Made by a program: the position numbers and the translations under genes. From NCBI GenBank assembly GCA_029252405.1, contig JAQXBM010000072.1, positions 1 through 64,000 on the forward strand: 64,000 nucleotides of DNA. The letters run 5' to 3'. The notes below the pieces were generated by a model. That model ran no database searches. It saw only the letters and a list, made by a program, of their open reading frames with translations, and was not told where the DNA came from. This document shows positions 1 through 64,000 of this stretch, one piece after another (positions within the stretch are counted from its first letter, which is position 1; every line of letters starts with the position of its first letter). The DNA is from Crocinitomicaceae bacterium. GTDB lineage: Bacteria; Bacteroidota; Bacteroidia; Flavobacteriales_D; Crocinitomicaceae.

Positions 1-2
1 TC

Positions 3-644
3 CAGCGCAGTTTGGAATTCGCCAAAGAAGAAGACATTCCGATTAACTCTGTGGAAGGGTTCGTCCGCCAGATAGTGGGTTGGCGCGAATTCATTCGTGG
101 AATGTATGAATGCAAAGGACAGTACTCGCGCACGCAAAATCATTGGAAGTTTGACCGAAAAATTCCCGTTTCCTTCTACGAAGGAACAACTGGAATTGAC
201 CCAGTAGATGACGCTATCAAAAAAGTCCTTGAAACAGGATATTGTCACCACATTGAGCGATTAATGGTCCTTGGAAACTTCATGCTTTTGTGTGAATTCC
301 ATCCTGATGAAGTCTACCGCTGGTTCATGGAACTGTTCATTGATGCATACGATTGGGTAATGGTGCCCAATGTGTACGGAATGAGTCAATTCGCAGATGG
401 CGGAACCTTTGCAACGAAACCATACATCGGCGGATCGAATTACATCAAAAAGATGAGTAATTATGGCAAAGGAGATTGGACAGCTACGTGGGATGGACTG
501 TTCTGGCGCTTCATCGACAAACATCAAGATTTCTTCCTGTCCAACCCGCGAATGAGCATGATGGTACACTCCTTCAATAAGATGTCACCCGAAAAGCAAG
601 AAGAACATTTGACAAATGCAGATGATTTTTTGAAGAAGCTTTAA
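3..644 (+). CDS. Cryptochrome/photolyase family protein (FeS-BCP/PhrB-like), 3' part
   Basis: The reading frame is open to the left edge of the window, so this is the C-terminal ~213 residues of a protein whose family is usually about 500 residues. The helical FAD-binding region is recognisable from GWREFIRGMY, HHIERLMVLGNFMLL, DAYDWVMVPNVYGMSQFADG and TKPYIGGSNYIKKMS, the blocks typical of bacterial (6-4) photolyases of the PhrB/FeS-BCP group. These enzymes repair UV photoproducts or act as light sensors using FAD. In the family, four cysteines near these blocks hold a [4Fe-4S] cluster. Here the usual DMxC site reads GIDP and the usual CxxC...ACPF segment reads YGKGDWTATWDG, so no ligand cysteine is in place. 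A cluster-independent relative is likely. Substrate is unknown. Confidence 0.85.
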   Translation, partial: QRSLEFAKEEDIPINSVEGFVRQIVGWREFIRGMYECKGQYSRTQNHWKFDRKIPVSFYEGTTGIDPVDDAIKKVLETGYCHHIERLMVLGNFMLLCEFHPDEVYRWFMELFIDAYDWVMVPNVYGMSQFADGGTFATKPYIGGSNYIKKMSNYGKGDWTATWDGLFWRFIDKHQDFFLSNPRMSMMVHSFNKMSPEKQEEHLTNADDFLKKL

Positions 645-673
645 ATTCGATTGGAATTCAGTAATTTAGATTC

Positions 674-1045
674 ATGACCGACCAAGAAAAATTATACGAA
701 GTATTCGGTGAATTACTCTACGCTATCGCGAAAGCAGATGGAATCATTCAAGACGAAGAAAAAGAAGCACTGAACGAACTGTTGAGTAAGCACTCGTGGG
801 CATCAGAAATCAAATGGTCCTTTGATTACGAAGCGTCCAAAAACTCGACAATTGAAGATACCTATAATAAAGTGATCAATTTTTGTCACAGTTACGGACC
901 GAACCCTGTTTATGAAGAATTCGTCGATGCGATGAAATTTGTCGCGCACGCTTCCGATGGAATTGATGAAGATGAATCGAAAATGATTAACTCCTTTTCT
1001 GCCGATTTGATCGCGCGCTTCCAGAAGGATTTGGATCGGAAATAG
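674..1045 (+). CDS. TerB-like domain protein
   Basis: A 123-residue acidic cytoplasmic protein without signal peptide or membrane segment. The opening stretch LLYAIAKADGIIQDEEKEAL and the later FVAHASDGIDEDESKMI look like the two helical, acidic half-repeats of the TerB/DjlA-like fold, where D/E residues may bind metal. It starts 29 bases after the photolyase stop, so the two may be cotranscribed. Family assignment is by motif recognition only; function in this organism is unknown. Confidence 0.6.
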   Translation: MTDQEKLYEVFGELLYAIAKADGIIQDEEKEALNELLSKHSWASEIKWSFDYEASKNSTIEDTYNKVINFCHSYGPNPVYEEFVDAMKFVAHASDGIDEDESKMINSFSADLIARFQKDLDRK

Positions 1046-1078
1046 CGTATATTGTAGTCAGACCTCAAAAAAGAGATT

Positions 1079-1315
1079 ATGAAAACAATGACTTGCGAAG
1101 AGCTAGGAGGAGCCTGTGGATTGGAATTCCAAGCTGAAACATTCGAAGAAATAGCAGACATGAGCATGAAACATGGAATGGAAATGTTTCTAAAAGCTGA
1201 TGGTCCACACCTTGAAGCAATGGAAGAAATGAAAGCCATGCGCGCAGCGGGAGATGTGAACGAGTGGATGGAACAAAAACGCGCAGAATTCGGCGAGCTC
1301 CCCGAAGACTATTAG
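1079..1315 (+). CDS. DUF1059-like small protein
   Basis: A 78-residue protein beginning MKTMTCEELGGACGLEF, followed by FEEIADMSMKHGMEMF. The pattern of two cysteines, F-A/E-T and a later histidine-containing helix matches the small DUF1059 family, which has no established function. The C-terminal half is Met/Glu/Ala-rich (LEAMEEMKAMRAAGDVNEW) and probably helical. It follows the TerB-like gene by 33 bases on the same strand. Confidence 0.6.
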   Translation: MKTMTCEELGGACGLEFQAETFEEIADMSMKHGMEMFLKADGPHLEAMEEMKAMRAAGDVNEWMEQKRAEFGELPEDY

Positions 1316-1391
1316 TTCAATAAATCATCGAGCGACACTCCCTAAATAAAGCGAAGTGTGTATCTTGTCAGCCGTTACAAGGATCAATATT

Positions 1392-3242
1392 ATGGAAGAC
1401 AACAAAATGCTCGATTATATCAAAGATGTTCTAAAAAATATGCCAGCCGATTGGTTCGCATTAACAACGCATCGTCTAGATATTTACAACGAAAAATTGG
1501 CAAAAACAGAGTTCATTGAGGAATTCGAAGCGCTCTATAAGGCCAACAATTCGGATACATCCGCATTGAGCAATTTGCCAACAGCCTACGATTACATTCG
1601 TTTAGGTCACCCACTTTCCTGCATCTTGGAATGGGTTGTTGGAAACATGAACAACATCGATCCGAAAAACGTCATCAGCTTTTCTTCCAAAACAACTCCA
1701 ATTATTGCGGTTCTGAGAAAGAACTTGGTGGACGGAAAAAACACACAGATTGCATTCACTGGAGAGCTCCCAGAAATGTTTGATGCTGAAGCATTGAAAG
1801 CTGTATACGGCTTCAATTTCGATTTGAAAAAAGTAGACAGCATTGCTGATCTCGAAAATGATCAATACAACGGAAGTACAGTTTTCGTTTCACACCAAGA
1901 CGATATGAACGCACTCCAGCTTTCATCAAACATCGATTTCTATATTGGATTACACGCTCAATTGGGAAGTATCCTTCTCGTTAATGGTGAGGAAAATGAA
2001 AGCTACGTCTCGGAAATTCAACATGTTCGTAGACGAGAAACGATTGCAATGACTCCTGCAAACTCTTTGAGCGCTTTAAGACTGATGGCTGATAAAAATT
2101 ACACGCATTCGATCACAAGTGATATTCCAAAAGACAAAGAAATCGTTCACGCTTGTATCAAAGAAATTACGGGTACGAACTCGGAACTTTTGGTTGCATC
2201 GAGCGGATTGTCCATGCAGTATGGAATCATGATGGGGCTCATTGAACACGCTCTCGAAAATCACTCTGGAAAGGCCATTCGATTTGTAGTTCCCCCAAAT
2301 TGCTATGGTGGAACGAACGATCAAGCCAGACGCGTTGCTGCCACCCGCGACAATGTTTCTGTAGTAGATTTACCTGTTGATGGCGACCACAACATGGTGG
2401 AAAGTGTTGATCTCGTTTTGGACCAAATTGCCAAGGAAGATGCAATAGCATATATTATTGCTGAGATCCCAACGAATCCGCGTGTAGAAGTTCCCGACCT
2501 CATCAAGTTAAAAGAAGCATTGAGTGCTAAACGCAAAACCGCGACTGGCGAAGTTGCCGTCGATCCTGTTTTTATATTGGATCAAACATTTTGTCCAAAT
2601 GTTCACTTTTTAGGAGAGGGCGAGATTCTATCTACTGTTCGAACGATTTCTTACGTGAGTGGATCGAAATTTCCAAGTGGTGGACATTGCACAGCAGGTT
2701 ACTGCGTCGGAAACGATTTGACCAAAAACTTACTAAACAAAATAGGAAAGCACCTCACACTTTGCGACAACAGAGCGCGAAATCTTCAGATGGAAATCTT
2801 GGCAAAACAATTGCCTTCAATGGTTCAGCGCATTGCTGATGCATACAAGAATACACGCGAATTTGTCAATTTCATTCAAGAGACTTTGCCTGATGCTAAA
2901 ATCAATTTTGTGTCTGAAGAATTGGCTAAAGAAGGTTTTACGCCATCCGTATTTTCACTGGATTTACCAACAATAGGGAACACTGATGAAGAACGAGAAA
3001 CATACAAACGAGCGCTCAATCATAAGTTGATCAACATGATGATTACGCGCATTCCAAATGAGAGCAAGTACTGCGTGAGCTACGGTCAACTGAAAGGATG
3101 TTACTGGACAATTCCCGCAACATCAACACAAGGAACTACCAAAGAAGGAGATAAAGATTACATTGCTCGTGTTGCGATTTCACCTGATTTGGATTTGGAA
3201 TTGCACAAGCAAGTTTTTGCTGATTTTGTAAAAGAGATTTAA
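1392..3242 (+). CDS. Cys/Met-metabolism-type PLP-dependent enzyme, long form
   Basis: A 616-residue protein. The C-terminal ~400 residues resemble the trans-sulfuration (cystathionine gamma-synthase/lyase) PLP fold: PPNCYGGTNDQARR, EIPTNPRVEVPDL, ILDQTFCPN and the probable PLP lysine K426 in YVSGSKFPSGGHC. About 200 N-terminal residues precede this, so it is clearly longer than the ~400-residue family norm. An earlier in-frame ATG at 1356 exists, but MEDNKM at 1392 is preferred: the earlier one overlaps the likely promoter (TATCTTGT near 1361) and adds a poor 12-residue leader. Substrate is not predictable. The lipoprotein gene follows one base after the stop. Confidence 0.75.
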   Translation: MEDNKMLDYIKDVLKNMPADWFALTTHRLDIYNEKLAKTEFIEEFEALYKANNSDTSALSNLPTAYDYIRLGHPLSCILEWVVGNMNNIDPKNVISFSSKTTPIIAVLRKNLVDGKNTQIAFTGELPEMFDAEALKAVYGFNFDLKKVDSIADLENDQYNGSTVFVSHQDDMNALQLSSNIDFYIGLHAQLGSILLVNGEENESYVSEIQHVRRRETIAMTPANSLSALRLMADKNYTHSITSDIPKDKEIVHACIKEITGTNSELLVASSGLSMQYGIMMGLIEHALENHSGKAIRFVVPPNCYGGTNDQARRVAATRDNVSVVDLPVDGDHNMVESVDLVLDQIAKEDAIAYIIAEIPTNPRVEVPDLIKLKEALSAKRKTATGEVAVDPVFILDQTFCPNVHFLGEGEILSTVRTISYVSGSKFPSGGHCTAGYCVGNDLTKNLLNKIGKHLTLCDNRARNLQMEILAKQLPSMVQRIADAYKNTREFVNFIQETLPDAKINFVSEELAKEGFTPSVFSLDLPTIGNTDEERETYKRALNHKLINMMITRIPNESKYCVSYGQLKGCYWTIPATSTQGTTKEGDKDYIARVAISPDLDLELHKQVFADFVKEI

Positions 3243-3243
3243 G

Positions 3244-3951
3244 ATGAGATTTTTTGTCATAGCATGCACTTTCGCCCTCTTGACGGCTTCCTGCGCCAAG
3301 AGCACGTTTAGCTATGGCGAAGGAATGTGCAACTATGTTGGAAAGTACGACCCAAAGAAAATCAGTGAGGCCGAACTTCAAAACACCCTCGACCTTCTAA
3401 TTTTTTCACCTTACCCTGAAACCAGATGCACGGCTTGGGAGTTGGATGAAATTGAAGAATTAGATCTCAATGCACTCGAAGAAGAATGCAACACTAAATT
3501 GACTCAATTTGAAACCTTGAGCTTTCCAAACACCGAAAATATTGTTCGATTAAAGGAAAGCAGAATTCGAGAACTCAACGAGAGATGCGCCCTAAAAATG
3601 CTCACGATCATTGCATATGACAATCCCGACACCTTGATGAGTTTTGCTACCAATGATCCACAAGTAAACCTCTTTCGAAATGGTTTGATTAAAGGCGGTG
3701 ACACTTTGGTTGAAGCATGGCGCGAAGTGGTGCGCATTCAGAAATCAAGAAATGCACGCCCAGAGCGAATCCAAGCCGAATTTGAAGAACAATTCAACTC
3801 GCCAGAGAAATTGGAATACGCGCAACTCGCTGTTATGATGTTTGGGTGGTGGAATCATGCTAATCACATCATATATACCACTCCCACAGAGTACTACGCA
3901 GGACAATTTGAATTACTTTTTTCCAAGGTCGAAGAAGATTGCGATTTTTAG
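3244..3951 (+). CDS. Putative lipoprotein, unknown function
   Basis: A 235-residue protein with a short hydrophobic leader ending in the lipobox LTASC (Cys17), so it is probably lipidated by signal peptidase II and envelope-anchored. The rest is acidic and helical with several cysteines; no known domain recognised. It starts one base after the stop of the PLP enzyme, indicating translational coupling, although there is no obvious functional link. Confidence 0.6.
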   Translation: MRFFVIACTFALLTASCAKSTFSYGEGMCNYVGKYDPKKISEAELQNTLDLLIFSPYPETRCTAWELDEIEELDLNALEEECNTKLTQFETLSFPNTENIVRLKESRIRELNERCALKMLTIIAYDNPDTLMSFATNDPQVNLFRNGLIKGGDTLVEAWREVVRIQKSRNARPERIQAEFEEQFNSPEKLEYAQLAVMMFGWWNHANHIIYTTPTEYYAGQFELLFSKVEEDCDF

Positions 3952-3994
3952 TTTCCCTTATTCTTATTTGAGTATCTTCAAGCAAAAATTTACC

Positions 3995-4711
3995 ATGAAA
4001 AAAGCATTATTTACTGCGGCTGTGTTGTCGCTTAGTTTGAGCGCTACAGCTCAATCATTCTCTGTCCCACTTGATGGATTCTCAAAGAAAAAAACGTCTT
4101 ACCTACACATGGAGGATGGAACCGTTTCTGAAGGTCTACTTGGTGGATTCAAACGTGCCAAAGGGCAAATTGAAACTGTGAAGATGAAAAGCGAAAGCGG
4201 CGGAAAAATTAAAATTGATCCAGTGAAAATCAAGTTCATGTACATTCCACCAAGTGCGCTTGGGAAATTGTCAGCAGCAAATGATCGTGCCGGAAACTTG
4301 AAAAAATGGGATGCTCCTTCGAACATGGATTCTACCCTAATGGGAAAAGGATACGTGTACTTCGAGAAAATGACAACTCAAATTAAGAAGAAGAAAACAG
4401 AAGATTTGATGCTTCAAATGCTTAACACTTCATTCTCTAGCAAGATCAAAGTATTCTATGATCCATTCGCGAAAGAAACGATAGGTCTAGAAGTTGGAGG
4501 TGTTACTGTTGCAGGTGGTTTGGATAAATCATACTACGTTCAAAAAGTAGGGTCTACAGATCCGGCTTACAAGCTTGAGAAAAAGAACTACAAAGAGCAA
4601 TTCTCAGTACTTTTTGGTGATTGCGATGAGTTCGTGGCAAAGTTTGGTGATAAAATCAAATGGTCTGATCTTGAAACACATATTTACGAATACACGCAAA
4701 TGTGCGAGTAA
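3995..4711 (+). CDS. Secreted protein of unknown function
   Basis: A 238-residue protein with a clear Sec signal peptide (MKKALFTAAVLSLSLSATAQ) followed by a basic, lysine-rich mature region. The open frame continues upstream to 3842, but that would run into the previous lipoprotein gene; the ATG at 3995 gives a perfect signal peptide. TATCTTCA at about 3972, ~17 bases before the start, is a weak Bacteroidota -7-like box. No T9SS tail or known domain was recognised. A strong terminator follows at 4731. Confidence 0.65.
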   Translation: MKKALFTAAVLSLSLSATAQSFSVPLDGFSKKKTSYLHMEDGTVSEGLLGGFKRAKGQIETVKMKSESGGKIKIDPVKIKFMYIPPSALGKLSAANDRAGNLKKWDAPSNMDSTLMGKGYVYFEKMTTQIKKKKTEDLMLQMLNTSFSSKIKVFYDPFAKETIGLEVGGVTVAGGLDKSYYVQKVGSTDPAYKLEKKNYKEQFSVLFGDCDEFVAKFGDKIKWSDLETHIYEYTQMCE

Positions 4712-4730
4712 TCGTGATTGAAATGATAAG

Positions 4731-4756
4731 AAAAGCAGCTCTCGGGCTGCTTTTTT
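4731..4756 (+). terminator. Rho-independent terminator
   Basis: Perfect 9-bp stem AAAAGCAGC/GCTGCTTTT with loop TCTCGG, running into a T tract. It lies 20 bases after the stop of the secreted protein gene and separates it from the TPR protein gene. Confidence 0.85.
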
Positions 4757-4831
4757 GTTACTCCTAAGTTTTTCTGCATTACAGAATAGCACTTAATTTA
4801 ATTCTGTATCTTGATATCACATCCTATAGCT

Positions 4832-5953
4832 ATGAAAAAACTCCTGTTCCTTTTCGTTCTGATTTTCAATGTAACAGCCAGTCACGCCTGCTTGAATTAT
4901 TACTATTCCATAGACAATCAAGGTCACTTCCATGATGGGGAAGCCGAAGATTTGCGTCGTGCATTCAACACGAATTTCAACACGTCACGATTAGAAAAGA
5001 ACCTCAAGAAACTCCAACTCAAACTGGAAGCGAGTAAGGATTACAAATTACTTTCTGACTACGCTGTTCTTTTGTTGAAGGCAGGAAAAACAGCAATTGC
5101 ATTGGATATCTTGGAACAGCTATCGTTGAAACACCCGAACGATTATCAAATTGCGGCGAACTTAGGGACGGCATATGAGCTTTCCGGTAATAATGAAAAG
5201 GCGCTGGAATACATCAAACGCGGAATTGAATTGAACCCCGATTCTCACGGAGGAAGTGAGTGGGTGCACGTGAAATTGTTAGAAGCGAAACTTAAGCTTG
5301 CGGATGATCCTTCTTATCTCGACAGCATTACTGTGCTCAATCTGACGGAAGCGCAAAAGAAGGATAAAAAAGTGCGGGACCAATTGACGATCCAAATTCG
5401 AGAGCGCTTTCCATTTTGCAAAGGCCCAGACCCAATCATGGCGAGTCTGCTTATTGATTTAGGCGATTGCTACGCAAATACCGTCTCACTTGAATTCGCA
5501 AAAGCGTCTTACGAAATCGCGAAACACTATTACAAGGCCTCAGACGACATTGTTGATCCGAAAATCGATGAGGCAAAGTACATGCTTCGGCAGTACATCG
5601 GAGTAACTTTAGATGCACGTAGACTGCGCATGGAAAGTGAACATCGCGAAGGCGAGCACAACAGAATGTCTCAAATTCGCTATCAAAAACTCCTCGACGA
5701 CAACAATCCTTCTGAATACGAAATCGACTGGTCGAATGTGCAATCCAACGCAGATACACTTCTTGCCCTTGCGGAGATCGAACGTGTGATTCCTGAACCC
5801 GAGGAAGTCGAGGAGGAAATTGCTCCTCAACCTGAAAAGAAGGCGAACCCCGATAAAAAAGAATCCAGTAGTCTTAATTGGATTTACTTCTTGATTGCTG
5901 GAGTTGCAGTTGGCGGTGGTGCCATCTATCTCTACTCCAGAAGGAAAAAGTAG
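4832..5953 (+). CDS. TPR-repeat envelope protein
   Basis: 373 residues. A signal peptide (MKKLLFLFVLIFNVTASHA) is followed by TPR-like helix pairs (for example AIALDILEQLSLKHPNDYQI and ALEYIKRGIELNPDS), an acidic/Pro linker (EPEEVEEEIAPQPEKKANP) and a C-terminal membrane helix LNWIYFLIAGVAVGGGAIYL ending RRKK. It is probably anchored with the TPR part outside the cytoplasm. TPRs mediate protein contacts; partners are unknown. The ATG at 4832 is chosen over an in-frame ATG at 4811 because it begins the signal peptide exactly. It is convergent with the next gene, leaving 3 bases between the stops. Confidence 0.7.
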   Translation: MKKLLFLFVLIFNVTASHACLNYYYSIDNQGHFHDGEAEDLRRAFNTNFNTSRLEKNLKKLQLKLEASKDYKLLSDYAVLLLKAGKTAIALDILEQLSLKHPNDYQIAANLGTAYELSGNNEKALEYIKRGIELNPDSHGGSEWVHVKLLEAKLKLADDPSYLDSITVLNLTEAQKKDKKVRDQLTIQIRERFPFCKGPDPIMASLLIDLGDCYANTVSLEFAKASYEIAKHYYKASDDIVDPKIDEAKYMLRQYIGVTLDARRLRMESEHREGEHNRMSQIRYQKLLDDNNPSEYEIDWSNVQSNADTLLALAEIERVIPEPEEVEEEIAPQPEKKANPDKKESSSLNWIYFLIAGVAVGGGAIYLYSRRKK

Positions 5954-5956
5954 GGA

Positions 5957-6283
5957 CTATTGTTGTCCTTCCGCTCGGAAATTGAACTTGTATCGGTACA
6001 CTTTTGATGCTTTTGACTCAGAATCGATGTCCATCTCTTCCAATTTATTAACGATGAGTTGACGAAGCTCTTTTGAACCAACGGCTCCCAAAATTTCAAT
6101 CTCTCCATTGACGATTTTGAACTTCACGACTACATAGTTCTTGTGTACTTTCGATAAGTTCAACTGACTTGCATCAAGCTTCAACTTGCGATTGATTTCC
6201 TTAAATAATTTCGGGTTTTCTCCGGCAAAACTTGCACTTACTGAAATCAAACTTAAAACGATAATTGCGATTAACTTTTTCAT
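5957..6283 (-). CDS. Small secreted protein
   Basis: A 108-residue protein with signal peptide MKKLIAIIVLSLISVSASFA. The mature part contains NYVVVKFKIVNGEIEILGAVG, a pattern common in small secreted Bacteroidota proteins of unknown function. No catalytic motif is visible. The gene is monocistronic, divergent from kynU and convergent with the TPR gene. Confidence 0.65.
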   Translation of the reverse strand: MKKLIAIIVLSLISVSASFAGENPKLFKEINRKLKLDASQLNLSKVHKNYVVVKFKIVNGEIEILGAVGSKELRQLIVNKLEEMDIDSESKASKVYRYKFNFRAEGQQ

Positions 6284-6470
6284 GTTATTGGTTTTAAACT
6301 GTTATATCCGTAAGACATCAATCGCCGTTTTAAGTTACACTTCAGTCCAATTTAATACATGAATGGAAATTCCAAATGACAAGTGGTATTCTGATTTGAT
6401 TGAATTGCTGACACCATTTTTCGAAATGAACTCACGAAGTAAAACTGACCTACCCTCTCCACATTTTACG

Positions 6471-6478
6471 TATCTTTG
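6471..6478 (+). promoter_or_regulatory. -7 promoter element upstream of kynU
   Basis: TATCTTTG matches the Bacteroidota -7 consensus TAnnTTTG and lies 32 bases before the kynU ATG. No clear -33 TTG was found at the usual spacing. Confidence 0.55.
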
Positions 6479-6510
6479 GATGATCAAAACAACTCGATAA
6501 AAAACGCACA

Positions 6511-7788
6511 ATGTCATACCAGAATACACTGGAATTTGCGAGAGAAATGGACCAACAGGATCCACTCAAATCATTCAGAGAGCAATTTTTCTTCCCTACG
6601 TTTCATGAAAAAGAAGTCGTTTACTTCACCGGTAACTCACTTGGTTTACAGCCTAAAACAACCGCTTCTTATATTCAAGAAGAACTAGATGCTTGGGCAA
6701 AATATGGTGTGGAAGGACACTTTTTGGCGAAAAAACCATGGTTCGCTTATCACGAAGAGTTGACCCAAAAGACAGCAAATATTGTTGGGGCGAAACCCGA
6801 AGAAGTCGTGGTGATGCACTCATTAACAACCAATCTTCACCTAATGATGGTCTCTTTTTATCGACCTGAAGGAAAACGAACGAAGATTATTTGCGAAGCA
6901 AAGGCGTTCCCAAGTGATGCTTATGCACTCGAATCACAAGTGAAATTTCACGGACTGGATGTCAATGAGCATTTGGTGGAAGTTGCACCTCGAGAAGGAG
7001 AACATTTGATTCGCGAAGAAGACGTCCTTGCAAAAATTGCTGAAGTTGGCGACGAGCTTGCAATGGTCATGATTGGTGGTGTAAATTACTACACAGGACA
7101 ATTGTTCGACATGGAAAAAATCACTGCGGCAGGACATGCCGTTGGAGCAACTGTCGGTTGGGATTTAGCACACGCTGCGGGAAACATCAACTTAAAACTC
7201 CACGATTGGGGGGTAGATTTCGCGGCATGGTGTGGATACAAATACTTGAACTCTTCACCCGGAGGTGTTTCTGGAGTCTTTGTGCACGAACGTCACGCGG
7301 ATAAACCAGAACTTCCACGATTTGCAGGATGGTGGGGTTACGACAAAGACACACGTTTTCAAATGGAGCCTGGATTCAAACCGATGCACGGAGCAGAAGG
7401 ATGGCAGTTGAGTAATGCTCCCGTTCTTGGAATGGCAGCTCACTTAGCTTCACTCGACATTTTTGAAGCGGCAGGAATGGATAAAATTGGCGAGAAAAGA
7501 GATAAGATTACGGCATTTTTAGAATTCGTAATTCAGGATATTTCCACTCGTAATGCTGATCGCTGTACCTTCGAAATCATTACGCCAAGTGATAAAAACT
7601 ACCGAGGAGCTCAGTTATCTATCCTGGCTCACGGTCAAGGGAAAGCTCTTTTTGATGAATTGACAAAACTTGGTGTCATTGCTGATTGGCGCGAACCAAA
7701 CGTAATTCGAATTGCCCCTGCTCCACTTTACAATTCCTACGAAGATTGCTTCCGATTTGGAGAGTGCTTGGAAAACGCCATCCAATAA
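6511..7788 (+). CDS. kynU: Kynureninase
   Basis: A 425-residue PLP enzyme that splits L-kynurenine or 3-hydroxykynurenine into (3-hydroxy)anthranilate and alanine. Family blocks seen: YFTGNSLGLQPKT near the N terminus, GVEGHFLAKKPWFAYHE, VGWDLAHAAGN and WCGYKYLNSSPGG, with K244 as the PLP lysine. Length is normal for bacterial KynU. It is followed by a small membrane protein gene and kmo on the same strand, indicating a kynurenine-to-NAD (or tryptophan degradation) operon; nadD is elsewhere in the window at 15.5 kb. Confidence 0.97.
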   Translation: MSYQNTLEFAREMDQQDPLKSFREQFFFPTFHEKEVVYFTGNSLGLQPKTTASYIQEELDAWAKYGVEGHFLAKKPWFAYHEELTQKTANIVGAKPEEVVVMHSLTTNLHLMMVSFYRPEGKRTKIICEAKAFPSDAYALESQVKFHGLDVNEHLVEVAPREGEHLIREEDVLAKIAEVGDELAMVMIGGVNYYTGQLFDMEKITAAGHAVGATVGWDLAHAAGNINLKLHDWGVDFAAWCGYKYLNSSPGGVSGVFVHERHADKPELPRFAGWWGYDKDTRFQMEPGFKPMHGAEGWQLSNAPVLGMAAHLASLDIFEAAGMDKIGEKRDKITAFLEFVIQDISTRNADRCTFEIITPSDKNYRGAQLSILAHGQGKALFDELTKLGVIADWREPNVIRIAPAPLYNSYEDCFRFGECLENAIQ

Positions 7789-7825
7789 AGAATTTGTAAC
7801 TTTAAGCAAGAAAAAATAATACTTT

Positions 7826-8050
7826 ATGTACGACGAAGCAGCTGTCCAATTATTGATCAAAGCGAAATACGCTGGAGCAATGGCAGATACCTCAACGTAC
7901 ATGAACATGGTGATGCAAGCTGGCGCAGTTCTAATTGGCGGCATCGTCATTTGGCGAATGAGTGCTCGCTTTCACAAAAAGAAAGTCGCACAACGTCAGC
8001 GAAACAATTATTTTGAAACAACATATTCCCGTAACTGGAAAAGAAAATAA
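7826..8050 (+). CDS. Small membrane protein in kynurenine operon
   Basis: 74 residues, with one predicted membrane helix (MVMQAGAVLIGGIVIWRM) and a strongly basic C-terminal tail (RFHKKKVAQRQRNNYFETT). It sits 37 bases after kynU and 2 bases before kmo, so it is almost certainly cotranscribed and translationally coupled. No family recognised. Its position suggests a role tied to KMO, such as membrane tethering, but that is inference only. Confidence 0.65.
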   Translation: MYDEAAVQLLIKAKYAGAMADTSTYMNMVMQAGAVLIGGIVIWRMSARFHKKKVAQRQRNNYFETTYSRNWKRK

Positions 8051-8052
8051 GC

Positions 8053-9399
8053 ATGAGTAAGGAAAAAAGTGCAATCATTGTTGGTGCTGGATTAGTCGGC
8101 TCATTGTGGGCCGTGTATCTTTCAAAAGCTGGATACAAAATCACCATTTATGAACGCCGTTCTGATATTCGTAAAGCAGAAATTTCTGCTGGAAAATCGA
8201 TCAACTTGGCATTATCCGTCCGCGGTTGGACAGCTCTTGACGCAGTAGGCGTTGGAGACAAAATTCGCGACTTGGCCATTCCAATGACTGGTCGCATTAT
8301 GCACAGTGAAGAAGGTGAGCTTTCGTATCAGCCTTATGGAGAAGAAGGACAAGCCATTTACTCGATTTCTCGTGGAGGCGTGAATGCCCGCATGATGGAT
8401 ATCGCTGAAAAGGATGGAGGTGCGAAGATTTTTTACAATCACCAGTGCAACGATGTTGACCTCGAAGCAGGAAAAGTTAGCTTAGTCAACAAGGAAACAA
8501 ATGAAACAATAGAAGATCAAGCAGATGTTGTTTTTGCCTGCGATGGTGCATTTTCTGCCATTCGATACAAAGGCTTGCAAAAGTTGGATCGATTCGATTT
8601 CTCTCAAGATTTTATTGATGATGGATACCGCGAAATTTTGCTGCCGGCAAATGAAGACGGCTCGTACAAATTGGATAAACATGCACTGCACATATGGCCG
8701 AGAGGTCGTTTCATGATGATTGCTTTGCCCAACGAGGATGGATCGTTCACCTGTACTTTGTTTATGCCATACGATGGTGGTAAAAATTCATTCAACTCAT
8801 TGGACTCGAAAGAAAAAGTAGACGACTTCTTCAAAGAAGTATTTCCTGATTTCCACGAAATGATGCCCAACATAGCAGATGCCTGGGAAGATCACCCACT
8901 TTCGTCGCTAGCAATTATGCGTTCCTACCCTTGGCACCACGGTAAAGTGGCAATGATGGGAGATTCGGCACACGCGACAGTTCCTTTCTACGGACAAGGA
9001 ATGAACGGTGCGTTTGAAGATTGCACTGTGATGTGGCGACTCATGCAAAAACACAACGAAAATTGGGAAAAAGTATTCGCTGAGTACAGCGTTGAACGCA
9101 AACCAGATGGTGATGCATTACAAGATTTGTCTTTGTTCAATTACCACGTGATGCGCGATTACGTTGCCGACCCAATGTTCTTATTGAGAAAGAAAATTGA
9201 AGCAAAATTCTCAAAACTGTACCCAGAGAAATGGTTACCGTTATACTCGCAAGTGACATTCAGTAACATCCGATACAGCGAAGCGATTGCCAACGGTAAA
9301 GCGCAAGGTCGAATTATGGACGAAATTATGAAGAATCCAAACATCACCGAAGAGTGGGATTCTCAAGAAATTATGGATCAAATAGCCGAAAAATTATGA
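8053..9399 (+). CDS. kmo: Kynurenine 3-monooxygenase
   Basis: A 448-residue FAD-dependent hydroxylase converting L-kynurenine to 3-hydroxykynurenine with NADPH and O2. The N-terminal Rossmann motif is IIVGAGLVGSLWAVYLS, followed by the KMO signature GKSINLALSVRGWTALDAVG; the second FAD motif is MMGDSAHATVPFYGQGMNG. The last ~100 residues carry the family-specific FNYHVMRDYVADPMFLLRKK region. It is coupled to the preceding small gene (2-base gap) and overlaps the next gene by 4 bases (ATGA). Confidence 0.97.
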   Translation: MSKEKSAIIVGAGLVGSLWAVYLSKAGYKITIYERRSDIRKAEISAGKSINLALSVRGWTALDAVGVGDKIRDLAIPMTGRIMHSEEGELSYQPYGEEGQAIYSISRGGVNARMMDIAEKDGGAKIFYNHQCNDVDLEAGKVSLVNKETNETIEDQADVVFACDGAFSAIRYKGLQKLDRFDFSQDFIDDGYREILLPANEDGSYKLDKHALHIWPRGRFMMIALPNEDGSFTCTLFMPYDGGKNSFNSLDSKEKVDDFFKEVFPDFHEMMPNIADAWEDHPLSSLAIMRSYPWHHGKVAMMGDSAHATVPFYGQGMNGAFEDCTVMWRLMQKHNENWEKVFAEYSVERKPDGDALQDLSLFNYHVMRDYVADPMFLLRKKIEAKFSKLYPEKWLPLYSQVTFSNIRYSEAIANGKAQGRIMDEIMKNPNITEEWDSQEIMDQIAEKL

Positions 9400-10304
9400 A
9401 GCAACTCATCACTTTACTCATCCTTGGATTAGCAACATCGTCGTTTGCTCAGAAAGATTTCACTCCAGGATCCCGAAAAAAAGCGTTTGGAAAAGTAGAT
9501 CGCCGTGAATTACGATTGACAGGTTTGCAAATTGAATTGGGACCTGCCTATTCATTCACACGCTTGAAGAAAATCAACGGTGATTTTAACGACGGTGGCT
9601 CACGAGGAAACTATGAAATCGATCCAAAAGGACGGTTTGGGGGTTACATTGATATTGGGATGGCCCACTACCTGAAGAATCCGATCGGCGTAGGAAAAGA
9701 TGATAAAAGAGTTACCTTATTTAACATGATCGATTGGGGAGTTGGTTTCAAATATATTGGCGGGAAAGAACAAACGACGATTAACTATACGGATGTTGGT
9801 GGCAATACTATCAGCACGGACGAGTCAGGATTTGAGAAATTCTACAACGGTTATGTCACTGGTAGATTCAGTCTTCACAGATCTTTCACTCCAAAAAAAT
9901 GGGAGAAAGTGTTCTTCGACACACATATTGGTTTCAATGTTGATTACCGATTGATTACTGCAGATCAAAGTTCCAATTATCACAATACGTACTCGGCTCC
10001 GGTTTCACCAGCTATTCAATACCACAAGCCTCTTGTTGCACAGATGCACGTTGGAGCTGGTATTGGATTTAAAGTGCGAAAAGGGACAAACTTCTTTGTT
10101 GGATTGCGCGCTCCAGTAGTTGGAATTTGGGAATGGAACAAAGCAAACCCATCAAACTACTGGTTCTCTTCTCGATATTTCCCAGTTTTCCTTCACGTAA
10201 AAGTGATCAACTTGTTCAAAAAACGGAATAAAGCAACGTGTAATGGTGTTGACGGAAATCCAGACGACAAGAAGAAGAATGAAGAGTTTATGATGGGGAA
10301 CTAG
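9396..10304 (+). CDS. Putative outer-membrane beta-barrel protein
   Basis: 302 residues with signal peptide MKQLITLLILGLATSSFAQ. The mature part has alternating aromatic/polar strands with Gly-rich turns typical of Bacteroidota outer-membrane beta-barrels (LQIELGPAYSFTRLKK, GRFGGYIDIGMAHYL). The tail KKRNKATCNGVDG is unlike a barrel's final aromatic residue, so the class is tentative. The start overlaps the kmo stop as ATGA, placing it in the kynurenine operon. Confidence 0.6.
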   Translation: MKQLITLLILGLATSSFAQKDFTPGSRKKAFGKVDRRELRLTGLQIELGPAYSFTRLKKINGDFNDGGSRGNYEIDPKGRFGGYIDIGMAHYLKNPIGVGKDDKRVTLFNMIDWGVGFKYIGGKEQTTINYTDVGGNTISTDESGFEKFYNGYVTGRFSLHRSFTPKKWEKVFFDTHIGFNVDYRLITADQSSNYHNTYSAPVSPAIQYHKPLVAQMHVGAGIGFKVRKGTNFFVGLRAPVVGIWEWNKANPSNYWFSSRYFPVFLHVKVINLFKKRNKATCNGVDGNPDDKKKNEEFMMGN

Positions 10305-10322
10305 CATCAAGTTAGGATAGTG

Positions 10323-10390
10323 GAGTTCGGCTCTGCTCACCCCTCGGTCCTCAGTGGAAATATCGCGCGGGGTGAGCGGAACCGAACCCC
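10323..10390. repeat. REP-like inverted repeat (GGGGTTCGGCTCCGCTCACCCC family)
   Basis: The left arm ends TTCGGCTCTGCTCACCCC (10326-10343) and the right arm is GGGGTGAGCGGAACCGAA followed by CCCC (10369-10390). The arms are near-perfect reverse complements around ~25 bases. The same arm sequence recurs at 23594-23704. It lies between the outer-membrane protein stop and the ArsC-like gene and could form a large mRNA hairpin. Confidence 0.75.
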
Positions 10391-10407
10391 AACTCAAAAA
10401 ACAACAA

Positions 10408-10761
10408 ATGAAAAAAATATATCACCTTGCATCCTGTTCAACCAATATTCGAATCCTTAAGGAAATCAACCCAAGTTCAGACGTTGAATTGCAGGACATC
10501 AAAAAAGAGGGAATTGACGAAAAAACCCTCGATTGGTTAAAGGAAAAGATGGGGTCGTACGAAGCGCTCTTCTCAAAAAAGGCGATGAAATACCGCTCAA
10601 TGGGACTCAATAAAATGGATCTCTCTGAAGCAGATTTCAAAAAATACATGCTCGAAGAATACACATTTCTCAAACGACCATTTATGATTAACGGAGAAGA
10701 AGTGTTCATTGGAAATTCGAAAAAGGTCGTAGCTGAAGCGGTGGAATCGTTTAATTCGTAG
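10408..10761 (+). CDS. ArsC/Spx-family thioredoxin-fold protein
   Basis: 118 residues beginning MKKIYHLASCSTNIRILKEI. The Cys10-SxN arrangement and the later FLKRPFMINGEEVFIG match ArsC/Spx-like proteins, in which an R-P dipeptide follows the catalytic strand. There is no second active-site Cys in CxxC spacing, so it looks more like the reductase type than Spx. Arsenate reduction is not proven. An earlier in-frame ATG at 10354 lies inside the repeat hairpin and is rejected. Confidence 0.75.
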   Translation: MKKIYHLASCSTNIRILKEINPSSDVELQDIKKEGIDEKTLDWLKEKMGSYEALFSKKAMKYRSMGLNKMDLSEADFKKYMLEEYTFLKRPFMINGEEVFIGNSKKVVAEAVESFNS

Positions 10762-10790
10762 TCCGATAGTCCGATAGTCCGATAGTCCGA
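10759..10790. repeat. 8-bp tandem repeat TAGTCCGA x4
   Basis: Four exact copies of TAGTCCGA; the TAG stop of the ArsC-like gene is the first three bases of copy one. Noncoding thereafter. Confidence 0.9.
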
Positions 10791-11040
10791 AGAACAACTT
10801 ATTTTAGAAGGAGCGCATTCGGCTAGCTTTGGAGAGGAGCGAAATGAAACACGCGAACGATAGAGGTAGCTGAAAGATCACCGAAATCGTCGTGTTTTAT
10901 GAGTGGAATGAACAATGCTAGTTGCAGCGCAAAAAAGACTTTTGATTACTTTGGGGCTTTGGCCAAAGAGATGCAGAAAATTGAAATAGTCAGAAATTCA
11001 CTTGAACTTGTTTAACTTTCAATAAAACAAAGAAATAGTC

Positions 11041-11955
11041 TTGAATAATATCCTACGCGCTCACCTCGCACTATTTATCGTCAATGCATTATATGGTGCT
11101 AACCACATTATCGCCAAAGGTGTAATGCCGAATTATTTAACTCCGAACGTGTTTATTCTTCTGCGTGTAGCAGGAGCGACAGCTTTATTTTGGATCATCA
11201 AATTATTCTTCGTTAGAGAGAAAGTCGAACGAAAGGATATCGCCCGACTTGCCGTTTGCGCTATTTTCGGTGTCGCAGCGAATCAACTATTCTTCTTTAA
11301 TGGTCTCAATCTTTCATCCTCCATCAATGCGGGGATTATCATGACCATCAATCCGATTTTAGTAGTCATTCTGTCCTACTTCATCCTCAAAGAAAAGCTA
11401 ACCCTGCCTAAATCCATTGGAATATTGATTGGTGCAACTGGGGCAATACTACTGACGTTGACCGCTGGAACGGGTTCCGGTGACTCCATGTTGGGTGATC
11501 TCTTCTTATTTATCAACGCGGCGAGTTATGCCCTTTACTTGGTTTTAGTGAAGCCATTAATGAGTAAATACAAACCATTTACGGTGATCACTTACATCTT
11601 CTCATTTGGATTGCTCTACGTTCTTTTCTACCCGCCCACGCTGATGGATTTGGCAGAAACGAACTTCGCTCAAATCCCATTTGACGTCGTCATGAAGATC
11701 CTTTACGTCATTATTGGCGTCACATTCTTCGCCTACCTGTTAACGGTTTATGGGTTGAAATTTTTGAGTCCTTCCGTATCCAGCTCGTACATCTACCTTC
11801 AGCCTGTATTGGTGATGATTTTCACTTTCCTTTTTGGAATGTGGGGACTTTCTGAAGATTACACGGACACAATTACCTTGGAAAAAGTCGGGTACATGTT
11901 GATAATCTTCGTCGGTGTTTTCTTAACGTCTTCTGGAAGTTTGAGAAAAACTTAG
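11041..11955 (+). CDS. EamA/DMT-family transporter
   Basis: A 304-residue hydrophobic protein with ten predicted membrane helices in two EamA halves; the first begins at residue ~5 (AHLALFIVNALYGANHIIAKG) and contains the typical NQLFFFNGLNLSSSINAGII. Such proteins export small metabolites or amino acids; substrate cannot be predicted. Translation starts at TTG (11041), the first possible start before the first helix. The preceding 279 bases hold no gene apart from the TAGTCCGA repeat. Confidence 0.85.
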   Translation: MNNILRAHLALFIVNALYGANHIIAKGVMPNYLTPNVFILLRVAGATALFWIIKLFFVREKVERKDIARLAVCAIFGVAANQLFFFNGLNLSSSINAGIIMTINPILVVILSYFILKEKLTLPKSIGILIGATGAILLTLTAGTGSGDSMLGDLFLFINAASYALYLVLVKPLMSKYKPFTVITYIFSFGLLYVLFYPPTLMDLAETNFAQIPFDVVMKILYVIIGVTFFAYLLTVYGLKFLSPSVSSSYIYLQPVLVMIFTFLFGMWGLSEDYTDTITLEKVGYMLIIFVGVFLTSSGSLRKT

Positions 11956-11960
11956 GAGTT

Positions 11961-13088
11961 CTATTTGGGAATTTCTACAACACACGTCGTCCCCGAATCT
12001 CCTGAGGTAATCAAGAATACCCCATCAACCTGTTCCGTTAACGCCTCGATAAGATCTAAGCCCATGGTCGAGCGCTCCTGTCCAGTGTCAAATCCAGCTC
12101 CGTTGTCTGAAACGTCCAAAAAAATGGAGTTGGGGTGTTCCTTTAAACTGATAGAAACTAAACCATTCGACCCATTGGAAAAGACGTGTTTTAGCACATT
12201 AACAATGAGCTCATTCAGAATCAAGCCAAACGGAACCGACTTCTCAATATTAAAAAAGCATTCATCAAGGTTGAGCTTCACCGTCATAGTATCCGACAAC
12301 TTATACGAATAGAAAAGTTCATTGCAGATCTCCTCAACATACTCCTTGGCATTAATCCGAGACAAATCTCCCTTTTGATACAGCTGCTCGTGCACAATCG
12401 ACATCGAATTGATCCTATTTTGGCAATCACGAAAAACTTGCTGCTCCACACTGTCTGAAAGACGATCAGCATGAAGATTCAAAAGGCTCATGACCACTTG
12501 AAGATTGTTTTTTACACGGTGGTGAATCTCTTTTAACAAGGTCTCATTTTCCTTGTTTTTCTGTTCAATTTGAGCATTTGATTCCTGTAATTCCTCAACT
12601 GAACGGCGCAACTCCCTTGTGCTCTCCTCCACCTTTTTCTCAAGGTTTGCTTTGTGGTTGGCCAAACTTTCGAGAGCTAATGCTTGATCTATTTTCACCG
12701 AAGTCATTGAAGCGACCGTTTCCAAAATTTCAAGATCTTGAATCGAATAGAAGTTTTTCTGAGGGTGCTCTGAATCAATTACTCCAATTACCTTCCCCTT
12801 CGATAAAATTGGAACGGTTATTTCCGATAAACGAAAAGAATCATCAACGGTATAACGCCCATCGCTCGAAGTGTCATGAACGAGTTCAGAAACTCCTGTT
12901 TTAGCAACGTGCCCACAAATACCTTGACCTATCTGCAATTTTATTGGGTTCATGACATCAAATCCACCGACATCTTTTGGGCCGACTGCCGCTTTTTGAA
13001 TAAGAAATTCACCCGAAGAATCAACCATATACACTACGCAATCCGCATAACCAAGTCGTGACACAGCGTGCCTTGTGACAGCCCACAA
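11961..13088 (-). CDS. GAF-domain HisKA_2 sensor histidine kinase
   Basis: The frame from TTG 13088 encodes 375 residues: GAF domain (~1-135), coiled coil (~140-185), HisKA_2 dimerisation region with phospho-accepting histidine in LLKEIHHRVKNNLQVV (H189/H190), and HATPase (NELIVNVLKHVF, DNGAGFD). No membrane segment, so it is a cytoplasmic sensor. The open frame continues upstream to an in-frame stop at 13224-13226 and encodes YFLEVINDFASRLLHANTV, typical GAF N-terminal sequence, without ATG, GTG or TTG. The true start is therefore probably ATT at 13199 (412 residues). No response regulator is adjacent. Confidence 0.85.
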   Translation of the reverse strand: MWAVTRHAVSRLGYADCVVYMVDSSGEFLIQKAAVGPKDVGGFDVMNPIKLQIGQGICGHVAKTGVSELVHDTSSDGRYTVDDSFRLSEITVPILSKGKVIGVIDSEHPQKNFYSIQDLEILETVASMTSVKIDQALALESLANHKANLEKKVEESTRELRRSVEELQESNAQIEQKNKENETLLKEIHHRVKNNLQVVMSLLNLHADRLSDSVEQQVFRDCQNRINSMSIVHEQLYQKGDLSRINAKEYVEEICNELFYSYKLSDTMTVKLNLDECFFNIEKSVPFGLILNELIVNVLKHVFSNGSNGLVSISLKEHPNSIFLDVSDNGAGFDTGQERSTMGLDLIEALTEQVDGVFLITSGDSGTTCVVEIPK

Positions 13089-13218
13089 TGTCTCGTCAAC
13101 TGTATTTGCATGTAGAAGTCTTGAAGCAAAGTCATTGATGACTTCTAGAAAGTACGCCTTGCGTTTTATTGCTTCTATATTTTCTTTTTCGACTGAAATG
13201 GCAGTATGGTTTACACGA

Positions 13219-13250
13219 CAAAGCTAACTTTATTTGTCTGTTTTCGTCAA
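13219..13250 (-). promoter_or_regulatory. Promoter of the GAF/HisKA_2 kinase
   Basis: On the minus strand, TTG (13250-13248), a 21-base spacer and TAGCTTTG (13226-13219) fit the Bacteroidota -33/-7 promoter. The predicted transcript starts near 13214, about 15 bases before the putative ATT start at 13199. Confidence 0.65.
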
Positions 13251-13262
13251 CATTAAGTCGCT

Positions 13263-13952
13263 CTAACTCTTATAAAAGCTTTCTATCCTGCGAGATAGCT
13301 CTGATACATTCACCTTCTCAATTGGGTGTTCTAAATCAGGAATTAATTCAAACTCTCCTTTCGGTAATTGCTCCGCAACGAACTTTGATTCCTCCTCTGT
13401 TGACATGTTATCCAAACTTCCGAGAGTAATCAGCGTTGGACAAGAAATGGCGGAGTAATGCTTTTCGAGGGGACGTTCATTCCCAAGGTCGATCATCATG
13501 TTTGCGGTATCCGTGACCACTTTTTTCCAATCGAGGGGAGCGTGGACTTTTTCCAAGAATTGAGCAAAGCGTGGTACCTTCTCTTCTATTTTATCAGGAT
13601 TCAATTTTCGAACTTCCATTGCTGAAAATTCAGGATTCCACGCAAACTTGGTTCCCAAAGTCATGATTCTATTGACGCGATTAGGATGCATCTTCGCCAA
13701 CATTAATGCAACGTATCCTCCCATGCTATAGCCAAAAATGTCGATGCTATCGAGCTTGTGTTCATCCAAGTACTTCACTACGTTTTCTACAAAATGAGTC
13801 ATGGAAAACGGTCTGTCTGAAGTTCGTCCTCCATGCCCTTCGAAGGTCAATACATGTACTTCAAACGATTGAGCCAAAGCGTTTTCGAGTGCTTTGAATT
13901 GTGCTTTACTTCCAAGCGCACCGTGCAGAAGAAGAATGGATTTTTGTGACAT
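13263..13952 (-). CDS. Alpha/beta hydrolase
   Basis: 229 residues of the alpha/beta-hydrolase fold: oxyanion motif LLLHGALGS near the N terminus, nucleophile elbow GYSMGG (S76), probable acid in LGSLDN and histidine in LEHPIE near the C terminus. No signal peptide, so cytoplasmic. Substrate unknown; the short length and sequence resemble MenH/esterase-like members. Transcribed in the same direction as the kinase, but the kinase has its own promoter 10 bases beyond this stop. Confidence 0.85.
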   Translation of the reverse strand: MSQKSILLLHGALGSKAQFKALENALAQSFEVHVLTFEGHGGRTSDRPFSMTHFVENVVKYLDEHKLDSIDIFGYSMGGYVALMLAKMHPNRVNRIMTLGTKFAWNPEFSAMEVRKLNPDKIEEKVPRFAQFLEKVHAPLDWKKVVTDTANMMIDLGNERPLEKHYSAISCPTLITLGSLDNMSTEEESKFVAEQLPKGEFELIPDLEHPIEKVNVSELSRRIESFYKS

Positions 13953-14064
13953 GACTAGGGTTTATTTGTCTCGAATTTAGCTTTTTTTCATCCGAATCGC
14001 TTAGAAAACGCACCCGAACACCCAATTTTTAGGGTAGAATTGCCCCTTACCCCAAGAGGTTGAC

Positions 14065-14072
14065 TACATTTG
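14065..14072 (+). promoter_or_regulatory. -7 promoter element of leaderless yicC
   Basis: TACATTTG matches TAnnTTTG and ends 4 bases before the yicC ATG, which places the transcription start at or next to the start codon. A TTG lies 22 bases upstream of the box (14040-14042). Confidence 0.65.
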
Positions 14073-14076
14073 CACC

Positions 14077-14946
14077 ATGTTGAAATCAATGACAGGCTTT
14101 GGTAAAGCCACTGGAACTTTCCACACGAAAAAAGTATCTGTAGAAATACGATCACTTAATAGTAAATCCATAGACTTGAATGCACGCATTGCGAGTCAAT
14201 ACCGCGAGGTTGAGCCTGCGATTCGAAAGCTGGTTGCGAATGAACTCAGTCGAGGGAAGGTGGATGTTTCTGTGCAAATCGATAGTATCGGTGATGAAAG
14301 TGCTATCAAGCTAAACGCTGGATTGGCAAAATCTTATTACGAAGATCTGAAATCATTGAACGATGCCATTGGAGAATCGACTCAGGATTACCTCCCGTTG
14401 ATTATGCGCATGCCTGACATCTTCAACACGGAGCGAGAAGCATTAACTGAAGAGGAAAAAACATGGGTCCTCGGACTTGTGAAGGAGGCCTCAGACAAAC
14501 TCAACGACTTCCGAAGAAAAGAAGGTATAGAGCTAGAGTCTGAATACCAGGATCGCATTGGAGAAATTCGAGGGTTCTTGGCTGACATCCCAAAATATGA
14601 AAACGAACGCATCGAGATTATTCGTGAGCGCATGAAAAAAGGCTTGGAAGATATTCAGGCAAAGAGCGGTTACGATGACAATCGATTCGAGCAAGAAATG
14701 ATTTTCTACATTGAGAAATTAGATGTTTCTGAAGAGAAAATGCGTCTGTCTAATCACTTGGATTATTTCCTCGAAACGATGAAAACAGGTGTCGCTGGAA
14801 AGAAACTAGGATTCATTTCTCAAGAAATTGGTCGTGAGATCAACACACTTGGAAGCAAGAGTAATCATGCTCAAATGCAAGTCCTCGTGATTGGAATGAA
14901 GGACAACCTCGAGAAAATAAAAGAGCAAATTCTGAACACTTTGTAA
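14077..14946 (+). CDS. yicC: YicC family endoribonuclease-like protein
   Basis: 289 residues. It begins MLKSMTGFGKATG and ends with GREINTLGSKSNHAQMQ, both hallmark ends of the YicC family; E. coli YicC is linked to RNA turnover. The middle is helical. It is first in a yicC-gmk-nadD run and appears to be translated from a leaderless mRNA. Confidence 0.93.
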   Translation: MLKSMTGFGKATGTFHTKKVSVEIRSLNSKSIDLNARIASQYREVEPAIRKLVANELSRGKVDVSVQIDSIGDESAIKLNAGLAKSYYEDLKSLNDAIGESTQDYLPLIMRMPDIFNTEREALTEEEKTWVLGLVKEASDKLNDFRRKEGIELESEYQDRIGEIRGFLADIPKYENERIEIIRERMKKGLEDIQAKSGYDDNRFEQEMIFYIEKLDVSEEKMRLSNHLDYFLETMKTGVAGKKLGFISQEIGREINTLGSKSNHAQMQVLVIGMKDNLEKIKEQILNTL

Positions 14947-14966
14947 GATTTCACGTAGGAACGTAT

Positions 14967-15551
14967 ATGAAGCCTTTTGAGAACACAGGAAAATGCGTCA
15001 TCTTTTCTGCCCCATCTGGAGCCGGAAAAACAACCATAGTGCACGCACTTTTGGATAAAAATCTTGGATTAGAGTTTTCTGTTTCTGCGTGTAGCAGAGA
15101 CCCTCGTCCAAATGAGGTCGATGGAACGGACTATCATTTTTTAGGGATTGAAGGGTTCAAGGAAAAAATCAAAGAAGAAGCTTTCATCGAATGGGAAGAA
15201 GTGTATACGAATAATTTCTACGGAACGCTCCGATCTGAAATTGAGCGCATTTGGGCACTTGGAAAAACGGTCATTTTTGATGTTGACGTTATTGGAGGAC
15301 TTTCACTCAAAAAGTTGTTCCTAAATGATGCATTCGCCGTTTTCGTTCAGCCTCCGAGCTACGAAGAATTGGAAAAGCGCCTTCGCGGAAGAAGCACAGA
15401 ATCAGAAGATAAAATTGCACAGCGCATGGAAAAAGCGCGAAAAGAACTATCGTTTTCGAAAGAGTTTGATGTTGTGCTTGTCAACGATAATTTGGATCAA
15501 GCGATTCTTGATGCAGAAAAAATGGTTCGAGAATTCATTGATAAGAAATGA
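14967..15551 (+). CDS. gmk: Guanylate kinase
   Basis: A 194-residue cytoplasmic enzyme phosphorylating GMP to GDP. The P-loop is SAPSGAGKTT (~15-24), the GMP-binding segment SRDPRPNEVDGTDYHF, followed by FIEWEEVYTNNFYGT and the lid RLRGRSTESEDKIAQRM. Length is normal. It follows yicC by 20 bases and overlaps nadD by 4 bases. Confidence 0.97.
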   Translation: MKPFENTGKCVIFSAPSGAGKTTIVHALLDKNLGLEFSVSACSRDPRPNEVDGTDYHFLGIEGFKEKIKEEAFIEWEEVYTNNFYGTLRSEIERIWALGKTVIFDVDVIGGLSLKKLFLNDAFAVFVQPPSYEELEKRLRGRSTESEDKIAQRMEKARKELSFSKEFDVVLVNDNLDQAILDAEKMVREFIDKK

Positions 15552-16165
15552 AAGTAGGACTGTATTTTGGAACATTCAATCCGATTCATGTTGGACATTT
15601 GATCATCGCAAATTACATGACGGAACATTCAGATTTAGACCAAGTTTGGATCGTTGTTTCTCCTCAAAATCCACTCAAAAAGAAAAAGACTTTACTCGCC
15701 GATTACCATCGTTTGGCGCTTGTACGCGCAGCCATCGAAGATGATCCGAAACTAATCGTCAGTGACATTGAATTTCACCTACCCATCCCGAGTTACACAG
15801 CAACTACTTTAGCTTATCTCAAAGAGAAACATCCAGACAACGAGTTTTCTCTGATCATGGGTGAGGACAATTTGAGAACGTTTCATAAATGGTTTAACCA
15901 TGATGTGATTTTGGAAAATCACACGATTTACGTTTATCCACGAGTGCTTACTATTCAGGAACTTGAGGCTCAGAAAGAAGGGGAAGTAGAAACGAATGCT
16001 TTCGCCGAACACAAAAATGTGGTCTTCTGCACTGACGCTCCAGTGATGAAAATTTCTTCTAGTTTCGTTCGAAAAGCGATTGCGGATGGCAAAGATGTAC
16101 GTTATTTATTGACGGAGCCTGTGCATAAGTACGTGGAAGAAATGCATTTTTACAAGGGGAAGTAA
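15548..16165 (+). CDS. nadD: Nicotinate-nucleotide adenylyltransferase
   Basis: 205 residues. GTFNPIHVGHLIIANYM contains the nucleotidyltransferase H-x-G-H motif, and ISSSFVRKAI is the second conserved ATP-binding motif. It converts nicotinate mononucleotide to NaAD in NAD synthesis. The ATG overlaps the gmk stop (ATGA), so expression is coupled. Confidence 0.95.
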   Translation: MKVGLYFGTFNPIHVGHLIIANYMTEHSDLDQVWIVVSPQNPLKKKKTLLADYHRLALVRAAIEDDPKLIVSDIEFHLPIPSYTATTLAYLKEKHPDNEFSLIMGEDNLRTFHKWFNHDVILENHTIYVYPRVLTIQELEAQKEGEVETNAFAEHKNVVFCTDAPVMKISSSFVRKAIADGKDVRYLLTEPVHKYVEEMHFYKGK

Positions 16166-16187
16166 TTCCGCTTGCAACTGCTTATTT

Positions 16188-16811
16188 TCACTTCTTAACT
16201 CTTCGAATGGAAACAGCGATAAAAATCCCGCCAATTACTCCCGGTAAAATCCAACCTGCAATTCCAGGAATGTACTTATTGACAACGATGAATGCCGTAA
16301 ACGCTGAGATATATCCTCCTGTAATCTTACCAAGGTGCAATGGAAGCCAATGCTTTTGAAGCTCTTCGTGATTAATAAAATGGATGAAATCTCTAACAGC
16401 GAAAACCGTCCCAAGAGCTCCAAAAACAATCATAACAATGTTCAGTTGGTCCATGTAAAACGGATGACTCATCATGGCGATTCCAATGACCAACATTGTC
16501 AGCGCTAAACACTTATCAATCAGCAAATTCACATATTTCTTCTTGTATCGAACGGCTAGATATCCACCAATTACAAAGTAAATCGTGAGAATCCCTATGG
16601 AAAACAAGAAGGTACTTTTGTGGCTGGGTTGAACGGCTACCATCATCGAAACAACAGAAGAAATGAGCATCGTGGTTACGAAAATCAGTCCGCTTTTGCG
16701 ATGAACAAACCCGCCCTTTTTTACACTTAGCGCAATGCTTCCGGCAAGTAATGCCGTTGCTCCAAAAAGAACATGTACAAGAATTAATGTTTGAATTGTT
16801 GATTCGCTCAC
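16188..16811 (-). CDS. DUF2306-like membrane protein
   Basis: 207 residues with six to seven predicted membrane helices, a His in the first helix (LVHVLFGATALLAGSIAL) and VHRKSGLIFV after it. This pattern is that of small DUF2306-like integral membrane proteins. Function unknown. It uses a GTG start (16809-16811), 6 bases after the scoB stop, so it is cotranscribed with scoB. Confidence 0.6.
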   Translation of the reverse strand: MSESTIQTLILVHVLFGATALLAGSIALSVKKGGFVHRKSGLIFVTTMLISSVVSMMVAVQPSHKSTFLFSIGILTIYFVIGGYLAVRYKKKYVNLLIDKCLALTMLVIGIAMMSHPFYMDQLNIVMIVFGALGTVFAVRDFIHFINHEELQKHWLPLHLGKITGGYISAFTAFIVVNKYIPGIAGWILPGVIGGIFIAVSIRRVKK

Positions 16812-16817
16812 AACAAA

Positions 16818-17474
16818 TTAGATGTCCATTTCAGGAACGCTATCAGGAACAACAAGATCACCCTCTGTAGCTGCAATGATTTCTTCAACGCTCACTCCAG
16901 GAGCTCTTTCCAATAAGTGGAATTGATTGTCCTTAATTTCCAAAACAGCTAGGTTCGTTACTACTTTCTTCACACAACCAACTCCCGTTAGAGGAAGCGA
17001 ACATGTCTTCAGCATCTTACTCTCCCCTCGCTTGTTCGTGTGCATCATGGCAACAATAATGTTTTCTGCAGATGCAACTAAATCCATCGCTCCACCCATT
17101 CCTTTCACCATTTTACCTGGAATCTTCCAGTTGGCGATATCACCATTTTGAGCAACTTCCATCGCCCCAAGAACAGTTAATTGAACGTGCTGACCGCGAA
17201 TCATAGCGAACGACGTTGCAGAATCAAAGAAAACTGCACCTTTTGTTGCAGTAATTGTTTGCTTTCCAGCGTTGATCAAATCGGCATCCTCCTCACCCTC
17301 AAAAGGGAAAGGTCCCATTCCTAAAATTCCATTTTCCGACTGAAACTCAACTTCAATTCCTTCTGGAATGTAGTTCGCAACAAGCGTTGGAATTCCAATT
17401 CCCAAGTTCACATACCAACCATCTCTTAATTCCTGAGCGATTCTTTTTGCGATACCAATTTTGTCGAGTGCCAT
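16818..17474 (-). CDS. scoB: 3-oxoacid CoA-transferase subunit B
   Basis: 218 residues. The family blocks are GWYVNLGIGIPTLVANYIPE and SENGILGMGPFP (with the conserved glutamate of subunit B), followed by the GGAMDLV segment. With subunit A it moves CoA from succinyl-CoA to acetoacetate or another 3-oxoacid. Its partner scoA lies 2.8 kb away at 20235-20933 instead of adjacent. Confidence 0.93.
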   Translation of the reverse strand: MALDKIGIAKRIAQELRDGWYVNLGIGIPTLVANYIPEGIEVEFQSENGILGMGPFPFEGEEDADLINAGKQTITATKGAVFFDSATSFAMIRGQHVQLTVLGAMEVAQNGDIANWKIPGKMVKGMGGAMDLVASAENIIVAMMHTNKRGESKMLKTCSLPLTGVGCVKKVVTNLAVLEIKDNQFHLLERAPGVSVEEIIAATEGDLVVPDSVPEMDI

Positions 17475-17627
17475 GCCTTACTTTTTGAAAGAATAAATAT
17501 AAGGTAAATTGCCTTTTTTACGGTGCTTTCCATCCAAAATTGATCATTCAGGCTCGTTTTCACGGCAACTAGCAGGAATTAGTCGATTCATTCAAAGTTT
17601 GTATCTTTAAATACTAATCTTCAACCC

Positions 17628-19418
17628 ATGAACAAATTACTCAGCTTACTCGCAGTTGTTACTTTCACCAGCTCATTCGGTTTTTCGCAACTAGTTGCGG
17701 TTAAGCCTTGTGAAGGAGAATCAATCAATCAATTGGTAGACCGAAAAGGATGGACTGATGCGAAGGTCAGCAAGAAAATGCCTTCAGAAAACGTCGTTTT
17801 GGTTCATTCTGAAAATGCTGATTTAAATGATCTTTGCTTTACTTCTGAAGTGAGAATCTTCGGAAATCAACTGGCCTTTGAAACAAATCAATTACTCGTT
17901 AAACTCAAAAATGAAGATGTCGAGTTCGTTGCTTTGCACAATCTTCATGCGCACGACATCATTCCAAACATGTTCATTTACACCTCGGATGTTCGGACTT
18001 CGGCTGATTTAGTCGGAGAAAAAGAACTGTTCTTGACACATCCTTCAGTTGAGAGAGTGACGTACAACCAAGTATTTACAATTGATGCTACGGTGAATGA
18101 TCCACTTTACCCTCGACAATGGGCAATTGAAAATACAGGAAGTTCACTTCAATACAATGGCACGCCTGATGCGGACATGTCAGTGGATTCTGCCTGGCTA
18201 GTTGCAACTGGTGATCCCACCATTAAAATTGCCGTTTTGGATAGCGGAGTGGACACTTTGCATGAAGATTTGTCTGGAAGATTTTTGCCCGGATTTGATG
18301 GCTTCGCTGATTCAACAGGTGACACTCAAGGTTATCCTACTCCAGCCTTCGACAGCGACGGTCACGGAACGGCTTGCGCAGGAATAATCGGTGCAAAAGG
18401 AGATAATGGAATTGGACTTGCTGGAGTTTCGTACGGGTCGAAAATTATTCCCATTCGTATTTTCTACTACCTGGATTATGGTCCAGGGATTGGCGTGCAA
18501 GCAACAACAAATACCGATGCCTTGGTCAGTGGTGCTGCCTACGCATGGCGAATGGCTGATGCTGATATCATGAGTGTATCTGCAGGTTTGAGTCAATTAT
18601 TTATCACGGCCCTACAGATTGATACGGCAGCATTGAATGCGGAAATTGGTGAAGCGCACACCGATGCTCGAAACGGTAAAGGAGTGGCGATGTTTTTCTC
18701 TTCAGGAAATGATGACGTCGATGATGTTCTCTGGCCTGCGAACCTTCCTGTAACGATTGCTGTGGGAGCAACATCCATGTGCGACGAACGCAAAAACCCA
18801 TCGGATTGTTCTGGCGAAAACTGGGGCGGAAGCTTTGGAGCTGGATTGGATGTTAGCGCACCAGGCGTGAAAATTAGTACTACAGACATGACAGGAAGCA
18901 ATGGATATTCCTCTGGGAATTACACTTACACGTTCAACGGAACAAGTGCTGCATGTCCAAATGCTGCAGGTGTTGCCGCATTACTTCTTGCGGTGAATGT
19001 GAACTTGCACGCTGAAGATGTAAGGGACATCATCAACACAACTGCGGATCGCGTTCCTGGGTATACTTACGACAGCACTTCGGTTCATGGAACATGGAAC
19101 ACTGAAATGGGACACGGTCGTGTAAATGCGCATGCGGCAGTTCTGATGGCTCAAACATACACGCCTTCAGGAATTGATGATTTGGTTGAAATGAATGTGA
19201 AAGTTTATCCGAACCCTACGAATGGAACTTTACACTTTGCTTCGGATCAATCGATTGTAAAAGCAGAAATTATTGATCTTTTCGGAAGAAAATTAAGCGA
19301 AATTGATGGACACAAAATCCAATCAATCAACACGGATCAATTGCAAAGTGGCGAATACTTGATTCGTTTGAGTACGGAAATTGGCACTCGAACTTTTCGA
19401 TTTGCCAAAGTTGGGTAA
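17628..19418 (+). CDS. Secreted subtilisin-like (S8) serine protease with T9SS tail
   Basis: 596 residues. Signal peptide (~1-20), a pro-region, then an S8 catalytic domain with Asp205 (IAVLDSGVD), His246 (FDSDGHGTACAGIIGA), oxyanion Asn361 (FSSGND) and Ser440 (FNGTSAACPNAAGVAALL). A type A sorting domain with the typical VKVYPNPTNG begins near residue 523, so it is exported by the type IX system. The gene lies between scoB and scoA in the opposite direction. All catalytic residues are present. Confidence 0.93.
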   Translation: MNKLLSLLAVVTFTSSFGFSQLVAVKPCEGESINQLVDRKGWTDAKVSKKMPSENVVLVHSENADLNDLCFTSEVRIFGNQLAFETNQLLVKLKNEDVEFVALHNLHAHDIIPNMFIYTSDVRTSADLVGEKELFLTHPSVERVTYNQVFTIDATVNDPLYPRQWAIENTGSSLQYNGTPDADMSVDSAWLVATGDPTIKIAVLDSGVDTLHEDLSGRFLPGFDGFADSTGDTQGYPTPAFDSDGHGTACAGIIGAKGDNGIGLAGVSYGSKIIPIRIFYYLDYGPGIGVQATTNTDALVSGAAYAWRMADADIMSVSAGLSQLFITALQIDTAALNAEIGEAHTDARNGKGVAMFFSSGNDDVDDVLWPANLPVTIAVGATSMCDERKNPSDCSGENWGGSFGAGLDVSAPGVKISTTDMTGSNGYSSGNYTYTFNGTSAACPNAAGVAALLLAVNVNLHAEDVRDIINTTADRVPGYTYDSTSVHGTWNTEMGHGRVNAHAAVLMAQTYTPSGIDDLVEMNVKVYPNPTNGTLHFASDQSIVKAEIIDLFGRKLSEIDGHKIQSINTDQLQSGEYLIRLSTEIGTRTFRFAKVG

Positions 19419-19498
19419 GCGTGTAGAATGAGTTCAAAAAACGCTTCGATCATAGTGAGACTAGTAAAAGCACCTGTTCTATATTAAACAATTAGTAG

Positions 19499-19921
19499 AT
19501 GGATCATAAAGAAGAAAACCTTCGTGTTAAACAATTGAAGAATCAGGTGGTTTGCCCTGTTGAATTTGCGCTACGTATACTTGGAGGTAAATGGCGAGGA
19601 TCGATTCTGTACCAATTAAAAGATGGTCCGCTTCGCTTTAATGAGCTCAAGCATAATGTTCAGTGCGCCGCAATAGACTACGAAGGAGCCGATAACTATC
19701 TGACGAATAAAGTTCTTTCAGGTCACGTTAAAGAATTGACTGATTTTGGACTTGTTGAGAAGGACATCAATTCGGAGGAGAATGCCGTATATCGACTCAG
19801 CCCAAGCGGTATCGCCATGATTCCTATTCTTCTCGAGCTGTTCGATTGGGGTGAGCATTTAATGAGGTTACCAAACGGTAACCACTTTTTAGAAAATGAT
19901 GTAATAGCTTTGCCTAAGTGA
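19499..19921 (+). CDS. HxlR-family transcriptional regulator
   Basis: A 140-residue winged-helix protein. CPVEFALRILGGKWRGSILY followed by L-x-x-GPLRFNELK is the HxlR/MarR-like DNA-binding start, and LTDFGLVEKD.....VYRLSPSG is the wing. The N-terminal Cys19 is the typical HxlR redox-responsive position. An unusual insert (NVQCAAIDYEGADNYLTNKV) lies between helix and recognition region. Target unknown; the small membrane gene follows in the same direction. Confidence 0.85.
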   Translation: MDHKEENLRVKQLKNQVVCPVEFALRILGGKWRGSILYQLKDGPLRFNELKHNVQCAAIDYEGADNYLTNKVLSGHVKELTDFGLVEKDINSEENAVYRLSPSGIAMIPILLELFDWGEHLMRLPNGNHFLENDVIALPK

Positions 19922-19985
19922 CTAACACTTAACGCAAAACATTATAAAAAAAGCTTGGCTATCTGCATTACTTAATTTCCTCTTT

Positions 19986-20219
19986 ATGGGAGCTGGATAT
20001 ATTTACAATGGAAAACGAGCACTGCTCGGACTCATGCTAACCGTATCCGCTTTTGCTTTGACTTACGTCGAAAACTTTCACGAATTCGCCGACGGAAACA
20101 CGCTGCAGGAACATGATTCTACGGCCTTTATGATCCTCTTTGGGTGCGTTTTCTTAGCAAATACCGGATTGGCAATTGATGGGTTTAAGGAAGCAGGAGA
20201 GATCAACTCAAAAAAGTAA
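19986..20219 (+). CDS. Small TM2-like membrane protein
   Basis: 77 residues from ATG 19986, with two predicted membrane helices. The open frame extends upstream, and KKAWLSALLNFLFMGAGYIY (ending just after the ATG) reads like the normal first helix of TM2-type proteins, which the ATG start would cut in half. No ATG/GTG/TTG exists upstream before the stop at 19923-19925; the plausible starts are ATT 19941 or ATA 19944, which would give 92 or 91 residues. It lies about 20 bases after the hxlR stop if the upstream start is used. Confidence 0.6.
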   Translation: MGAGYIYNGKRALLGLMLTVSAFALTYVENFHEFADGNTLQEHDSTAFMILFGCVFLANTGLAIDGFKEAGEINSKK

Positions 20220-20234
20220 TCTCCGGATAAAGGA

Positions 20235-20933
20235 TTACGCTTTTTCTCGAACTGTGCGCTGCTCTATTCTTTTCTCGAATCGTTCTCCTTGGAAAATACG
20301 CTGAACGAAAATTCCCGGTGTGTGAATTTCATTTGGATCTAATTCGCCCGCAGGAACCAATTCCTCAACTTCAGCAATGGTGATTTTCCCTGCCATTGCC
20401 ATCATTGGGTTAAAGTTTCTTGCTGTCGCTTTGAAAACCAAGTTTCCTTCGGTGTCCCCTTTCCATGCTTTCACGATTGCATAATCCGCTGTCAAAGCTG
20501 ATTCCAAAATGTGCGGTTTACCATTGAACTCGCGTACTTCTTTTCCTTCGGCAACTTCTGTTCCGTAACCTGCTGGTGTGAAAAATGCTGGGATTCCAGC
20601 CCCACCTGCACGGCAGCGTTCAGCTAAAGAACCTTGAGGAATAAGATCAACTTCCAATTCTCCTGAAAGCATTTGGCGTTCGAACTCGTCGTTTTCGCCA
20701 ACGTACGAACTGATCATCTTTTTGATTTGCTTTCCTTGAAGCAATAAACCGAGACCGAAATCATCTACTCCCGCGTTGTTGGAAATACACGTCAACCCAG
20801 TAACGCCCATTTTGACCATGTGCGCGATTGAATTTTCAGGAATTCCACAGAGTCCAAATCCACCTAACATCAAGGTCATGTTGTCCTCTAATCCAACCAA
20901 TGCTTCTTCTACGTTCTTTACTGTTTTATTCAT
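20235..20933 (-). CDS. scoA: 3-oxoacid CoA-transferase subunit A
   Basis: 232 residues. [16 protein letters not shown] is the conserved CoA-transferase subunit A start, followed by [40 protein letters not shown] and a C-terminal [15 protein letters not shown]. It is the partner of scoB. It begins 15 bases after the PBP1A stop, so it is probably read from the cell-wall operon rather than with scoB. Confidence 0.93.
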
Positions 20934-20948
20934 AATTCTTACTAAAAA

Positions 20949-23474
20949 CTATATTCCGAATGGGTTTATATCGGGTTCTTGCCCTGCGTTCTCTTCACAT
21001 TCGAACAACTCGGGATCATAACCAATCGGCTGCTCAAAATCGTCCGTAGATACTCTCAAGGTCGGATCATCATAAATCTTCTGCATGTAGTATCCATAAA
21101 TAGGCAGGGCGGCTCGCGCACCTTGTCCCCAGGTCATGGACCTAAATCGAACTTGTTTGTCTTCTCCACCAGCCCAAACTCCTGTTACGAGGTCAGGTGT
21201 AAGTCCCATGAACCAACAATCCGAGTTACCTTGTGTTGTTCCTGTTTTTCCAGCCGTTGGATGTGTAATTCCACCCCATTTCTGGTGCCATCTAAGTGAA
21301 GTACTTGTTCCAGATGTAACAACGCCCTTCATCATTTTCAACGTTTCGAATGCTATGCTTGGATTCATCACTTCACGTGTGTAAGGATCAGCCGAATAAA
21401 TCACGTTTCCATTTCTATCTTCGATGCGAATCACTGTTTGTGGAGCGACATAAATTCCTCCATTTACGAACATCGATTGAGCTCCAACCATTTCGAACAA
21501 TGACATATCTGGAGTACCCAAACACATTGAAGGAACGACCTGAGCCTCTGGAATCTTGATGTTCATTCTTGACAAAATTTTCGCAATTGTAACCGGTCCT
21601 GAACATGCGCCCATTTTCGACATCACTGCGACCGTAGTTGGATTGGATGATTGAGCCAAACCAGTTGCAACATCCTTAGCAGGTGTTCCTCTCGGACACC
21701 ATCTTCTTCCTGTCGGATCGCAGGGATCAACACAATAAGCTTCGGGTGATAACGGAGTACATGGTTTAACCACTCCCATCGACATGGCTGTTGAGTAAAC
21801 GAATGGTTTCATCGTAGACCCAACTTGTCGTTTTCCTTGTTTCACGTGATCGAATGCAAAGTGATGAAAGTCTACTCCTCCGACCCATGCTTTCACAAAT
21901 CCTGTTGATGGCTCAATAGAAAGTAAACCGGCGCGAATGATGTTTTTGTAGTATCGTATCGAGTCGTTTGGCGTCATAATCGTGTCAATATCTCCACCCC
22001 AAGCGAAAACGCGCATGGGAGCAGGGACATCGAAACTTGCTGAAATTTTGCTCTCAGAAACTCCTGCCTCTTTTTGCAATTTATAGCGTGGAGAATTTTC
22101 CCGAGCCCGCTTCATGATGCCGTTGATCGTCTTTTGAGAAATCTTTTTTCCGTCATAAGTGTTGCTGAACGGAAAGTTCTTCTGACTCTTGTTATTCTTT
22201 GTAAAAGCAGGTTGTAAATCTTCACTCAAGTGTCGACTCAAAGCATACTCTGCATGCTCTTGCATCGATACGTTGATCGTTGTATAAATTTTCAACCCAT
22301 CCTCGTACAGGTCATATTTTGAACCGTCCTTCTTGCGGTATTTGTACTTCCCTTTTTCCTTCTGATTGAACAACGACTTCAATTCTGAACGCAGTGATTC
22401 GCGAAAATGCGGCGCGATCCCATCCTTGTGATCCACTACTTGGTAGGTGATGACGATCGGCAGTTTCTTTAACGAGTCACATTGGGCTTGAGTGATGTAA
22501 TTCTTAACCGACGGATTCTTCGATTTACTGTTCTTTCTCCACTGGTTCAGCACTGTATTACGTCTGTTGATGGCACGTGTACTATCTGCCGCTCTATTCG
22601 CTGCAATATCAGACTGCTGTACCTTCATTGGATCAATTCCTTTGTCGGCAGCAATTTTACTTCTGTAATTTTTGACTTGAAATCTATAAGGATTATACAA
22701 CCCTGGATTTTTCACCATTCCAACAAGCGTTGCAGCTTCCTCCATGGAAAGCTCATTCGGCTTCTTGCTGAAATAAACTTTTGCAGCGTTCTCCACTCCG
22801 ACCGCGTTAAACAAGAAATCAAATTGGTTGAGGTACATCGTAATGATTTCCTCTTTAGTATATCTTTTTTCCAGACGGACGGCGATAATATTTTCCTTCG
22901 CTTTTTCATCCAAACGGTTCATCAGTCCTGTTTTCACTGGAACTTCTTGCCCCGCCGCTCTCAATTCAGCTTCAATTTCTCGCTCACGTAAGGTGAAAAG
23001 CAGTTTCGCCAATTGTTGAGAAATAGTTGAGGCTCCACCGTCACTACCCATTCCCCTGATTGCTCTTGCGATGGCCCAGAAATCAACTCCTGAGTGGTCA
23101 TGGTAGCGCTCATCCTCTGTTGCGATTAAGGCATCGAAAACATACGGTGAAATATCTTTGTATTTAACGGAAGTTCTGTTCACTTTCCAGTAGCGCCCAA
23201 GTTCCGTTTTGGAATCATCAGCATACACAACTGATGCAAGTAACTCTGGTGGGTTCTCCAGCATTTCGATTGATGGCATTTCATCGTCGTCTTGTTTCGA
23301 GATTAAGATGAAAACGGCTAAAGCTGGTGAGAACATCCCAAGCCAGAAAAGCACATTCAATATTCTACGCGTTCTTTTCGTAAATGTAGTGCGATCTGAT
23401 TTCTTGGCTCCGTCCTTCTTTTTGAACAGGTTTGCAAGTGGATTCTTCATTGGTTGTTTCTTTTCGGTACCCAT
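20949..23474 (-). CDS. Bifunctional penicillin-binding protein 1A
   Basis: 841 residues. An inner-membrane anchor (~36-59) is followed by a glycosyltransferase GT51 domain (catalytic E120 in ATEDERYHDHSGVDF, then GASTISQQLAKLL) and a transpeptidase domain with S553-x-x-K556, SSN (609-611) and KTG (743-745). It polymerises lipid II and crosslinks peptidoglycan. It is minus strand, about 250 bases downstream of rodA and separated from it by a repeat hairpin. All catalytic motifs are intact. Confidence 0.95.
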   Translation of the reverse strand: MGTEKKQPMKNPLANLFKKKDGAKKSDRTTFTKRTRRILNVLFWLGMFSPALAVFILISKQDDDEMPSIEMLENPPELLASVVYADDSKTELGRYWKVNRTSVKYKDISPYVFDALIATEDERYHDHSGVDFWAIARAIRGMGSDGGASTISQQLAKLLFTLREREIEAELRAAGQEVPVKTGLMNRLDEKAKENIIAVRLEKRYTKEEIITMYLNQFDFLFNAVGVENAAKVYFSKKPNELSMEEAATLVGMVKNPGLYNPYRFQVKNYRSKIAADKGIDPMKVQQSDIAANRAADSTRAINRRNTVLNQWRKNSKSKNPSVKNYITQAQCDSLKKLPIVITYQVVDHKDGIAPHFRESLRSELKSLFNQKEKGKYKYRKKDGSKYDLYEDGLKIYTTINVSMQEHAEYALSRHLSEDLQPAFTKNNKSQKNFPFSNTYDGKKISQKTINGIMKRARENSPRYKLQKEAGVSESKISASFDVPAPMRVFAWGGDIDTIMTPNDSIRYYKNIIRAGLLSIEPSTGFVKAWVGGVDFHHFAFDHVKQGKRQVGSTMKPFVYSTAMSMGVVKPCTPLSPEAYCVDPCDPTGRRWCPRGTPAKDVATGLAQSSNPTTVAVMSKMGACSGPVTIAKILSRMNIKIPEAQVVPSMCLGTPDMSLFEMVGAQSMFVNGGIYVAPQTVIRIEDRNGNVIYSADPYTREVMNPSIAFETLKMMKGVVTSGTSTSLRWHQKWGGITHPTAGKTGTTQGNSDCWFMGLTPDLVTGVWAGGEDKQVRFRSMTWGQGARAALPIYGYYMQKIYDDPTLRVSTDDFEQPIGYDPELFECEENAGQEPDINPFGI

Positions 23475-23593
23475 GGCTGATCTTGAGAACGTAAAAATAA
23501 GGATTAATTACTTCGAATTTATAGAATAAACGTTAATCGCGTTTGGCTTGTAAGAATAGTTAACTCCGCTGAGATAGATGTGATGTCGATTTT

Positions 23594-23704
23594 GGGTTCG
23601 ACTCCGCTCACCCCGCTACATGGTGCTTACGAGGATCACCCACGTTGTATATCTTCAAACACCTGTTATTTAACTGCACCGAGGGGTGTGCGGAGCCGAA
23701 CCCC
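23594..23704. repeat. REP-like inverted repeat, second copy
   Basis: The left arm ends TTCGACTCCGCTCACCCC (23597-23614) and the right arm reads GGGGTGTGCGGAGCCGAA followed by CCCC (23683-23704), reverse complements with two or three mismatches. The arm sequence matches that at 10323-10390, but the spacer is longer (~68 bases). It lies in the 248-base gap between rodA and the PBP1A gene. Confidence 0.75.
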
Positions 23705-23722
23705 GAAGTTGTAAACCAATGA

Positions 23723-25141
23723 TCAATTTAATACGTCTTTTCGCTGACTATCGAGCTTTAAGAGCAGGAAGATCATTATCGAAAAGGCCATCATGGAGGA
23801 ACCTCCGTAACTGAAAAGCGGCAATGGAATCCCGATAATGGGAACAAGTCCAATGTTCATTCCTACGTTTACCGCGAAGTGATAGAACAAAATCATCGCG
23901 ACGGAATAGGCATAAACGCGGTTGTATTTTGACCGCTGACGTTCGGCAATTGCAATGACCCTGAGGAGTAAAAAGATGTAAACGACGACCAAGAAAATAC
24001 TACCCAAAAAGCCTCGCTCTTCAGCCCAAGGAGAGAAAATAAAGTCGGTTTCACACTCTGGAACGTGATTGGTTTTGGTTGTAGCCACGTTTGCTTCGCG
24101 ATAACCCTTACCAGTAAAACCTCCTGATCCAACGGCAGTCATGGCTCTAAAACGATTGTAATCGGCACCGTCCGTGACATTTCCCGTTCCTTCCTCAGCT
24201 TCGTATATTCCTAACCACAATTCGATACGCGTTTTCTGGTGAGAAGGGAGACTTTTGAAAGTCGTGTGAACTGGCGCAGTGATCCCAACCGCCATTGAAA
24301 ACCCAATGATTGTAATGATAAAAGCACGGCGAGCTTCACGCTTTGGAAACAGGGAGCGCATGATCAAATATCCAAGAATCGCCGTTATAAACAAGGCGGC
24401 GAACATTCTCCAATAACCTGAAAATTCCTCGCCCGGATATGCATCAAATGTAAGTGGTTCATGACCAATAATGAGTGTGATCACCAATAGGAAAACGACC
24501 ACAAATAGGATGGGAATAAAGTGTGTTCCTAACCACGTGCTTCTGAATTTTACTCCAGGAATCGCATTGACAATTTTCAATACAATTGGGTCGAACGTCA
24601 ACCCTTCACGATACATCACGAAGAAAAACGCTGTGAACACAACGAATGTTCCAGCATCGGGCTGAAGAATAATCAGCAACATCGGAACAATAATTATTGC
24701 CAAGGAAACCAGTACTGTTCGTCCGTTTTGTTGCTTTACATTGAACGAACTCATGTAACTAGAGAGTAAAATCGCTGTTCCTATCTTCGCGAACTCTCCG
24801 GGTTGAATACCGAAAGAACCAAATCCGAGCCAAGCTCTTGCCCCATTAATTGGAGGCATAAACAACACGATAACCAGCAGGGAGACGCAGAATAAGTAGA
24901 TGGGGATGGAAAACTTTCGGTAGATATCAGAATCGATCAAAAACACCAATAATCCAAGGAATAGTGAAACACCCACCCAAAAGACCTGTCGTCCATACAT
25001 CTCAGAAAAGCTAAAAATGCTGGGATTCTCTGGATTGTACGTTACTGAATAAATAGTTGAGATCCCGAAAACTACGAGTACGATGTACAGTCCGAATAAA
25101 ATCCAGTCGAAACTACCCGTTATGGAATCGTTTTTTCTCAT
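23723..25141 (-). CDS. rodA: Rod shape-determining protein RodA
   Basis: 472 residues with about ten membrane helices; a SEDS-family peptidoglycan polymerase. Conserved parts: GFGSFGIQPGEFAKIGTAI, AVGSGGFTGKGYRE and the C-terminal IPLPLFSYGGSSMMAF. It works with PBP2 (mrdA) in lateral wall growth. Its ATG overlaps the mrdA stop by 4 bases. Confidence 0.95.
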   Translation of the reverse strand: MRKNDSITGSFDWILFGLYIVLVVFGISTIYSVTYNPENPSIFSFSEMYGRQVFWVGVSLFLGLLVFLIDSDIYRKFSIPIYLFCVSLLVIVLFMPPINGARAWLGFGSFGIQPGEFAKIGTAILLSSYMSSFNVKQQNGRTVLVSLAIIIVPMLLIILQPDAGTFVVFTAFFFVMYREGLTFDPIVLKIVNAIPGVKFRSTWLGTHFIPILFVVVFLLVITLIIGHEPLTFDAYPGEEFSGYWRMFAALFITAILGYLIMRSLFPKREARRAFIITIIGFSMAVGITAPVHTTFKSLPSHQKTRIELWLGIYEAEEGTGNVTDGADYNRFRAMTAVGSGGFTGKGYREANVATTKTNHVPECETDFIFSPWAEERGFLGSIFLVVVYIFLLLRVIAIAERQRSKYNRVYAYSVAMILFYHFAVNVGMNIGLVPIIGIPLPLFSYGGSSMMAFSIMIFLLLKLDSQRKDVLN

Positions 25142-27027
25142 TGCCAGAGAGACAATTTGGCATCCAAAATTCGCTTCTCTTTCGCTTCGGATTTCACTTC
25201 TCCGTTCAGGTACTTTTCAATCACCAAGCTTGCAGTTGGTGCCGCCCATGTTCCTCCACCTCCACCTGAATTCTCAACGAACACGGCAATCGCGATTTTT
25301 GGGTCGTCCATTGGTGCAAATGCAATGAACACAGAGTGGTTTGGTTTCTTGATCAAGCGACCATTGACCAATCTGAAATTCTCCACCGTTCCCGTTTTAC
25401 CGCAAGTGATAATGTCAGGAATTCTTGCCATCGGAGCCGTTCCGCCTGGTTCGTGAACACACCTGCGCATTCCTTCAACGACATACGGAAAGAACTTCGA
25501 ATCTACCATTGTACGATTCTTCTTCGTGTACTCTGGTCTAGGGCCTTTCCCATCAATCGACTTCACGAAATGTGGGGTGTAAAACCAACCTCGATTCGCC
25601 ATAATTGAAGCGACATTTGCCAATTGCAGCGGGGTCAACTGAACCTCACCCTGACCAATAGAAATGGATTGAATTGCTGAGAATTTCCATTGTCCTTTCC
25701 CTCGCCAGTGATCATAATATTTTGAATCAGGAATGTTACCCGAACGCAGTCCGTAAATGTCGGTTTTCAACTTCACCCCGAGACCAAAGCTGTGCATGTA
25801 TTCTGCCCAGCGATCGATTCCTACTTCAGAATCTTTGAAACTACTTTTGTGCTTCCCTTGCTGAATAATTCTTCTGGTTACTGCGTAGAAATAAGGATTG
25901 CACGAATGCTTCACGGCCTCTGTTACTGAATTCGCGTAAGCGTGATTGTGACAACCTACGACGCTCTTGTTGCAAGGAAAGCCACTGCTAGGCGTAATCA
26001 CACCCTCCTGCATTCCAATCAATGCTTGAATGAGTTTGAATGTCGAGCCCGGCATGTATTCCGATGCCAATGGACGAGGAAATAAGGGTTTATTTAAATC
26101 TTCTACCAATTGGGGATAGTACTCGTTGATGTTTTTTCTTCCAACCAAGAGGTTCGGATCGTAAGTTGGTGCAGAAACCATCGCCAAAATTTCACCTGTG
26201 GAAGGCTCAATGGCAACAATGCACCCCTTCTTGTTTTGCATCAACTTTTCGCCGTAGGCTTGCAAATCAATGTCTAATCCCAGTACAATTCCTTTCGACT
26301 GAACGGCAGTCGTGTCGAATTTTCCATCTTCGAAGGATCCTACCGTATTCTGGCGAGCAGAGGTAACGATGTACTTCACCCCCTTCTTTCCGCGGAATTC
26401 CTTTTCGTAGTTTCGCTCAATTCCAGCCCGGCCGATTTTGTATCCTGGCTTGTAGAATTTGTCGTTGTCAACCTCAGTTTGATTAACTTCTGCCAAGTAA
26501 CCCAAAATGTTCGCGCCACTCTTGTACGGATAGTTCCGCATGCTTGTTACTTCTTCATAAAACCCCGAGAAATTTTCCAGTTTTGGAGCAATTTTCGCAA
26601 TTTCTTCGGATGTCAACTCCTTTAAAAATGGATAACGTCGAATGCGCTGATAGTTCGTTTGCTTCTTCTTGGTGTGCGGATTGAAATACTCACCTTCGCC
26701 TTCTTTGATCTCCTCAATTCGTTCGAGCACCTCACTTTTGGTCATGCCAATGAGTTTCCCGAATGCGACTGTATCGAAGTCGATCATTTCTTCCTCACAC
26801 ATCATCAAGTTGTAGTAGGTCTTATTCTCCACTACTTTGTTCCCATTTCGGTCAAAAACTACGGCTCTTGGGGGTGTAATTTCAATTCTTTTTTCAGCAA
26901 TTCGCTGTGCTTCGAGCTTCCATGTATCTGTATCGACCACTTGCATGTAAAACAATTTGATCCCATACATCAATCCAGTGATGATGAAGAACGAAATGAT
27001 TACATATTTCCGTGAGTCAAAATTCAT
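25138..27027 (-). CDS. mrdA: Penicillin-binding protein 2
   Basis: 629 residues: an N-terminal membrane anchor (~8-28), a dimerisation domain, then a class B transpeptidase with S328-x-x-K331 (MPGSTFKLI), SCN (375-377) and KTG (543-545, in TCGKTGTVEN). It crosslinks peptidoglycan made by RodA during elongation. It overlaps mreD and rodA by 4 bases each. Confidence 0.95.
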   Translation of the reverse strand: MNFDSRKYVIISFFIITGLMYGIKLFYMQVVDTDTWKLEAQRIAEKRIEITPPRAVVFDRNGNKVVENKTYYNLMMCEEEMIDFDTVAFGKLIGMTKSEVLERIEEIKEGEGEYFNPHTKKKQTNYQRIRRYPFLKELTSEEIAKIAPKLENFSGFYEEVTSMRNYPYKSGANILGYLAEVNQTEVDNDKFYKPGYKIGRAGIERNYEKEFRGKKGVKYIVTSARQNTVGSFEDGKFDTTAVQSKGIVLGLDIDLQAYGEKLMQNKKGCIVAIEPSTGEILAMVSAPTYDPNLLVGRKNINEYYPQLVEDLNKPLFPRPLASEYMPGSTFKLIQALIGMQEGVITPSSGFPCNKSVVGCHNHAYANSVTEAVKHSCNPYFYAVTRRIIQQGKHKSSFKDSEVGIDRWAEYMHSFGLGVKLKTDIYGLRSGNIPDSKYYDHWRGKGQWKFSAIQSISIGQGEVQLTPLQLANVASIMANRGWFYTPHFVKSIDGKGPRPEYTKKNRTMVDSKFFPYVVEGMRRCVHEPGGTAPMARIPDIITCGKTGTVENFRLVNGRLIKKPNHSVFIAFAPMDDPKIAIAVFVENSGGGGGTWAAPTASLVIEKYLNGEVKSEAKEKRILDAKLSLWQ

Positions 27028-27542
27028 GCGCCCTTAGTTGGTTTTCGAATGATTAAAAACTGAATTAATACGCACAAGGCAAAGGAAATAGGCAGACTTA
27101 ATAGTGTTTTCTGTAAGACGTATAAAATCTCATCGAATCGGAACAATTCAAGAAGGAAAAACCAAAAATGATGCATCAACAACAGTAATCCGAATGTTCG
27201 AATGGTCCAACGGTAACCCATCGTGTGGATGTTGGGTTCCAAATCAATTTCGTAACCATCTCTTGGGGCAAACGCTTGAAAAATAATCGGTCTGAAGTAG
27301 GCCATCAGCACCAAAGAAGAGGCATGCAGGCCGTAGGTGTTTGACATTGCATCAATCGAGATTCCAAGAGCAAATGCCAAAAATAACAACAAGAAAACAT
27401 TCATGTCAACAGGAAGCAAAACGATGAACAAAGGATAAATCATCAGCAACGTTCCTGCACCCAATTCCACCTGGTTCAACACGACCACTTGAATGACCAT
27501 AAGGAGGACAAACCGCAAGCTATTTGAAAGAATTTTATTCAT
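27024..27542 (-). CDS. mreD: Rod shape-determining protein MreD
   Basis: 172 residues with four to five membrane helices and little else, typical of MreD, the small integral partner of MreC and the RodA-PBP2 complex. Assignment rests on size, hydrophobicity and exact position between mreC and mrdA. It overlaps mreC by 8 bases and mrdA by 4 bases. Confidence 0.88.
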   Translation of the reverse strand: MNKILSNSLRFVLLMVIQVVVLNQVELGAGTLLMIYPLFIVLLPVDMNVFLLLFLAFALGISIDAMSNTYGLHASSLVLMAYFRPIIFQAFAPRDGYEIDLEPNIHTMGYRWTIRTFGLLLLMHHFWFFLLELFRFDEILYVLQKTLLSLPISFALCVLIQFLIIRKPTKGA

Positions 27543-28392
27543 CGTCTATTGGGTCATCAGGGATTGAATCTTCAAGATCATCCTGTTCTGATTTAAGAAT
27601 GTTCTTTATGACTTTGATGTATTGAACTGTTCTAAAGTTTTCGGCGAAAAGTACGGTCACGTCCCAAACGGGTTGACCTTCAACTGGTGCTGATTTTTCC
27701 ACTTTGCCAACCGGAATTCCTCGAGGGAAGATCCCCGATTGTCCTCCTGTTACGATTTTCGACCATTTCTTGATAGATCGATCGTTCGACACGCCAGTCA
27801 TGTTTCCTCGTCGCGCATCCCTTCCATCCCATTTCAATAATCCTGGTTCACCTGATTCATTGATTAAAATGTCTGTATTGATGTCCTTCGTGAGACATGA
27901 TTTCACAACAGAAAAATGCTCGCTGGTATTGTGAATGACTCCGACAATTCCTTTGTCTGAAATCACTCCCATGCCACGCTCCACGCCTTGCTTGCTTCCA
28001 ACACTCAGGGTAAAGTAGTTGTTTCTTCTACTGAAAGATGAGCTAATTACGGTTCCAGGAATGTACTCAAAGTGTTGCGTGAAATCGCCCTTTTTCAAAA
28101 CGACAGAATCTATGTCTACTGGTGCCGACAAAGCCATTTTATTTTCCAACAATTGCTCGCGGAGCCATGCGTTTTCTACTTGTAGTTTCTTGTTACTTGA
28201 ACTTAATTCAAAGTGCTTTGTGACATCATTTCTCCAATTCATTATCGTGCCTGAAATAGACGATGCCGTTGTCAAATATTGCGTTCTTGGAAAGGCGCTA
28301 AATGTGAAATAAATCGTAAGCGCAAATCCTTGAAGAAGAGCGAAAAAAAGAAGGACACGAAACCGACGAATGAAGGCCAGAAAATTGCGCAT
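27535..28392 (-). CDS. mreC: Rod shape-determining protein MreC
   Basis: 285 residues. One N-terminal membrane helix (FRVLLFFALLQGFALTIYF), a coiled coil, then the beta-rich MreC domain with SVGSKQGVERGMGVISDKG and GQSGIFPRGIPVGKV. It is the periplasmic scaffold of the elongasome. The ATG at 28392 is preferred: an in-frame upstream ATG at 28443 lies before the promoter box. The gene has its own -7 box, separate from mreB. Confidence 0.93.
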   Translation of the reverse strand: MRNFLAFIRRFRVLLFFALLQGFALTIYFTFSAFPRTQYLTTASSISGTIMNWRNDVTKHFELSSSNKKLQVENAWLREQLLENKMALSAPVDIDSVVLKKGDFTQHFEYIPGTVISSSFSRRNNYFTLSVGSKQGVERGMGVISDKGIVGVIHNTSEHFSVVKSCLTKDINTDILINESGEPGLLKWDGRDARRGNMTGVSNDRSIKKWSKIVTGGQSGIFPRGIPVGKVEKSAPVEGQPVWDVTVLFAENFRTVQYIKVIKNILKSEQDDLEDSIPDDPIDDE

Positions 28393-28395
28393 ATA

Positions 28396-28403
28396 CAAAA
28401 ATA
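28396..28403 (-). promoter_or_regulatory. -7 element of leaderless mreC
   Basis: On the minus strand TATTTTTG fits TAnnTTTG and ends 3 bases before the mreC ATG (28392), placing the transcript start at the start codon. It lies just after the mreB terminator. Confidence 0.6.
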
Positions 28404-28446
28404 ACAGAAAAAGCCTTGGGAATGCACACTGAAAGGGGCTCAAAAC

Positions 28447-28485
28447 GAAAAAAGGGACATTCCAATAGCTATCGGAAGTCCCTTT
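28447..28485 (-). terminator. Terminator between mreB and mreC
   Basis: On the minus strand, AAAGGGAC-TTCC pairs with GGAA-(A)-GTCCCTTT with one bulged base, a ~12-bp stem followed by a T run. It lies 21 bases after the mreB stop and ends about 55 bases before mreC. Confidence 0.8.
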
Positions 28486-28505
28486 ACAATTTATTGTGAT
28501 TTTTT

Positions 28506-29531
28506 CTAATCTCTAATCAAGAATTGGAAACGATCGATGTTTTTCAAACAGATCGCTGTTCCACGTGCAACTGCACGAAGTGGATCCTCTGCAATGTGCA
28601 CTGGAAGCTTCGTTTTGTGAGAAATTCGTTTGTCCAATCCACGGAGCATTGATCCTCCACCTGCAAGGTAGATTCCCGTTTTGTAGATATCCGCAGAAAG
28701 CTCTGGCGGTGTCATCTCAAGTGCGCTCAAAATCGCCTCTTCGATTTTCGAAATCGTTTTATCCAAAGCATGTGCAACTTCCGTGTAGGAAATCACGATC
28801 TCTTTTGGAATCCCAGTCATCAAATCTCGTCCTTGAACGGCGTAATCTTCAGGTGCGTTTTCCAATTCAGGAAGCGCTGCTCCAACGTTGATTTTAATTT
28901 CTTCTGCTGTACGTTCCCCAACCAAAATGTTGTGTTGACGACGCATGTACTCTTCTATGTCCTTTGTGAAATCATCTCCAGCGACACGAATCGATTTATC
29001 ACAAACGATTCCACCCAATGCGATTACCGCAATTTCAGATGTTCCTCCACCGATATCAATGATCATGTTACCCATTGGTTCTTCCACATCGATTCCAATA
29101 CCAATTGCAGCGGCCATTGGCTCGTGAATCAAGTAAACTTCTTTGGCTCCAGCATGCTCGGCAGAATCTCTTACGGCACGTTTCTCAACTTCCGTAATAC
29201 CTGAAGGAATACAAATTACCATTCGAAGGGATGGGTTGAACATTTTTCGACCCTGGCTCATCATTTTGATCATCCCACGAATCATCTGTTCGGCTGCTTG
29301 GAAATCGGCAATTACACCATCGCGAAGCGGACGAACCGTTTCGATCAGTTTGTGCGTTTTTCCGTGCATTTGTTGTGCTTTCTTTCCGATCGCTACAACT
29401 TTTCCTGTTTGGATATCCTTGGCAACAATTGAAGGCTCATCAACCACTACTTTATCGTTCATGATAATTAGTGTGTTCGCCGTTCCCAAGTCGATTGCAA
29501 TTTCTTGCGTTAAAAAGCTAAATATTCCCAT
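28506..29531 (-). CDS. mreB: Rod shape-determining protein MreB
   Basis: A 341-residue bacterial actin. Phosphate and nucleotide sites: IDLGTANTLI at the start, DIGGGTSEIAVI in the middle and LAGGGSMLRGLD near the end; membrane-associated N-terminal MGIFSF. It polymerises under the membrane and positions the RodA/PBP2 complex. Downstream it ends in an intrinsic terminator rather than running into mreC. A hairpin (CGGATA-TTTC-TATCCG, 29563-29578) lies in the 88-base gap upstream. Confidence 0.97.
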   Translation of the reverse strand: MGIFSFLTQEIAIDLGTANTLIIMNDKVVVDEPSIVAKDIQTGKVVAIGKKAQQMHGKTHKLIETVRPLRDGVIADFQAAEQMIRGMIKMMSQGRKMFNPSLRMVICIPSGITEVEKRAVRDSAEHAGAKEVYLIHEPMAAAIGIGIDVEEPMGNMIIDIGGGTSEIAVIALGGIVCDKSIRVAGDDFTKDIEEYMRRQHNILVGERTAEEIKINVGAALPELENAPEDYAVQGRDLMTGIPKEIVISYTEVAHALDKTISKIEEAILSALEMTPPELSADIYKTGIYLAGGGSMLRGLDKRISHKTKLPVHIAEDPLRAVARGTAICLKNIDRFQFLIRD

Positions 29532-29619
29532 GTTTTTGTCCTCTCCGCTGGTTGATCCTAGACGGATATTTCTATCCGCTCCTCGAAGTTATACTGAAAT
29601 ATTGAAAAAAGGTTCTCTT

Positions 29620-31152
29620 TTAGTGCTTAAAATGTCTATTTCCTGAAAAAACCATCGAAATATCGTTGTTATTGCAATAATCGATCGATAATTGGTCCTT
29701 AATTGAGCCTCCTGGTTGGATCACCGATTTGATTCCTGCGTTGTCAGCAATTTCAACACAATCTGGGAATGGGAAAAAGGCATCTGAGGCCATTACTGCA
29801 CCCTCCAAATCGAAGTCAAATGACTGTGCTTTGTGAATCGCTTGACGCAATGCATCTACACGTGAAGTTTGTCCAGTTCCACTAGCCAACAACTGCTTTC
29901 CTTTCGCCAAAACAATCGTGTTTGATTTTGTGTGCTTCACCAATTTGTTGGCAAACAATAAATCAGTGATTTGTTCATCTGATGGAGATGTTACCGTGCT
30001 CGTTTTCAAATCCGCCGCAACTTCCGTTCTCAAATCTTTATCCTGTTCCAAAACTCCGTTCAATAATGTTCTGTATTGACGTTTCGGGAATTCCACTTCT
30101 TTTTGAATCAAGATGATTCTGTTTTTCTTTCCTTTCAATACTTCCAAAGCATCATCGTCGTAAGCTGGAGCGATAACTACCTCACAGAACAATTCGTGAA
30201 TTTGTGTTGCACACGCCAAATCAATTGGACGGTTGGCAATCAGAATTCCACCAAATGCACTCACTGGATCTCCTGCTAGGGCATCTGTGTATGCTTGAGA
30301 AATTGTTGGTCGAGTTGCCAATCCACATGCGTTGTTGTGTTTCAAAATCGCGAATGTTGGGTCCTCATTTTTGAATTCTGCCATCAAGTTTACTGCCGCA
30401 TCCACGTCGAGTAAGTTGTTGTATGATAATTCTTTTCCGTGCAATTTATCGAACAAGGCATCCATATCTCCGTGGAAAATTCCTTTTTGATGAGGGTTCT
30501 CTCCGTAACGAAGTACTTTCGCTGGTTTGATGCTTTGTTTGAAGATTTCTCTTTCTCCTTGTGTGTTGAAGTAATTGAAAATCTGCGTATCGTAATGTGA
30601 TGAAACATCGAAGGTGTCACGAGCAAAATCTTTACGCTCTCCCATGCTCGTAGTACACTTGTTTTCTGTGATGATTTCCAAGAACGGTGCATACTGGTTT
30701 TTCGATGGGATGATGACTACATCTTTATAGTTCTTTGCAGCGGCACGAATCAACGAGATTCCACCGATGTCTATTTTCTCAATAATATCTTGATGATCTG
30801 CACCCGAAGCAACCGTATCTTCGAATGGGTATAAATCAACTATGACTAAATCAATTTCAGGAATTTCAAACTCCGCAATTTGTTGTTGGTCTCCTTCGTG
30901 ATCTCTTCGCGTCAAAATTCCACCAAACACTTTTGGGTGCAATGTCTTCACACGACCTCCAAGAATTGAAGGATACGAAGTTAAGTCTTCAACACGCACA
31001 ACAGGGATATCAAATCCCTCGATAAATGCTTGAGTTCCCCCAGTTGAATAAATTGTTACACCATTTGCATGAAGTTCTTTTACAATTGGTTCCAATCCGC
31101 CTTTGTCAAAAACAGAAATTAGTGCTGATTTTATGGCTTTACGCTGTGTCAT
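29620..31152 (-). CDS. purH: Bifunctional purine biosynthesis protein PurH
   Basis: 510 residues. The N-terminal MGS-like IMP cyclohydrolase domain begins KSALISVFDKGGLEPIVKEL with STGGTQAFIEG; the C-terminal AICAR transformylase carries LRYGENPHQKG and HNNACGLATRP, and ends near DAFFPFPDCVEIADNAGIKS. It catalyses the last two steps to IMP. Same strand as mreB, 88 bases apart; length is normal. Confidence 0.97.
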   Translation of the reverse strand: MTQRKAIKSALISVFDKGGLEPIVKELHANGVTIYSTGGTQAFIEGFDIPVVRVEDLTSYPSILGGRVKTLHPKVFGGILTRRDHEGDQQQIAEFEIPEIDLVIVDLYPFEDTVASGADHQDIIEKIDIGGISLIRAAAKNYKDVVIIPSKNQYAPFLEIITENKCTTSMGERKDFARDTFDVSSHYDTQIFNYFNTQGEREIFKQSIKPAKVLRYGENPHQKGIFHGDMDALFDKLHGKELSYNNLLDVDAAVNLMAEFKNEDPTFAILKHNNACGLATRPTISQAYTDALAGDPVSAFGGILIANRPIDLACATQIHELFCEVVIAPAYDDDALEVLKGKKNRIILIQKEVEFPKRQYRTLLNGVLEQDKDLRTEVAADLKTSTVTSPSDEQITDLLFANKLVKHTKSNTIVLAKGKQLLASGTGQTSRVDALRQAIHKAQSFDFDLEGAVMASDAFFPFPDCVEIADNAGIKSVIQPGGSIKDQLSIDYCNNNDISMVFSGNRHFKH

Positions 31153-31473
31153 AATTGTTGACGATTATTGAGATAAAAAAGAAAGCACAAAGGTACTTCA
31201 AATTTCCTGTAGCCCTTTCAAAAAACGATATAGTTTTCAACGAAGAAAAAAAGTCATCAACACTATTTCTTTCCTTCACGGAGTGTGAATTATTCGCTTG
31301 GCAGTGAAACAACCACAAAGGCACTGGCTTGACGAAGTCAAGACACAAGAAACGCTTGTTGCAGCGTAGCTGTTTGTGATCTTTGCCGTAAAGAAATTAT
31401 TCAAAGCAATTAAGCCGTGTTAACGGTTCTAAATGCTGGGAAATCGTATTTTTGAAATGAAAAAGGACAAAGA
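31153..31473. other. Intergenic region between purH and the response regulator gene
   Basis: About 320 bases between divergent genes. It holds a minus-strand box TACCTTTG (31195-31188) about 35 bases upstream of the purH start and a plus-strand box TATTTTTG (31447-31454) 19 bases before the regulator's ATG, both fitting TAnnTTTG. No further gene, hairpin or riboswitch was seen. Confidence 0.6.
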
Positions 31474-32139
31474 ATGAAGCGCATTTGTTTGGTGGAGGAT
31501 GAAAAAAGTTTGGCTGAGATGATTCAGTTGAATTTAGAGTTGGAGGGATTTGAAGTCACCGCTTTTGATGATGGACGCAATGCTCAGAATCACTTTTCAA
31601 AAGAACTTGGGTATGATTTATTCATTCTCGATGTCATGCTGCCACACGTAAACGGCATCGATTTATGCAAGCAAATTCGCGCTGAATCGAACGCTCCCAT
31701 TTTGTTTTTATCTGCAAAAGGAACAACGGGCGATAGAATCCAAGGGCTCAAAGCTGGAGCGAATGATTACCTCCCGAAGCCATTTGATCTTGAAGAATTG
31801 TTGCTACGCGTTGCAGTGTTGACCCATCATCAAGCCGAAGATTCGGCCAAGGTTGGAGTGTGGGAAATCAACTTTAAAACCTACTCGATTGCGAACGGAG
31901 CGGAAACGCAATCCTTAACAAAAAAGGAAGTCGCGTTGATTCAGCTATTCATTGAGCGCGAAGGGGAAGTCGTTTCACGCTCCGAAATCTTAGATCGTGT
32001 TTGGGGAAAAGATCAATTCCCTACGACTCGTACAATCGACAATTTCATTCTGAATTTCCGAAAAATCTTCGAGGAAGATCCGAAAAACCCAGTTCATTTT
32101 ATTTCAGTTCGCGGTGTCGGGTACCGATTCGAACGCTAA
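31474..32139 (+). CDS. OmpR-family response regulator
   Basis: 221 residues. A receiver domain with acidic pocket (VEDEKS), phospho-accepting D53 in LFILDVMLPHVNG and K in DYLPKPF, then an OmpR/PhoB winged helix (LTKKEVALIQLFIEREGEVVS...RTIDNFILNFRKIFEEDP...SVRGVGYRFER). No sensor kinase gene is adjacent, so it is an orphan in this window. TATTTTTG lies 19 bases upstream. Confidence 0.93.
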   Translation: MKRICLVEDEKSLAEMIQLNLELEGFEVTAFDDGRNAQNHFSKELGYDLFILDVMLPHVNGIDLCKQIRAESNAPILFLSAKGTTGDRIQGLKAGANDYLPKPFDLEELLLRVAVLTHHQAEDSAKVGVWEINFKTYSIANGAETQSLTKKEVALIQLFIEREGEVVSRSEILDRVWGKDQFPTTRTIDNFILNFRKIFEEDPKNPVHFISVRGVGYRFER

Positions 32140-32224
32140 TTTAATACCTCTCTTTAACGTTAATTAAGTGAATTCGAACGGAAGTCCAACGTGAATATCC
32201 TTAACTTTATCGAATCAGAAAATT

Positions 32225-32665
32225 ATGAAGGAACAAGCAAAACAACTTCGGTACGACAAGGCTTATTTGCGAATGGCGAAAACATGGTCAGAATTGTCGC
32301 ATTGTAATCGTAAATCTGTGGGTGCAATTATTGTGAAAGATGGAATGATTATTTCAGATGGATACAATGGAACACCTAGTGGTTTTGACAATTGTTGTGA
32401 AAACGAAGATGGAGAAACGCACTGGTATGTTCTTCATGCTGAAGCAAATGCCATTTTGAAGGTGGCGAAGTCCACACATAATTGCCAAGGAGCAACGCTC
32501 TATTTAACCTTGTCGCCTTGCAAAGATTGCAGTAAGCTGGTTTTGCAAGCAGGGATCGAACGTGTCGTTTTTATGAACGGTTACAAAGATGATAGTGGTA
32601 TTGCTTTTTTGAGAGAAGCTGGAGTAGAAATTGTTCAAATTGAAAAGCCTTTTGATGGAGAATAA
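32225..32665 (+). CDS. dCMP deaminase
   Basis: A 146-residue cytidine/deoxycytidylate deaminase-fold enzyme. Zinc-site motifs HAEANAIL (His and catalytic Glu) and PCKDC (two Cys), with the typical CNRKSVGAIIVKDG..SDGYNGTPSG start. It makes dUMP from dCMP for thymidylate synthesis. It overlaps the S41 protease gene by 11 bases. Confidence 0.93.
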   Translation: MKEQAKQLRYDKAYLRMAKTWSELSHCNRKSVGAIIVKDGMIISDGYNGTPSGFDNCCENEDGETHWYVLHAEANAILKVAKSTHNCQGATLYLTLSPCKDCSKLVLQAGIERVVFMNGYKDDSGIAFLREAGVEIVQIEKPFDGE

Positions 32666-34241
32666 GAAAAAATATATGTACCTGTTGCCGCTGGTGATAG
32701 CGCTGTTTACCGCGGGAGGAATTCTATTAGGTTCGACGATCTCCTCAGGGAATAGGCAAGGTTATAGTCAAGGCGAAACGGATTACCGAAAAATTCAAGA
32801 CATTATTCACGTATTAGATCAGCGATACGTTGATTCGGTTGATTCAGACAAGTTGTTTGAAAAGACAATAGGTGAAATGTTGCACAACCTTGACCCACAC
32901 AGCAACTATATCCCAGCCAATGAATTGACGGCAATGAACGAACAGATTCAGGGGAAGTTTGGTGGTGTTGGAATTCGATTCTTCGTTATTCGAGATACGC
33001 TTTGTGTGACAAACGTTCTCCCAAATTCACCTTCGCAACGAGCAGGCTTGAAAGCTGGAGATAAAATTGTGGAAATTGACGGTCAGCGCGTGGCGTCGAA
33101 AAAAGTGAATACGGATAAAGTAAAATCACTCCTCAAGGGACAAGAAAATACGCCTGTTCGCATGAAGATCATTCGAAACGGAAAGAAGATTTCAAAAAAA
33201 GTGATTCGAGGATCAATTCCAATTTCCTCTGTTGATGCAGCCTACATGATGGACAAAACTACGGGTTTCATTCACGTTAACAGCTTTTCTCAAACGACTG
33301 CGGATGAATTCCGAAGAGCGGCAAACAGCCTCTTGAAGAGCGGAATGAAGAAGCTGGTTTTGGATGTTCGAAATAATGGTGGTGGTGTTCTTACAGGAGC
33401 GACACAAATTGTAGATGAATTTTTACCCGCTGGATTGAAAATCGTGGAAACTCGAGGAGAGCATTACGATGAATTTGTATACCGCAGTACAGAACGCGGA
33501 GCACTAAAGAACACAAAGTTAGTCGTGCTGATTAACGAAGGTTCGGCTTCAGCTTCTGAAATTTTGGCGGGCGCAATTCAAGACAACGACCGCGGTGTTA
33601 TCGTTGGGCGTCGTTCGTTCGGGAAAGGCTTGGTCCAGGAAGATGTTAAACTTGCTGACGGAAGTAACCTTCGATTAACCATTGCTCGTTACTACACACC
33701 AACTGGAAGATGTATTCAAAAATCATACGCTGGCGATATCGACGATTATTACGGTGAATACCACGACCGATACTCAAATGGAGAGTTGTACGAAATTGAC
33801 TCTTCCTACTTCGTAGATTCTCTCAAATTTAGAACACCGAAAGGAAAAGTCGTTTATGGTGGAGGTGGAATCATGCCGGACGTTTTTGTTCCTCTAGATT
33901 CTTCAGGATTCACGTATTATGTTTCGGAATTGCGCTTCTCAAATGCCTTTACAACTTTCGCTTTTGACTACGTTCAAAACAAGCGCAACAAATGGAAATC
34001 TGCACTCGACTTTACTCGATCGTTCCGGGTTACGGGTTCTGTGTTGAATCAGTTCTCGTCGTTTGGTGAGAGTGAATATCAGATTCCGAGACAACCTGCC
34101 GCTATGGAATACAGTAAGAGCATCATTGCGAAATTCATCAAAAGTTCGATTGCTCAACAGTTATTTGTTGAAGAAGGATATTACCGAGTGATTAATGAAA
34201 CGGATAAGGAAGTTTTAGCTGCTTTGAAAGCGTTGAAGTAG
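32655..34241 (+). CDS. S41-family C-terminal processing peptidase (CtpA-like)
   Basis: 528 residues. An N-terminal membrane helix (YMYLLPLVIALFTAGGILL), a PDZ domain (~100-185, VLPNSPSQRAGLKAGDKIVEI), then the S41 protease core with the Ser-bearing NEGSASASEILAGAIQD (~294-310) and probable Lys324 in SFGKGLVQ. It degrades or trims proteins outside the cytoplasm. The start at 32655 is chosen over an in-frame ATG at 32631 because the latter only adds a short soluble leader inside the deaminase gene. Confidence 0.93.
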   Translation: MENKKKYMYLLPLVIALFTAGGILLGSTISSGNRQGYSQGETDYRKIQDIIHVLDQRYVDSVDSDKLFEKTIGEMLHNLDPHSNYIPANELTAMNEQIQGKFGGVGIRFFVIRDTLCVTNVLPNSPSQRAGLKAGDKIVEIDGQRVASKKVNTDKVKSLLKGQENTPVRMKIIRNGKKISKKVIRGSIPISSVDAAYMMDKTTGFIHVNSFSQTTADEFRRAANSLLKSGMKKLVLDVRNNGGGVLTGATQIVDEFLPAGLKIVETRGEHYDEFVYRSTERGALKNTKLVVLINEGSASASEILAGAIQDNDRGVIVGRRSFGKGLVQEDVKLADGSNLRLTIARYYTPTGRCIQKSYAGDIDDYYGEYHDRYSNGELYEIDSSYFVDSLKFRTPKGKVVYGGGGIMPDVFVPLDSSGFTYYVSELRFSNAFTTFAFDYVQNKRNKWKSALDFTRSFRVTGSVLNQFSSFGESEYQIPRQPAAMEYSKSIIAKFIKSSIAQQLFVEEGYYRVINETDKEVLAALKALK

Positions 34242-34602
34242 GCTGTTGGAAATTGGATAAATGATCCAAACGTGAAACGTTCCAATAATCAAGAGCTAAA
34301 TCATATCATTTTCTTAGTTCTGACCCTTGGAGGTTTTCAAAATCCGTATTCTGGCAGAATTTCATTTAATCCAAAATATCATCTCTGTCGCTCACGAAGG
34401 TACCCTGCTCCTTCAGTAGTTCTCTCAATCTATCGCGCTCTTGTAACGTTACTACGTAAGTTTTCGACCAGGTGTCGTGCAATCCAAGATCGCTCAGACA
34501 AGACAAAGCCTCAAAAGGAACGGGTCGAGCAAGTAATGATCAAAGCGGAGCCATCCGGTCACTAACTGGATTTTCCGTTTTACCTCTTTCTCATCCAGGG
34601 TT
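34242..34602. other. Intergenic region with a gene remnant
   Basis: About 360 bases between convergent genes. Apart from the minus-strand remnant at 34366-34539 nothing coding or structured was recognised; no clear terminator was found for the S41 gene. Confidence 0.5.
34366..34539 (-). pseudogene. Remnant of a coding region (57 codons, no ATG)
   Basis: The minus-strand frame between a TGA (34540-34542) and a TAA (34366-34368) encodes a protein-like, charged helical sequence: ARPVPFEALSCLSDLGLHDT, then TWSKTYVVTLQERDRLRELL and KEQGTFVSDRDDILD. There is no ATG or GTG before the conserved-looking part; a TTG at about 34505 could start a 45-residue protein. More likely it is the 3' end of a decayed gene. 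Family unrecognised. Confidence 0.4.
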
Positions 34603-36177
34603 CTACTGCTTCACCATTCGATGATTCGAGAACTGTCCGTTTCTGTTGATGGACATATAGTACAGTCCTGGGTCAACTTCTGCGCCATTGTCTGAACGTC
34701 CGTCCCACTCTAACATGAATTCACTTGAACTCACTGTAGTGTTTTGAGCAAGTTTGCGAACGAGTTTTCCTTGTAGGTCGTACACGTAAATCGACAGTTT
34801 ATCTCCGACTTTAATGTCTGAGCTATAGATTTTTACTCCATTCCTAAATGGGTTCGGATAAACGCTAAAGATTGATTCTTCTTGAGTTTGCTCCAAAATC
34901 GATGCAGTGCTCGCATTCATCAAACTGTCCAAATTATAGGTTTCATCACCCGGAAAATACAGCATGTAATGGGCATATACCATGAACATTTCATCAGAAG
35001 TGTTCAACCCAGCATGTACCGTCTGAGGTGGATTGTTGGGGTTATGAATGTTCGATGCGGTATTGTCAAAATTACAATCTGCTTTTAAGGTTGCTCCCTG
35101 TTCTGCCTTTTGAATGTTCTTAAAGAAGTAGAAATCTTGCCAATGGAAATCCCAGTGTGGAATGTCAATGAATTTCAAGGTGTCTCCATTTGGTTGAAGC
35201 GCATACGCCTGAATATCTTGTCCCAACAAGTGCATGTGAGGGAAAACACTCAAAATTGAAATGTCGTATGGCAGTCCACCTGATGATGGATATTGCGTTG
35301 AGTATGAACTCACCTGATCTGGTGGAATCACCATGCTCCATTCCTGAAGTACCGGATCAGTAAAGACTTCACGAACTCCCGTTTCTCCAGGAGGATAAAA
35401 ATGGAAAATCACTTTTGTGCTATCGTACTCTCCATAACTTCCTTCTGGATAGTGCATGGCGAAGTATACTTGTGAGTTAGCTTGCATCGTAATCCCGAGC
35501 TTAAGCGGGTTCGCATCTGGAAAAGTCAAAGGTGTGCTTCCCGGAGTGTATCCCATCACCAATTTCGCGTCTACGGATGTTGGTCCTCCACAATCTCCCC
35601 CAACAGTATCCGTTACGGAATTTCCACTCGGATCAACATAAATCAATGCGTGGTGAACGATTTCTCTATTCCCAGGGATGATTTCAACAGCTTTTATCAC
35701 TCTGTCTTGGGCTAATCCTGATGGCATTGCGAAACAAACGTAATCGTCGCCATTCGAAAGTGCTTTACTCATGTAAACTGGGATCTGTACTTGTAGATCT
35801 CCTTGTCCGAGCAAAGCTCCTGAACTAAATACTGGTGGTGGTGGTGTGTTAGCAGGATTTCCCTCTGGAGTTCCAGCTAAAATCCAATCGAGCATTGTCG
35901 CTTTCTCCGTGTCCGTCAATGAACGGTCGTGAGCGTATTGCTGGTAATCATTGTTTGGTGGCCATGGTGGCATTTCATCCAACGCGATCGCATCATACAT
36001 TGCTACCGCCATTGGGCTTGTTTCACCATAGGTTGTCAACGAAAAAGGAGCAACTCCATCCGCATTATGACACTTCGCACATTTGTCGTAGACGATTTGT
36101 GCAACGTCATCGCTCCACGTCTGAGCGTGGCTTGAAATTGAAAAAAGAAAAAACGCGAAAATGAGTTTAGTTTTCAT
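34603..36177 (-). CDS. Secreted cytochrome c / PHM-like copper monooxygenase-like protein with T9SS tail
   Basis: 524 residues: signal peptide (1-19), cytochrome-c-like domain with CAKCH (33-37), then a PHM-type type II copper monooxygenase-like region containing HH 175-176, His242 (FAMHYPEG), HMH at 314-316 (FPHMHLLGQD) and Met397 (SDEMFMVYAHYM). These match the order of CuH and CuM ligands in peptidylglycine monooxygenases. A T9SS type A tail (FSVYPNPFRNG, ~437 onward) ends the protein. All ligand-like residues are present, so redox activity outside the cell is plausible; substrate unknown. Confidence 0.85.
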   Translation of the reverse strand: MKTKLIFAFFLFSISSHAQTWSDDVAQIVYDKCAKCHNADGVAPFSLTTYGETSPMAVAMYDAIALDEMPPWPPNNDYQQYAHDRSLTDTEKATMLDWILAGTPEGNPANTPPPPVFSSGALLGQGDLQVQIPVYMSKALSNGDDYVCFAMPSGLAQDRVIKAVEIIPGNREIVHHALIYVDPSGNSVTDTVGGDCGGPTSVDAKLVMGYTPGSTPLTFPDANPLKLGITMQANSQVYFAMHYPEGSYGEYDSTKVIFHFYPPGETGVREVFTDPVLQEWSMVIPPDQVSSYSTQYPSSGGLPYDISILSVFPHMHLLGQDIQAYALQPNGDTLKFIDIPHWDFHWQDFYFFKNIQKAEQGATLKADCNFDNTASNIHNPNNPPQTVHAGLNTSDEMFMVYAHYMLYFPGDETYNLDSLMNASTASILEQTQEESIFSVYPNPFRNGVKIYSSDIKVGDKLSIYVYDLQGKLVRKLAQNTTVSSSEFMLEWDGRSDNGAEVDPGLYYMSINRNGQFSNHRMVKQ

Positions 36178-36263
36178 AGAGTCGTCTGATTATTCGTTGA
36201 TTGTAAGCTGCAAATTATCGATAATATAGGAAAAAGCATAATTTTAGGCATAAATAAACACCT

Positions 36264-37859
36264 ATGCGGAAGTTCATTCCATTATCAACCTTTAAGGAAA
36301 TCTATTCAAATCAATCCGATTTATTGACCGAGGAAGGAATGAATTCGTTTCGAGAGAAGCTTGCATCAAGCGGGATTGAAATTGCTGAAAAAGCCAGGTT
36401 TACTTCTGAGGAATTTTCTGCTTTTCAAGAAACATTGCGCGATCCTTCGAATGTTGTTTTCTATGGATGGATTGAGCAAGTATCAGCCCTGAAAAATGCA
36501 CTGCTTGGAAAGAAACCATCCTTGTTTATCGATTCCGCAAAGCACTTAGACCACACGCTTTCAGAAAAATACACCCAATTCCTTTCGCCTGTTTTAAGTG
36601 AGGTTCTTCTGAGTACCCACATTGAATCGGACAATGAGCGAAAAATTGCTTTTTCTTTCGTGCAGTTGTTGGATGAACGTCATCGTGCGGTCGTTGAAAG
36701 CAAGCTGTTTCAACCTTATCAAGATCGATTGGAAGAGTTGAAATCAATTTCAGATCAAACTACTAGCGAACAAGAATTGGTAAATATCGTCAAGCCACTT
36801 TGTTCGGATGACATTATCGCATCGGTCAACTATTTATCGCGAGCGTCGTATGCTTCCAAACTTGGTTATGTCGATAAAATCTTAAATGCGATTCACTCAA
36901 AAGCATGCACTGTTCGATTCGCCAATTGGATCCTCGAGCGCATGTCGCACATCGACCTAAATGATGAGCACCTCTATAAATTGACGGACCTTCGAAAAGA
37001 TCTGCGGAAGGGGAATTTGAAAGTCAAAAACCACAAAAAAGGAACAGCACCAATTCCAATGAGGGGTGTTTTAACTGGGCTGATCATAACACTGCTGGTT
37101 GGATCAGTGATTTACCTCATTATCTTCAAGCCGTTTAGTAAGGTCGAAGAGAACGAGTTCTCCAACAACACTTCCTTCAAAGAATTCACCAAAGAAGAAC
37201 GTATTCGCATGGATTCGCTGTTGAAAGAAATGGACAATCCTTTTGAAGTTGTTGATTCACTTGATCCATTATTCGCTCCCGTTCAAACGGGCGTGGACAT
37301 TGATCTGATCTTGCGAAAAGCCTTCAAAAATGAACGCATGGAAGCCATTTACGAAGACCTCATGGCGGATGTCGACCTGAAATTCAATTATCCGGATTCA
37401 AGCTGTTCTGATTTCAAAAACACCGTATTCAAATCAACAAACTCGGTAAAGTCGCTGGATTTTATGACTGGGGTTCATGCTTCGGTTGTCCGCAATGAAT
37501 CTGAATACGATATCATCCTTTATGTGGCCGAAGGCGGAAAGGAAGGCAAGGTCTTCGCTTCGTTGATCAAGCCAAATGAAACCTTGGAATTCAAGATGAA
37601 TAAGTACCATACACTGATGGTTGTGGCCGGGAATTCCTATCAACCCTTTGTGAATCCAAGCAAGGCAACGGAAGAAGAACAGCCGAGTGCAGCATTCACG
37701 CATCATTTCTGTGATACTGATTTGAATTACCAAGAAACGATCAACACTTCGTATAAATTCATGTACCCCCGACAAGGAAAGAACAAATTCATGATTATGG
37801 GCGCCAAAAGTGGTTATGTTCATTTGGTCGATGTTCATGGAGTGCTGGAAGCATACTAA
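36264..37859 (+). CDS. Membrane protein of unknown function, single central helix
   Basis: 531 residues. The first ~255 residues are predicted soluble and helical, followed by a basic segment (NHKKGTAPIPMRG) and one membrane helix at 267-288. The remaining ~240 residues are probably periplasmic, starting with an acidic stretch. No known domain recognised. It is flanked by its own upstream gap of 86 bases and followed by a DUF4286 gene with its own promoter. Confidence 0.6.
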   Translation: MRKFIPLSTFKEIYSNQSDLLTEEGMNSFREKLASSGIEIAEKARFTSEEFSAFQETLRDPSNVVFYGWIEQVSALKNALLGKKPSLFIDSAKHLDHTLSEKYTQFLSPVLSEVLLSTHIESDNERKIAFSFVQLLDERHRAVVESKLFQPYQDRLEELKSISDQTTSEQELVNIVKPLCSDDIIASVNYLSRASYASKLGYVDKILNAIHSKACTVRFANWILERMSHIDLNDEHLYKLTDLRKDLRKGNLKVKNHKKGTAPIPMRGVLTGLIITLLVGSVIYLIIFKPFSKVEENEFSNNTSFKEFTKEERIRMDSLLKEMDNPFEVVDSLDPLFAPVQTGVDIDLILRKAFKNERMEAIYEDLMADVDLKFNYPDSSCSDFKNTVFKSTNSVKSLDFMTGVHASVVRNESEYDIILYVAEGGKEGKVFASLIKPNETLEFKMNKYHTLMVVAGNSYQPFVNPSKATEEEQPSAAFTHHFCDTDLNYQETINTSYKFMYPRQGKNKFMIMGAKSGYVHLVDVHGVLEAY

Positions 37860-37904
37860 AAGCGTCTTTGAGCTCCTGATGGTAAAAAAGAAAGCACAAA
37901 GCAC

Positions 37905-37912
37905 TATCTTTG
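37905..37912 (+). promoter_or_regulatory. -7 element of a leaderless gene
   Basis: TATCTTTG fits TAnnTTTG and ends 4 bases before the ATG at 37917, so the mRNA probably begins at the start codon. Confidence 0.6.
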
Positions 37913-37916
37913 CACC

Positions 37917-38231
37917 ATGATTTTATACAATGTAACGGTAAGTATTGATCCTGCTATTAAGGAAGATTGGTTGAATTGGATGCGTTCGACACACATTCCT
38001 GATGTTATGAATACGGGGTGTTTTATCGAAAGTCGTATTTCTCGCGTTCACGCCGAAGAGGAAGGGGGATTGACCTACGCCATCAGTTACGTGTGTACAT
38101 CTCAAGAAGTTTACGACAAGTATCAAAAAACGCACGCTCCTGCTTTACAGAAAGATCATTCCGATCGTTATGCCGGACGAGTTGCTGCATTCAGAACAAT
38201 GCTAACCATCCTTGAGGAATTTAAGGTATGA
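37917..38231 (+). CDS. DUF4286-like protein
   Basis: 104 residues starting MILYNVTVSIDPAIKEDWLN, with HIPDVMNTGCFIESRISRV and FKTM-type ending RTMLTILEEF; this is the pattern of DUF4286, common just upstream of rsmA or nearby genes in Bacteroidota. Function unknown. Probably translated from a leaderless mRNA; its stop overlaps the rsmA start. Confidence 0.8.
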   Translation: MILYNVTVSIDPAIKEDWLNWMRSTHIPDVMNTGCFIESRISRVHAEEEGGLTYAISYVCTSQEVYDKYQKTHAPALQKDHSDRYAGRVAAFRTMLTILEEFKV

Positions 38232-38995
38232 GTGTAAAAGCAAAGAAGCACCTCGGACAACATTTTCTCACAGATAAAAACATTTGTAGAAAGATTGCCA
38301 AGCAGTATGGTCGTCACCAAGACTGTAACCGTGTGTTGGAGATTGGTCCTGGAATGGGCGCTTTGACTTCTTTCATGTTGGAAGATGAATTGGATGTGAC
38401 GGTCATGGAAATCGACACGGAAAGCATCGATTACCTTGGAGAACATTTACCAGCGTTAAAGGGTAAAATCCACAATGCCGATTTTCTTCGCGCCGATTTA
38501 AAGGAGTTTATGGGGGATGAGCCATTCGCTGTAGTTGGAAATTTCCCTTACAATATTTCTTCACAGATCTTGTTCAAATGCCTGGATTACCGGAACCAAA
38601 TTCCCGAAATTATGGGAATGTTTCAAAAAGAAGTGGCCATGCGTGTAGCCGAAAAACCAGGATCTAAAACCTATGGAATTCTTTCGGTAATCCTTCAAGC
38701 GTTTTATGACATCGACTATTGTTTTACGGTTGACGAGCATGTGTTTAATCCACCACCAAAGGTGAAGTCTGGTGTGATTCGCCTGACGAGAAATGAGCGC
38801 GAAAAATTGCCTTGCGATGAAGCACTATTCATAAAAGTGGTGAAAATGGCGTTCAATCAACGACGAAAAACGATTCGCAATTCCATCAAACAACTCATCA
38901 AGGATAAAAACATTGAACACGAATACTTGGCGTTGCGCCCTGAAGTTCTCTCGGTAGAACAGTTTATTGAATTGACGCTCTTAGTTGACAGTTAA
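38228..38995 (+). CDS. rsmA: 16S rRNA dimethyladenosine transferase
   Basis: 255 residues (KsgA family). KKHLGQHFLTDKNI at the N terminus, SAM-binding VLEIGPGMGALT and catalytic NFPYNIS. It dimethylates two adenines in helix 45 of 16S rRNA. The ATG overlaps the previous stop (ATGA). Length is normal. Confidence 0.96.
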   Translation: MSVKAKKHLGQHFLTDKNICRKIAKQYGRHQDCNRVLEIGPGMGALTSFMLEDELDVTVMEIDTESIDYLGEHLPALKGKIHNADFLRADLKEFMGDEPFAVVGNFPYNISSQILFKCLDYRNQIPEIMGMFQKEVAMRVAEKPGSKTYGILSVILQAFYDIDYCFTVDEHVFNPPPKVKSGVIRLTRNEREKLPCDEALFIKVVKMAFNQRRKTIRNSIKQLIKDKNIEHEYLALRPEVLSVEQFIELTLLVDS

Positions 38996-39110
38996 ATTAT
39001 CGTTTTGTGTGAGTCGCACGACAAATTTGATCGATCGAACCAAAGGAAAATGAAAAAGTACTTCTATATTGAGGGCTTTTAAATCAATAAACCCACACTA
39101 AATTTCAACT

Positions 39111-39587
39111 ATGTACAATTCTTATGCTTTTCAGGGGCCTGCCTTGATATTTGTAATCCTCTTAATAATCGGGGCGATCGTTCTAAATGTCCTCTACTTA
39201 TTAAACCTTCAGAATACGATGAAGCAAGTTGGTGAACCAAGAAGACAGGTTCCTCCAGCAAATGTTTGGTTAATGTTCATTCCTCTATTTAACATTATCT
39301 ATCCGTTCATTTTGTACCCAAAGATTTGTGATTCTGTAAAAGCGGAGTATGTTCACCGTGGTTTACCGATGCAAGGAGATTTCGCTCGATCTATTGGAGT
39401 TACAATGCCCATTCTAACGCTTGTTGGAATTGTTCCAGTTATTGGTCCATTGGCGAGCCTTGCTGGATTCGTTTTGTTCATTATTTTCTGGTCAAAAACG
39501 GCTGGTTTCAAGAATTACTTGATTAGAAATCAGGGGAGTCCTGGTGCTGCTGATATTGGTTCAAGCTCTGATCTTTTGGATAATTAA
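39111..39587 (+). CDS. DUF4328-like membrane protein
   Basis: 158 residues with about four membrane helices; PANVWLMFIPLFNIIYPFIL and the later helix ITLVGIVPVIGP-type region resemble DUF4328-like small integral proteins. Family assignment tentative, function unknown. It has its own ~110-base upstream gap. Confidence 0.55.
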   Translation: MYNSYAFQGPALIFVILLIIGAIVLNVLYLLNLQNTMKQVGEPRRQVPPANVWLMFIPLFNIIYPFILYPKICDSVKAEYVHRGLPMQGDFARSIGVTMPILTLVGIVPVIGPLASLAGFVLFIIFWSKTAGFKNYLIRNQGSPGAADIGSSSDLLDN

Positions 39588-39704
39588 TCATGTCGCTTAA
39601 CATTTAGAATGATTCCAAAAATCCAAGAAATCCAAAAATCCAGCGCTGTGCGTAGCGAAGAATCAGAATTTTTCATTTTCTTTGTAGCATAAACACGAGA
39701 AGAT

Positions 39705-39902
39705 ATGAGTTCATCTGACTTTTTTTGGGGATTAGGAGATTTATTCCAAACTGTTCTAATGCCGCTTGACGCGGATTGGGGATTAACTTCAATCATGAAT
39801 ACTGGGATTTTACTCCTTGGATTTGTAGGATTGGGAATTTGGTTGATGAAACAAAAGAAGTTCAACGACGCAGCAGACGCTGATCCGAACCAATTGAAGT
39901 AA
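39705..39902 (+). CDS. Small single-helix membrane protein
   Basis: 65 residues with one membrane helix (IMNTGILLLGFVGLGIWLM) after a short amphipathic start, then a charged end KQKKFNDAADAD. It resembles the small DUF6341-like Bacteroidota proteins, but this is by memory of pattern only. The start is preceded by 117 bases and followed by a terminator. Confidence 0.6.
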   Translation: MSSSDFFWGLGDLFQTVLMPLDADWGLTSIMNTGILLLGFVGLGIWLMKQKKFNDAADADPNQLK

Positions 39903-39920
39903 GAACTCTTCACAATATTG

Positions 39921-39958
39921 AAAGGTCATTCTCCTCGATGGATTGAATGACCTTTTTT
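39921..39958 (+). terminator. Rho-independent terminator
   Basis: Perfect 10-bp stem AAAGGTCATT/AATGACCTTT with a 15-base loop, followed by TTTT. It ends the small membrane protein gene. Confidence 0.85.
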
Positions 39959-39986
39959 CGTACCTTGATATTTCAAAAATCAGACT

Positions 39987-40649
39987 TTGAGCAATAAATC
40001 AGTGATCATAACGGCAGGTGGTATCGGGAGAAGAATGCGTTCTTCGCTTCCAAAGCAATTCATGTTGGTGAATGAAAAACCCATTTTGATGTATACCATC
40101 GATCAGTTTTATCGCTTCGATCCAAAAATGGAAATTATCCTTACGCTTCCTGAAGATTGGTTAAGTTATTGGGAGTCATTGTTAACTGAATACGATTTCA
40201 AAATTCCACACCGTGTCGTTGTTGGTGGGAAGGAACGCTACGATTCCATCAAAAATGCACTACATAAATGCTCGGGAGCATTGATCGCCGTTCATGATGG
40301 TGTTCGCCCTTTAGTTGATGGAGACACAATCAAAAATTGCTTCAAAGAAGCGGAAGCAAAGGGGGCTGCGATCCCTGTTGTGCCCATCGTAGATTCAATG
40401 CGCAGGAAAACTGGTGATTCGACGGAAGTTGTCAATCGAAAAGATTACTTGATTGTGCAAACACCTCAATGCTTCAAGGCCGAAATTTTAGTCGAGGCGT
40501 ATAATTTGCCTTTCCACGATGGAATTACTGATGACGCGAGTTTGGTGGAAGAGGCGGGTTACGAAATTGAAACTGTTATCGGTGATGAAATGAACATTAA
40601 AATCACCACACAATCTGATTTGAAATACGCTGGAATGTTCTTGCGCTAG
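39987..40649 (+). CDS. ispD: 2-C-methyl-D-erythritol 4-phosphate cytidylyltransferase
   Basis: 220 residues. N-terminal ITAGGIGRRMRSSLPKQF nucleotide site and AVHDGVRPLV. It makes CDP-methylerythritol in the MEP isoprenoid pathway. Start codon is TTG (39987), giving MSNKSVIITAGG, the expected N terminus. Length is slightly short but normal for the family. Confidence 0.93.
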   Translation: MSNKSVIITAGGIGRRMRSSLPKQFMLVNEKPILMYTIDQFYRFDPKMEIILTLPEDWLSYWESLLTEYDFKIPHRVVVGGKERYDSIKNALHKCSGALIAVHDGVRPLVDGDTIKNCFKEAEAKGAAIPVVPIVDSMRRKTGDSTEVVNRKDYLIVQTPQCFKAEILVEAYNLPFHDGITDDASLVEEAGYEIETVIGDEMNIKITTQSDLKYAGMFLR

Positions 40650-40734
40650 GTTTTTTCGCTTACGTCTAATTCAGATTTTTAAGAAAGTATAACGTTTCAG
40701 ACCTTGTCTGACTTCATTACATCGACCGAAATTG

Positions 40735-40742
40735 TATCTTTG
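40735..40742 (+). promoter_or_regulatory. -7 element upstream of metF
   Basis: TATCTTTG fits TAnnTTTG and lies 19 bases before the metF ATG. No clear -33 at the usual spacing was found. Confidence 0.5.
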
Positions 40743-40761
40743 GCGTCAATAAAAATGCTTC

Positions 40762-41712
40762 ATGAAAGTTACCGATCACATTAAGGCTTCAAAAGACACC
40801 TTGTTTTCATTCGAGATTCTTCCTCCTTTGAAAGGGAAAAGTATTCAGTCCATTTACGATGGAATTGATCCGTTGATGGAATTCAAACCAAAGTTTGTGA
40901 ATGTAACGTATCATCGAGAAGAGTTCATTTACAAGGAGCGTGAGAATGGTTTATTGGAAAAAATTGCCATTCGAAAGCGACCAGGAACTGTTGGAATTTG
41001 TGCTGCCGTCATGAATAAATATGATGTTGATGCCGTTCCTCACCTAATCTGCGGTGGATTCAGTAAAGAAGAAACGGAGAACGCATTGATTGACCTTCAA
41101 TTCTTAGGAATTGACAACGTGCTTGCTTTGCGCGGAGATTCAATCAAAACAGAATCAAATTTCCGCCCTCACAAATACGGACACAAATACGCCGAAGATT
41201 TGATCAAACAGATCGATGAAATGAATAGCGGAACGTACTTGATGGACGATATCACACTTGAGCCGACCGATTTTTGTGTTGGTGCAGCCGGATATCCAGA
41301 AAAGCATTTCGAAGCAATGAACTTGCAAACGGACCTTCACTACTTGAAAGCCAAGGTTGATGCAGGAGCTGAATACATTGTGACGCAAATGTTCTTCGAC
41401 AATAGTAAGTATTTCGAGTTTGTGAAAGCATGTCGCGCTATCGGAATTACCGTTCCAATTATTCCAGGTTTGAAGCCAATCAAAACAATGAATCACATTT
41501 CATTCTTGCCGAAATTCTTCCATATTGATTACCCAGAAGCCTTATCCAAAGAGCTTTTGAAGTGCAAGAATAACGCGGAGGTTCAGCAAGTAGGACTTGA
41601 GTGGGGAATTCAACAATCAAAAGAATTAAAAGAAGCAGGAGTACCTTGCATTCACTATTATACGATGTCTAACTCAAGTATGGTAAAGGCGATCGCGAAA
41701 GAAATTTTCTAA
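40762..41712 (+). CDS. metF: Methylenetetrahydrofolate reductase
   Basis: 316 residues. FAD-binding TIM barrel typical of MTHFR: FEILPPLKGKS at the start, VTYHRE, ALRGDSI and YIVTQMFFDN later. It reduces 5,10-methylene-THF to 5-methyl-THF for methionine synthesis. The next gene starts 2 bases after the stop. No cobalamin or SAM riboswitch was seen upstream. Confidence 0.96.
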   Translation: MKVTDHIKASKDTLFSFEILPPLKGKSIQSIYDGIDPLMEFKPKFVNVTYHREEFIYKERENGLLEKIAIRKRPGTVGICAAVMNKYDVDAVPHLICGGFSKEETENALIDLQFLGIDNVLALRGDSIKTESNFRPHKYGHKYAEDLIKQIDEMNSGTYLMDDITLEPTDFCVGAAGYPEKHFEAMNLQTDLHYLKAKVDAGAEYIVTQMFFDNSKYFEFVKACRAIGITVPIIPGLKPIKTMNHISFLPKFFHIDYPEALSKELLKCKNNAEVQQVGLEWGIQQSKELKEAGVPCIHYYTMSNSSMVKAIAKEIF

Positions 41713-41714
41713 CT

Positions 41715-42353
41715 ATGAAAGCATTTATTTTATCCATATTGATTGCGTTTACCGGGTTCGGATTTGCTCAGGAAACTGAAACGACCTCTGCGGAAAAGAC
41801 AAAAACGGAGAAGCCCAAAAAGGCAAAAAAGAAGAAGAAAAAGAAAAAATCAAAGAAGGTTAAGACTGCTATTTCTTTGGATAACGCCTTGGTGATTGCT
41901 CAAATGGACACGCCTGAAGATCGCTATTCGATTGAAATTCTGTTGACGGAAATGCTCACGGGTGCTAAGGTTAATTCTTCACCATCTTTGAATGTTCTCA
42001 AACTTGGAAGTGATTCTCGAGCATTAGCCAGCGACTCGGTTCAAAAGGTGGTTGCACTTAAAGGCATCGACACGTATTGTTTGGTAAGTATCCGTGGGTT
42101 CGATCGCAACTACAACGTTTCAAATAAATCAGATGATTTCGAGACATCTCTGAATCAAGCGAGCTTCTTTGAATTATACCGAATAGATGCTGTATCCATC
42201 AGTTTTCAATTCAAGTTTTTCCGCGACAACAAGTGCGTCCACTCAGAAGTCGTGAAGTGCGGAAACATCGGAAGCCGAAGCAGCGTATTAAAACGTTTTC
42301 GTAAGAAAGTTGGAAAACGAATTAAGAAGAGCTGGGCGAAGTCGAAAAGTTAA
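41715..42353 (+). CDS. Secreted protein with poly-lysine segment
   Basis: 212 residues. A signal peptide (MKAFILSILIAFTGFGFA) is followed by an acidic/Thr stretch and a very lysine-rich run around residues 27-52 (KPKKAKKKKKKKKSKKVKT), then a folded-looking region and a basic tail RKKVGKRIKKSWAKSK. No known domain. It is coupled to metF by a 2-base gap. The poly-Lys run is A-rich in DNA (AAG/AAA), which can slip during replication. Confidence 0.6.
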   Translation: MKAFILSILIAFTGFGFAQETETTSAEKTKTEKPKKAKKKKKKKKSKKVKTAISLDNALVIAQMDTPEDRYSIEILLTEMLTGAKVNSSPSLNVLKLGSDSRALASDSVQKVVALKGIDTYCLVSIRGFDRNYNVSNKSDDFETSLNQASFFELYRIDAVSISFQFKFFRDNKCVHSEVVKCGNIGSRSSVLKRFRKKVGKRIKKSWAKSKS

Positions 42354-42358
42354 TTGAA

Positions 42359-44554
42359 CTAGTCTTCCCACAATAAGTTGTGACTCGGATCTTTGTTCCA
42401 CTGGTTCCATTCGAATTGCTTAATCGAGCGAATAATCTTTAGGATTCCTCCCGCTGCGACGTAGATTAATCCATTCCTCATCACGGGCTGACCATCGACA
42501 ATACCCTTGGTGTCCATGATTTTTGTTTCACGCCCTGTCCTTAAATCAAAAGACATTATTTTTCCATTTTCTCCCGCAACGAACACCTTACCGTTTGCAA
42601 TAATTGGCGCCTGATTGTTCGTTGTAGCGATATCATTCTGCCACAATAGTTCCTCGGAGCGTGCATCAAAAGCACTCACTCTTTCCTTTTCTAAGAGCAC
42701 AACGATTTCATTCTTATACACGACTGGGTGTCCACCGTTGAAGTTCATTTTTTCCTGCAATCCTGATTGTTCAGTGATCAACGCTGGTGATATTTTCTTG
42801 CGGTAGACCCGTTTCTTCTTGAGTGTTTTTCGATCCAACACCACCAATCTTTCTTCACCATTTATCGAAGAGGTGATGAAAATTTCCTCGGCTGTTACCG
42901 TCGGCGAAGACACTGCTTTTATCGAGGGTGATGCCTCTCTTCTTTCTCCCGTTTTCTTGTCAAATACGTAGTATCGGCCGCTCAATGAAGATACGTGTAC
43001 TTCATTCCCTGCCACAACTGGACAAGCAATTGCCTCGTTATCCAACCAGCTCATCCAGTTCGTAGCGCCTGTTCGAATATTGAAAGATGCCAAAACACGA
43101 CCTTCTCCTGGGTGCAAAGGATTCTCTCCCCCGTTTTCATAAACAACATAAACGTTATATCCATCGGCGGATGGCGTGGTGTACAAATATCCTGCGAGCC
43201 ATTTACTCCAAAGTAATTCGCCCGTTTTTGCATCGATGGCGTATAGTGTGCACGATTCAGTATTGAGCAAAAGCACTCCTGATTGGTGAACGACTGGCGA
43301 GATTCCCGCTTCGCCCAATTCAACACCCCAAACATATTGTCCCGTGGCTGCCGATAAACAGTAATAATTCGGAGAATAATACCCTTGTTGAGTGTAGAGT
43401 CTGTTTCCAACGACTGTTGGTGTTCCCACAGGTCCAGAGCTGGCGAAATCCAACTCGTATCCAGTGTTTGTTTTATTTATATACCCTTCAGGCTTACCCA
43501 ACTTTCGAATTGGTGTAGTTTGATGGTTGATCACGAATCCTTTGTCGTTTAATCGGCGATCGGCAAGCATCTGAACAATGGCTTCCGAACCTCGGTAACG
43601 GCGAGTGGTGCTCTCTCTTCCGAAACCGCGCTTGTTGGTAACATCAACATAGTGAACGCCTTCTTCATATTTCAAATTCATGATGTAATTCGTCCCCTTC
43701 TGTAGCATAAACTTACACACGCCTGCTCCATCAGTTTCGCCTTCATATACTCTGCTTTTGTCCTCCGCAACAAGGTATACAGGCTCTCCTTCCAATTTAT
43801 TCCCACCAAAATCGAGTAAAGTGAGGGTGAATAATAAATGTGAGGTAGTTCCATTCGTTTGGGTGATGTTCCGTTGAATCAAGGTGTCTCCCTTGGCAAT
43901 TTCCTTCACCTTCGTTTTCTCGTAGAAGACGACCATTTCGGCTCTGCCTCCACCGTTGTTATTTGTTTTGAAGACGCGCAGCGCTTCCACTCCACCTAAA
44001 TCAATTTCATAATTTCCGTTAGCGGGCAGATAAAATGTTGCTTTCCCCGCCGCATTGGATTCGCTCGGATATTTTATGCCATTGGTGCAATCAACAATGG
44101 TTAAATCAACATGGGGTAAATAAGCACGACTGTTGTCTTTAATGTGCACCGTTACCTGCACGGCTTCGCCACCAGCTTTCAAGTGAGTTGGTGAAACTTC
44201 CCGAAAGGCAATTTTTGAGCGATCAACTCGAGGTTTTTCAGCGAAAACTCCCTTGGGATCGTATGTAACCGTTTTGCTAAATGTTCCTCTGAATCCTTCT
44301 TTTACTTCGTAGGTCCCGAAATTTTTCATTTCAAGGTAACTCAACACATACGTTCCTACTTCGGTAAATGTGAACGTTACTTTTCCAGCGTTGTCCGTTT
44401 TTTTCGTAATTGAAATATCACCGTTCACGGCAGTCACATCAACATTCGGCATGGGATGCCCTTGCGTTGTTTTTATCTTGAGTGTGTATTTGTCTTGTGC
44501 GAAGAGCGTTGTCGTTCCGACAAGCAGAATGGAGAATAGGAGAATCGTTTTCAT
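42359..44554 (-). CDS. Secreted PQQ-propeller (BamB-like) protein with Ig-like repeats
   Basis: 731 residues. Signal peptide (~1-19), then several Ig/carboxypeptidase-regulatory-like repeats (for example GKVTFTFTEVGTYVLSYLE, with two more in residues ~120-320), followed by a PQQ-type beta-propeller (residues ~380-730) with repeated A-x-D-x-x-T-G-E-L-L-W (YAIDAKTGELLWSK; SFDLRTGRETK). No T9SS tail is visible. It may bind proteins or ligands at the envelope; function unknown. Convergent with the poly-Lys gene (5 bases between stops). Confidence 0.75.
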   Translation of the reverse strand: MKTILLFSILLVGTTTLFAQDKYTLKIKTTQGHPMPNVDVTAVNGDISITKKTDNAGKVTFTFTEVGTYVLSYLEMKNFGTYEVKEGFRGTFSKTVTYDPKGVFAEKPRVDRSKIAFREVSPTHLKAGGEAVQVTVHIKDNSRAYLPHVDLTIVDCTNGIKYPSESNAAGKATFYLPANGNYEIDLGGVEALRVFKTNNNGGGRAEMVVFYEKTKVKEIAKGDTLIQRNITQTNGTTSHLLFTLTLLDFGGNKLEGEPVYLVAEDKSRVYEGETDGAGVCKFMLQKGTNYIMNLKYEEGVHYVDVTNKRGFGRESTTRRYRGSEAIVQMLADRRLNDKGFVINHQTTPIRKLGKPEGYINKTNTGYELDFASSGPVGTPTVVGNRLYTQQGYYSPNYYCLSAATGQYVWGVELGEAGISPVVHQSGVLLLNTESCTLYAIDAKTGELLWSKWLAGYLYTTPSADGYNVYVVYENGGENPLHPGEGRVLASFNIRTGATNWMSWLDNEAIACPVVAGNEVHVSSLSGRYYVFDKKTGERREASPSIKAVSSPTVTAEEIFITSSINGEERLVVLDRKTLKKKRVYRKKISPALITEQSGLQEKMNFNGGHPVVYKNEIVVLLEKERVSAFDARSEELLWQNDIATTNNQAPIIANGKVFVAGENGKIMSFDLRTGRETKIMDTKGIVDGQPVMRNGLIYVAAGGILKIIRSIKQFEWNQWNKDPSHNLLWED

Positions 44555-44934
44555 CGTGCTGGTTTAAATTTTAGAGAGGCATTCTAAAAAAATAACGAGT
44601 CACTTATGGTTGGTTACAAAGTGACAATGAATTCCGTTCTACCCAATGTCGAAACTTTCAAGTCAATCTAACTCAATAAGAAAGCCGCCCAAGCTCCTGC
44701 TTTTCTTTTAACTGAGGCTTATCGTTATTCGTTTAAACTATGGTATGGTTTATTGAAATAGTGAATTGATCTAAATAAATGATCGTTAGGCTCTATAAAT
44801 CTCAGCCTCCAAAATTGGAATAATGGTTGGAGTTTCTGCGGACATAAAGGCCTAAAATCAACTAGTGTAATATAGCCATTTAATCGCTTCGATGTTTGGC
44901 GATGTTGTGAGGTGTGGAAATCAGGAAGTCGAGA
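44555..44934. other. Intergenic region, no feature recognised
   Basis: About 380 bases between two minus-strand genes. No open frame, TAnnTTTG box, hairpin terminator or repeat was identified; it presumably carries the promoter of the PQQ-propeller gene. Confidence 0.5.
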
Positions 44935-45513
44935 CTATTTTGCAAATAGCTTCGCCACGTATTTCCCAATAATGTCAAACTCTAGGTTGATCGTACTTCC
45001 AATTTCAAGCGTGTGGAAATTCGTAAATTCCTGAGTGTAAGGAATAATGCAAACCGAAAATTGCTTCTCTTTTGAATCGACAACTGTTAAGCTAGTTCCA
45101 TTTACTGTGATGGATCCTTTCTCGACCGTCACCATATCTGTATCGTATTCAAAGGTGTACTTCCAGCTTCCGTCTTGGTTCTCAATGCCAATGCATTTTC
45201 CAGTGGCATCCACGTGTCCTTGAACAATGTGCCCATCTAGGCGACCGTTCATGATCATGCAACGCTCAAGGTTCACTTTGGTTCCAACCTCCCACGTTCC
45301 GAGGTTTGTTTTTTTGAGCGTTTCGAGAATTGCCGTCACAACGTATTCGTCATTATCAATTTCAACAACTGTCAAACAACAGCCATTGTGCGCAACACTT
45401 TGGTCGATTTTCAACTCTGGAGTCATTTCGGCTTTCACCGTGAAGTGAACGTTCTCATTCTCTTGACGAATTCCTGTGACCGTCCCTAATTGTTCGATAA
45501 TACCTGTAAACAT
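44935..45513 (-). CDS. ribE: Riboflavin synthase alpha chain
   Basis: 192 residues starting MFTGIIEQLGTV with two lumazine-binding repeats (the second begins near GRLDGHIVQGHVD). It makes riboflavin by dismutating two 6,7-dimethyl-8-ribityllumazine molecules. The ATG immediately follows the stop codon of the frameshifted upstream gene (TAA-ATG). Confidence 0.95.
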   Translation of the reverse strand: MFTGIIEQLGTVTGIRQENENVHFTVKAEMTPELKIDQSVAHNGCCLTVVEIDNDEYVVTAILETLKKTNLGTWEVGTKVNLERCMIMNGRLDGHIVQGHVDATGKCIGIENQDGSWKYTFEYDTDMVTVEKGSITVNGTSLTVVDSKEKQFSVCIIPYTQEFTNFHTLEIGSTINLEFDIIGKYVAKLFAK

Positions 45514-45895
45514 TTACTTACTTTTTTTAGTGCGAAGAAATAATACAATGATGAGAATTGGAAGAACCAAATCAACGATAATGAACCAAGTTGGTGCTGG
45601 AATCATGAAGATGTTGATCACGGTTCCAAGCATGTGCAATCCACCAACAATCCAGATTGGAATATTCGATGTTCTGCAACATTAAGCGAGCCACTATCAA
45701 TCCCGCCAGAACGCCAAAAACGTGCGCTGCTAATGGATTTAAATAATCGACGGCCGTAAATGATTCGATCATTTCAAGCATCGCCGCGTACTGATCTGCA
45801 CCTTCTTCAACCTTCGGCATGAAAGCCTGTAGAATTCCCATGTTTGCTGCCCAGCTAGCTGCAATTCCTAAAATCGTTGCTAACGCTATTCTCAT
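45514..45895 (-). pseudogene. Frameshifted membrane protein gene upstream of ribE
   Basis: Frame one starts at ATG 45895 (MRIALATILGIAASWAANMG) with at least two helices up to VARLMLQN. The rest of a convincing protein continues in a second frame: IPIWIVGGLHMLGTVINIFM, then PAPTWFIIVDLVLPILIIVL and FLRTKKSK ending at TAA 45514-45516. Removing one base near 45670 joins them (382 bases, 3n+1). Whether this is real decay, programmed frameshifting or an assembly error is unknown. Family: small four-helix membrane protein. Confidence 0.75.
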
Positions 45896-45930
45896 CTTTT
45901 CCTCGTTTATTTTGTTAGTATTCGACGGCT

Positions 45931-46053
45931 TCAGCTATGCAGCCACATTTTCAAAAGATAACTTGTCAAAAAGAAAGCGCCAACAGCTACGCAAGCGGCA
46001 ATTATCAATTTGATCATATTACTTTTTCGAATCTTTTTATCTTCTTCAGTCAT
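45931..46053 (-). CDS. 40-residue small membrane protein
   Basis: A short frame from ATG 46053 to TGA 45931-45933 encoding MTEEDKKIRKSNMIKL, then a hydrophobic helix IIAACVAVGAFFLTSYLL and KMWLHS. Acidic/basic N terminus, single helix, typical of real small membrane proteins. It lies upstream of the frameshifted gene on the same strand and 90 bases from hemL. Confidence 0.5.
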   Translation of the reverse strand: MTEEDKKIRKSNMIKLIIAACVAVGAFFLTSYLLKMWLHS

Positions 46054-46097
46054 GCTGTAAATTCTAGGATAAATATACTAATTGTTAGCGATGCGAA

Positions 46098-46129
46098 TTG
46101 GTTTGAGACGGCAATAAACCGTATTTTTG
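46098..46129 (+). promoter_or_regulatory. hemL promoter
   Basis: TTG (46098-46100), a 21-base spacer and TATTTTTG (46122-46129) fit the Bacteroidota -33/-7 promoter; the predicted transcript starts about 14 bases before the hemL ATG. Confidence 0.6.
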
Positions 46130-46147
46130 TACTCCAAATCAAGAAAG

Positions 46148-47458
46148 ATGGAATCAACAACAACATCATTGAATCGAAGCACATCTGATGCTCTTTACGA
46201 AACATCAAAAACATACTTCCCTGGAGGAGTGAACTCGCCTGTTCGCGCCTTTAAATCTGTAGACGGATCACCTATTTTTATTAAAAAAGGAGATGGTTGT
46301 CATATCTGGGACGAGGATGGAAATAAGTACATCGATTTTTGCTGTAGTTGGGGACCACTGATTTTAGGGCACAACAATCCAAAAGTATACGATGGAGTTG
46401 TTTCGGCACTTCAAAATGGAGCGAGCTTCGGTGCACCGACAGTGTTGGAAAATGAGTTGGCTGAGTTGATTTTATCGCGTAACCCGTTTATCGATAAAAT
46501 TCGTTTTGTGAGTTCAGGAACTGAAGCGGTCATGTCTGCTTTGCGTTTGGCTCGTGGTTACACAGGAAAGAAAAAGGTCTTGAAATTCGAAGGGTGTTAC
46601 CACGGACACGTTGATTCAATGCTTGTGAAAGCAGGAAGCGGATTGGCGACATTTGGAACCTCATCGAGTGCAGGTGTTCCTGAGGAATACGCGGCAGAAA
46701 CCTTGGTTGTTCCCTTGAATGATTTGGAAGCTTTGAAAGCTTGTTTTGAGGAATACAGCGATGAGTTAGCATGTGCGATCATCGAGCCGATTCCCGCAAA
46801 TAACGGATTGTTACTTCAGGAAACGACCTTCCTTCAAGAGTTGAGAGATTTATGCTCGGCGAACAATGTTTTATTGTTCTTTGATGAAGTGATTTCAGGA
46901 TTCAGAGTTGGATTTAACGGTGCTGCGGAAGTATTGGGAATTACACCGGACATCATTACGTACGGTAAAATTATAGGTGGTGGACTTCCTGTTGGAGCGT
47001 ATGGTGCTCGCGCAGAGATCATGGCGCACGTTTCACCTGACGGACCTGTTTACCAAGCTGGAACGCTTTCGGGAAATCCGGTTGCGATGGCAGCAGGAAT
47101 AGCTCAGTTGACGGAATGTGCTCAACCAGGATTCTACGAAGATCAACGTGAGCGCACTTTGTACTTTGTGAACAAAATCAACGATCACGCTTCCTCAAAA
47201 GGATACAACTTCGAATTGGTGACTGTTGGGTCAATATTCTGGTTGTCATTTGACGGGAAGAAACGCATTCGCAAAGCAGATCAAATTGATCCTAAAATGG
47301 ATGGATTCCGCAAATTATTCAATGAATTGATCAGTCGTGGAGTTTATGTTGGACCGAGTGGTTATGAAGTTGGATTCATTTCACAAGCGCATACGAAAGA
47401 GCATTTGGACAAAGCAGCTACCGCAATGTGCGAAGCTTTGGATGTTGTTTTTGCTTAA
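46148..47458 (+). CDS. hemL: Glutamate-1-semialdehyde 2,1-aminomutase
   Basis: 436 residues. YFPGGVNSPVRAF near the N terminus, PLP lysine K274 in TYGKIIGGGLPVGAYG, and FVSSGTEAVMSALRLARG. It makes 5-aminolevulinate for heme. The start at 46148 (MESTTTSLNRS) is preferred to an in-frame TTG at 46127 that overlaps the promoter box. The stop overlaps the convergent endonuclease V gene by 4 bases. Confidence 0.96.
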   Translation: MESTTTSLNRSTSDALYETSKTYFPGGVNSPVRAFKSVDGSPIFIKKGDGCHIWDEDGNKYIDFCCSWGPLILGHNNPKVYDGVVSALQNGASFGAPTVLENELAELILSRNPFIDKIRFVSSGTEAVMSALRLARGYTGKKKVLKFEGCYHGHVDSMLVKAGSGLATFGTSSSAGVPEEYAAETLVVPLNDLEALKACFEEYSDELACAIIEPIPANNGLLLQETTFLQELRDLCSANNVLLFFDEVISGFRVGFNGAAEVLGITPDIITYGKIIGGGLPVGAYGARAEIMAHVSPDGPVYQAGTLSGNPVAMAAGIAQLTECAQPGFYEDQRERTLYFVNKINDHASSKGYNFELVTVGSIFWLSFDGKKRIRKADQIDPKMDGFRKLFNELISRGVYVGPSGYEVGFISQAHTKEHLDKAATAMCEALDVVFA

Positions 47459-47967
47459 GGACGAGGCTTTCGACAAGAACTGTCAACTAATTTCAGGATT
47501 GTAGGTATTCGAAAATCTTCATGCATTTTGGAAACCTTCTCACTGGCTTCTTCTAAGTTTATTCCTGCGGCGGTAACGTAAAGCGGTTTTGCACTTTCTC
47601 CACGAAGGACTTCTCGTTTGAGCGAGTTAATGGTGGCAAAATTGTTCTTTGCTACTCCTATTATTGGAATTTCGGAATTCAAATGTTTAAACAGATAGCC
47701 TCCAAGCCCAAGCTTCCCATTATCATCTAGTACTACAAATCCATCAATAATGATGATGTCCTTTTCCGGGTCCAGTTCAATTTTATTGATGATGCTTTGC
47801 AAACAAGGAAGTTCTCGTTTGTAGAATGATCCGCTTTCGTAATCCTTAATTTCGCTGATTGATTCAGTTAGTTCGAAATCTGCCGTATCACTGGCACATG
47901 ATTCTATCCCCAAGCAAGATGTTTGAGCATATTCCTCGAAATAATAGGTGTCAAAACAATAAATCAT
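47455..47967 (-). CDS. Endonuclease V, short form
   Basis: 170 residues. The probable catalytic residues are D6 (YCFDTYYF), E52 (YKRELPCLQ) and D75 (IIIIDGFVVLDDNGKLGLGG), the typical EndoV order; GVAKNNF also fits. EndoV cleaves near deoxyinosine. It is shorter than the usual ~210-230 residues, mainly in the N-terminal part. The open frame extends to 48120, but this overlaps the membrane protein gene; ATG 47967 fits the family start. Third gene in a lipoprotein-membrane-EndoV run. Confidence 0.75.
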   Translation of the reverse strand: MIYCFDTYYFEEYAQTSCLGIESCASDTADFELTESISEIKDYESGSFYKRELPCLQSIINKIELDPEKDIIIIDGFVVLDDNGKLGLGGYLFKHLNSEIPIIGVAKNNFATINSLKREVLRGESAKPLYVTAAGINLEEASEKVSKMHEDFRIPTILKLVDSSCRKPRP

Positions 47968-47986
47968 CGAAGAGGTTTGGTCTCGT

Positions 47987-48310
47987 TTAGAAATCAGAGG
48001 AATCCAATAATTCTGGATTCTGATCTTTCGGATTGCCCTCCCAGTTTTTGCGCAGTAAGTAATAAAACAACCACGCTGAAAGCAAACCAATAGGAACTCC
48101 CATAAGTCCGAGAAGTGCATCCGATAAGTTGAGAATACTCTCGTTCCCCAATGCTACGGCAATAAGCACGACGATTATCCCTCCGATGATGATCATTCCG
48201 TAGCAAACGGCTATTCCCAGAACGGCAAATAACCACTTGTTTCGGTGGTGCTTTTTCGCCAAGTTGAAAAAGGCTTTTCCTATAAAAAAGAGTACTAATA
48301 ATCCGAGCAT
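47987..48310 (-). CDS. Small membrane protein
   Basis: 107 residues with three predicted helices (MLGLLVLFFIGKAFF; LFAVLGIAVCYGMIIIGGII; GLMGVPIGLLSAWLFYYLL) and a hydrophilic end. No family recognised. It starts 5 bases after the lipoprotein stop and ends 19 bases before the EndoV start, so it is cotranscribed with both. Confidence 0.6.
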   Translation of the reverse strand: MLGLLVLFFIGKAFFNLAKKHHRNKWLFAVLGIAVCYGMIIIGGIIVVLIAVALGNESILNLSDALLGLMGVPIGLLSAWLFYYLLRKNWEGNPKDQNPELLDSSDF

Positions 48311-48315
48311 AATTT

Positions 48316-48609
48316 CTATTTTTCTTCTATTTGGAGCGCTTCATCTTTGGCGTTCATCTCCGTGCAGTCTTCTCTGAGTTCAAGCATTTCTGCTCCCCCC
48401 ATCGTTTCGTAATCTTTGCACAATTCTTTTTCTTTTGCCTTCAACTCATTCATCTTGGTTTCCGTTTCTTCGTCTATCTCAGGTTGATTCAGAACATCAG
48501 CGGAATAAGCACTGAATTCATCTCCTGCCTCCATGCATTTGCAAAAAGGCGTTTTCTCACTTGAACAGGCAGCAAGAACAAAAAGTAAGGGAATTAGTCG
48601 TTTGATCAT
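48316..48609 (-). CDS. Small lipoprotein
   Basis: 97 residues. MIKRLIPLLFVLAACSSEK has a clear lipobox (LAAC); the rest is acidic and helical with two more cysteine-containing segments (FCKCMEAG; ELCKDYE). An in-frame ATG 30 bases upstream (48639) would bury the lipobox, so 48609 is preferred. Function unknown. Confidence 0.6.
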   Translation of the reverse strand: MIKRLIPLLFVLAACSSEKTPFCKCMEAGDEFSAYSADVLNQPEIDEETETKMNELKAKEKELCKDYETMGGAEMLELREDCTEMNAKDEALQIEEK

Positions 48610-48622
48610 GGTTGCAAAATAC

Positions 48623-48661
48623 AAAAACCCCAACTTCATTTAATATATGATCGTCGGGGTT
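48623..48661 (-). terminator. Terminator of the secreted K/E-rich gene
   Basis: On the minus strand AACCCCGAC pairs with GTTGGGGTT (one mismatch) followed by a T run. It lies between the 48699 gene and the lipoprotein gene. Confidence 0.6.
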
Positions 48662-48698
48662 CTATCTTTTTCTTAGGGTTTCCTCCCTAATTATCTAC

Positions 48699-49241
48699 TT
48701 ATTTTTCTTCCAGCTCATTTGAACTAGCACGTTTCGCTTTCTTGCGTTTCTTTTCCACCTTCTCGTCTACTTTCTTATCACCTTCAATATTCTTTCTTGT
48801 CTGAGCGTTAACCTCATCCAATTTTTTCTGCGCTTCTTCGCCCTCCAAAACTTTAATGGTTTCTTCACCGTTTCTCGATTGCTTAACCGTCACCGATTTT
48901 AGGTTTCCATCGTCGTCAACTTGCACCTCGATACGCTCTTCAACTTTCTCGTGCTCAATTGAAACATCTTCCATTTGAGGCATTAGTTCCGCAAGCTTTG
49001 CATCTGCAGCTTCACCTGTAAACACTTCCTCTGAGATCACTCCATTATCGTCGGTAATAATGGTCAAGGTCTTCACACCATCATTGTCCTCCATGCGCAC
49101 TTCTTTGCGAATTTCTTTCTTGAGGCTCTTAACTTCCTTTGGTGCTTTAGGTGAACTTTCCTCTGTTTGCTCTTGTCCAATCGCCGATCCAGCAATTAAA
49201 CACACGGCGAAAATTCCTGCAATGATTGATTTGGTATTCAT
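48699..49241 (-). CDS. Secreted charged protein of unknown function
   Basis: 180 residues. A signal peptide (MNTKSIIAGIFAVCLIAGSAIG) is followed by an extremely Lys/Glu-rich helical region with repeated acidic/basic alternation (EKVEERIEVQVDDDGNLKS; KKVDEKVEKKRKKAKRASS). No domain recognised. A TATCTTGG box lies about 20 bases upstream on this strand. Confidence 0.6.
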   Translation of the reverse strand: MNTKSIIAGIFAVCLIAGSAIGQEQTEESSPKAPKEVKSLKKEIRKEVRMEDNDGVKTLTIITDDNGVISEEVFTGEAADAKLAELMPQMEDVSIEHEKVEERIEVQVDDDGNLKSVTVKQSRNGEETIKVLEGEEAQKKLDEVNAQTRKNIEGDKKVDEKVEKKRKKAKRASSNELEEK

Positions 49242-49495
49242 AGTTACTTGTTAATTGGTCTTCCAAGATACGAGCTATGTTCTCTGAATGCAACAATTAT
49301 CCTGTTAAACATGTGTTAACCTCAGCGTGAAATCAGAGATTATTATGTGTTAATCCAATGAAAGTATCCTGATTTGTGCATTTACAATCATGATAGATGA
49401 GCTTAGAGTCGAACTCGAAGTTTTAGTGCTTTATCACAACTTCCAGTAATTGCCACCCATCGGCTTTTTCTTATTTTTACTCCAAACGGATTTCT

Positions 49496-50623
49496 ATGTC
49501 AAAACTTCCTCACGTTGGAACCACCATTTTTTCAGTAATGTCAAAACTGGCGGCTGAAAGCAACGCAATCAATTTATCGCAAGGGTTCCCCAATTTTCCT
49601 GTTGATCCAAAACTCATTGAGCTGTATCAGCGAAAAGTAGGTGAAGAAGTTCATCAATACGCTCCAATGCCCGGAAATCCAAGGTTGATTACTGAAATCG
49701 CTGAATTGATCCAATCAAGCTACAACAGAAGACTCAACCCTGGGGAAGAAATTTTAGTAACGGCTGGTGCAACTCAAGGGATTTTTACCGCGATTACCGC
49801 ACTTATTGAAAAAGGAGACGAAGTGATCATTTTGGACCCTAGCTACGATTGCTACGAACCAACCATTACTTTATCTGGTGGTATTCCCATTCGAATTCAG
49901 CTGGATGAAAATTTCTTGCCAAATTGGGACGCCATTGAAAGTGCCGTTTCTGACAAAACACGAATGATTATCACCAACAATCCGCACAATCCTTCAGGGA
50001 GAATTTGGGATAAATCCGATATGGATACCCTGGAGCAACTCATTTTGAAGAATCCGAACCTTTTGGTGCTCTCCGATGAAGTATATGAGTTCATCACCTT
50101 CGAACAAAAACACATTTCGGCTCATGCCTACGAAAGCATTCATGACAAACTGATTACGGTTTCATCTTTTGGAAAAACCTTTCACATCACAGGCTGGAAA
50201 ATGGGTTATCTCGTCGCTCCAAATTCTCTGATGGTGGAAATCAAAAAAGTGCATCAATTCAACGTTTTCAGCGTAAACAGCGTTGCTCAGGCAGTTTTAG
50301 CCGATTACTTACCTACGGTAGATGTGCAAACCCTTGGGAAATTCTATCAAGACAAACGGGACCTCTTTCGCTCCTTGATGGCGGAAAGTCGTTTCGAATT
50401 GTTGCCGTGTGATGGAACGTACTTCCAAACGGCGAGGTATTCTGAAATCTCTCAAGCATCAGATGTGGAATTTTGTAAAACACTGACAACCAAATATGGC
50501 GTCGCAGCGATCCCAACTTCCGTGTTCAATGGAGATGGATCCGATCAACACGTCATTCGATTCTGCTTCGCAAAAGATGCGGACACTCTTCAACAAGCAG
50601 CTAAAAAACTATGCGCGATTTAA
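49496..50623 (+). CDS. Class I/II aminotransferase (YbdL/methionine or glutamine transaminase type)
   Basis: 375 residues. NLSQGFPNFPVDP, TAGATQGIFTAI, NNPHNPSGRIW, SDEVYEFITFE and PLP lysine K227 in SSFGKTFHITGWKMGY match the YbdL/KAT-type aminotransferase group, which act on methionine, glutamine or kynurenine. It overlaps the omega-amidase-like gene by 13 bases, a pairing known from methionine salvage, where a glutamine transaminase (MtnE-like) is coupled to an omega-amidase. Exact substrate unproven. Confidence 0.85.
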   Translation: MSKLPHVGTTIFSVMSKLAAESNAINLSQGFPNFPVDPKLIELYQRKVGEEVHQYAPMPGNPRLITEIAELIQSSYNRRLNPGEEILVTAGATQGIFTAITALIEKGDEVIILDPSYDCYEPTITLSGGIPIRIQLDENFLPNWDAIESAVSDKTRMIITNNPHNPSGRIWDKSDMDTLEQLILKNPNLLVLSDEVYEFITFEQKHISAHAYESIHDKLITVSSFGKTFHITGWKMGYLVAPNSLMVEIKKVHQFNVFSVNSVAQAVLADYLPTVDVQTLGKFYQDKRDLFRSLMAESRFELLPCDGTYFQTARYSEISQASDVEFCKTLTTKYGVAAIPTSVFNGDGSDQHVIRFCFAKDADTLQQAAKKLCAI

Positions 50624-51378
50624 CCATTACCCTAGTTCAAGCAGACCAAATCTGGGAAAATGTTCAAGCAAATCTTGATCATTATGAATCATTGCTGGCA
50701 GATATCGTTACCACCGATTTAATCGTTCTTCCTGAGATGTTTCAGACGTCCTTCAGCATGAACACTTCCTTGGCGGAAACAATGGACGGGAAATCTATTT
50801 CTTGGCTGAAGAAATTCGCATCAGAAAAAGACTGCGCCATCTACACTTCATTAATGATTTCAGAAGGTGACACCTTTTATAATAGAGGTGTTTTCGTTTT
50901 TCCATCAGGAGAGATCAAAACCTACGACAAGCGTAAAACCTTTGGTTTAGCCAAGGAGAACGACTACTTCACAGCGGGAGAAAAAGAACAAATCGTGTCT
51001 TGGAAAGGATGGAACATCCAACTTCAAATCTGCTACGACCTTCGATTTCCTGAAATTGTCCGAAATAGAATTGATAAAAACGGTAATCCAGCGTACGACC
51101 TCATCCTTTATGTCGCAAACTGGCCAAAGAAACGATCAGCTCATTGGAACGCCTTGTTGAAGGCGCGCGCAATTGAAAACCAATCGTACGTAGTTGGAGT
51201 GAACAGAGTTGGAACCGACGCCAACGGCTTCGACTATTCTGGAAATACGCAAATTGCAGATGCACTTGGGTCCGTTAATTCTCTAACTCCTGAAAAAGAA
51301 CACGTTAAATCGCTTGTTATAAATAGACAAGAATTGGGTTCAATACGTGAAATGTTGCCATTCTTGCTTGATCGGTAG
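50611..51378 (+). CDS. Nitrilase-family omega-amidase
   Basis: 255 residues. E/K/C nitrilase core: catalytic Glu in VLPEMFQTSF, Lys in YDKRKTF and Cys in ICYDLRFPE. The sequence resembles E. coli YafV / omega-amidase, which hydrolyses the alpha-ketoglutaramate made by glutamine transaminases. The 13-base overlap with the aminotransferase supports joint function. Confidence 0.85.
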   Translation: MRDLTITLVQADQIWENVQANLDHYESLLADIVTTDLIVLPEMFQTSFSMNTSLAETMDGKSISWLKKFASEKDCAIYTSLMISEGDTFYNRGVFVFPSGEIKTYDKRKTFGLAKENDYFTAGEKEQIVSWKGWNIQLQICYDLRFPEIVRNRIDKNGNPAYDLILYVANWPKKRSAHWNALLKARAIENQSYVVGVNRVGTDANGFDYSGNTQIADALGSVNSLTPEKEHVKSLVINRQELGSIREMLPFLLDR

Positions 51379-51421
51379 TTTAGGCTATGTGAACGGTTAG
51401 GTAACACAACTTAAAATGACG

Positions 51422-51429
51422 TATTTTTG
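51422..51429 (+). promoter_or_regulatory. -7 element of the T9SS protein gene
   Basis: TATTTTTG fits TAnnTTTG and ends 21 bases before the ATG at 51451. Confidence 0.5.
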
Positions 51430-51450
51430 AGCATCAAACAAATTTGAATT

Positions 51451-53340
51451 ATGAAAAAAATCTACTTAGGTGCTTTCGTTTCTATTTTTTCGGTAGGAAT
51501 GAGCGCAGCACAGGTTGTTGAAAGTCCTTATGCTTTCGACGATACTAAAATTGAAAATGTTGCTCAGTATCCTGCTGAAACAGCAACGGCAACATCTAAA
51601 GCATTAGGTGTAACTTTTTGGACAAATGATTTCTCAACAGCAGCTGACTGGACGACAGACAATGACGGACAAACAGCTCCATTCGGTTGGAGTATCGGAA
51701 CAAATGTTGATTCTTGGTGGGCAGCGTTCTCAGGAGGTATCAACTCAACTTCTGGAGGAGAATTCGCCGAAGCTTACAACGGAGATTACAATGCGAGTGA
51801 CCAAGCGATTGGTGTAACTTACACAATGACCACAACTAACCCAATTGATGTAGTTACTTTGGGTGGTACTGATCAAGTTACTCTATCATTCGAGCAGTTC
51901 GGAGCTTTGTTCAACGATGGTCAAAAAGTATACGTAAGTACTGACGGATTAGCTTGGAGAGAAGTTTTCACGAACGATAACCGCACAACATTTGTTGGTA
52001 ATAACCCATCTGCCGTTTACGGAAATCCAGAAGTGGCAACAGCGAACATTGCAAGTGCAATTTCTGCAGCTAACGGATACGACCCATCACAAGTTTGGAT
52101 TCGTTTCGAGTGGACTTCACGTTTCCCTGCTGAGGTTTCGCCAGGAGCATGGACAACTTTCGGATGGTTCATCGATGACGTAGCGCTTACAACAAATCCA
52201 GATAACGATATCACAGCTGAGTCTTCAGTTTGGGGATCAATTGGATTGAACTACCACCAAATTCCATTAAGCCAGCAAACGGCTATCGAATTTACTACTA
52301 ACGCACGTAACAATGGTCTTGCAACGCAAACGGATGTTCAACTAAACGTTGACGTAACCGGGGCAACTACTTTCTCAGGATCAAGTCCTGCTGGAGTTTC
52401 TATTGCTGCTGGAGATTACGATAGCTTAGTGTTAGCAACACCATTCACGCCAAGTGGATTGGGAACATACGACGTTACTTGGGGAATTACTCAAAACGAA
52501 GTGGATGATGTCCCAACTGACAATGACAACACTGACATCACATTCGATGTTACAAACTTCACGTATGCTCGTGATAGAGGTGCGCAAGAAGGTACGTTCA
52601 GTAACCAAGGTGACGAATTTATCTTGGGTAGCTACTACGATATTTTCGCTGATGATGTAATCTACTCTGTTGATGTACAAATCTCTTCAAACGCGGTTGC
52701 TGGTTCTGAGTTAACTGCCCGCGTTTACTCACTTGATCCAAATGCTACAACTATTGATGCATTGTTCATCTTGGAAGATCAGTCTGCAGTTCACACGCTA
52801 GTTGCTGGTGACATTGGATCAAACATTAACCTTGATTTGATTGCCAACGGAATCGGAGGATTCGCTCTTACAGCTGGAGAAACTTACTTCATCGCGGTAG
52901 CTTCTGACGGTGACGGTGGTGCTTCTGACGGTGTTACAATTGGAACAACTGCTGACGGAATTACACAAACTTGTTTCTTGTATGACGGACCAGACGATAC
53001 TTGGTACTTCACATTGAACACTCCAATGGTTCGCATGAACTTGGATCCAGCAAGTAACAATGTTGGTTTGGATGAGCAAAGTCAATTGTTTGGAGCGGAA
53101 TTATTCCCGAACCCAGCGACTGACAATGTATCTGTTCGTTACATCATGGGAGTTGCTTCTGAAGTGACTATCAAAGTAACAGACATTACAGGAAAAGTTG
53201 TTGCTGAATTCGAAGAAGGAACGCAAGCTGCAGGAACGCACGAATTGAACATGAACACAAGCGCATTCGCTGAAGGTGTTTACTACGTAACAATTGCTTC
53301 TGGAAATTCTGTATTGACGAAGAAAGTAGTGAAGAAGTAG
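51451..53340 (+). CDS. Large secreted T9SS protein with beta-rich repeats
   Basis: 629 residues. Signal peptide (MKKIYLGAFVSIFSVGMSAA), an extended beta-rich region with lectin/MAM-like strand patterns (VTLSFEQFGALFNDGQKVYVS; TTFGWFIDDVALTTN) and DNDITAESSVWGS-type CARDB-like turns, ending in a T9SS type A sorting domain (ELFPNPATDNVSVRY and GVYYVTIASGN). It is probably exported and surface-anchored. No catalytic motif recognised. A strong terminator follows. Confidence 0.8.
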   Translation: MKKIYLGAFVSIFSVGMSAAQVVESPYAFDDTKIENVAQYPAETATATSKALGVTFWTNDFSTAADWTTDNDGQTAPFGWSIGTNVDSWWAAFSGGINSTSGGEFAEAYNGDYNASDQAIGVTYTMTTTNPIDVVTLGGTDQVTLSFEQFGALFNDGQKVYVSTDGLAWREVFTNDNRTTFVGNNPSAVYGNPEVATANIASAISAANGYDPSQVWIRFEWTSRFPAEVSPGAWTTFGWFIDDVALTTNPDNDITAESSVWGSIGLNYHQIPLSQQTAIEFTTNARNNGLATQTDVQLNVDVTGATTFSGSSPAGVSIAAGDYDSLVLATPFTPSGLGTYDVTWGITQNEVDDVPTDNDNTDITFDVTNFTYARDRGAQEGTFSNQGDEFILGSYYDIFADDVIYSVDVQISSNAVAGSELTARVYSLDPNATTIDALFILEDQSAVHTLVAGDIGSNINLDLIANGIGGFALTAGETYFIAVASDGDGGASDGVTIGTTADGITQTCFLYDGPDDTWYFTLNTPMVRMNLDPASNNVGLDEQSQLFGAELFPNPATDNVSVRYIMGVASEVTIKVTDITGKVVAEFEEGTQAAGTHELNMNTSAFAEGVYYVTIASGNSVLTKKVVKK

Positions 53341-53360
53341 TTTTTCACTTTTACATATTG

Positions 53361-53395
53361 AACCCCGACGATTCTTTCGAATGTCGGGGTTTTTG
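53361..53395 (+). terminator. Strong intrinsic terminator, possibly bidirectional
   Basis: AACCCCGAC (53361-53369) pairs with GTCGGGGTT (53383-53391), with an inner ATTC/GAAT pairing, then a T tract. It lies between convergent genes and could serve both. Confidence 0.85.
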
Positions 53396-53396
53396 T

Positions 53397-53882
53397 TTAG
53401 TTTACTTTTTTGTAGAAGTTCTCGTAAATAATTGACGTATTACCGTCATCAGAAAAAGAAAAGGGGAAATTCCTTGAGAAACACGTGAGTGAATCAGATG
53501 TTACGCAACCTTCAAATATGTTGTTCTCATCGTTATCTGGATAAATGATGTATCTATAAATTTCAGGATTCAAAAAGCCCCCTGAACACATCGAACTTCC
53601 GCTATCGAAAGAGCGAAGAACTACTCTGTGTTTCTCTATGATCTCTCCTTTTTCAATTAAGTGAAACCTTCCCTTACTAAGAAATTCCAATTCATATGTC
53701 GCTTGTTCCTGAATAATTGTGTCAACCCAAGCGTTGAAGGGATTTATAACATTTGTTCTTTTAACAGAATAAACCCACTCCCATTTTCCTTCAAGAATTG
53801 AACTGTCTCCTTCGAGATTGTCTTTTTTGCAGGAGGAAAATGCAAAAAGTAGAATAAGGCCAACTAGGAATAGTATGTTCAT
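53397..53882 (-). CDS. Putative lipoprotein
   Basis: 161 residues. A hydrophobic leader ends in the lipobox FSSC (MNILFLVGLILLFAFSSCKK), followed by a lipocalin-like ELEGKWEWVYS segment common in Bacteroidota lipoproteins and several Cys/Gly-rich loops. Function unknown. Convergent with the T9SS protein gene. Confidence 0.65.
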   Translation of the reverse strand: MNILFLVGLILLFAFSSCKKDNLEGDSSILEGKWEWVYSVKRTNVINPFNAWVDTIIQEQATYELEFLSKGRFHLIEKGEIIEKHRVVLRSFDSGSSMCSGGFLNPEIYRYIIYPDNDENNIFEGCVTSDSLTCFSRNFPFSFSDDGNTSIIYENFYKKVN

Positions 53883-54082
53883 TTTAGGTTCCGAATTTGA
53901 TTCAAGTTAGGGATAAATCTAGAATATTCACAAATAGATCGCTTCCTTATCATCACTTCTCGAAATTCCATATCCCCTGACAACAAAACCCTTAGAATTT
54001 AGATTCATTCTCTTTAACCCAATAGTGAATCCTTCATGCGAATATTTCCAAACAGAAGTGTAACTTTAGACTCCCTACAGAT

Positions 54083-55357
54083 TTGAAGAACCTTTGGAAT
54101 AAAATATCTACAATTGGTCTAGATGACCATCTTCCAACTCCGACTCCTCAAGATAGAACGAAACTCGTTTTTTTCAATCAGGTACTAATGGTTGGACTAC
54201 TCGCTACCTCTCTCCAGATAGTAACGGTGTGGTCCTTAATTGGGGTAAAATCGCTTTACTTTTTGCTCGTATGTGTAGGGGCATTTATCGCTTTGGTACT
54301 AAATTCCAAAGGGCAATTTTGGTGGTCGAAACGCTTTTTTGTTGGGCTGACCTATGCCGTTGGGTTAATTACTACGATTTTTCTCGGAGGCGCAGGACTG
54401 TACCACATTGGTGTATTGGGCACGTTTATGTTCTCCCTGATACTGTTTGATTACCGAAAAGAACCGCTCGAAATCCTGATTGGCTTTGGAATGGTTGTGC
54501 TGATTCTATTGGTCGGAGAAATCGGACTTTTTAATCCACCGGACTTCAGCCATCACGAGCACATTGGAATACTGCGCTTGGTAAGTGTTTTCAATGTTGT
54601 TGCGATCCCCTCAATACTCATTGTGTTTGTGCTTCGCTTGAGCACTCAGAATGAAGTTGTTCTTGAGGATAGAAAGTTGAACCTAGAACGACAAGTTAAG
54701 GAACGAACAAAGGTTCTTTCTAAACAAAAGAAAGAACTGACGATACAAAACAAGGAGAAGGAAGTTTTGCTCAAAGAGGTTCATCATCGGGTCAATAACA
54801 ATCTTCAAGTTATTGTCAGCCTGATTAATTTACAATCATCCCTATCTGAAGACGACCAAGTTGTTAACGCATTATCCGAGATCCGTAGTAGAGTTTTGTC
54901 CATGGCTCTCGTACACAAAAAAATGTATCAAACTTCTAATTTCGTGAACATTGGGTTTCAAGATTATCTAGTTCAGATGATTGAAAATGTCAGCTTCCTT
55001 TACCAAAAAGAAGCGGTTGATTTTACCATCAATGTAGATGAAAATACGGAGTTCGAGCTTGAAGTGGCAATTCCCTTGGGTTTAATCTTCAATGAGATTG
55101 TTACCAATTTTTTCAAGTACGCCCATTCCGATGCCAACTCTCGTTTTTCAGTAAGCTTAACTTCCGAGAATGATAAATGCTTGTTCCGTTATTCTGATAA
55201 CGGCCCAGGTTTTGTTGACGAGAAGAGTCGCGGAGATGGATTCAGTTTAGGTCTGCAATTAATTCAAAGTCTGAGCGAACAAATCAACGGAGATTTCAAG
55301 TACTATTCAGAGAATGGAGCAGTCTATGAGGTAATGCTTCACAAGAAAAGTTCATAG
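54083..55357 (+). CDS. Membrane HisKA_2 sensor histidine kinase
   Basis: 424 residues. About six membrane helices (residues ~30-190), a linker coiled coil, then a HisKA_2 region with phospho-His in LLKEVHHRVNNNLQVI (H234/H235) and an HATPase domain (LIFNEIVTNFFKYAH; DNGPGF). Start codon TTG at 54083 gives MKNLWNKIST. A TAACTTTA-like box lies ~15 bases upstream. No response regulator adjacent; this is the second orphan HisKA_2 kinase in the window. Confidence 0.88.
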   Translation: MKNLWNKISTIGLDDHLPTPTPQDRTKLVFFNQVLMVGLLATSLQIVTVWSLIGVKSLYFLLVCVGAFIALVLNSKGQFWWSKRFFVGLTYAVGLITTIFLGGAGLYHIGVLGTFMFSLILFDYRKEPLEILIGFGMVVLILLVGEIGLFNPPDFSHHEHIGILRLVSVFNVVAIPSILIVFVLRLSTQNEVVLEDRKLNLERQVKERTKVLSKQKKELTIQNKEKEVLLKEVHHRVNNNLQVIVSLINLQSSLSEDDQVVNALSEIRSRVLSMALVHKKMYQTSNFVNIGFQDYLVQMIENVSFLYQKEAVDFTINVDENTEFELEVAIPLGLIFNEIVTNFFKYAHSDANSRFSVSLTSENDKCLFRYSDNGPGFVDEKSRGDGFSLGLQLIQSLSEQINGDFKYYSENGAVYEVMLHKKSS

Positions 55358-55435
55358 CTTTTTGAACGAGTATTTTCTACTCTCTCCCCCTTCAACTAAT
55401 TCATTTTAGCGATATTTGTCAAAAACCTTCAAAAC

Positions 55436-56440
55436 ATGTCTCAATTAACGACACTTCACGAATTTATAATGGATCGTCAGGCGGATTTTCCTTACGCATC
55501 TGGTGAACTTTCTCGATTACTAAGCGATATCGCTGTTGCCTCAAAAGTGGTGAGTAAAGATGTTCGCCGCGCTGGGTTGCTCGAGAACTTTCTTGGAGCT
55601 CAGGGAAGTACCAACATCCAAGGTGAAGAACAACAAAAATTGGACGTGATTGCAGATAATCAATTCATTCAGATGTTCAAATCTGGGGGTGAAGTCTGTG
55701 GAATTGCTTCAGAGGAAAACGACGATTTCATGGCTTTTGAATCTGATTTTTCCAAACAAGGAAAATACGTGGTACTCTTTGATCCTTTGGATGGTTCATC
55801 CAACATCGATGTGAATGTATCTATCGGAACGATTTTCTCGATTTTTAGACGTACAAGTGAAGTGGGTGAAAGCGCAACATTGGAAGACATGATGCAGCCG
55901 GGTGACAAACAAGTCGCAGCTGGATATGTTCTTTATGGATCGTCGACGATGCTCGTTTACACAACGGGAAGAGGTGTGAATGGATTCACATTGGATCCAT
56001 ACATTGGCGAGTTTTGCCTGTCGCATCCAGACATGAAAATGCCGGAAACAGGTCGTTTGTATGCGATGAACGAAGGAAACGTGAACATTTGCGATCCTGG
56101 AATCAAGCAATACATCGAGGAGAAATGCCAAACGATATTGGAAGGAGCGAATCGTCCGTATTCTGGAAGATACATCGGCTCTTTGGTCGCGGATTTCCAC
56201 CGAAATTTGATCAAAGGGGGAATCTATATTTACCCATCAACGACGGTCGATCCAGAAGGAAAACTGCGCTTGTTATACGAGTGTAACCCATTGGCGTTTA
56301 TTGCTGAGCAAGCAGGTGGATTAGCCACAACAGGTCACGAGCGTATCATGGAAATCAAACCATCAAGATTGCACCAACGCGTTCCATATTTCATCGGATC
56401 AAAAACAATGATGGAGGAAGCAATGTCATATTTGAAATAA
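55436..56440 (+). CDS. fbp: Fructose-1,6-bisphosphatase class I
   Basis: 334 residues. The active-site metal motif [21 protein letters not shown] is unmistakable, with the substrate region [23 protein letters not shown]. Gluconeogenic enzyme. Its stop codon abuts the ATG of mfd directly (no gap), so the two are cotranscribed. Confidence 0.97.
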
Positions 56441-59400
56441 ATGGATCACCTCCAACTTCTCTCTGCCTTTTCTAAATTGCCCCAAGTTGACACTACGGCA
56501 AATGAATTGCAATTGGTTGGAACGAAAATTCATTGGCAAGGATTGGTCGGATCTTCTCGATCGATTTGCTCTTCTCAAGTCGCGAAACAAGCTCCGGGAA
56601 ATCATCTTTTTATTCTGGAAGACAAGGAACAAGCGGCCTACTTTTTAAATGATTTACAAGGTTTGTATCCAAAAGATACGACCGTTCTATTTTATCCTGC
56701 CTCCTATCGGGTACCATACGAAATCGAGAAAACGGACAACGCAAATGTCGTTTCGAGAGCGGAGGTCTTAGAGAAAATTTCGAACACCAAAAATACGTGG
56801 GTAGTCACTTATCCAAAAGCGCTATTCGAACGAATTCCTTCGGAAAAGAACCTCACCAAAAGCACACTCAAGCTGGAAGTTGGGAAATCCTACTCGATTG
56901 ATTTTATCAATGAAACACTGCTCGAATTAGAGTTCGATCGTGTAGATTTCGTGTACGAACCAGGGCAATTTTCCATCCGTGGAGGAATTGTCGATGTCTT
57001 CTCCTATTCCAACGATCAACCATTTAGAATTGAGTTTTTTGGAGATGATGTGGAAAGCGTTCGGACCTTCGATGCGAGTACGCAGTTGTCCATCAACGAG
57101 CACAAATTCTTTCACATTGTCCCGAATGTTCAAGGCGGATTGATGAAAGAAGAAAATGTGAGTTTCATTGATTTCATTGGAAATACCACGACGATTTGGT
57201 TGTCATCGTACGATCAAACATTGAATGCCCTTGAGCTTGAATACAAAAAGGCTGTAAAGATTTTTGATGGCTTGAATTCTGAAATCAAGCGCACGATTCC
57301 TTCGGAACTTTTCTACCATCCTGAAGATTTCAAGAAGAATGTCGAGGAAATGACCATTATTGAATTTGGTGCCGATCTTCATTTCGAAAGCGAGCATAAA
57401 ATCACCTTCAATTTCAAACCTCAGCCAAGCTTCAATAAGAACTTTGATTTGCTGACCGAAGATTTAATCCAGCGGAAAAACAATGGATTCAAGAATTTGA
57501 TCTTCTCAAATCAACCGAAACAAATTGATCGCCTGGAGCAGATTTTCAAGGACATTGAGAGGGATATCGAATTCACACCAATGCACTTTTCGCTGCACGA
57601 AGGATTCATCGACCCAACAACGAAGTTGGTTTGTTATACAGATCACCAGATCTTTGAGCGCTACCATCGCTTCCGTTTAAAAGAAGGATTCCGCCAAGCA
57701 AAACAGGCATTGACGCTAAAAGAATTGTACAATTTACAGCGCGGAGATTACGTCACACACATTGATCATGGAGTTGGAAAATTCTCGGGATTGGAGACGA
57801 TTGACGTGAATGGAAAGTCGCAGGAAGCCATTCGCTTATTGTACCGTGATAACGACGTTCTGTACGTTGGAATCCACTCGCTTCACAGAATTTCCAAGTT
57901 CACAGGTAAAGATGGTGGCACCCCAAAAATGAACAAGTTGGGGTCGGCTACTTGGGCAAACCTCAAAAAGAAAACAAAGAAAAAGATCAAGGAATTGGCC
58001 TTCGATCTTATCAAATTATACGCAAAACGAAAGAGTCAGCCTGGCTTCTCATATTCACCCGATTCGTACTTGCAAAATGAGCTAGAGGCTTCGTTTATGT
58101 ACGAGGACACGCCCGATCAGCTCAAGGCGACAATTGCCGTAAAAGAAGACATGGAATCTTCCACTCCCATGGATCGATTGATTTGTGGGGATGTTGGATT
58201 CGGGAAGACAGAAATTGCCGTTCGTGCGGCATTTAAAGCAGTTGCGGATAGTAAGCAAGTCGCGATTTTGGTTCCAACAACGATACTTTCGATGCAGCAT
58301 TACCGCAGTTTCAAGGAACGCTTGGAGGGAATGCCTTGTACGGTTGATTACATCAATCGCTTTAAATCGGCGAAGGAAACAACTGAGACCTTGAAGAAAT
58401 TGGCTGAGGGCAAAATCGACATTCTCATCGGAACGCATGCCATTGCGAGTCAGCGTGTGAAGTTCAAAGATTTGGGATTGATGATCATCGACGAAGAGCA
58501 AAAGTTCGGAGTTTCGGTGAAAGATAAATTGAAAACGCTTCGTGCAACCGTGGATACACTCACACTTACCGCAACGCCCATTCCGAGAACGCTTCAATTT
58601 TCATTGATGGGAGCACGTGATTTGAGTATCATCAACACGCCTCCTCCAAATAGGCAGCCCGTTCTCACGGAAGTCATTCAGTTCAACGAAGAAACGATTC
58701 GAGATACAGTGGCTTACGAAGTAAGTCGTGGTGGACAGGTGTTTTTCGTTCACAACCGTTTGCAAAATATCAAGGAAGTCGCGGGCATGCTTCAGCGCTT
58801 GTGTCCGGGTATTCGCGTGGGAATTGGCCATGGACAAATGGATGGAAAGCAGCTGGAAAAAATCATGCTTGGTTTCATTGAAGGTGAATACGACGTGCTC
58901 TTGGCAACAACGATCATCGAATCGGGAATTGATATTTCGAATGCCAACACGATTATCATCAACAACGCACAAAACTTCGGAATTAGTGACTTGCACCAGT
59001 TACGTGGGCGAGTTGGTCGATCGAATAAGAAAGCATTTTGTTACCTCATTGCACCGTCTTCAGTTGCGTTGACGAATGAAGCGCGTAAACGTCTCGAAGC
59101 CTTGGTTCAATTCTCAGATTTAGGATCAGGATTCAACATTGCCATGAAAGATTTGGACATTCGTGGAGCCGGAAACTTGTTAGGTGGAGAGCAAAGTGGA
59201 TTCATTTCTGATATCGGATTCGAAATGTATCAGAAGATCTTGAATGAAGCGATTGACGAATTGCGCGAATCAGAGTTTAAGGATTTATTTGCTGATCGAA
59301 ACAGTGATAGTTTGACACAGTTCGTGCGCGATTGCGTCCTTGAAACAGACCTCGAGATTCGAATTCCAGATACATACGTGAACAATGTTGCCGAGCGATT

Positions 59401-59779
59401 GAGTCTCTATCAAGACATGGATAACCTCAAAAATGAGGAAGAATTGAAGACATTCCTGAAGGAACTTGCAGATCGATTTGGACCGATTCCAGAACAGGTT
59501 GATGAATTGGCATACTCGTTCAAACTTCGTTGGCTGGCGCAAGAATTGGGAATTGAACGATTGATCTTGAAATCTGAAAAGATGATTGGTTATTTCGTGG
59601 CAAATCCAAAGTCTCCATATTATGAATCGCCGATTTTCACCAAAGTGCTGGATTACGTATCCAAACACCCAAATGGCGTTAAGTTGAGTGAGAAAAATGA
59701 TCGGTTGCGCATAATTTACAGCGATGTGAAAGGATTGGAGGATGCGCGGGATTGTTTGAGTTCGGTTTTGAAGGTTTAA
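56441..59779 (+). CDS. mfd: Transcription-repair coupling factor Mfd
   Basis: 1112 residues. UvrB-like N-terminal region, RNA-polymerase-interaction domain around YVTHIDHGVGKF, then RecG-like translocase motifs: Walker A GDVGFGKTEIA, DEEQ box (IDEEQKFGV), TATPIPRTLQ, and VGRSNKKAFCYL with GRVGR. It releases stalled RNA polymerase and recruits UvrABC. Length matches the family. Starts immediately after fbp. Confidence 0.97.
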   Translation: MDHLQLLSAFSKLPQVDTTANELQLVGTKIHWQGLVGSSRSICSSQVAKQAPGNHLFILEDKEQAAYFLNDLQGLYPKDTTVLFYPASYRVPYEIEKTDNANVVSRAEVLEKISNTKNTWVVTYPKALFERIPSEKNLTKSTLKLEVGKSYSIDFINETLLELEFDRVDFVYEPGQFSIRGGIVDVFSYSNDQPFRIEFFGDDVESVRTFDASTQLSINEHKFFHIVPNVQGGLMKEENVSFIDFIGNTTTIWLSSYDQTLNALELEYKKAVKIFDGLNSEIKRTIPSELFYHPEDFKKNVEEMTIIEFGADLHFESEHKITFNFKPQPSFNKNFDLLTEDLIQRKNNGFKNLIFSNQPKQIDRLEQIFKDIERDIEFTPMHFSLHEGFIDPTTKLVCYTDHQIFERYHRFRLKEGFRQAKQALTLKELYNLQRGDYVTHIDHGVGKFSGLETIDVNGKSQEAIRLLYRDNDVLYVGIHSLHRISKFTGKDGGTPKMNKLGSATWANLKKKTKKKIKELAFDLIKLYAKRKSQPGFSYSPDSYLQNELEASFMYEDTPDQLKATIAVKEDMESSTPMDRLICGDVGFGKTEIAVRAAFKAVADSKQVAILVPTTILSMQHYRSFKERLEGMPCTVDYINRFKSAKETTETLKKLAEGKIDILIGTHAIASQRVKFKDLGLMIIDEEQKFGVSVKDKLKTLRATVDTLTLTATPIPRTLQFSLMGARDLSIINTPPPNRQPVLTEVIQFNEETIRDTVAYEVSRGGQVFFVHNRLQNIKEVAGMLQRLCPGIRVGIGHGQMDGKQLEKIMLGFIEGEYDVLLATTIIESGIDISNANTIIINNAQNFGISDLHQLRGRVGRSNKKAFCYLIAPSSVALTNEARKRLEALVQFSDLGSGFNIAMKDLDIRGAGNLLGGEQSGFISDIGFEMYQKILNEAIDELRESEFKDLFADRNSDSLTQFVRDCVLETDLEIRIPDTYVNNVAERLSLYQDMDNLKNEEELKTFLKELADRFGPIPEQVDELAYSFKLRWLAQELGIERLILKSEKMIGYFVANPKSPYYESPIFTKVLDYVSKHPNGVKLSEKNDRLRIIYSDVKGLEDARDCLSSVLKV

Positions 59780-59794
59780 AAAACGAGTTCGGCA

Positions 59795-59853
59795 CTTCGA
59801 CAGGCTCAGTGACCTTCACACTCGGTTCGTGCGGTGCCTGAGCGAAGCCGAAG
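59795..59853. repeat. REP-like inverted repeat downstream of mfd
   Basis: The left arm CTTCGACAGGCTCAGTGACC (59795-59814) and right arm GGTGCCTGAGCGAAGCCGAA (59833-59852) are imperfect reverse complements. The CTTCGACAGGCTCAGTGACC type repeat is common in environmental bacterial genomes. Confidence 0.6.
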
Positions 59854-59922
59854 ACCAAGCAACGAAAGCGCAACGCATCTAATATAAATTCATTCTAAAC
59901 CTATTTTCCCGTATTATTATCT

Positions 59923-60462
59923 GTGGCCTTTAATCGTCTCAATCACTCGATACTGGGAGAAATCCGACCGCGATTTGCTCTGAAAATTGACTCTGATCCT
60001 GAGAAGGCAGTTGATCATGTGGAGAATTCTATTCATAAGGAAAAGACTATTTCTGGGGATCGATCCAATCAATTAATTTTCGTGAAAACACCTAGCTGGG
60101 AGCAACATTATTGGTCACCCGAAATGACGGTTCGCATTGAAGTTGAAGAATACACGGATTACACCACCGTTTCGTGTTTAGTCGGACCGAGACAAGCTGT
60201 TTGGGCACTTTGGGCATTCATCTATTCTTCGATTCTTTTGGTGACTGTTTTCGGGGGGATCTTTGGGTTGGTTGAATACAATCAAGAAGGGTCGAGCGGC
60301 TGGGTTTGGGTCATCCCTGTTGGGATTGTTCTGTTATCAAGTGCATTTTTTGCCTCAAAAATCGGTCAGCGAAAAGGCCGCGATCAGATGCTTCACTTGA
60401 TTAGTTTTTTGTACCACTCTTTGGAAGAAATCGGTTCTGTGGAACGCTTGGAAAGAAGGTAA
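59923..60462 (+). CDS. Two-helix membrane protein of unknown function
   Basis: 179 residues with a soluble N-terminal ~90 residues and two membrane helices near the middle (AFIYSSILLVTVFGGIFGLV; GWVWVIPVGIVLLSSAFFA). Start codon GTG (59923). No family recognised. A hairpin that may serve as a terminator for the opposite gene lies just after its stop. Confidence 0.6.
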   Translation: MAFNRLNHSILGEIRPRFALKIDSDPEKAVDHVENSIHKEKTISGDRSNQLIFVKTPSWEQHYWSPEMTVRIEVEEYTDYTTVSCLVGPRQAVWALWAFIYSSILLVTVFGGIFGLVEYNQEGSSGWVWVIPVGIVLLSSAFFASKIGQRKGRDQMLHLISFLYHSLEEIGSVERLERR

Positions 60463-60493
60463 TAAAATAGACCACGCTTTTGGCGTGGTCTAT
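60461..60493 (-). terminator. Terminator of jacalin-like lectin gene
   Basis: ATAGACCACGC (60467-60477) pairs with GCGTGGTCTAT (60483-60493), loop TTTTG; the T run follows on the minus strand, so it mainly ends the lectin gene. The plus-strand gene also stops here. Confidence 0.75.
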
Positions 60494-60499
60494 ACAATG

Positions 60500-60913
60500 T
60501 TAATGTTCTTCGTTATGTACATTCATCTCGCCTAAAACATTAAGCCTATCCAGTCTATCGCCAAAGTTTCCTCCGAGTGCAACAATGGTCCCCGTTAGCG
60601 TTGTTTTATGACCACCACCCTTTTCGTCATCGCCGCCTTTAAGGGAGCGCCCTTCGTTTGTTGTGATTTCGATGCTATTAACTTCTTCACCATGCGTAAT
60701 GACCATTCTACTAATAAATTCGTCCTTATTGAGAACCAAATCTTCTTTTCGCGCTGGGGTTCCACCATCCCCTCCAAAAAGATCCCCGTTAATGACAATA
60801 GCATCTACTCTGCTACCAGCATTAATCTTTCGAATCCCTCTGTCGGTAAAATTCGTTTTTGCAGTTCCTCTTCCCGCTTGATACGTTTGTAAATTTTTAA
60901 TGTTAAGACTCAT
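60500..60913 (-). CDS. Jacalin-like lectin domain protein, no signal peptide
   Basis: 137 residues covering one jacalin-like fold: IRKINAGSRVDAIVINGDLF, GGDGGTP, the E-x-I-x-R-M strand (DEFISRMVITHGEEVNSIEI), TNEGRS and the ending LTGTIVALGGNFGDRLDRLN. Jacalin domains bind carbohydrates. There is no N-terminal signal, T9SS tail or membrane segment, so export is unclear. It is alone on its strand with a strong terminator. Confidence 0.75.
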   Translation of the reverse strand: MSLNIKNLQTYQAGRGTAKTNFTDRGIRKINAGSRVDAIVINGDLFGGDGGTPARKEDLVLNKDEFISRMVITHGEEVNSIEITTNEGRSLKGGDDEKGGGHKTTLTGTIVALGGNFGDRLDRLNVLGEMNVHNEEH

Positions 60914-61198
60914 AATAAATTGTTTAGTAATATCTCCTACTCTGTTTAGGCTTTTCGGATTCCGCCCGTCTGAGTAATCATGAGAAGTGGTAGTTTCTCA
61001 AACGACCAAATTGATGTCGATGATTACACCACAAAGAAAGGCTTGGGGTGACCTGGGAAGGTCATACTTACGGGTGATTCCCTTCAAATTCAACCGTTTG
61101 GGTGAACACCTATTTTAGGAAATGGGGGTGAGAATACGTTAGAAGATTAATGTCTATCGCCTAAGATGCAGTGAGATGTGGTCGAATTAAAACGGGAT

Positions 61199-62844
61199 CT
61201 AATTCTTTACGAATTTTCCAACCCTTTTCTGAGTTCCAACGCTTACTTGAACAGTGTACATTCCTTGCGCGAAATCTCGTTTATCAATTTCAAGATCTCC
61301 AAGCGACTCTTTCTGAAGAATCAACCGGTTTGAGGCATCATAAATTGCTACGCTCGCAGGTTTGTTCGGAAGCTCGATCATTAATCGGTCTTCGACAGGG
61401 TTCGGGTACATCGCAACCAACAACAATTCTTGCTCGAAAATGCTTGCGTCAGAAATATTCACATTAATGCATGTGCTATCCGCACCGCAGCTGTTCGTAG
61501 AAGTCAAACAAACCAAGTATGTTCCCGTGGAAGAATACGTATGCGTAGGATTCTGGCTTGTTGAGGTGTTCCCGTCTCCAAAATCCCAGAGCCACGAGTT
61601 AGGGCTTTGCGTAGATAAATCCGTAAATGAAGCATCATAACCTGATGAAGTCTCGCTCCAATCAGTATTGGGAAGATCACAGGTAATAACTACAGTCTGA
61701 CAGGTTGAATCGTTTCCGCAATTATTGGTTGCGATCATGCAAACGGTGTACGTTCCAGGGCTATTGTATATGTGCAATGGATTCTGCATTGCGCTCGCGT
61801 TTCCGTCTCCAAAGTCCCACAAATATTGCGTCGCACCTATAGATTGATTGGAAAAGAACGCTGCCAAACCGTTGTTCGACTGTGTCCAACCTGATGTTGG
61901 CTGGGGCAGGTTATCGTGACAGTGGAGCAAGTGCTATCAATTCCACAAGCATTCCATGAAGTCAAGCAAACGGCATACGATCCCGTCGTTGTATTCTGAT
62001 GTACTGGATTCTGTTGTGAAGAGGTATTCCCATCTCCAAAATCCCAGAGCCAATTCGTCGGTATGTTGGATGTTAGATCTGTGAAATCCGCTATGTATTC
62101 AATGGTGTTAACAGACCAATCTAAGATTGGTGGACCGCAGATATAGACGTTACTGCAGATGGTATCGTTTCCACAAGTGTCAGTAACAATCATACACGCT
62201 GTGTAGTTCCCTGGATTCGCATAGGTATGACATGGATTCTGCTGTGTCGAGGTATTTCCATCTCCAAAATCCCATTGCCAAGCAAGTCCGCCTGCAGTTG
62301 TATCCGTGAAACAAGTGGTATTTCCGGTGATCGCAGATGTATATCCTCCTCCAATCGGAGCACAGGATATTGTTACAGAACCATCGGTTGATGCGTAGCC
62401 CCCAGACCAGCCGAAGCCATTGTTCCAATATTCATTCTGGGGCAGGAAAGTAAATGCTACTGGTGAAACATCCCCAACGTTTCCGACCGCATTGAATTTT
62501 ATCGTAAAAACGATGTCTCCCGCATTCAAAGTAGGTCCAATTGAGATCAGTGAAAACCATTGATACGTCAAAACTCCTCCTCCGACATAGGTGAAAGTAG
62601 CACCTCTGGGGTTGGACAATCCGAAATAAGAAATTTGGTCGTATGTGATGATCGTTGTGTCGAAAATTATCGTCCCTCCAATCGCAGTGATATTTTGCCA
62701 GTTTGTTCCAGCGCGAATTGGCACCTCAACAGAAGCTGGCGATGTTGTGAACTCATGATCGGCAGTAATTTCCAGCGGCGGATATGGTTGCGCCCATGCG
62801 TTTGTCAGTAGCAATCCGAATACGAGTAGCAGTATATGTCTCAT
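61199..62844 (-). pseudogene. Frameshifted PKD-repeat secreted protein with T9SS tail
   Basis: The first frame (62844 to about 61905) starts with signal peptide MRHILLLVFGLLLTNAWAQ and contains two PKD repeats (WDFGDGNTSTQQNPCHTY; WLWDFGDGNTSSQQNPVH). The second frame (about 61905 to 61199) continues with two more PKD repeats and a T9SS tail (VAMYPNPVEDRLMIELPNKP). Adding one C at the C4 run (G4 at 61903-61906 on the plus strand) joins them as ...ITCPQPTSGW.... Total length is 3n+2. Real frameshift, phase variation or sequencing error is unresolved. Confidence 0.8.
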
Positions 62845-62926
62845 TTATGTGACGTTATGGGCAGAATTTACGAATTTTTATATCGGTTTATTGTTGTATT
62901 TTTAGCCATAAAATAAAACTCCCGCT

Positions 62927-63553
62927 ATGAAATCACTATTAATTCTCTCTGCGCTTTTGTTACTCGCGTCTTGCGGAAACAATAAACTTCGCTTTCAACG
63001 TGTGAAGCTTTTTAATAAGCAGGAAATCGTGCACATTGATGATGCCCAAGTTGCGGAAAAAACCAAACCCATTCTTCAGCGAACAACAGCGAGAGCTTCT
63101 TCATCAGACGCCGAAAAACATTCGAAGAATAGTGCTGATGAAACATCAAGTAAACCGATAACGACAGAATCGGCAGATGAGGAAATCGTTGTCCCAGAAT
63201 TGCCAATTTCAGTTTCCGACACCCTCGAAAACAAGGAAGATGACGAAACGAAGGCAATCGCACTAAAAGCGGAAAAAATTTCTACGATTGCTATTTGGAT
63301 GAACAGAACAGTACTTATTGTTTTGCTTCTGAGCGCGATTATTGCCCTGCTTATGTTCGACGGGCTACCCTTGCTTGGTGGAGCCATTTTTGGGCTCGTT
63401 CTTGCCATAGGAGCAATGATTGCTGGTTTTGTATCAAAATCAAAATCTCATAATACACCGCTGGGGTCTAAACAATCTAGCAGGGCAATAGTAACTGGAG
63501 GAATGATCGCTTTGCTCCTTGGATTGATTCTGTTTTTATACTTTCAATTTTAG
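62927..63553 (+). CDS. Lipoprotein with C-terminal membrane helices
   Basis: 208 residues. Lipobox LLASC after a short leader (MKSLLILSALLLLASCGNNK), a Ser/Glu/Thr-rich linker, then two to three C-terminal membrane helices (VLIVLLLSAIIALLMF; GLLLG-type end). Unusual mix of lipid anchor and helices. It resembles the next gene over its first ~25 residues, so the two are tandem paralogues. Confidence 0.65.
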   Translation: MKSLLILSALLLLASCGNNKLRFQRVKLFNKQEIVHIDDAQVAEKTKPILQRTTARASSSDAEKHSKNSADETSSKPITTESADEEIVVPELPISVSDTLENKEDDETKAIALKAEKISTIAIWMNRTVLIVLLLSAIIALLMFDGLPLLGGAIFGLVLAIGAMIAGFVSKSKSHNTPLGSKQSSRAIVTGGMIALLLGLILFLYFQF

Positions 63554-63733
63554 TCTATCAACTGGTGCAGGAAGATCAAGTGTCTCCGTTTTTTTCCTAG
63601 GTATTATTCTCTTTGACTTCTGACGACTCTTGGAATCACTGCGTTTTTCTCGTAATTCTATCTCTTCTGAAAAATTCACCTTTCCCTTAAACTAAAACGC
63701 TAACTTCGTCGTTAAGTAATCACAGACTAACTT

Positions 63734-64000
63734 ATGCGATTCATATATTTCCTCCTAATTACGCTTATTTTATCCGCCTGCGGTCATCAGAAAATTCGGT
63801 TTTCAAAGGTGAAGCGGACGCAGAAAGTTGTGGAAATCAGTGAAATTCCTTCATTGAAAGAACAAACTGAAACGGCTACCGTCCGACAAGCTGAGGTGGA
63901 AAAAACTCAGCCGGAAAATACTTCCGTTTCAACTGAGACGAGCGAAGCTGATCAATCCGTTGAGGAAAGCATCACAACATATGAGCTGGAAACTATAGGA
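63734..64000 (+). CDS. Lipoprotein, 5' part (runs off the window)
   Basis: The frame starts MRFIYFLLITLILSACGHQK with lipobox LSAC, then KIRFSKVKRTQKVVEISE and a Thr/Glu-rich stretch. The start KIRFSKVK matches KLRFQRVK of the preceding gene, showing tandem duplication. The 3' end lies outside the window. Confidence 0.6.
   Translation, partial: MRFIYFLLITLILSACGHQKIRFSKVKRTQKVVEISEIPSLKEQTETATVRQAEVEKTQPENTSVSTETSEADQSVEESITTYELETIG

Follow-up and report, generated by a model that had tools for sequence, protein, structure and literature searches.

The photolyase-like gene at the start of the window, the 64,000-nucleotide stretch of Crocinitomicaceae DNA analysed here, probably encodes a working (6-4) photolyase, as judged from its sequence and from a structural model. 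We explain its function best, at a probability of about 0.75, as that of a DNA photolyase driven by blue light and belonging to the iron-sulfur-free subtype of the prokaryotic (6-4) group; we infer repair activity, lesion type and cofactors alike. Iron-sulfur-free members of this group are already in print (PMC9178010, PMC4619345, PMC12082625, PMC9426592), so the window protein adds one more ordinary member to a known subtype and is not the novelty that the original prediction implied.

The gene is truncated in the window because the window begins at the first base of its contig, so that the 213-residue frame runs off the contig on its 5' side. The other half is on contig C58 of the source genome, and joining the two through their exact 119-bp overlap gives a protein of 490 residues (Table 1). 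PF04244 (DPRP), the N-terminal domain typical of PhrB-like proteins, scores over its cut-off on C58, as does FAD_binding_7 on the window contig (C38); in a relative, L036, PF04244 passes and FAD_binding_7 reaches 22.4 against a cut-off of 27. A gene split over two contigs could reflect a sequencing or assembly error, or decay at a contig end, but the frame stays open through the exact overlap, and full-frame relatives have the same deletion and substitutions. The relatives already refute this explanation, whose probability is negligible, and a one-off loss or error in the source genome is rejected since the trait is common to relatives.

Table 1. Coordinates of the photolyase gene, its diagnostic codons and its neighbours (window positions unless a locus is given)
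Feature	Position	Strand	Basis
C-terminal 213 residues and stop of iron-sulfur-free prokaryotic (6-4) photolyase-like protein; residues 278-490 of 490	3..644	+	frame reading; FAD_binding_7 over cut-off
5' part of photolyase gene	contig C58, same genome, L032:1-948	-	PF04244 match; overlap
Exact 119-bp overlap with end of contig C58, joining the gene halves	1..119	.	sequence identity
Pro344 codon, position of PhrB ligand Cys350	201..203	+	alignment to PhrB
His360 codon, equivalent to PhrB His366	249..251	+	alignment; (6-4) repair role in PhrB, PMC4619345
Met397 codon, position of PhrB Glu403 beside FAD N5	360..362	+	alignment; role, PMC9178010
Tyr418 to Tyr424 codons, equivalent to PhrB Tyr424 (lesion binding) to Tyr430	423..443	+	alignment; roles, PMC4619345
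Ten-residue deletion between Tyr431 (nt 462-464) and Gly432 (nt 465-467); Cys438/Cys441 loop gone	462..467	+	alignment
Trp436-x-Ala438-x-Trp440 replacing PhrB Asn452-Ala-Cys454-Pro-Phe456; both Trp are a clade signature	477..491	+	alignment
487-residue cryptochrome/photolyase gene, DNA_photolyase and FAD_binding_7, directly upstream	L032:1075-2538	-	domain search
363-residue gene, FAD_binding_7 only, FAD-binding photolyase domain first	L032:2535-3626	-	domain search

Aligned to PhrB, the window protein has Pro, a deletion, a deletion and Ala at the four cluster-ligand positions: Cys350 becomes Pro344, Cys438 and Cys441 fall inside the ten-residue deletion, and Cys454 becomes Ala438 (nt 483-485). 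In the frame, the sequence is TTGIDP at the first ligand site and SNYGKGDWTATWDG across the CxxC...ACPF region. This alignment confirms the original prediction that the ligand cysteines are absent; the first of the sites (nt 201-203) lies outside the interval 240-540 in which that prediction placed the feature. The GWREFIRG, HHIERLM and QFADGG blocks are present in the frame, and the only cysteines of the 490-residue protein (314, 358 and 374) map to non-ligand positions, both as had been noted. Among 110 rows (the window protein and 109 relatives), none has Cys at any ligand position. The cluster loop measures 14 residues, compared with 24 in PhrB, and its length is identical in 107 of the 110 rows and in 136 of 139 in the larger set described below. 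Ligand absence is therefore more than chance, as evidenced by the lack of Cys in all 110 rows and the single loop length of 136 of the 139 cysteine-free rows.

A metal cluster might still be bound through other cysteines or histidines. The window protein retains three cysteines, and the columns of Cys374 and Cys358 hold Cys in 129 and 88 of the 139 rows, respectively. However, Cys reaches a share of 30% or more of rows in only three columns, those of window protein positions 111, 358 and 374; the window protein itself has Ala at 111, and PhrB has Ala at all three. Neither the number nor the placement of the cysteine columns examined suits a [4Fe-4S] site, making such a cluster very improbable, and one held by other cysteines is rejected on the column counts.

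The larger alignment has 194 rows: the window protein, 29 proteins from related genomes, 80 genome_contigs and two viral_contigs loci, 10 plasmid records, 70 proteins from a 394-genome sample of the phylum, PhrB and the Caulobacter enzyme. All four cysteines are present in 53 rows and none in 141; partial intermediates were looked for in the 194 rows and none was found. Two of the cysteine-free rows (L144 and L148) are neighbouring genes and are excluded from the counts, which leaves 139 rows, 133 of them distinct. Four-cysteine rows come from cyanobacteria, a haloarchaeon, Streptomyces, Proteobacteria and, in large number, the window's own phylum. The cysteine-free rows sampled are nearly all from Bacteroidota, with one record each titled as Balneola and Neomarinimicrobiota, and the two viral_contigs loci. 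By title, the genera among the matches listed include the marine Polaribacter, Cellulophaga and Winogradskyella as well as Chryseobacterium, Epilithonimonas and Dyadobacter. Phyla other than the window's are under-sampled, because the genome_contigs scan gave at least 590 stretches, at least 572 of them encoding a relative, and the best 80 were used. The two viral_contigs matches (L128 and L129) are so labelled by the database; a phage-borne gene is rejected, as a relative's protein has no match in 50,697 phage records.

A tree built with the trait columns removed (34 cysteine-free and 52 four-cysteine rows, without the long-branched L129 and L134) places the two sets on opposite sides of one branch, with support of 100/100 and in 100% of 200 bootstrap trees. 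A rooted quick tree that keeps the trait columns (73 of 136 cysteine-free rows, 51 four-cysteine rows and two outgroup rows) has one change per set, with support of 96 for the four-cysteine set and 50 for the cysteine-free set. The latter is low because L027 and L128 sit at an open base, and the excessive length of the outgroup branches (5) makes the root unsure. The partial cysteine-free rows L007, L025 and L029 were left out of the trees. These trees imply one change of state between the sets, either a gain or a loss of the cluster; for the family as a whole, competing views of which group is ancestral are in print (PMC9498864, PMC9649867). Of the alternatives offered in the original prediction, a distinct clade is supported by the single 100/100 branch and by the lack of partial rows (0 of 194). 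The full gene, family alignment and tree that it had proposed agree, giving a 490-residue protein with Cys at 0 of 4 ligand positions and on a separate branch.

The predicted fold was obtained for a relative, the Cellulophaga baltica protein encoded at L064:5001-6467, which stands in for the window protein. Its AF2 model, built from 38 sequences, has pLDDT 87.6 and pTM 0.90. Confidence is lower in residues 391-420 (55-70), next to the lesion site, and in 171-180 (64) and 241-260 (67-69), and is 84-93 in the blocks from 421 to 450, the former cluster loop. VIA-align matches the model to PhrB (4dja) with Z 42.1 over 481 residues; the next class reaches 25.7. In Foldseek the first 11 rows are all prokaryotic (6-4) photolyases with TM by query of 0.87-0.93, after which values fall to 0.50-0.58, and all eight sequence matches in the PDB belong to the same group (best E 1.8e-82). 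The high values at 421-450 and the PhrB-like fold suggest that the C-terminal part can fold without ligands, as far as a model that omits cofactors can indicate.

Active-site residues point the same way as the fold. His366, Leu370, Met371, Gln306, Met410, Tyr424 and Tyr430 (PhrB numbering) are kept in 139 of 139 cysteine-free rows, Asp179 in 137 of 137 filled rows, Asp254 in 138 of 138 and Trp390 in 135 of 139; the window protein itself retains the equivalents of His366 and Tyr424. In PhrB, H366N and Y424F are reported to abolish repair and Y430F to reduce it to 30%, and Tyr424 gives high affinity for the (6-4) lesion (PMC4619345). Asp178 and Asp253 of the Caulobacter enzyme, taken as PhrB Asp179 and Asp254 given a numbering offset of one, are predicted to bind Mg2+ (PMC12082625). 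Placement in the prokaryotic (6-4) group therefore stands on domains, predicted fold and active site, whereas assignment to FeS-BCP proper fails for want of the ligand cysteines. The original prediction's suggestion of other chemistry finds no support in the retained repair-site residues or in a predicted fold that matches the prokaryotic (6-4) photolyases; set against this are Met at the FAD-N5 position in all 139 rows, Tyr for Trp342 in 116 of 139 and an altered antenna pocket.

In the proposed mechanism, reduced FAD in the helical domain would absorb light either directly or with the help of an antenna housed in the N-terminal domain. Tyr418 would position the (6-4) pyrimidine photoproduct to which the flavin then transfers an electron. 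Protonation would involve His360, like His366 of PhrB, and the two conserved Asp residues would hold Mg2+. The [4Fe-4S] cluster, needed for PhrB folding, would be dispensed with, its ligand loop being ten residues shorter, and Pro344, Trp436 and Trp440 may pack into the roof-like C-terminal subdomain. Counting against this proposal, Cys-to-Ser mutants of PhrB are reported not to be soluble (PMC4619345). Trp342 is an electron transmitter in PhrB, and its replacement by Tyr in 116 of 139 rows also counts against a (6-4) photolyase.

The iron-free branch could have switched lesion and repair cyclobutane pyrimidine dimers. Such CPD repair has been predicted for the iron-free Phr2 of marine Synechococcus; phr2 loss lowers UV-B survival, and phr2 protects Escherichia coli from UV-B and UV-C (PMC9426592). 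However, that prediction is described as drawn from survival tests and the absence of the cluster rather than from lesions assayed in vitro (PMC9426592), and the retained repair-site residues argue against it here. All 139 rows keep His366, which CPD I photolyases replace by Asn, and Gln306, which is Glu in CPD photolyases (PMC3204975), as well as Tyr424, responsible for (6-4) lesion affinity in PhrB (PMC4619345). Another photolyase gene of the same genome, on contig C92, could also serve CPDs. We regard a switch of lesion as unlikely. A cryptochrome-like photoreceptor that has lost DNA repair is about as unlikely. Rhodobacter sphaeroides CryB, a four-cysteine relative from the same family, also regulates genes and has cryptochrome functions (PMC9178010), and most rows of the clade combine Tyr in place of Trp342 with a changed antenna pocket. 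Yet the lesion-binding and catalytic residues are invariant over 139 rows, and other photolyase-family genes lie nearby in many loci. The (6-4) photolyase reading is preferred to both.

The residues that replace the cluster ligands are nearly uniform in the cysteine-free rows: position 350 is Pro in 137 of 139, 452 is Trp in 138 and 456 is Trp in 134. One cysteine-free row, L189 (G120:C19), has Leu at 350, Phe at 390, Gly at 452 and Phe at 456; its match contains one stop codon, and the gene is possibly decaying. Near the flavin, position 403 is Met and 391 is Phe in 139 of 139. Position 342 is Tyr in 116 and Trp in 21, and position 460 is Phe in 124 and Tyr in 15. Met403 is not specific to the cysteine-free clade, as it also occurs in 3 of 53 four-cysteine rows. 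Among four-cysteine rows, 11 of 53, from the window's phylum (L150-L153, for example), have Val at this FAD-N5 position, a substitution for which we found no mention in the literature consulted.

The antenna pocket is remodelled, with E37 changed to Phe in 115, H43 to Phe in 131, I51 to His in 129 and R108 to Trp in 99 of the 139 rows; K47 and E33 are kept in 135 of 135 filled rows. The Phe at the E37 position prompted us to consider 8-HDF as the antenna. However, CofH, the one protein of 8-HDF synthesis searched for, matches only below cut-off in 11 of 11 genomes carrying the clade, making such an antenna and its synthesis unlikely in those genomes; uptake of 8-HDF would be another route. A more far-reaching proposal combines protein-only replacement of the structural [4Fe-4S] cluster (by Pro344, Trp436, Trp440 and the short loop), altered flavin chemistry through a covalent or redox-active link made by the invariant Met next to FAD N5, as raised for Synechococcus elongatus PhrB, and an antenna other than lumazine or 8-HDF. 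The combination as a whole is doubtful.

Comparison with known systems clarifies what is shared. FeS-BCP proper, represented by PhrB of Agrobacterium fabrum, Caulobacter Cc(6-4)PL, CryB and SePhrB, resembles the clade in predicted whole-length fold (Z 39-42) and in His366, Tyr424, Tyr430, Leu370, Met371 and Asp179/Asp254. The clade differs in lacking ligand cysteines, in a CxxC loop ten residues shorter, in its Pro/Trp/Trp signature, in Glu403 to Met and Tyr391 to Phe and, in most rows, in Trp342 to Tyr and Tyr460 to Phe. S. elongatus PhrB (8ijy) shares with the clade a Met close to FAD N5 and a Phe in place of Tyr391 (PMC9178010); unlike the window clade, it keeps the Fe-S cluster and can use an 8-HDF antenna. 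The 8ijy entry title names covalently linked FAD.

Among iron-free proteins, the closest published description is that of subgroup M, which is made up of 20 of 110 sequences, comes from multiple lineages and lacks the four cysteines; it includes PromaPL of Prochlorococcus marinus (from Ma et al. 2019, as cited there). The same source favours the name prokaryotic 6-4 photolyases and treats FeS-BCP as one subtype of them (PMC9178010). Across the Chl, HC, Ac and M groups, 37 of 50 sequences (74%) have Met in place of Glu403, which makes it usual but not universal, and an intact Trp-Trp-Tyr-Tyr electron chain is reported in no M member (PMC9178010). The clade is alike in family, in the absence of the four cysteines, in Met at the Glu403 position and in the lack of an intact chain, whereas in the rows sampled this large clade, to which the window protein belongs, consists almost entirely of Bacteroidota. 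The comparison with subgroup M and PromaPL is by published description. In an earlier survey of 464 homologues, the 7% that have lost Tyr460 are reported to be without the ligand cysteines too, and neither 437 nor 443 is Tyr in the Cys-less homologues (PMC4619345). The window's clade agrees in that 443 is deleted and 460 is mostly not Tyr, but disagrees in having Tyr at 437 in 120 of 139 rows. As this site borders the deletion, the alignments may differ, or the 2015 set may be another Cys-less group. Several orthologues without the cysteines are mentioned elsewhere (PMC12082625), and Phr2 of most marine picocyanobacteria studied is of the iron-free type, with CPD repair predicted (PMC9426592). 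In 2011 the cysteines were still called completely conserved (PMC3204975). We found no title on a Bacteroidota iron-free clade among open-licence papers with a few query wordings.

The function of the cluster in prokaryotic (6-4) photolyases has been called "still elusive" (PMC12082625), and attempts to remove it from PhrB are reported to yield protein that expresses poorly or is insoluble (PMC4619345). With its repair residues retained and the cluster absent, this large natural clade is the control that mutagenesis could not provide. Should it repair (6-4) lesions efficiently, the cluster would be dispensable for the repair reaction itself. The clade also bears on the printed disagreement over whether iron-free members repair (6-4) lesions or CPDs. 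The natural cluster-free control and the Pro-Trp-Trp signature may be of specialist interest.

The two types appear to avoid each other in genomes. The 394-genome sample has 136 matched genomes: 40 cysteine-free, 92 four-cysteine-like by score and four unclassed (three weak, one fragment). Sequences confirmed the class of 29 cysteine-free genomes, the window's among them, and of 40 four-cysteine-like ones; at most three candidates were scored per genome, low scores falling outside the list. None of the 132 carriers has both types, compared with 9.3 expected under independence (P about 1e-5, which is descriptive only as the genomes are related). Among 80 related genomes, 45 matched: 28 cysteine-free (all read), 13 four-cysteine-like by identity (three read: L030, L031 and L196) and four weak. 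None of these 41 carriers has both either; class in the two samples is in part by score alone. This mutual absence fits one shared job for the iron-free and four-cysteine genes.

The source genome has four FAD_binding_7 genes. Two lie on C58 ahead of the photolyase gene and on the same strand, encoding proteins of 487 and 363 residues. The 487-residue protein reaches no NCBIfam model at its cut-off; the fourth gene, on C92, has CPD photolyase models as its best NCBIfam matches, all under their cut-offs. The 363-residue gene resembles reversed-domain photolyases (PMC9426592). A relative of its product is modelled (AF2 pLDDT 90.5) with the alpha/beta domain last, and residues 6-232 match the photolyase FAD domain (Z 14.3). 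A circular permutation of its C-terminal domain receives no support from hhalign, and structure matches cover mainly residues 1-232 and barely the C-terminal part. Among 82 loci (the best 80 of at least 572 and the two viral ones), a gene like the 487-residue one lies nearby in 41, one like the 363-residue one in 36 and TIGR03643 in 36, counts in which many contigs end early and some matches to the 487-residue protein are only 19-34% identical. TIGR03643 also occurs near a four-cysteine photolyase gene on an Acinetobacter plasmid. In a genome of the same genus (L036:3329-5544), TetR-like, ABC1/UbiB-like kinase and TIGR03643 (DUF2805) genes precede the photolyase genes.
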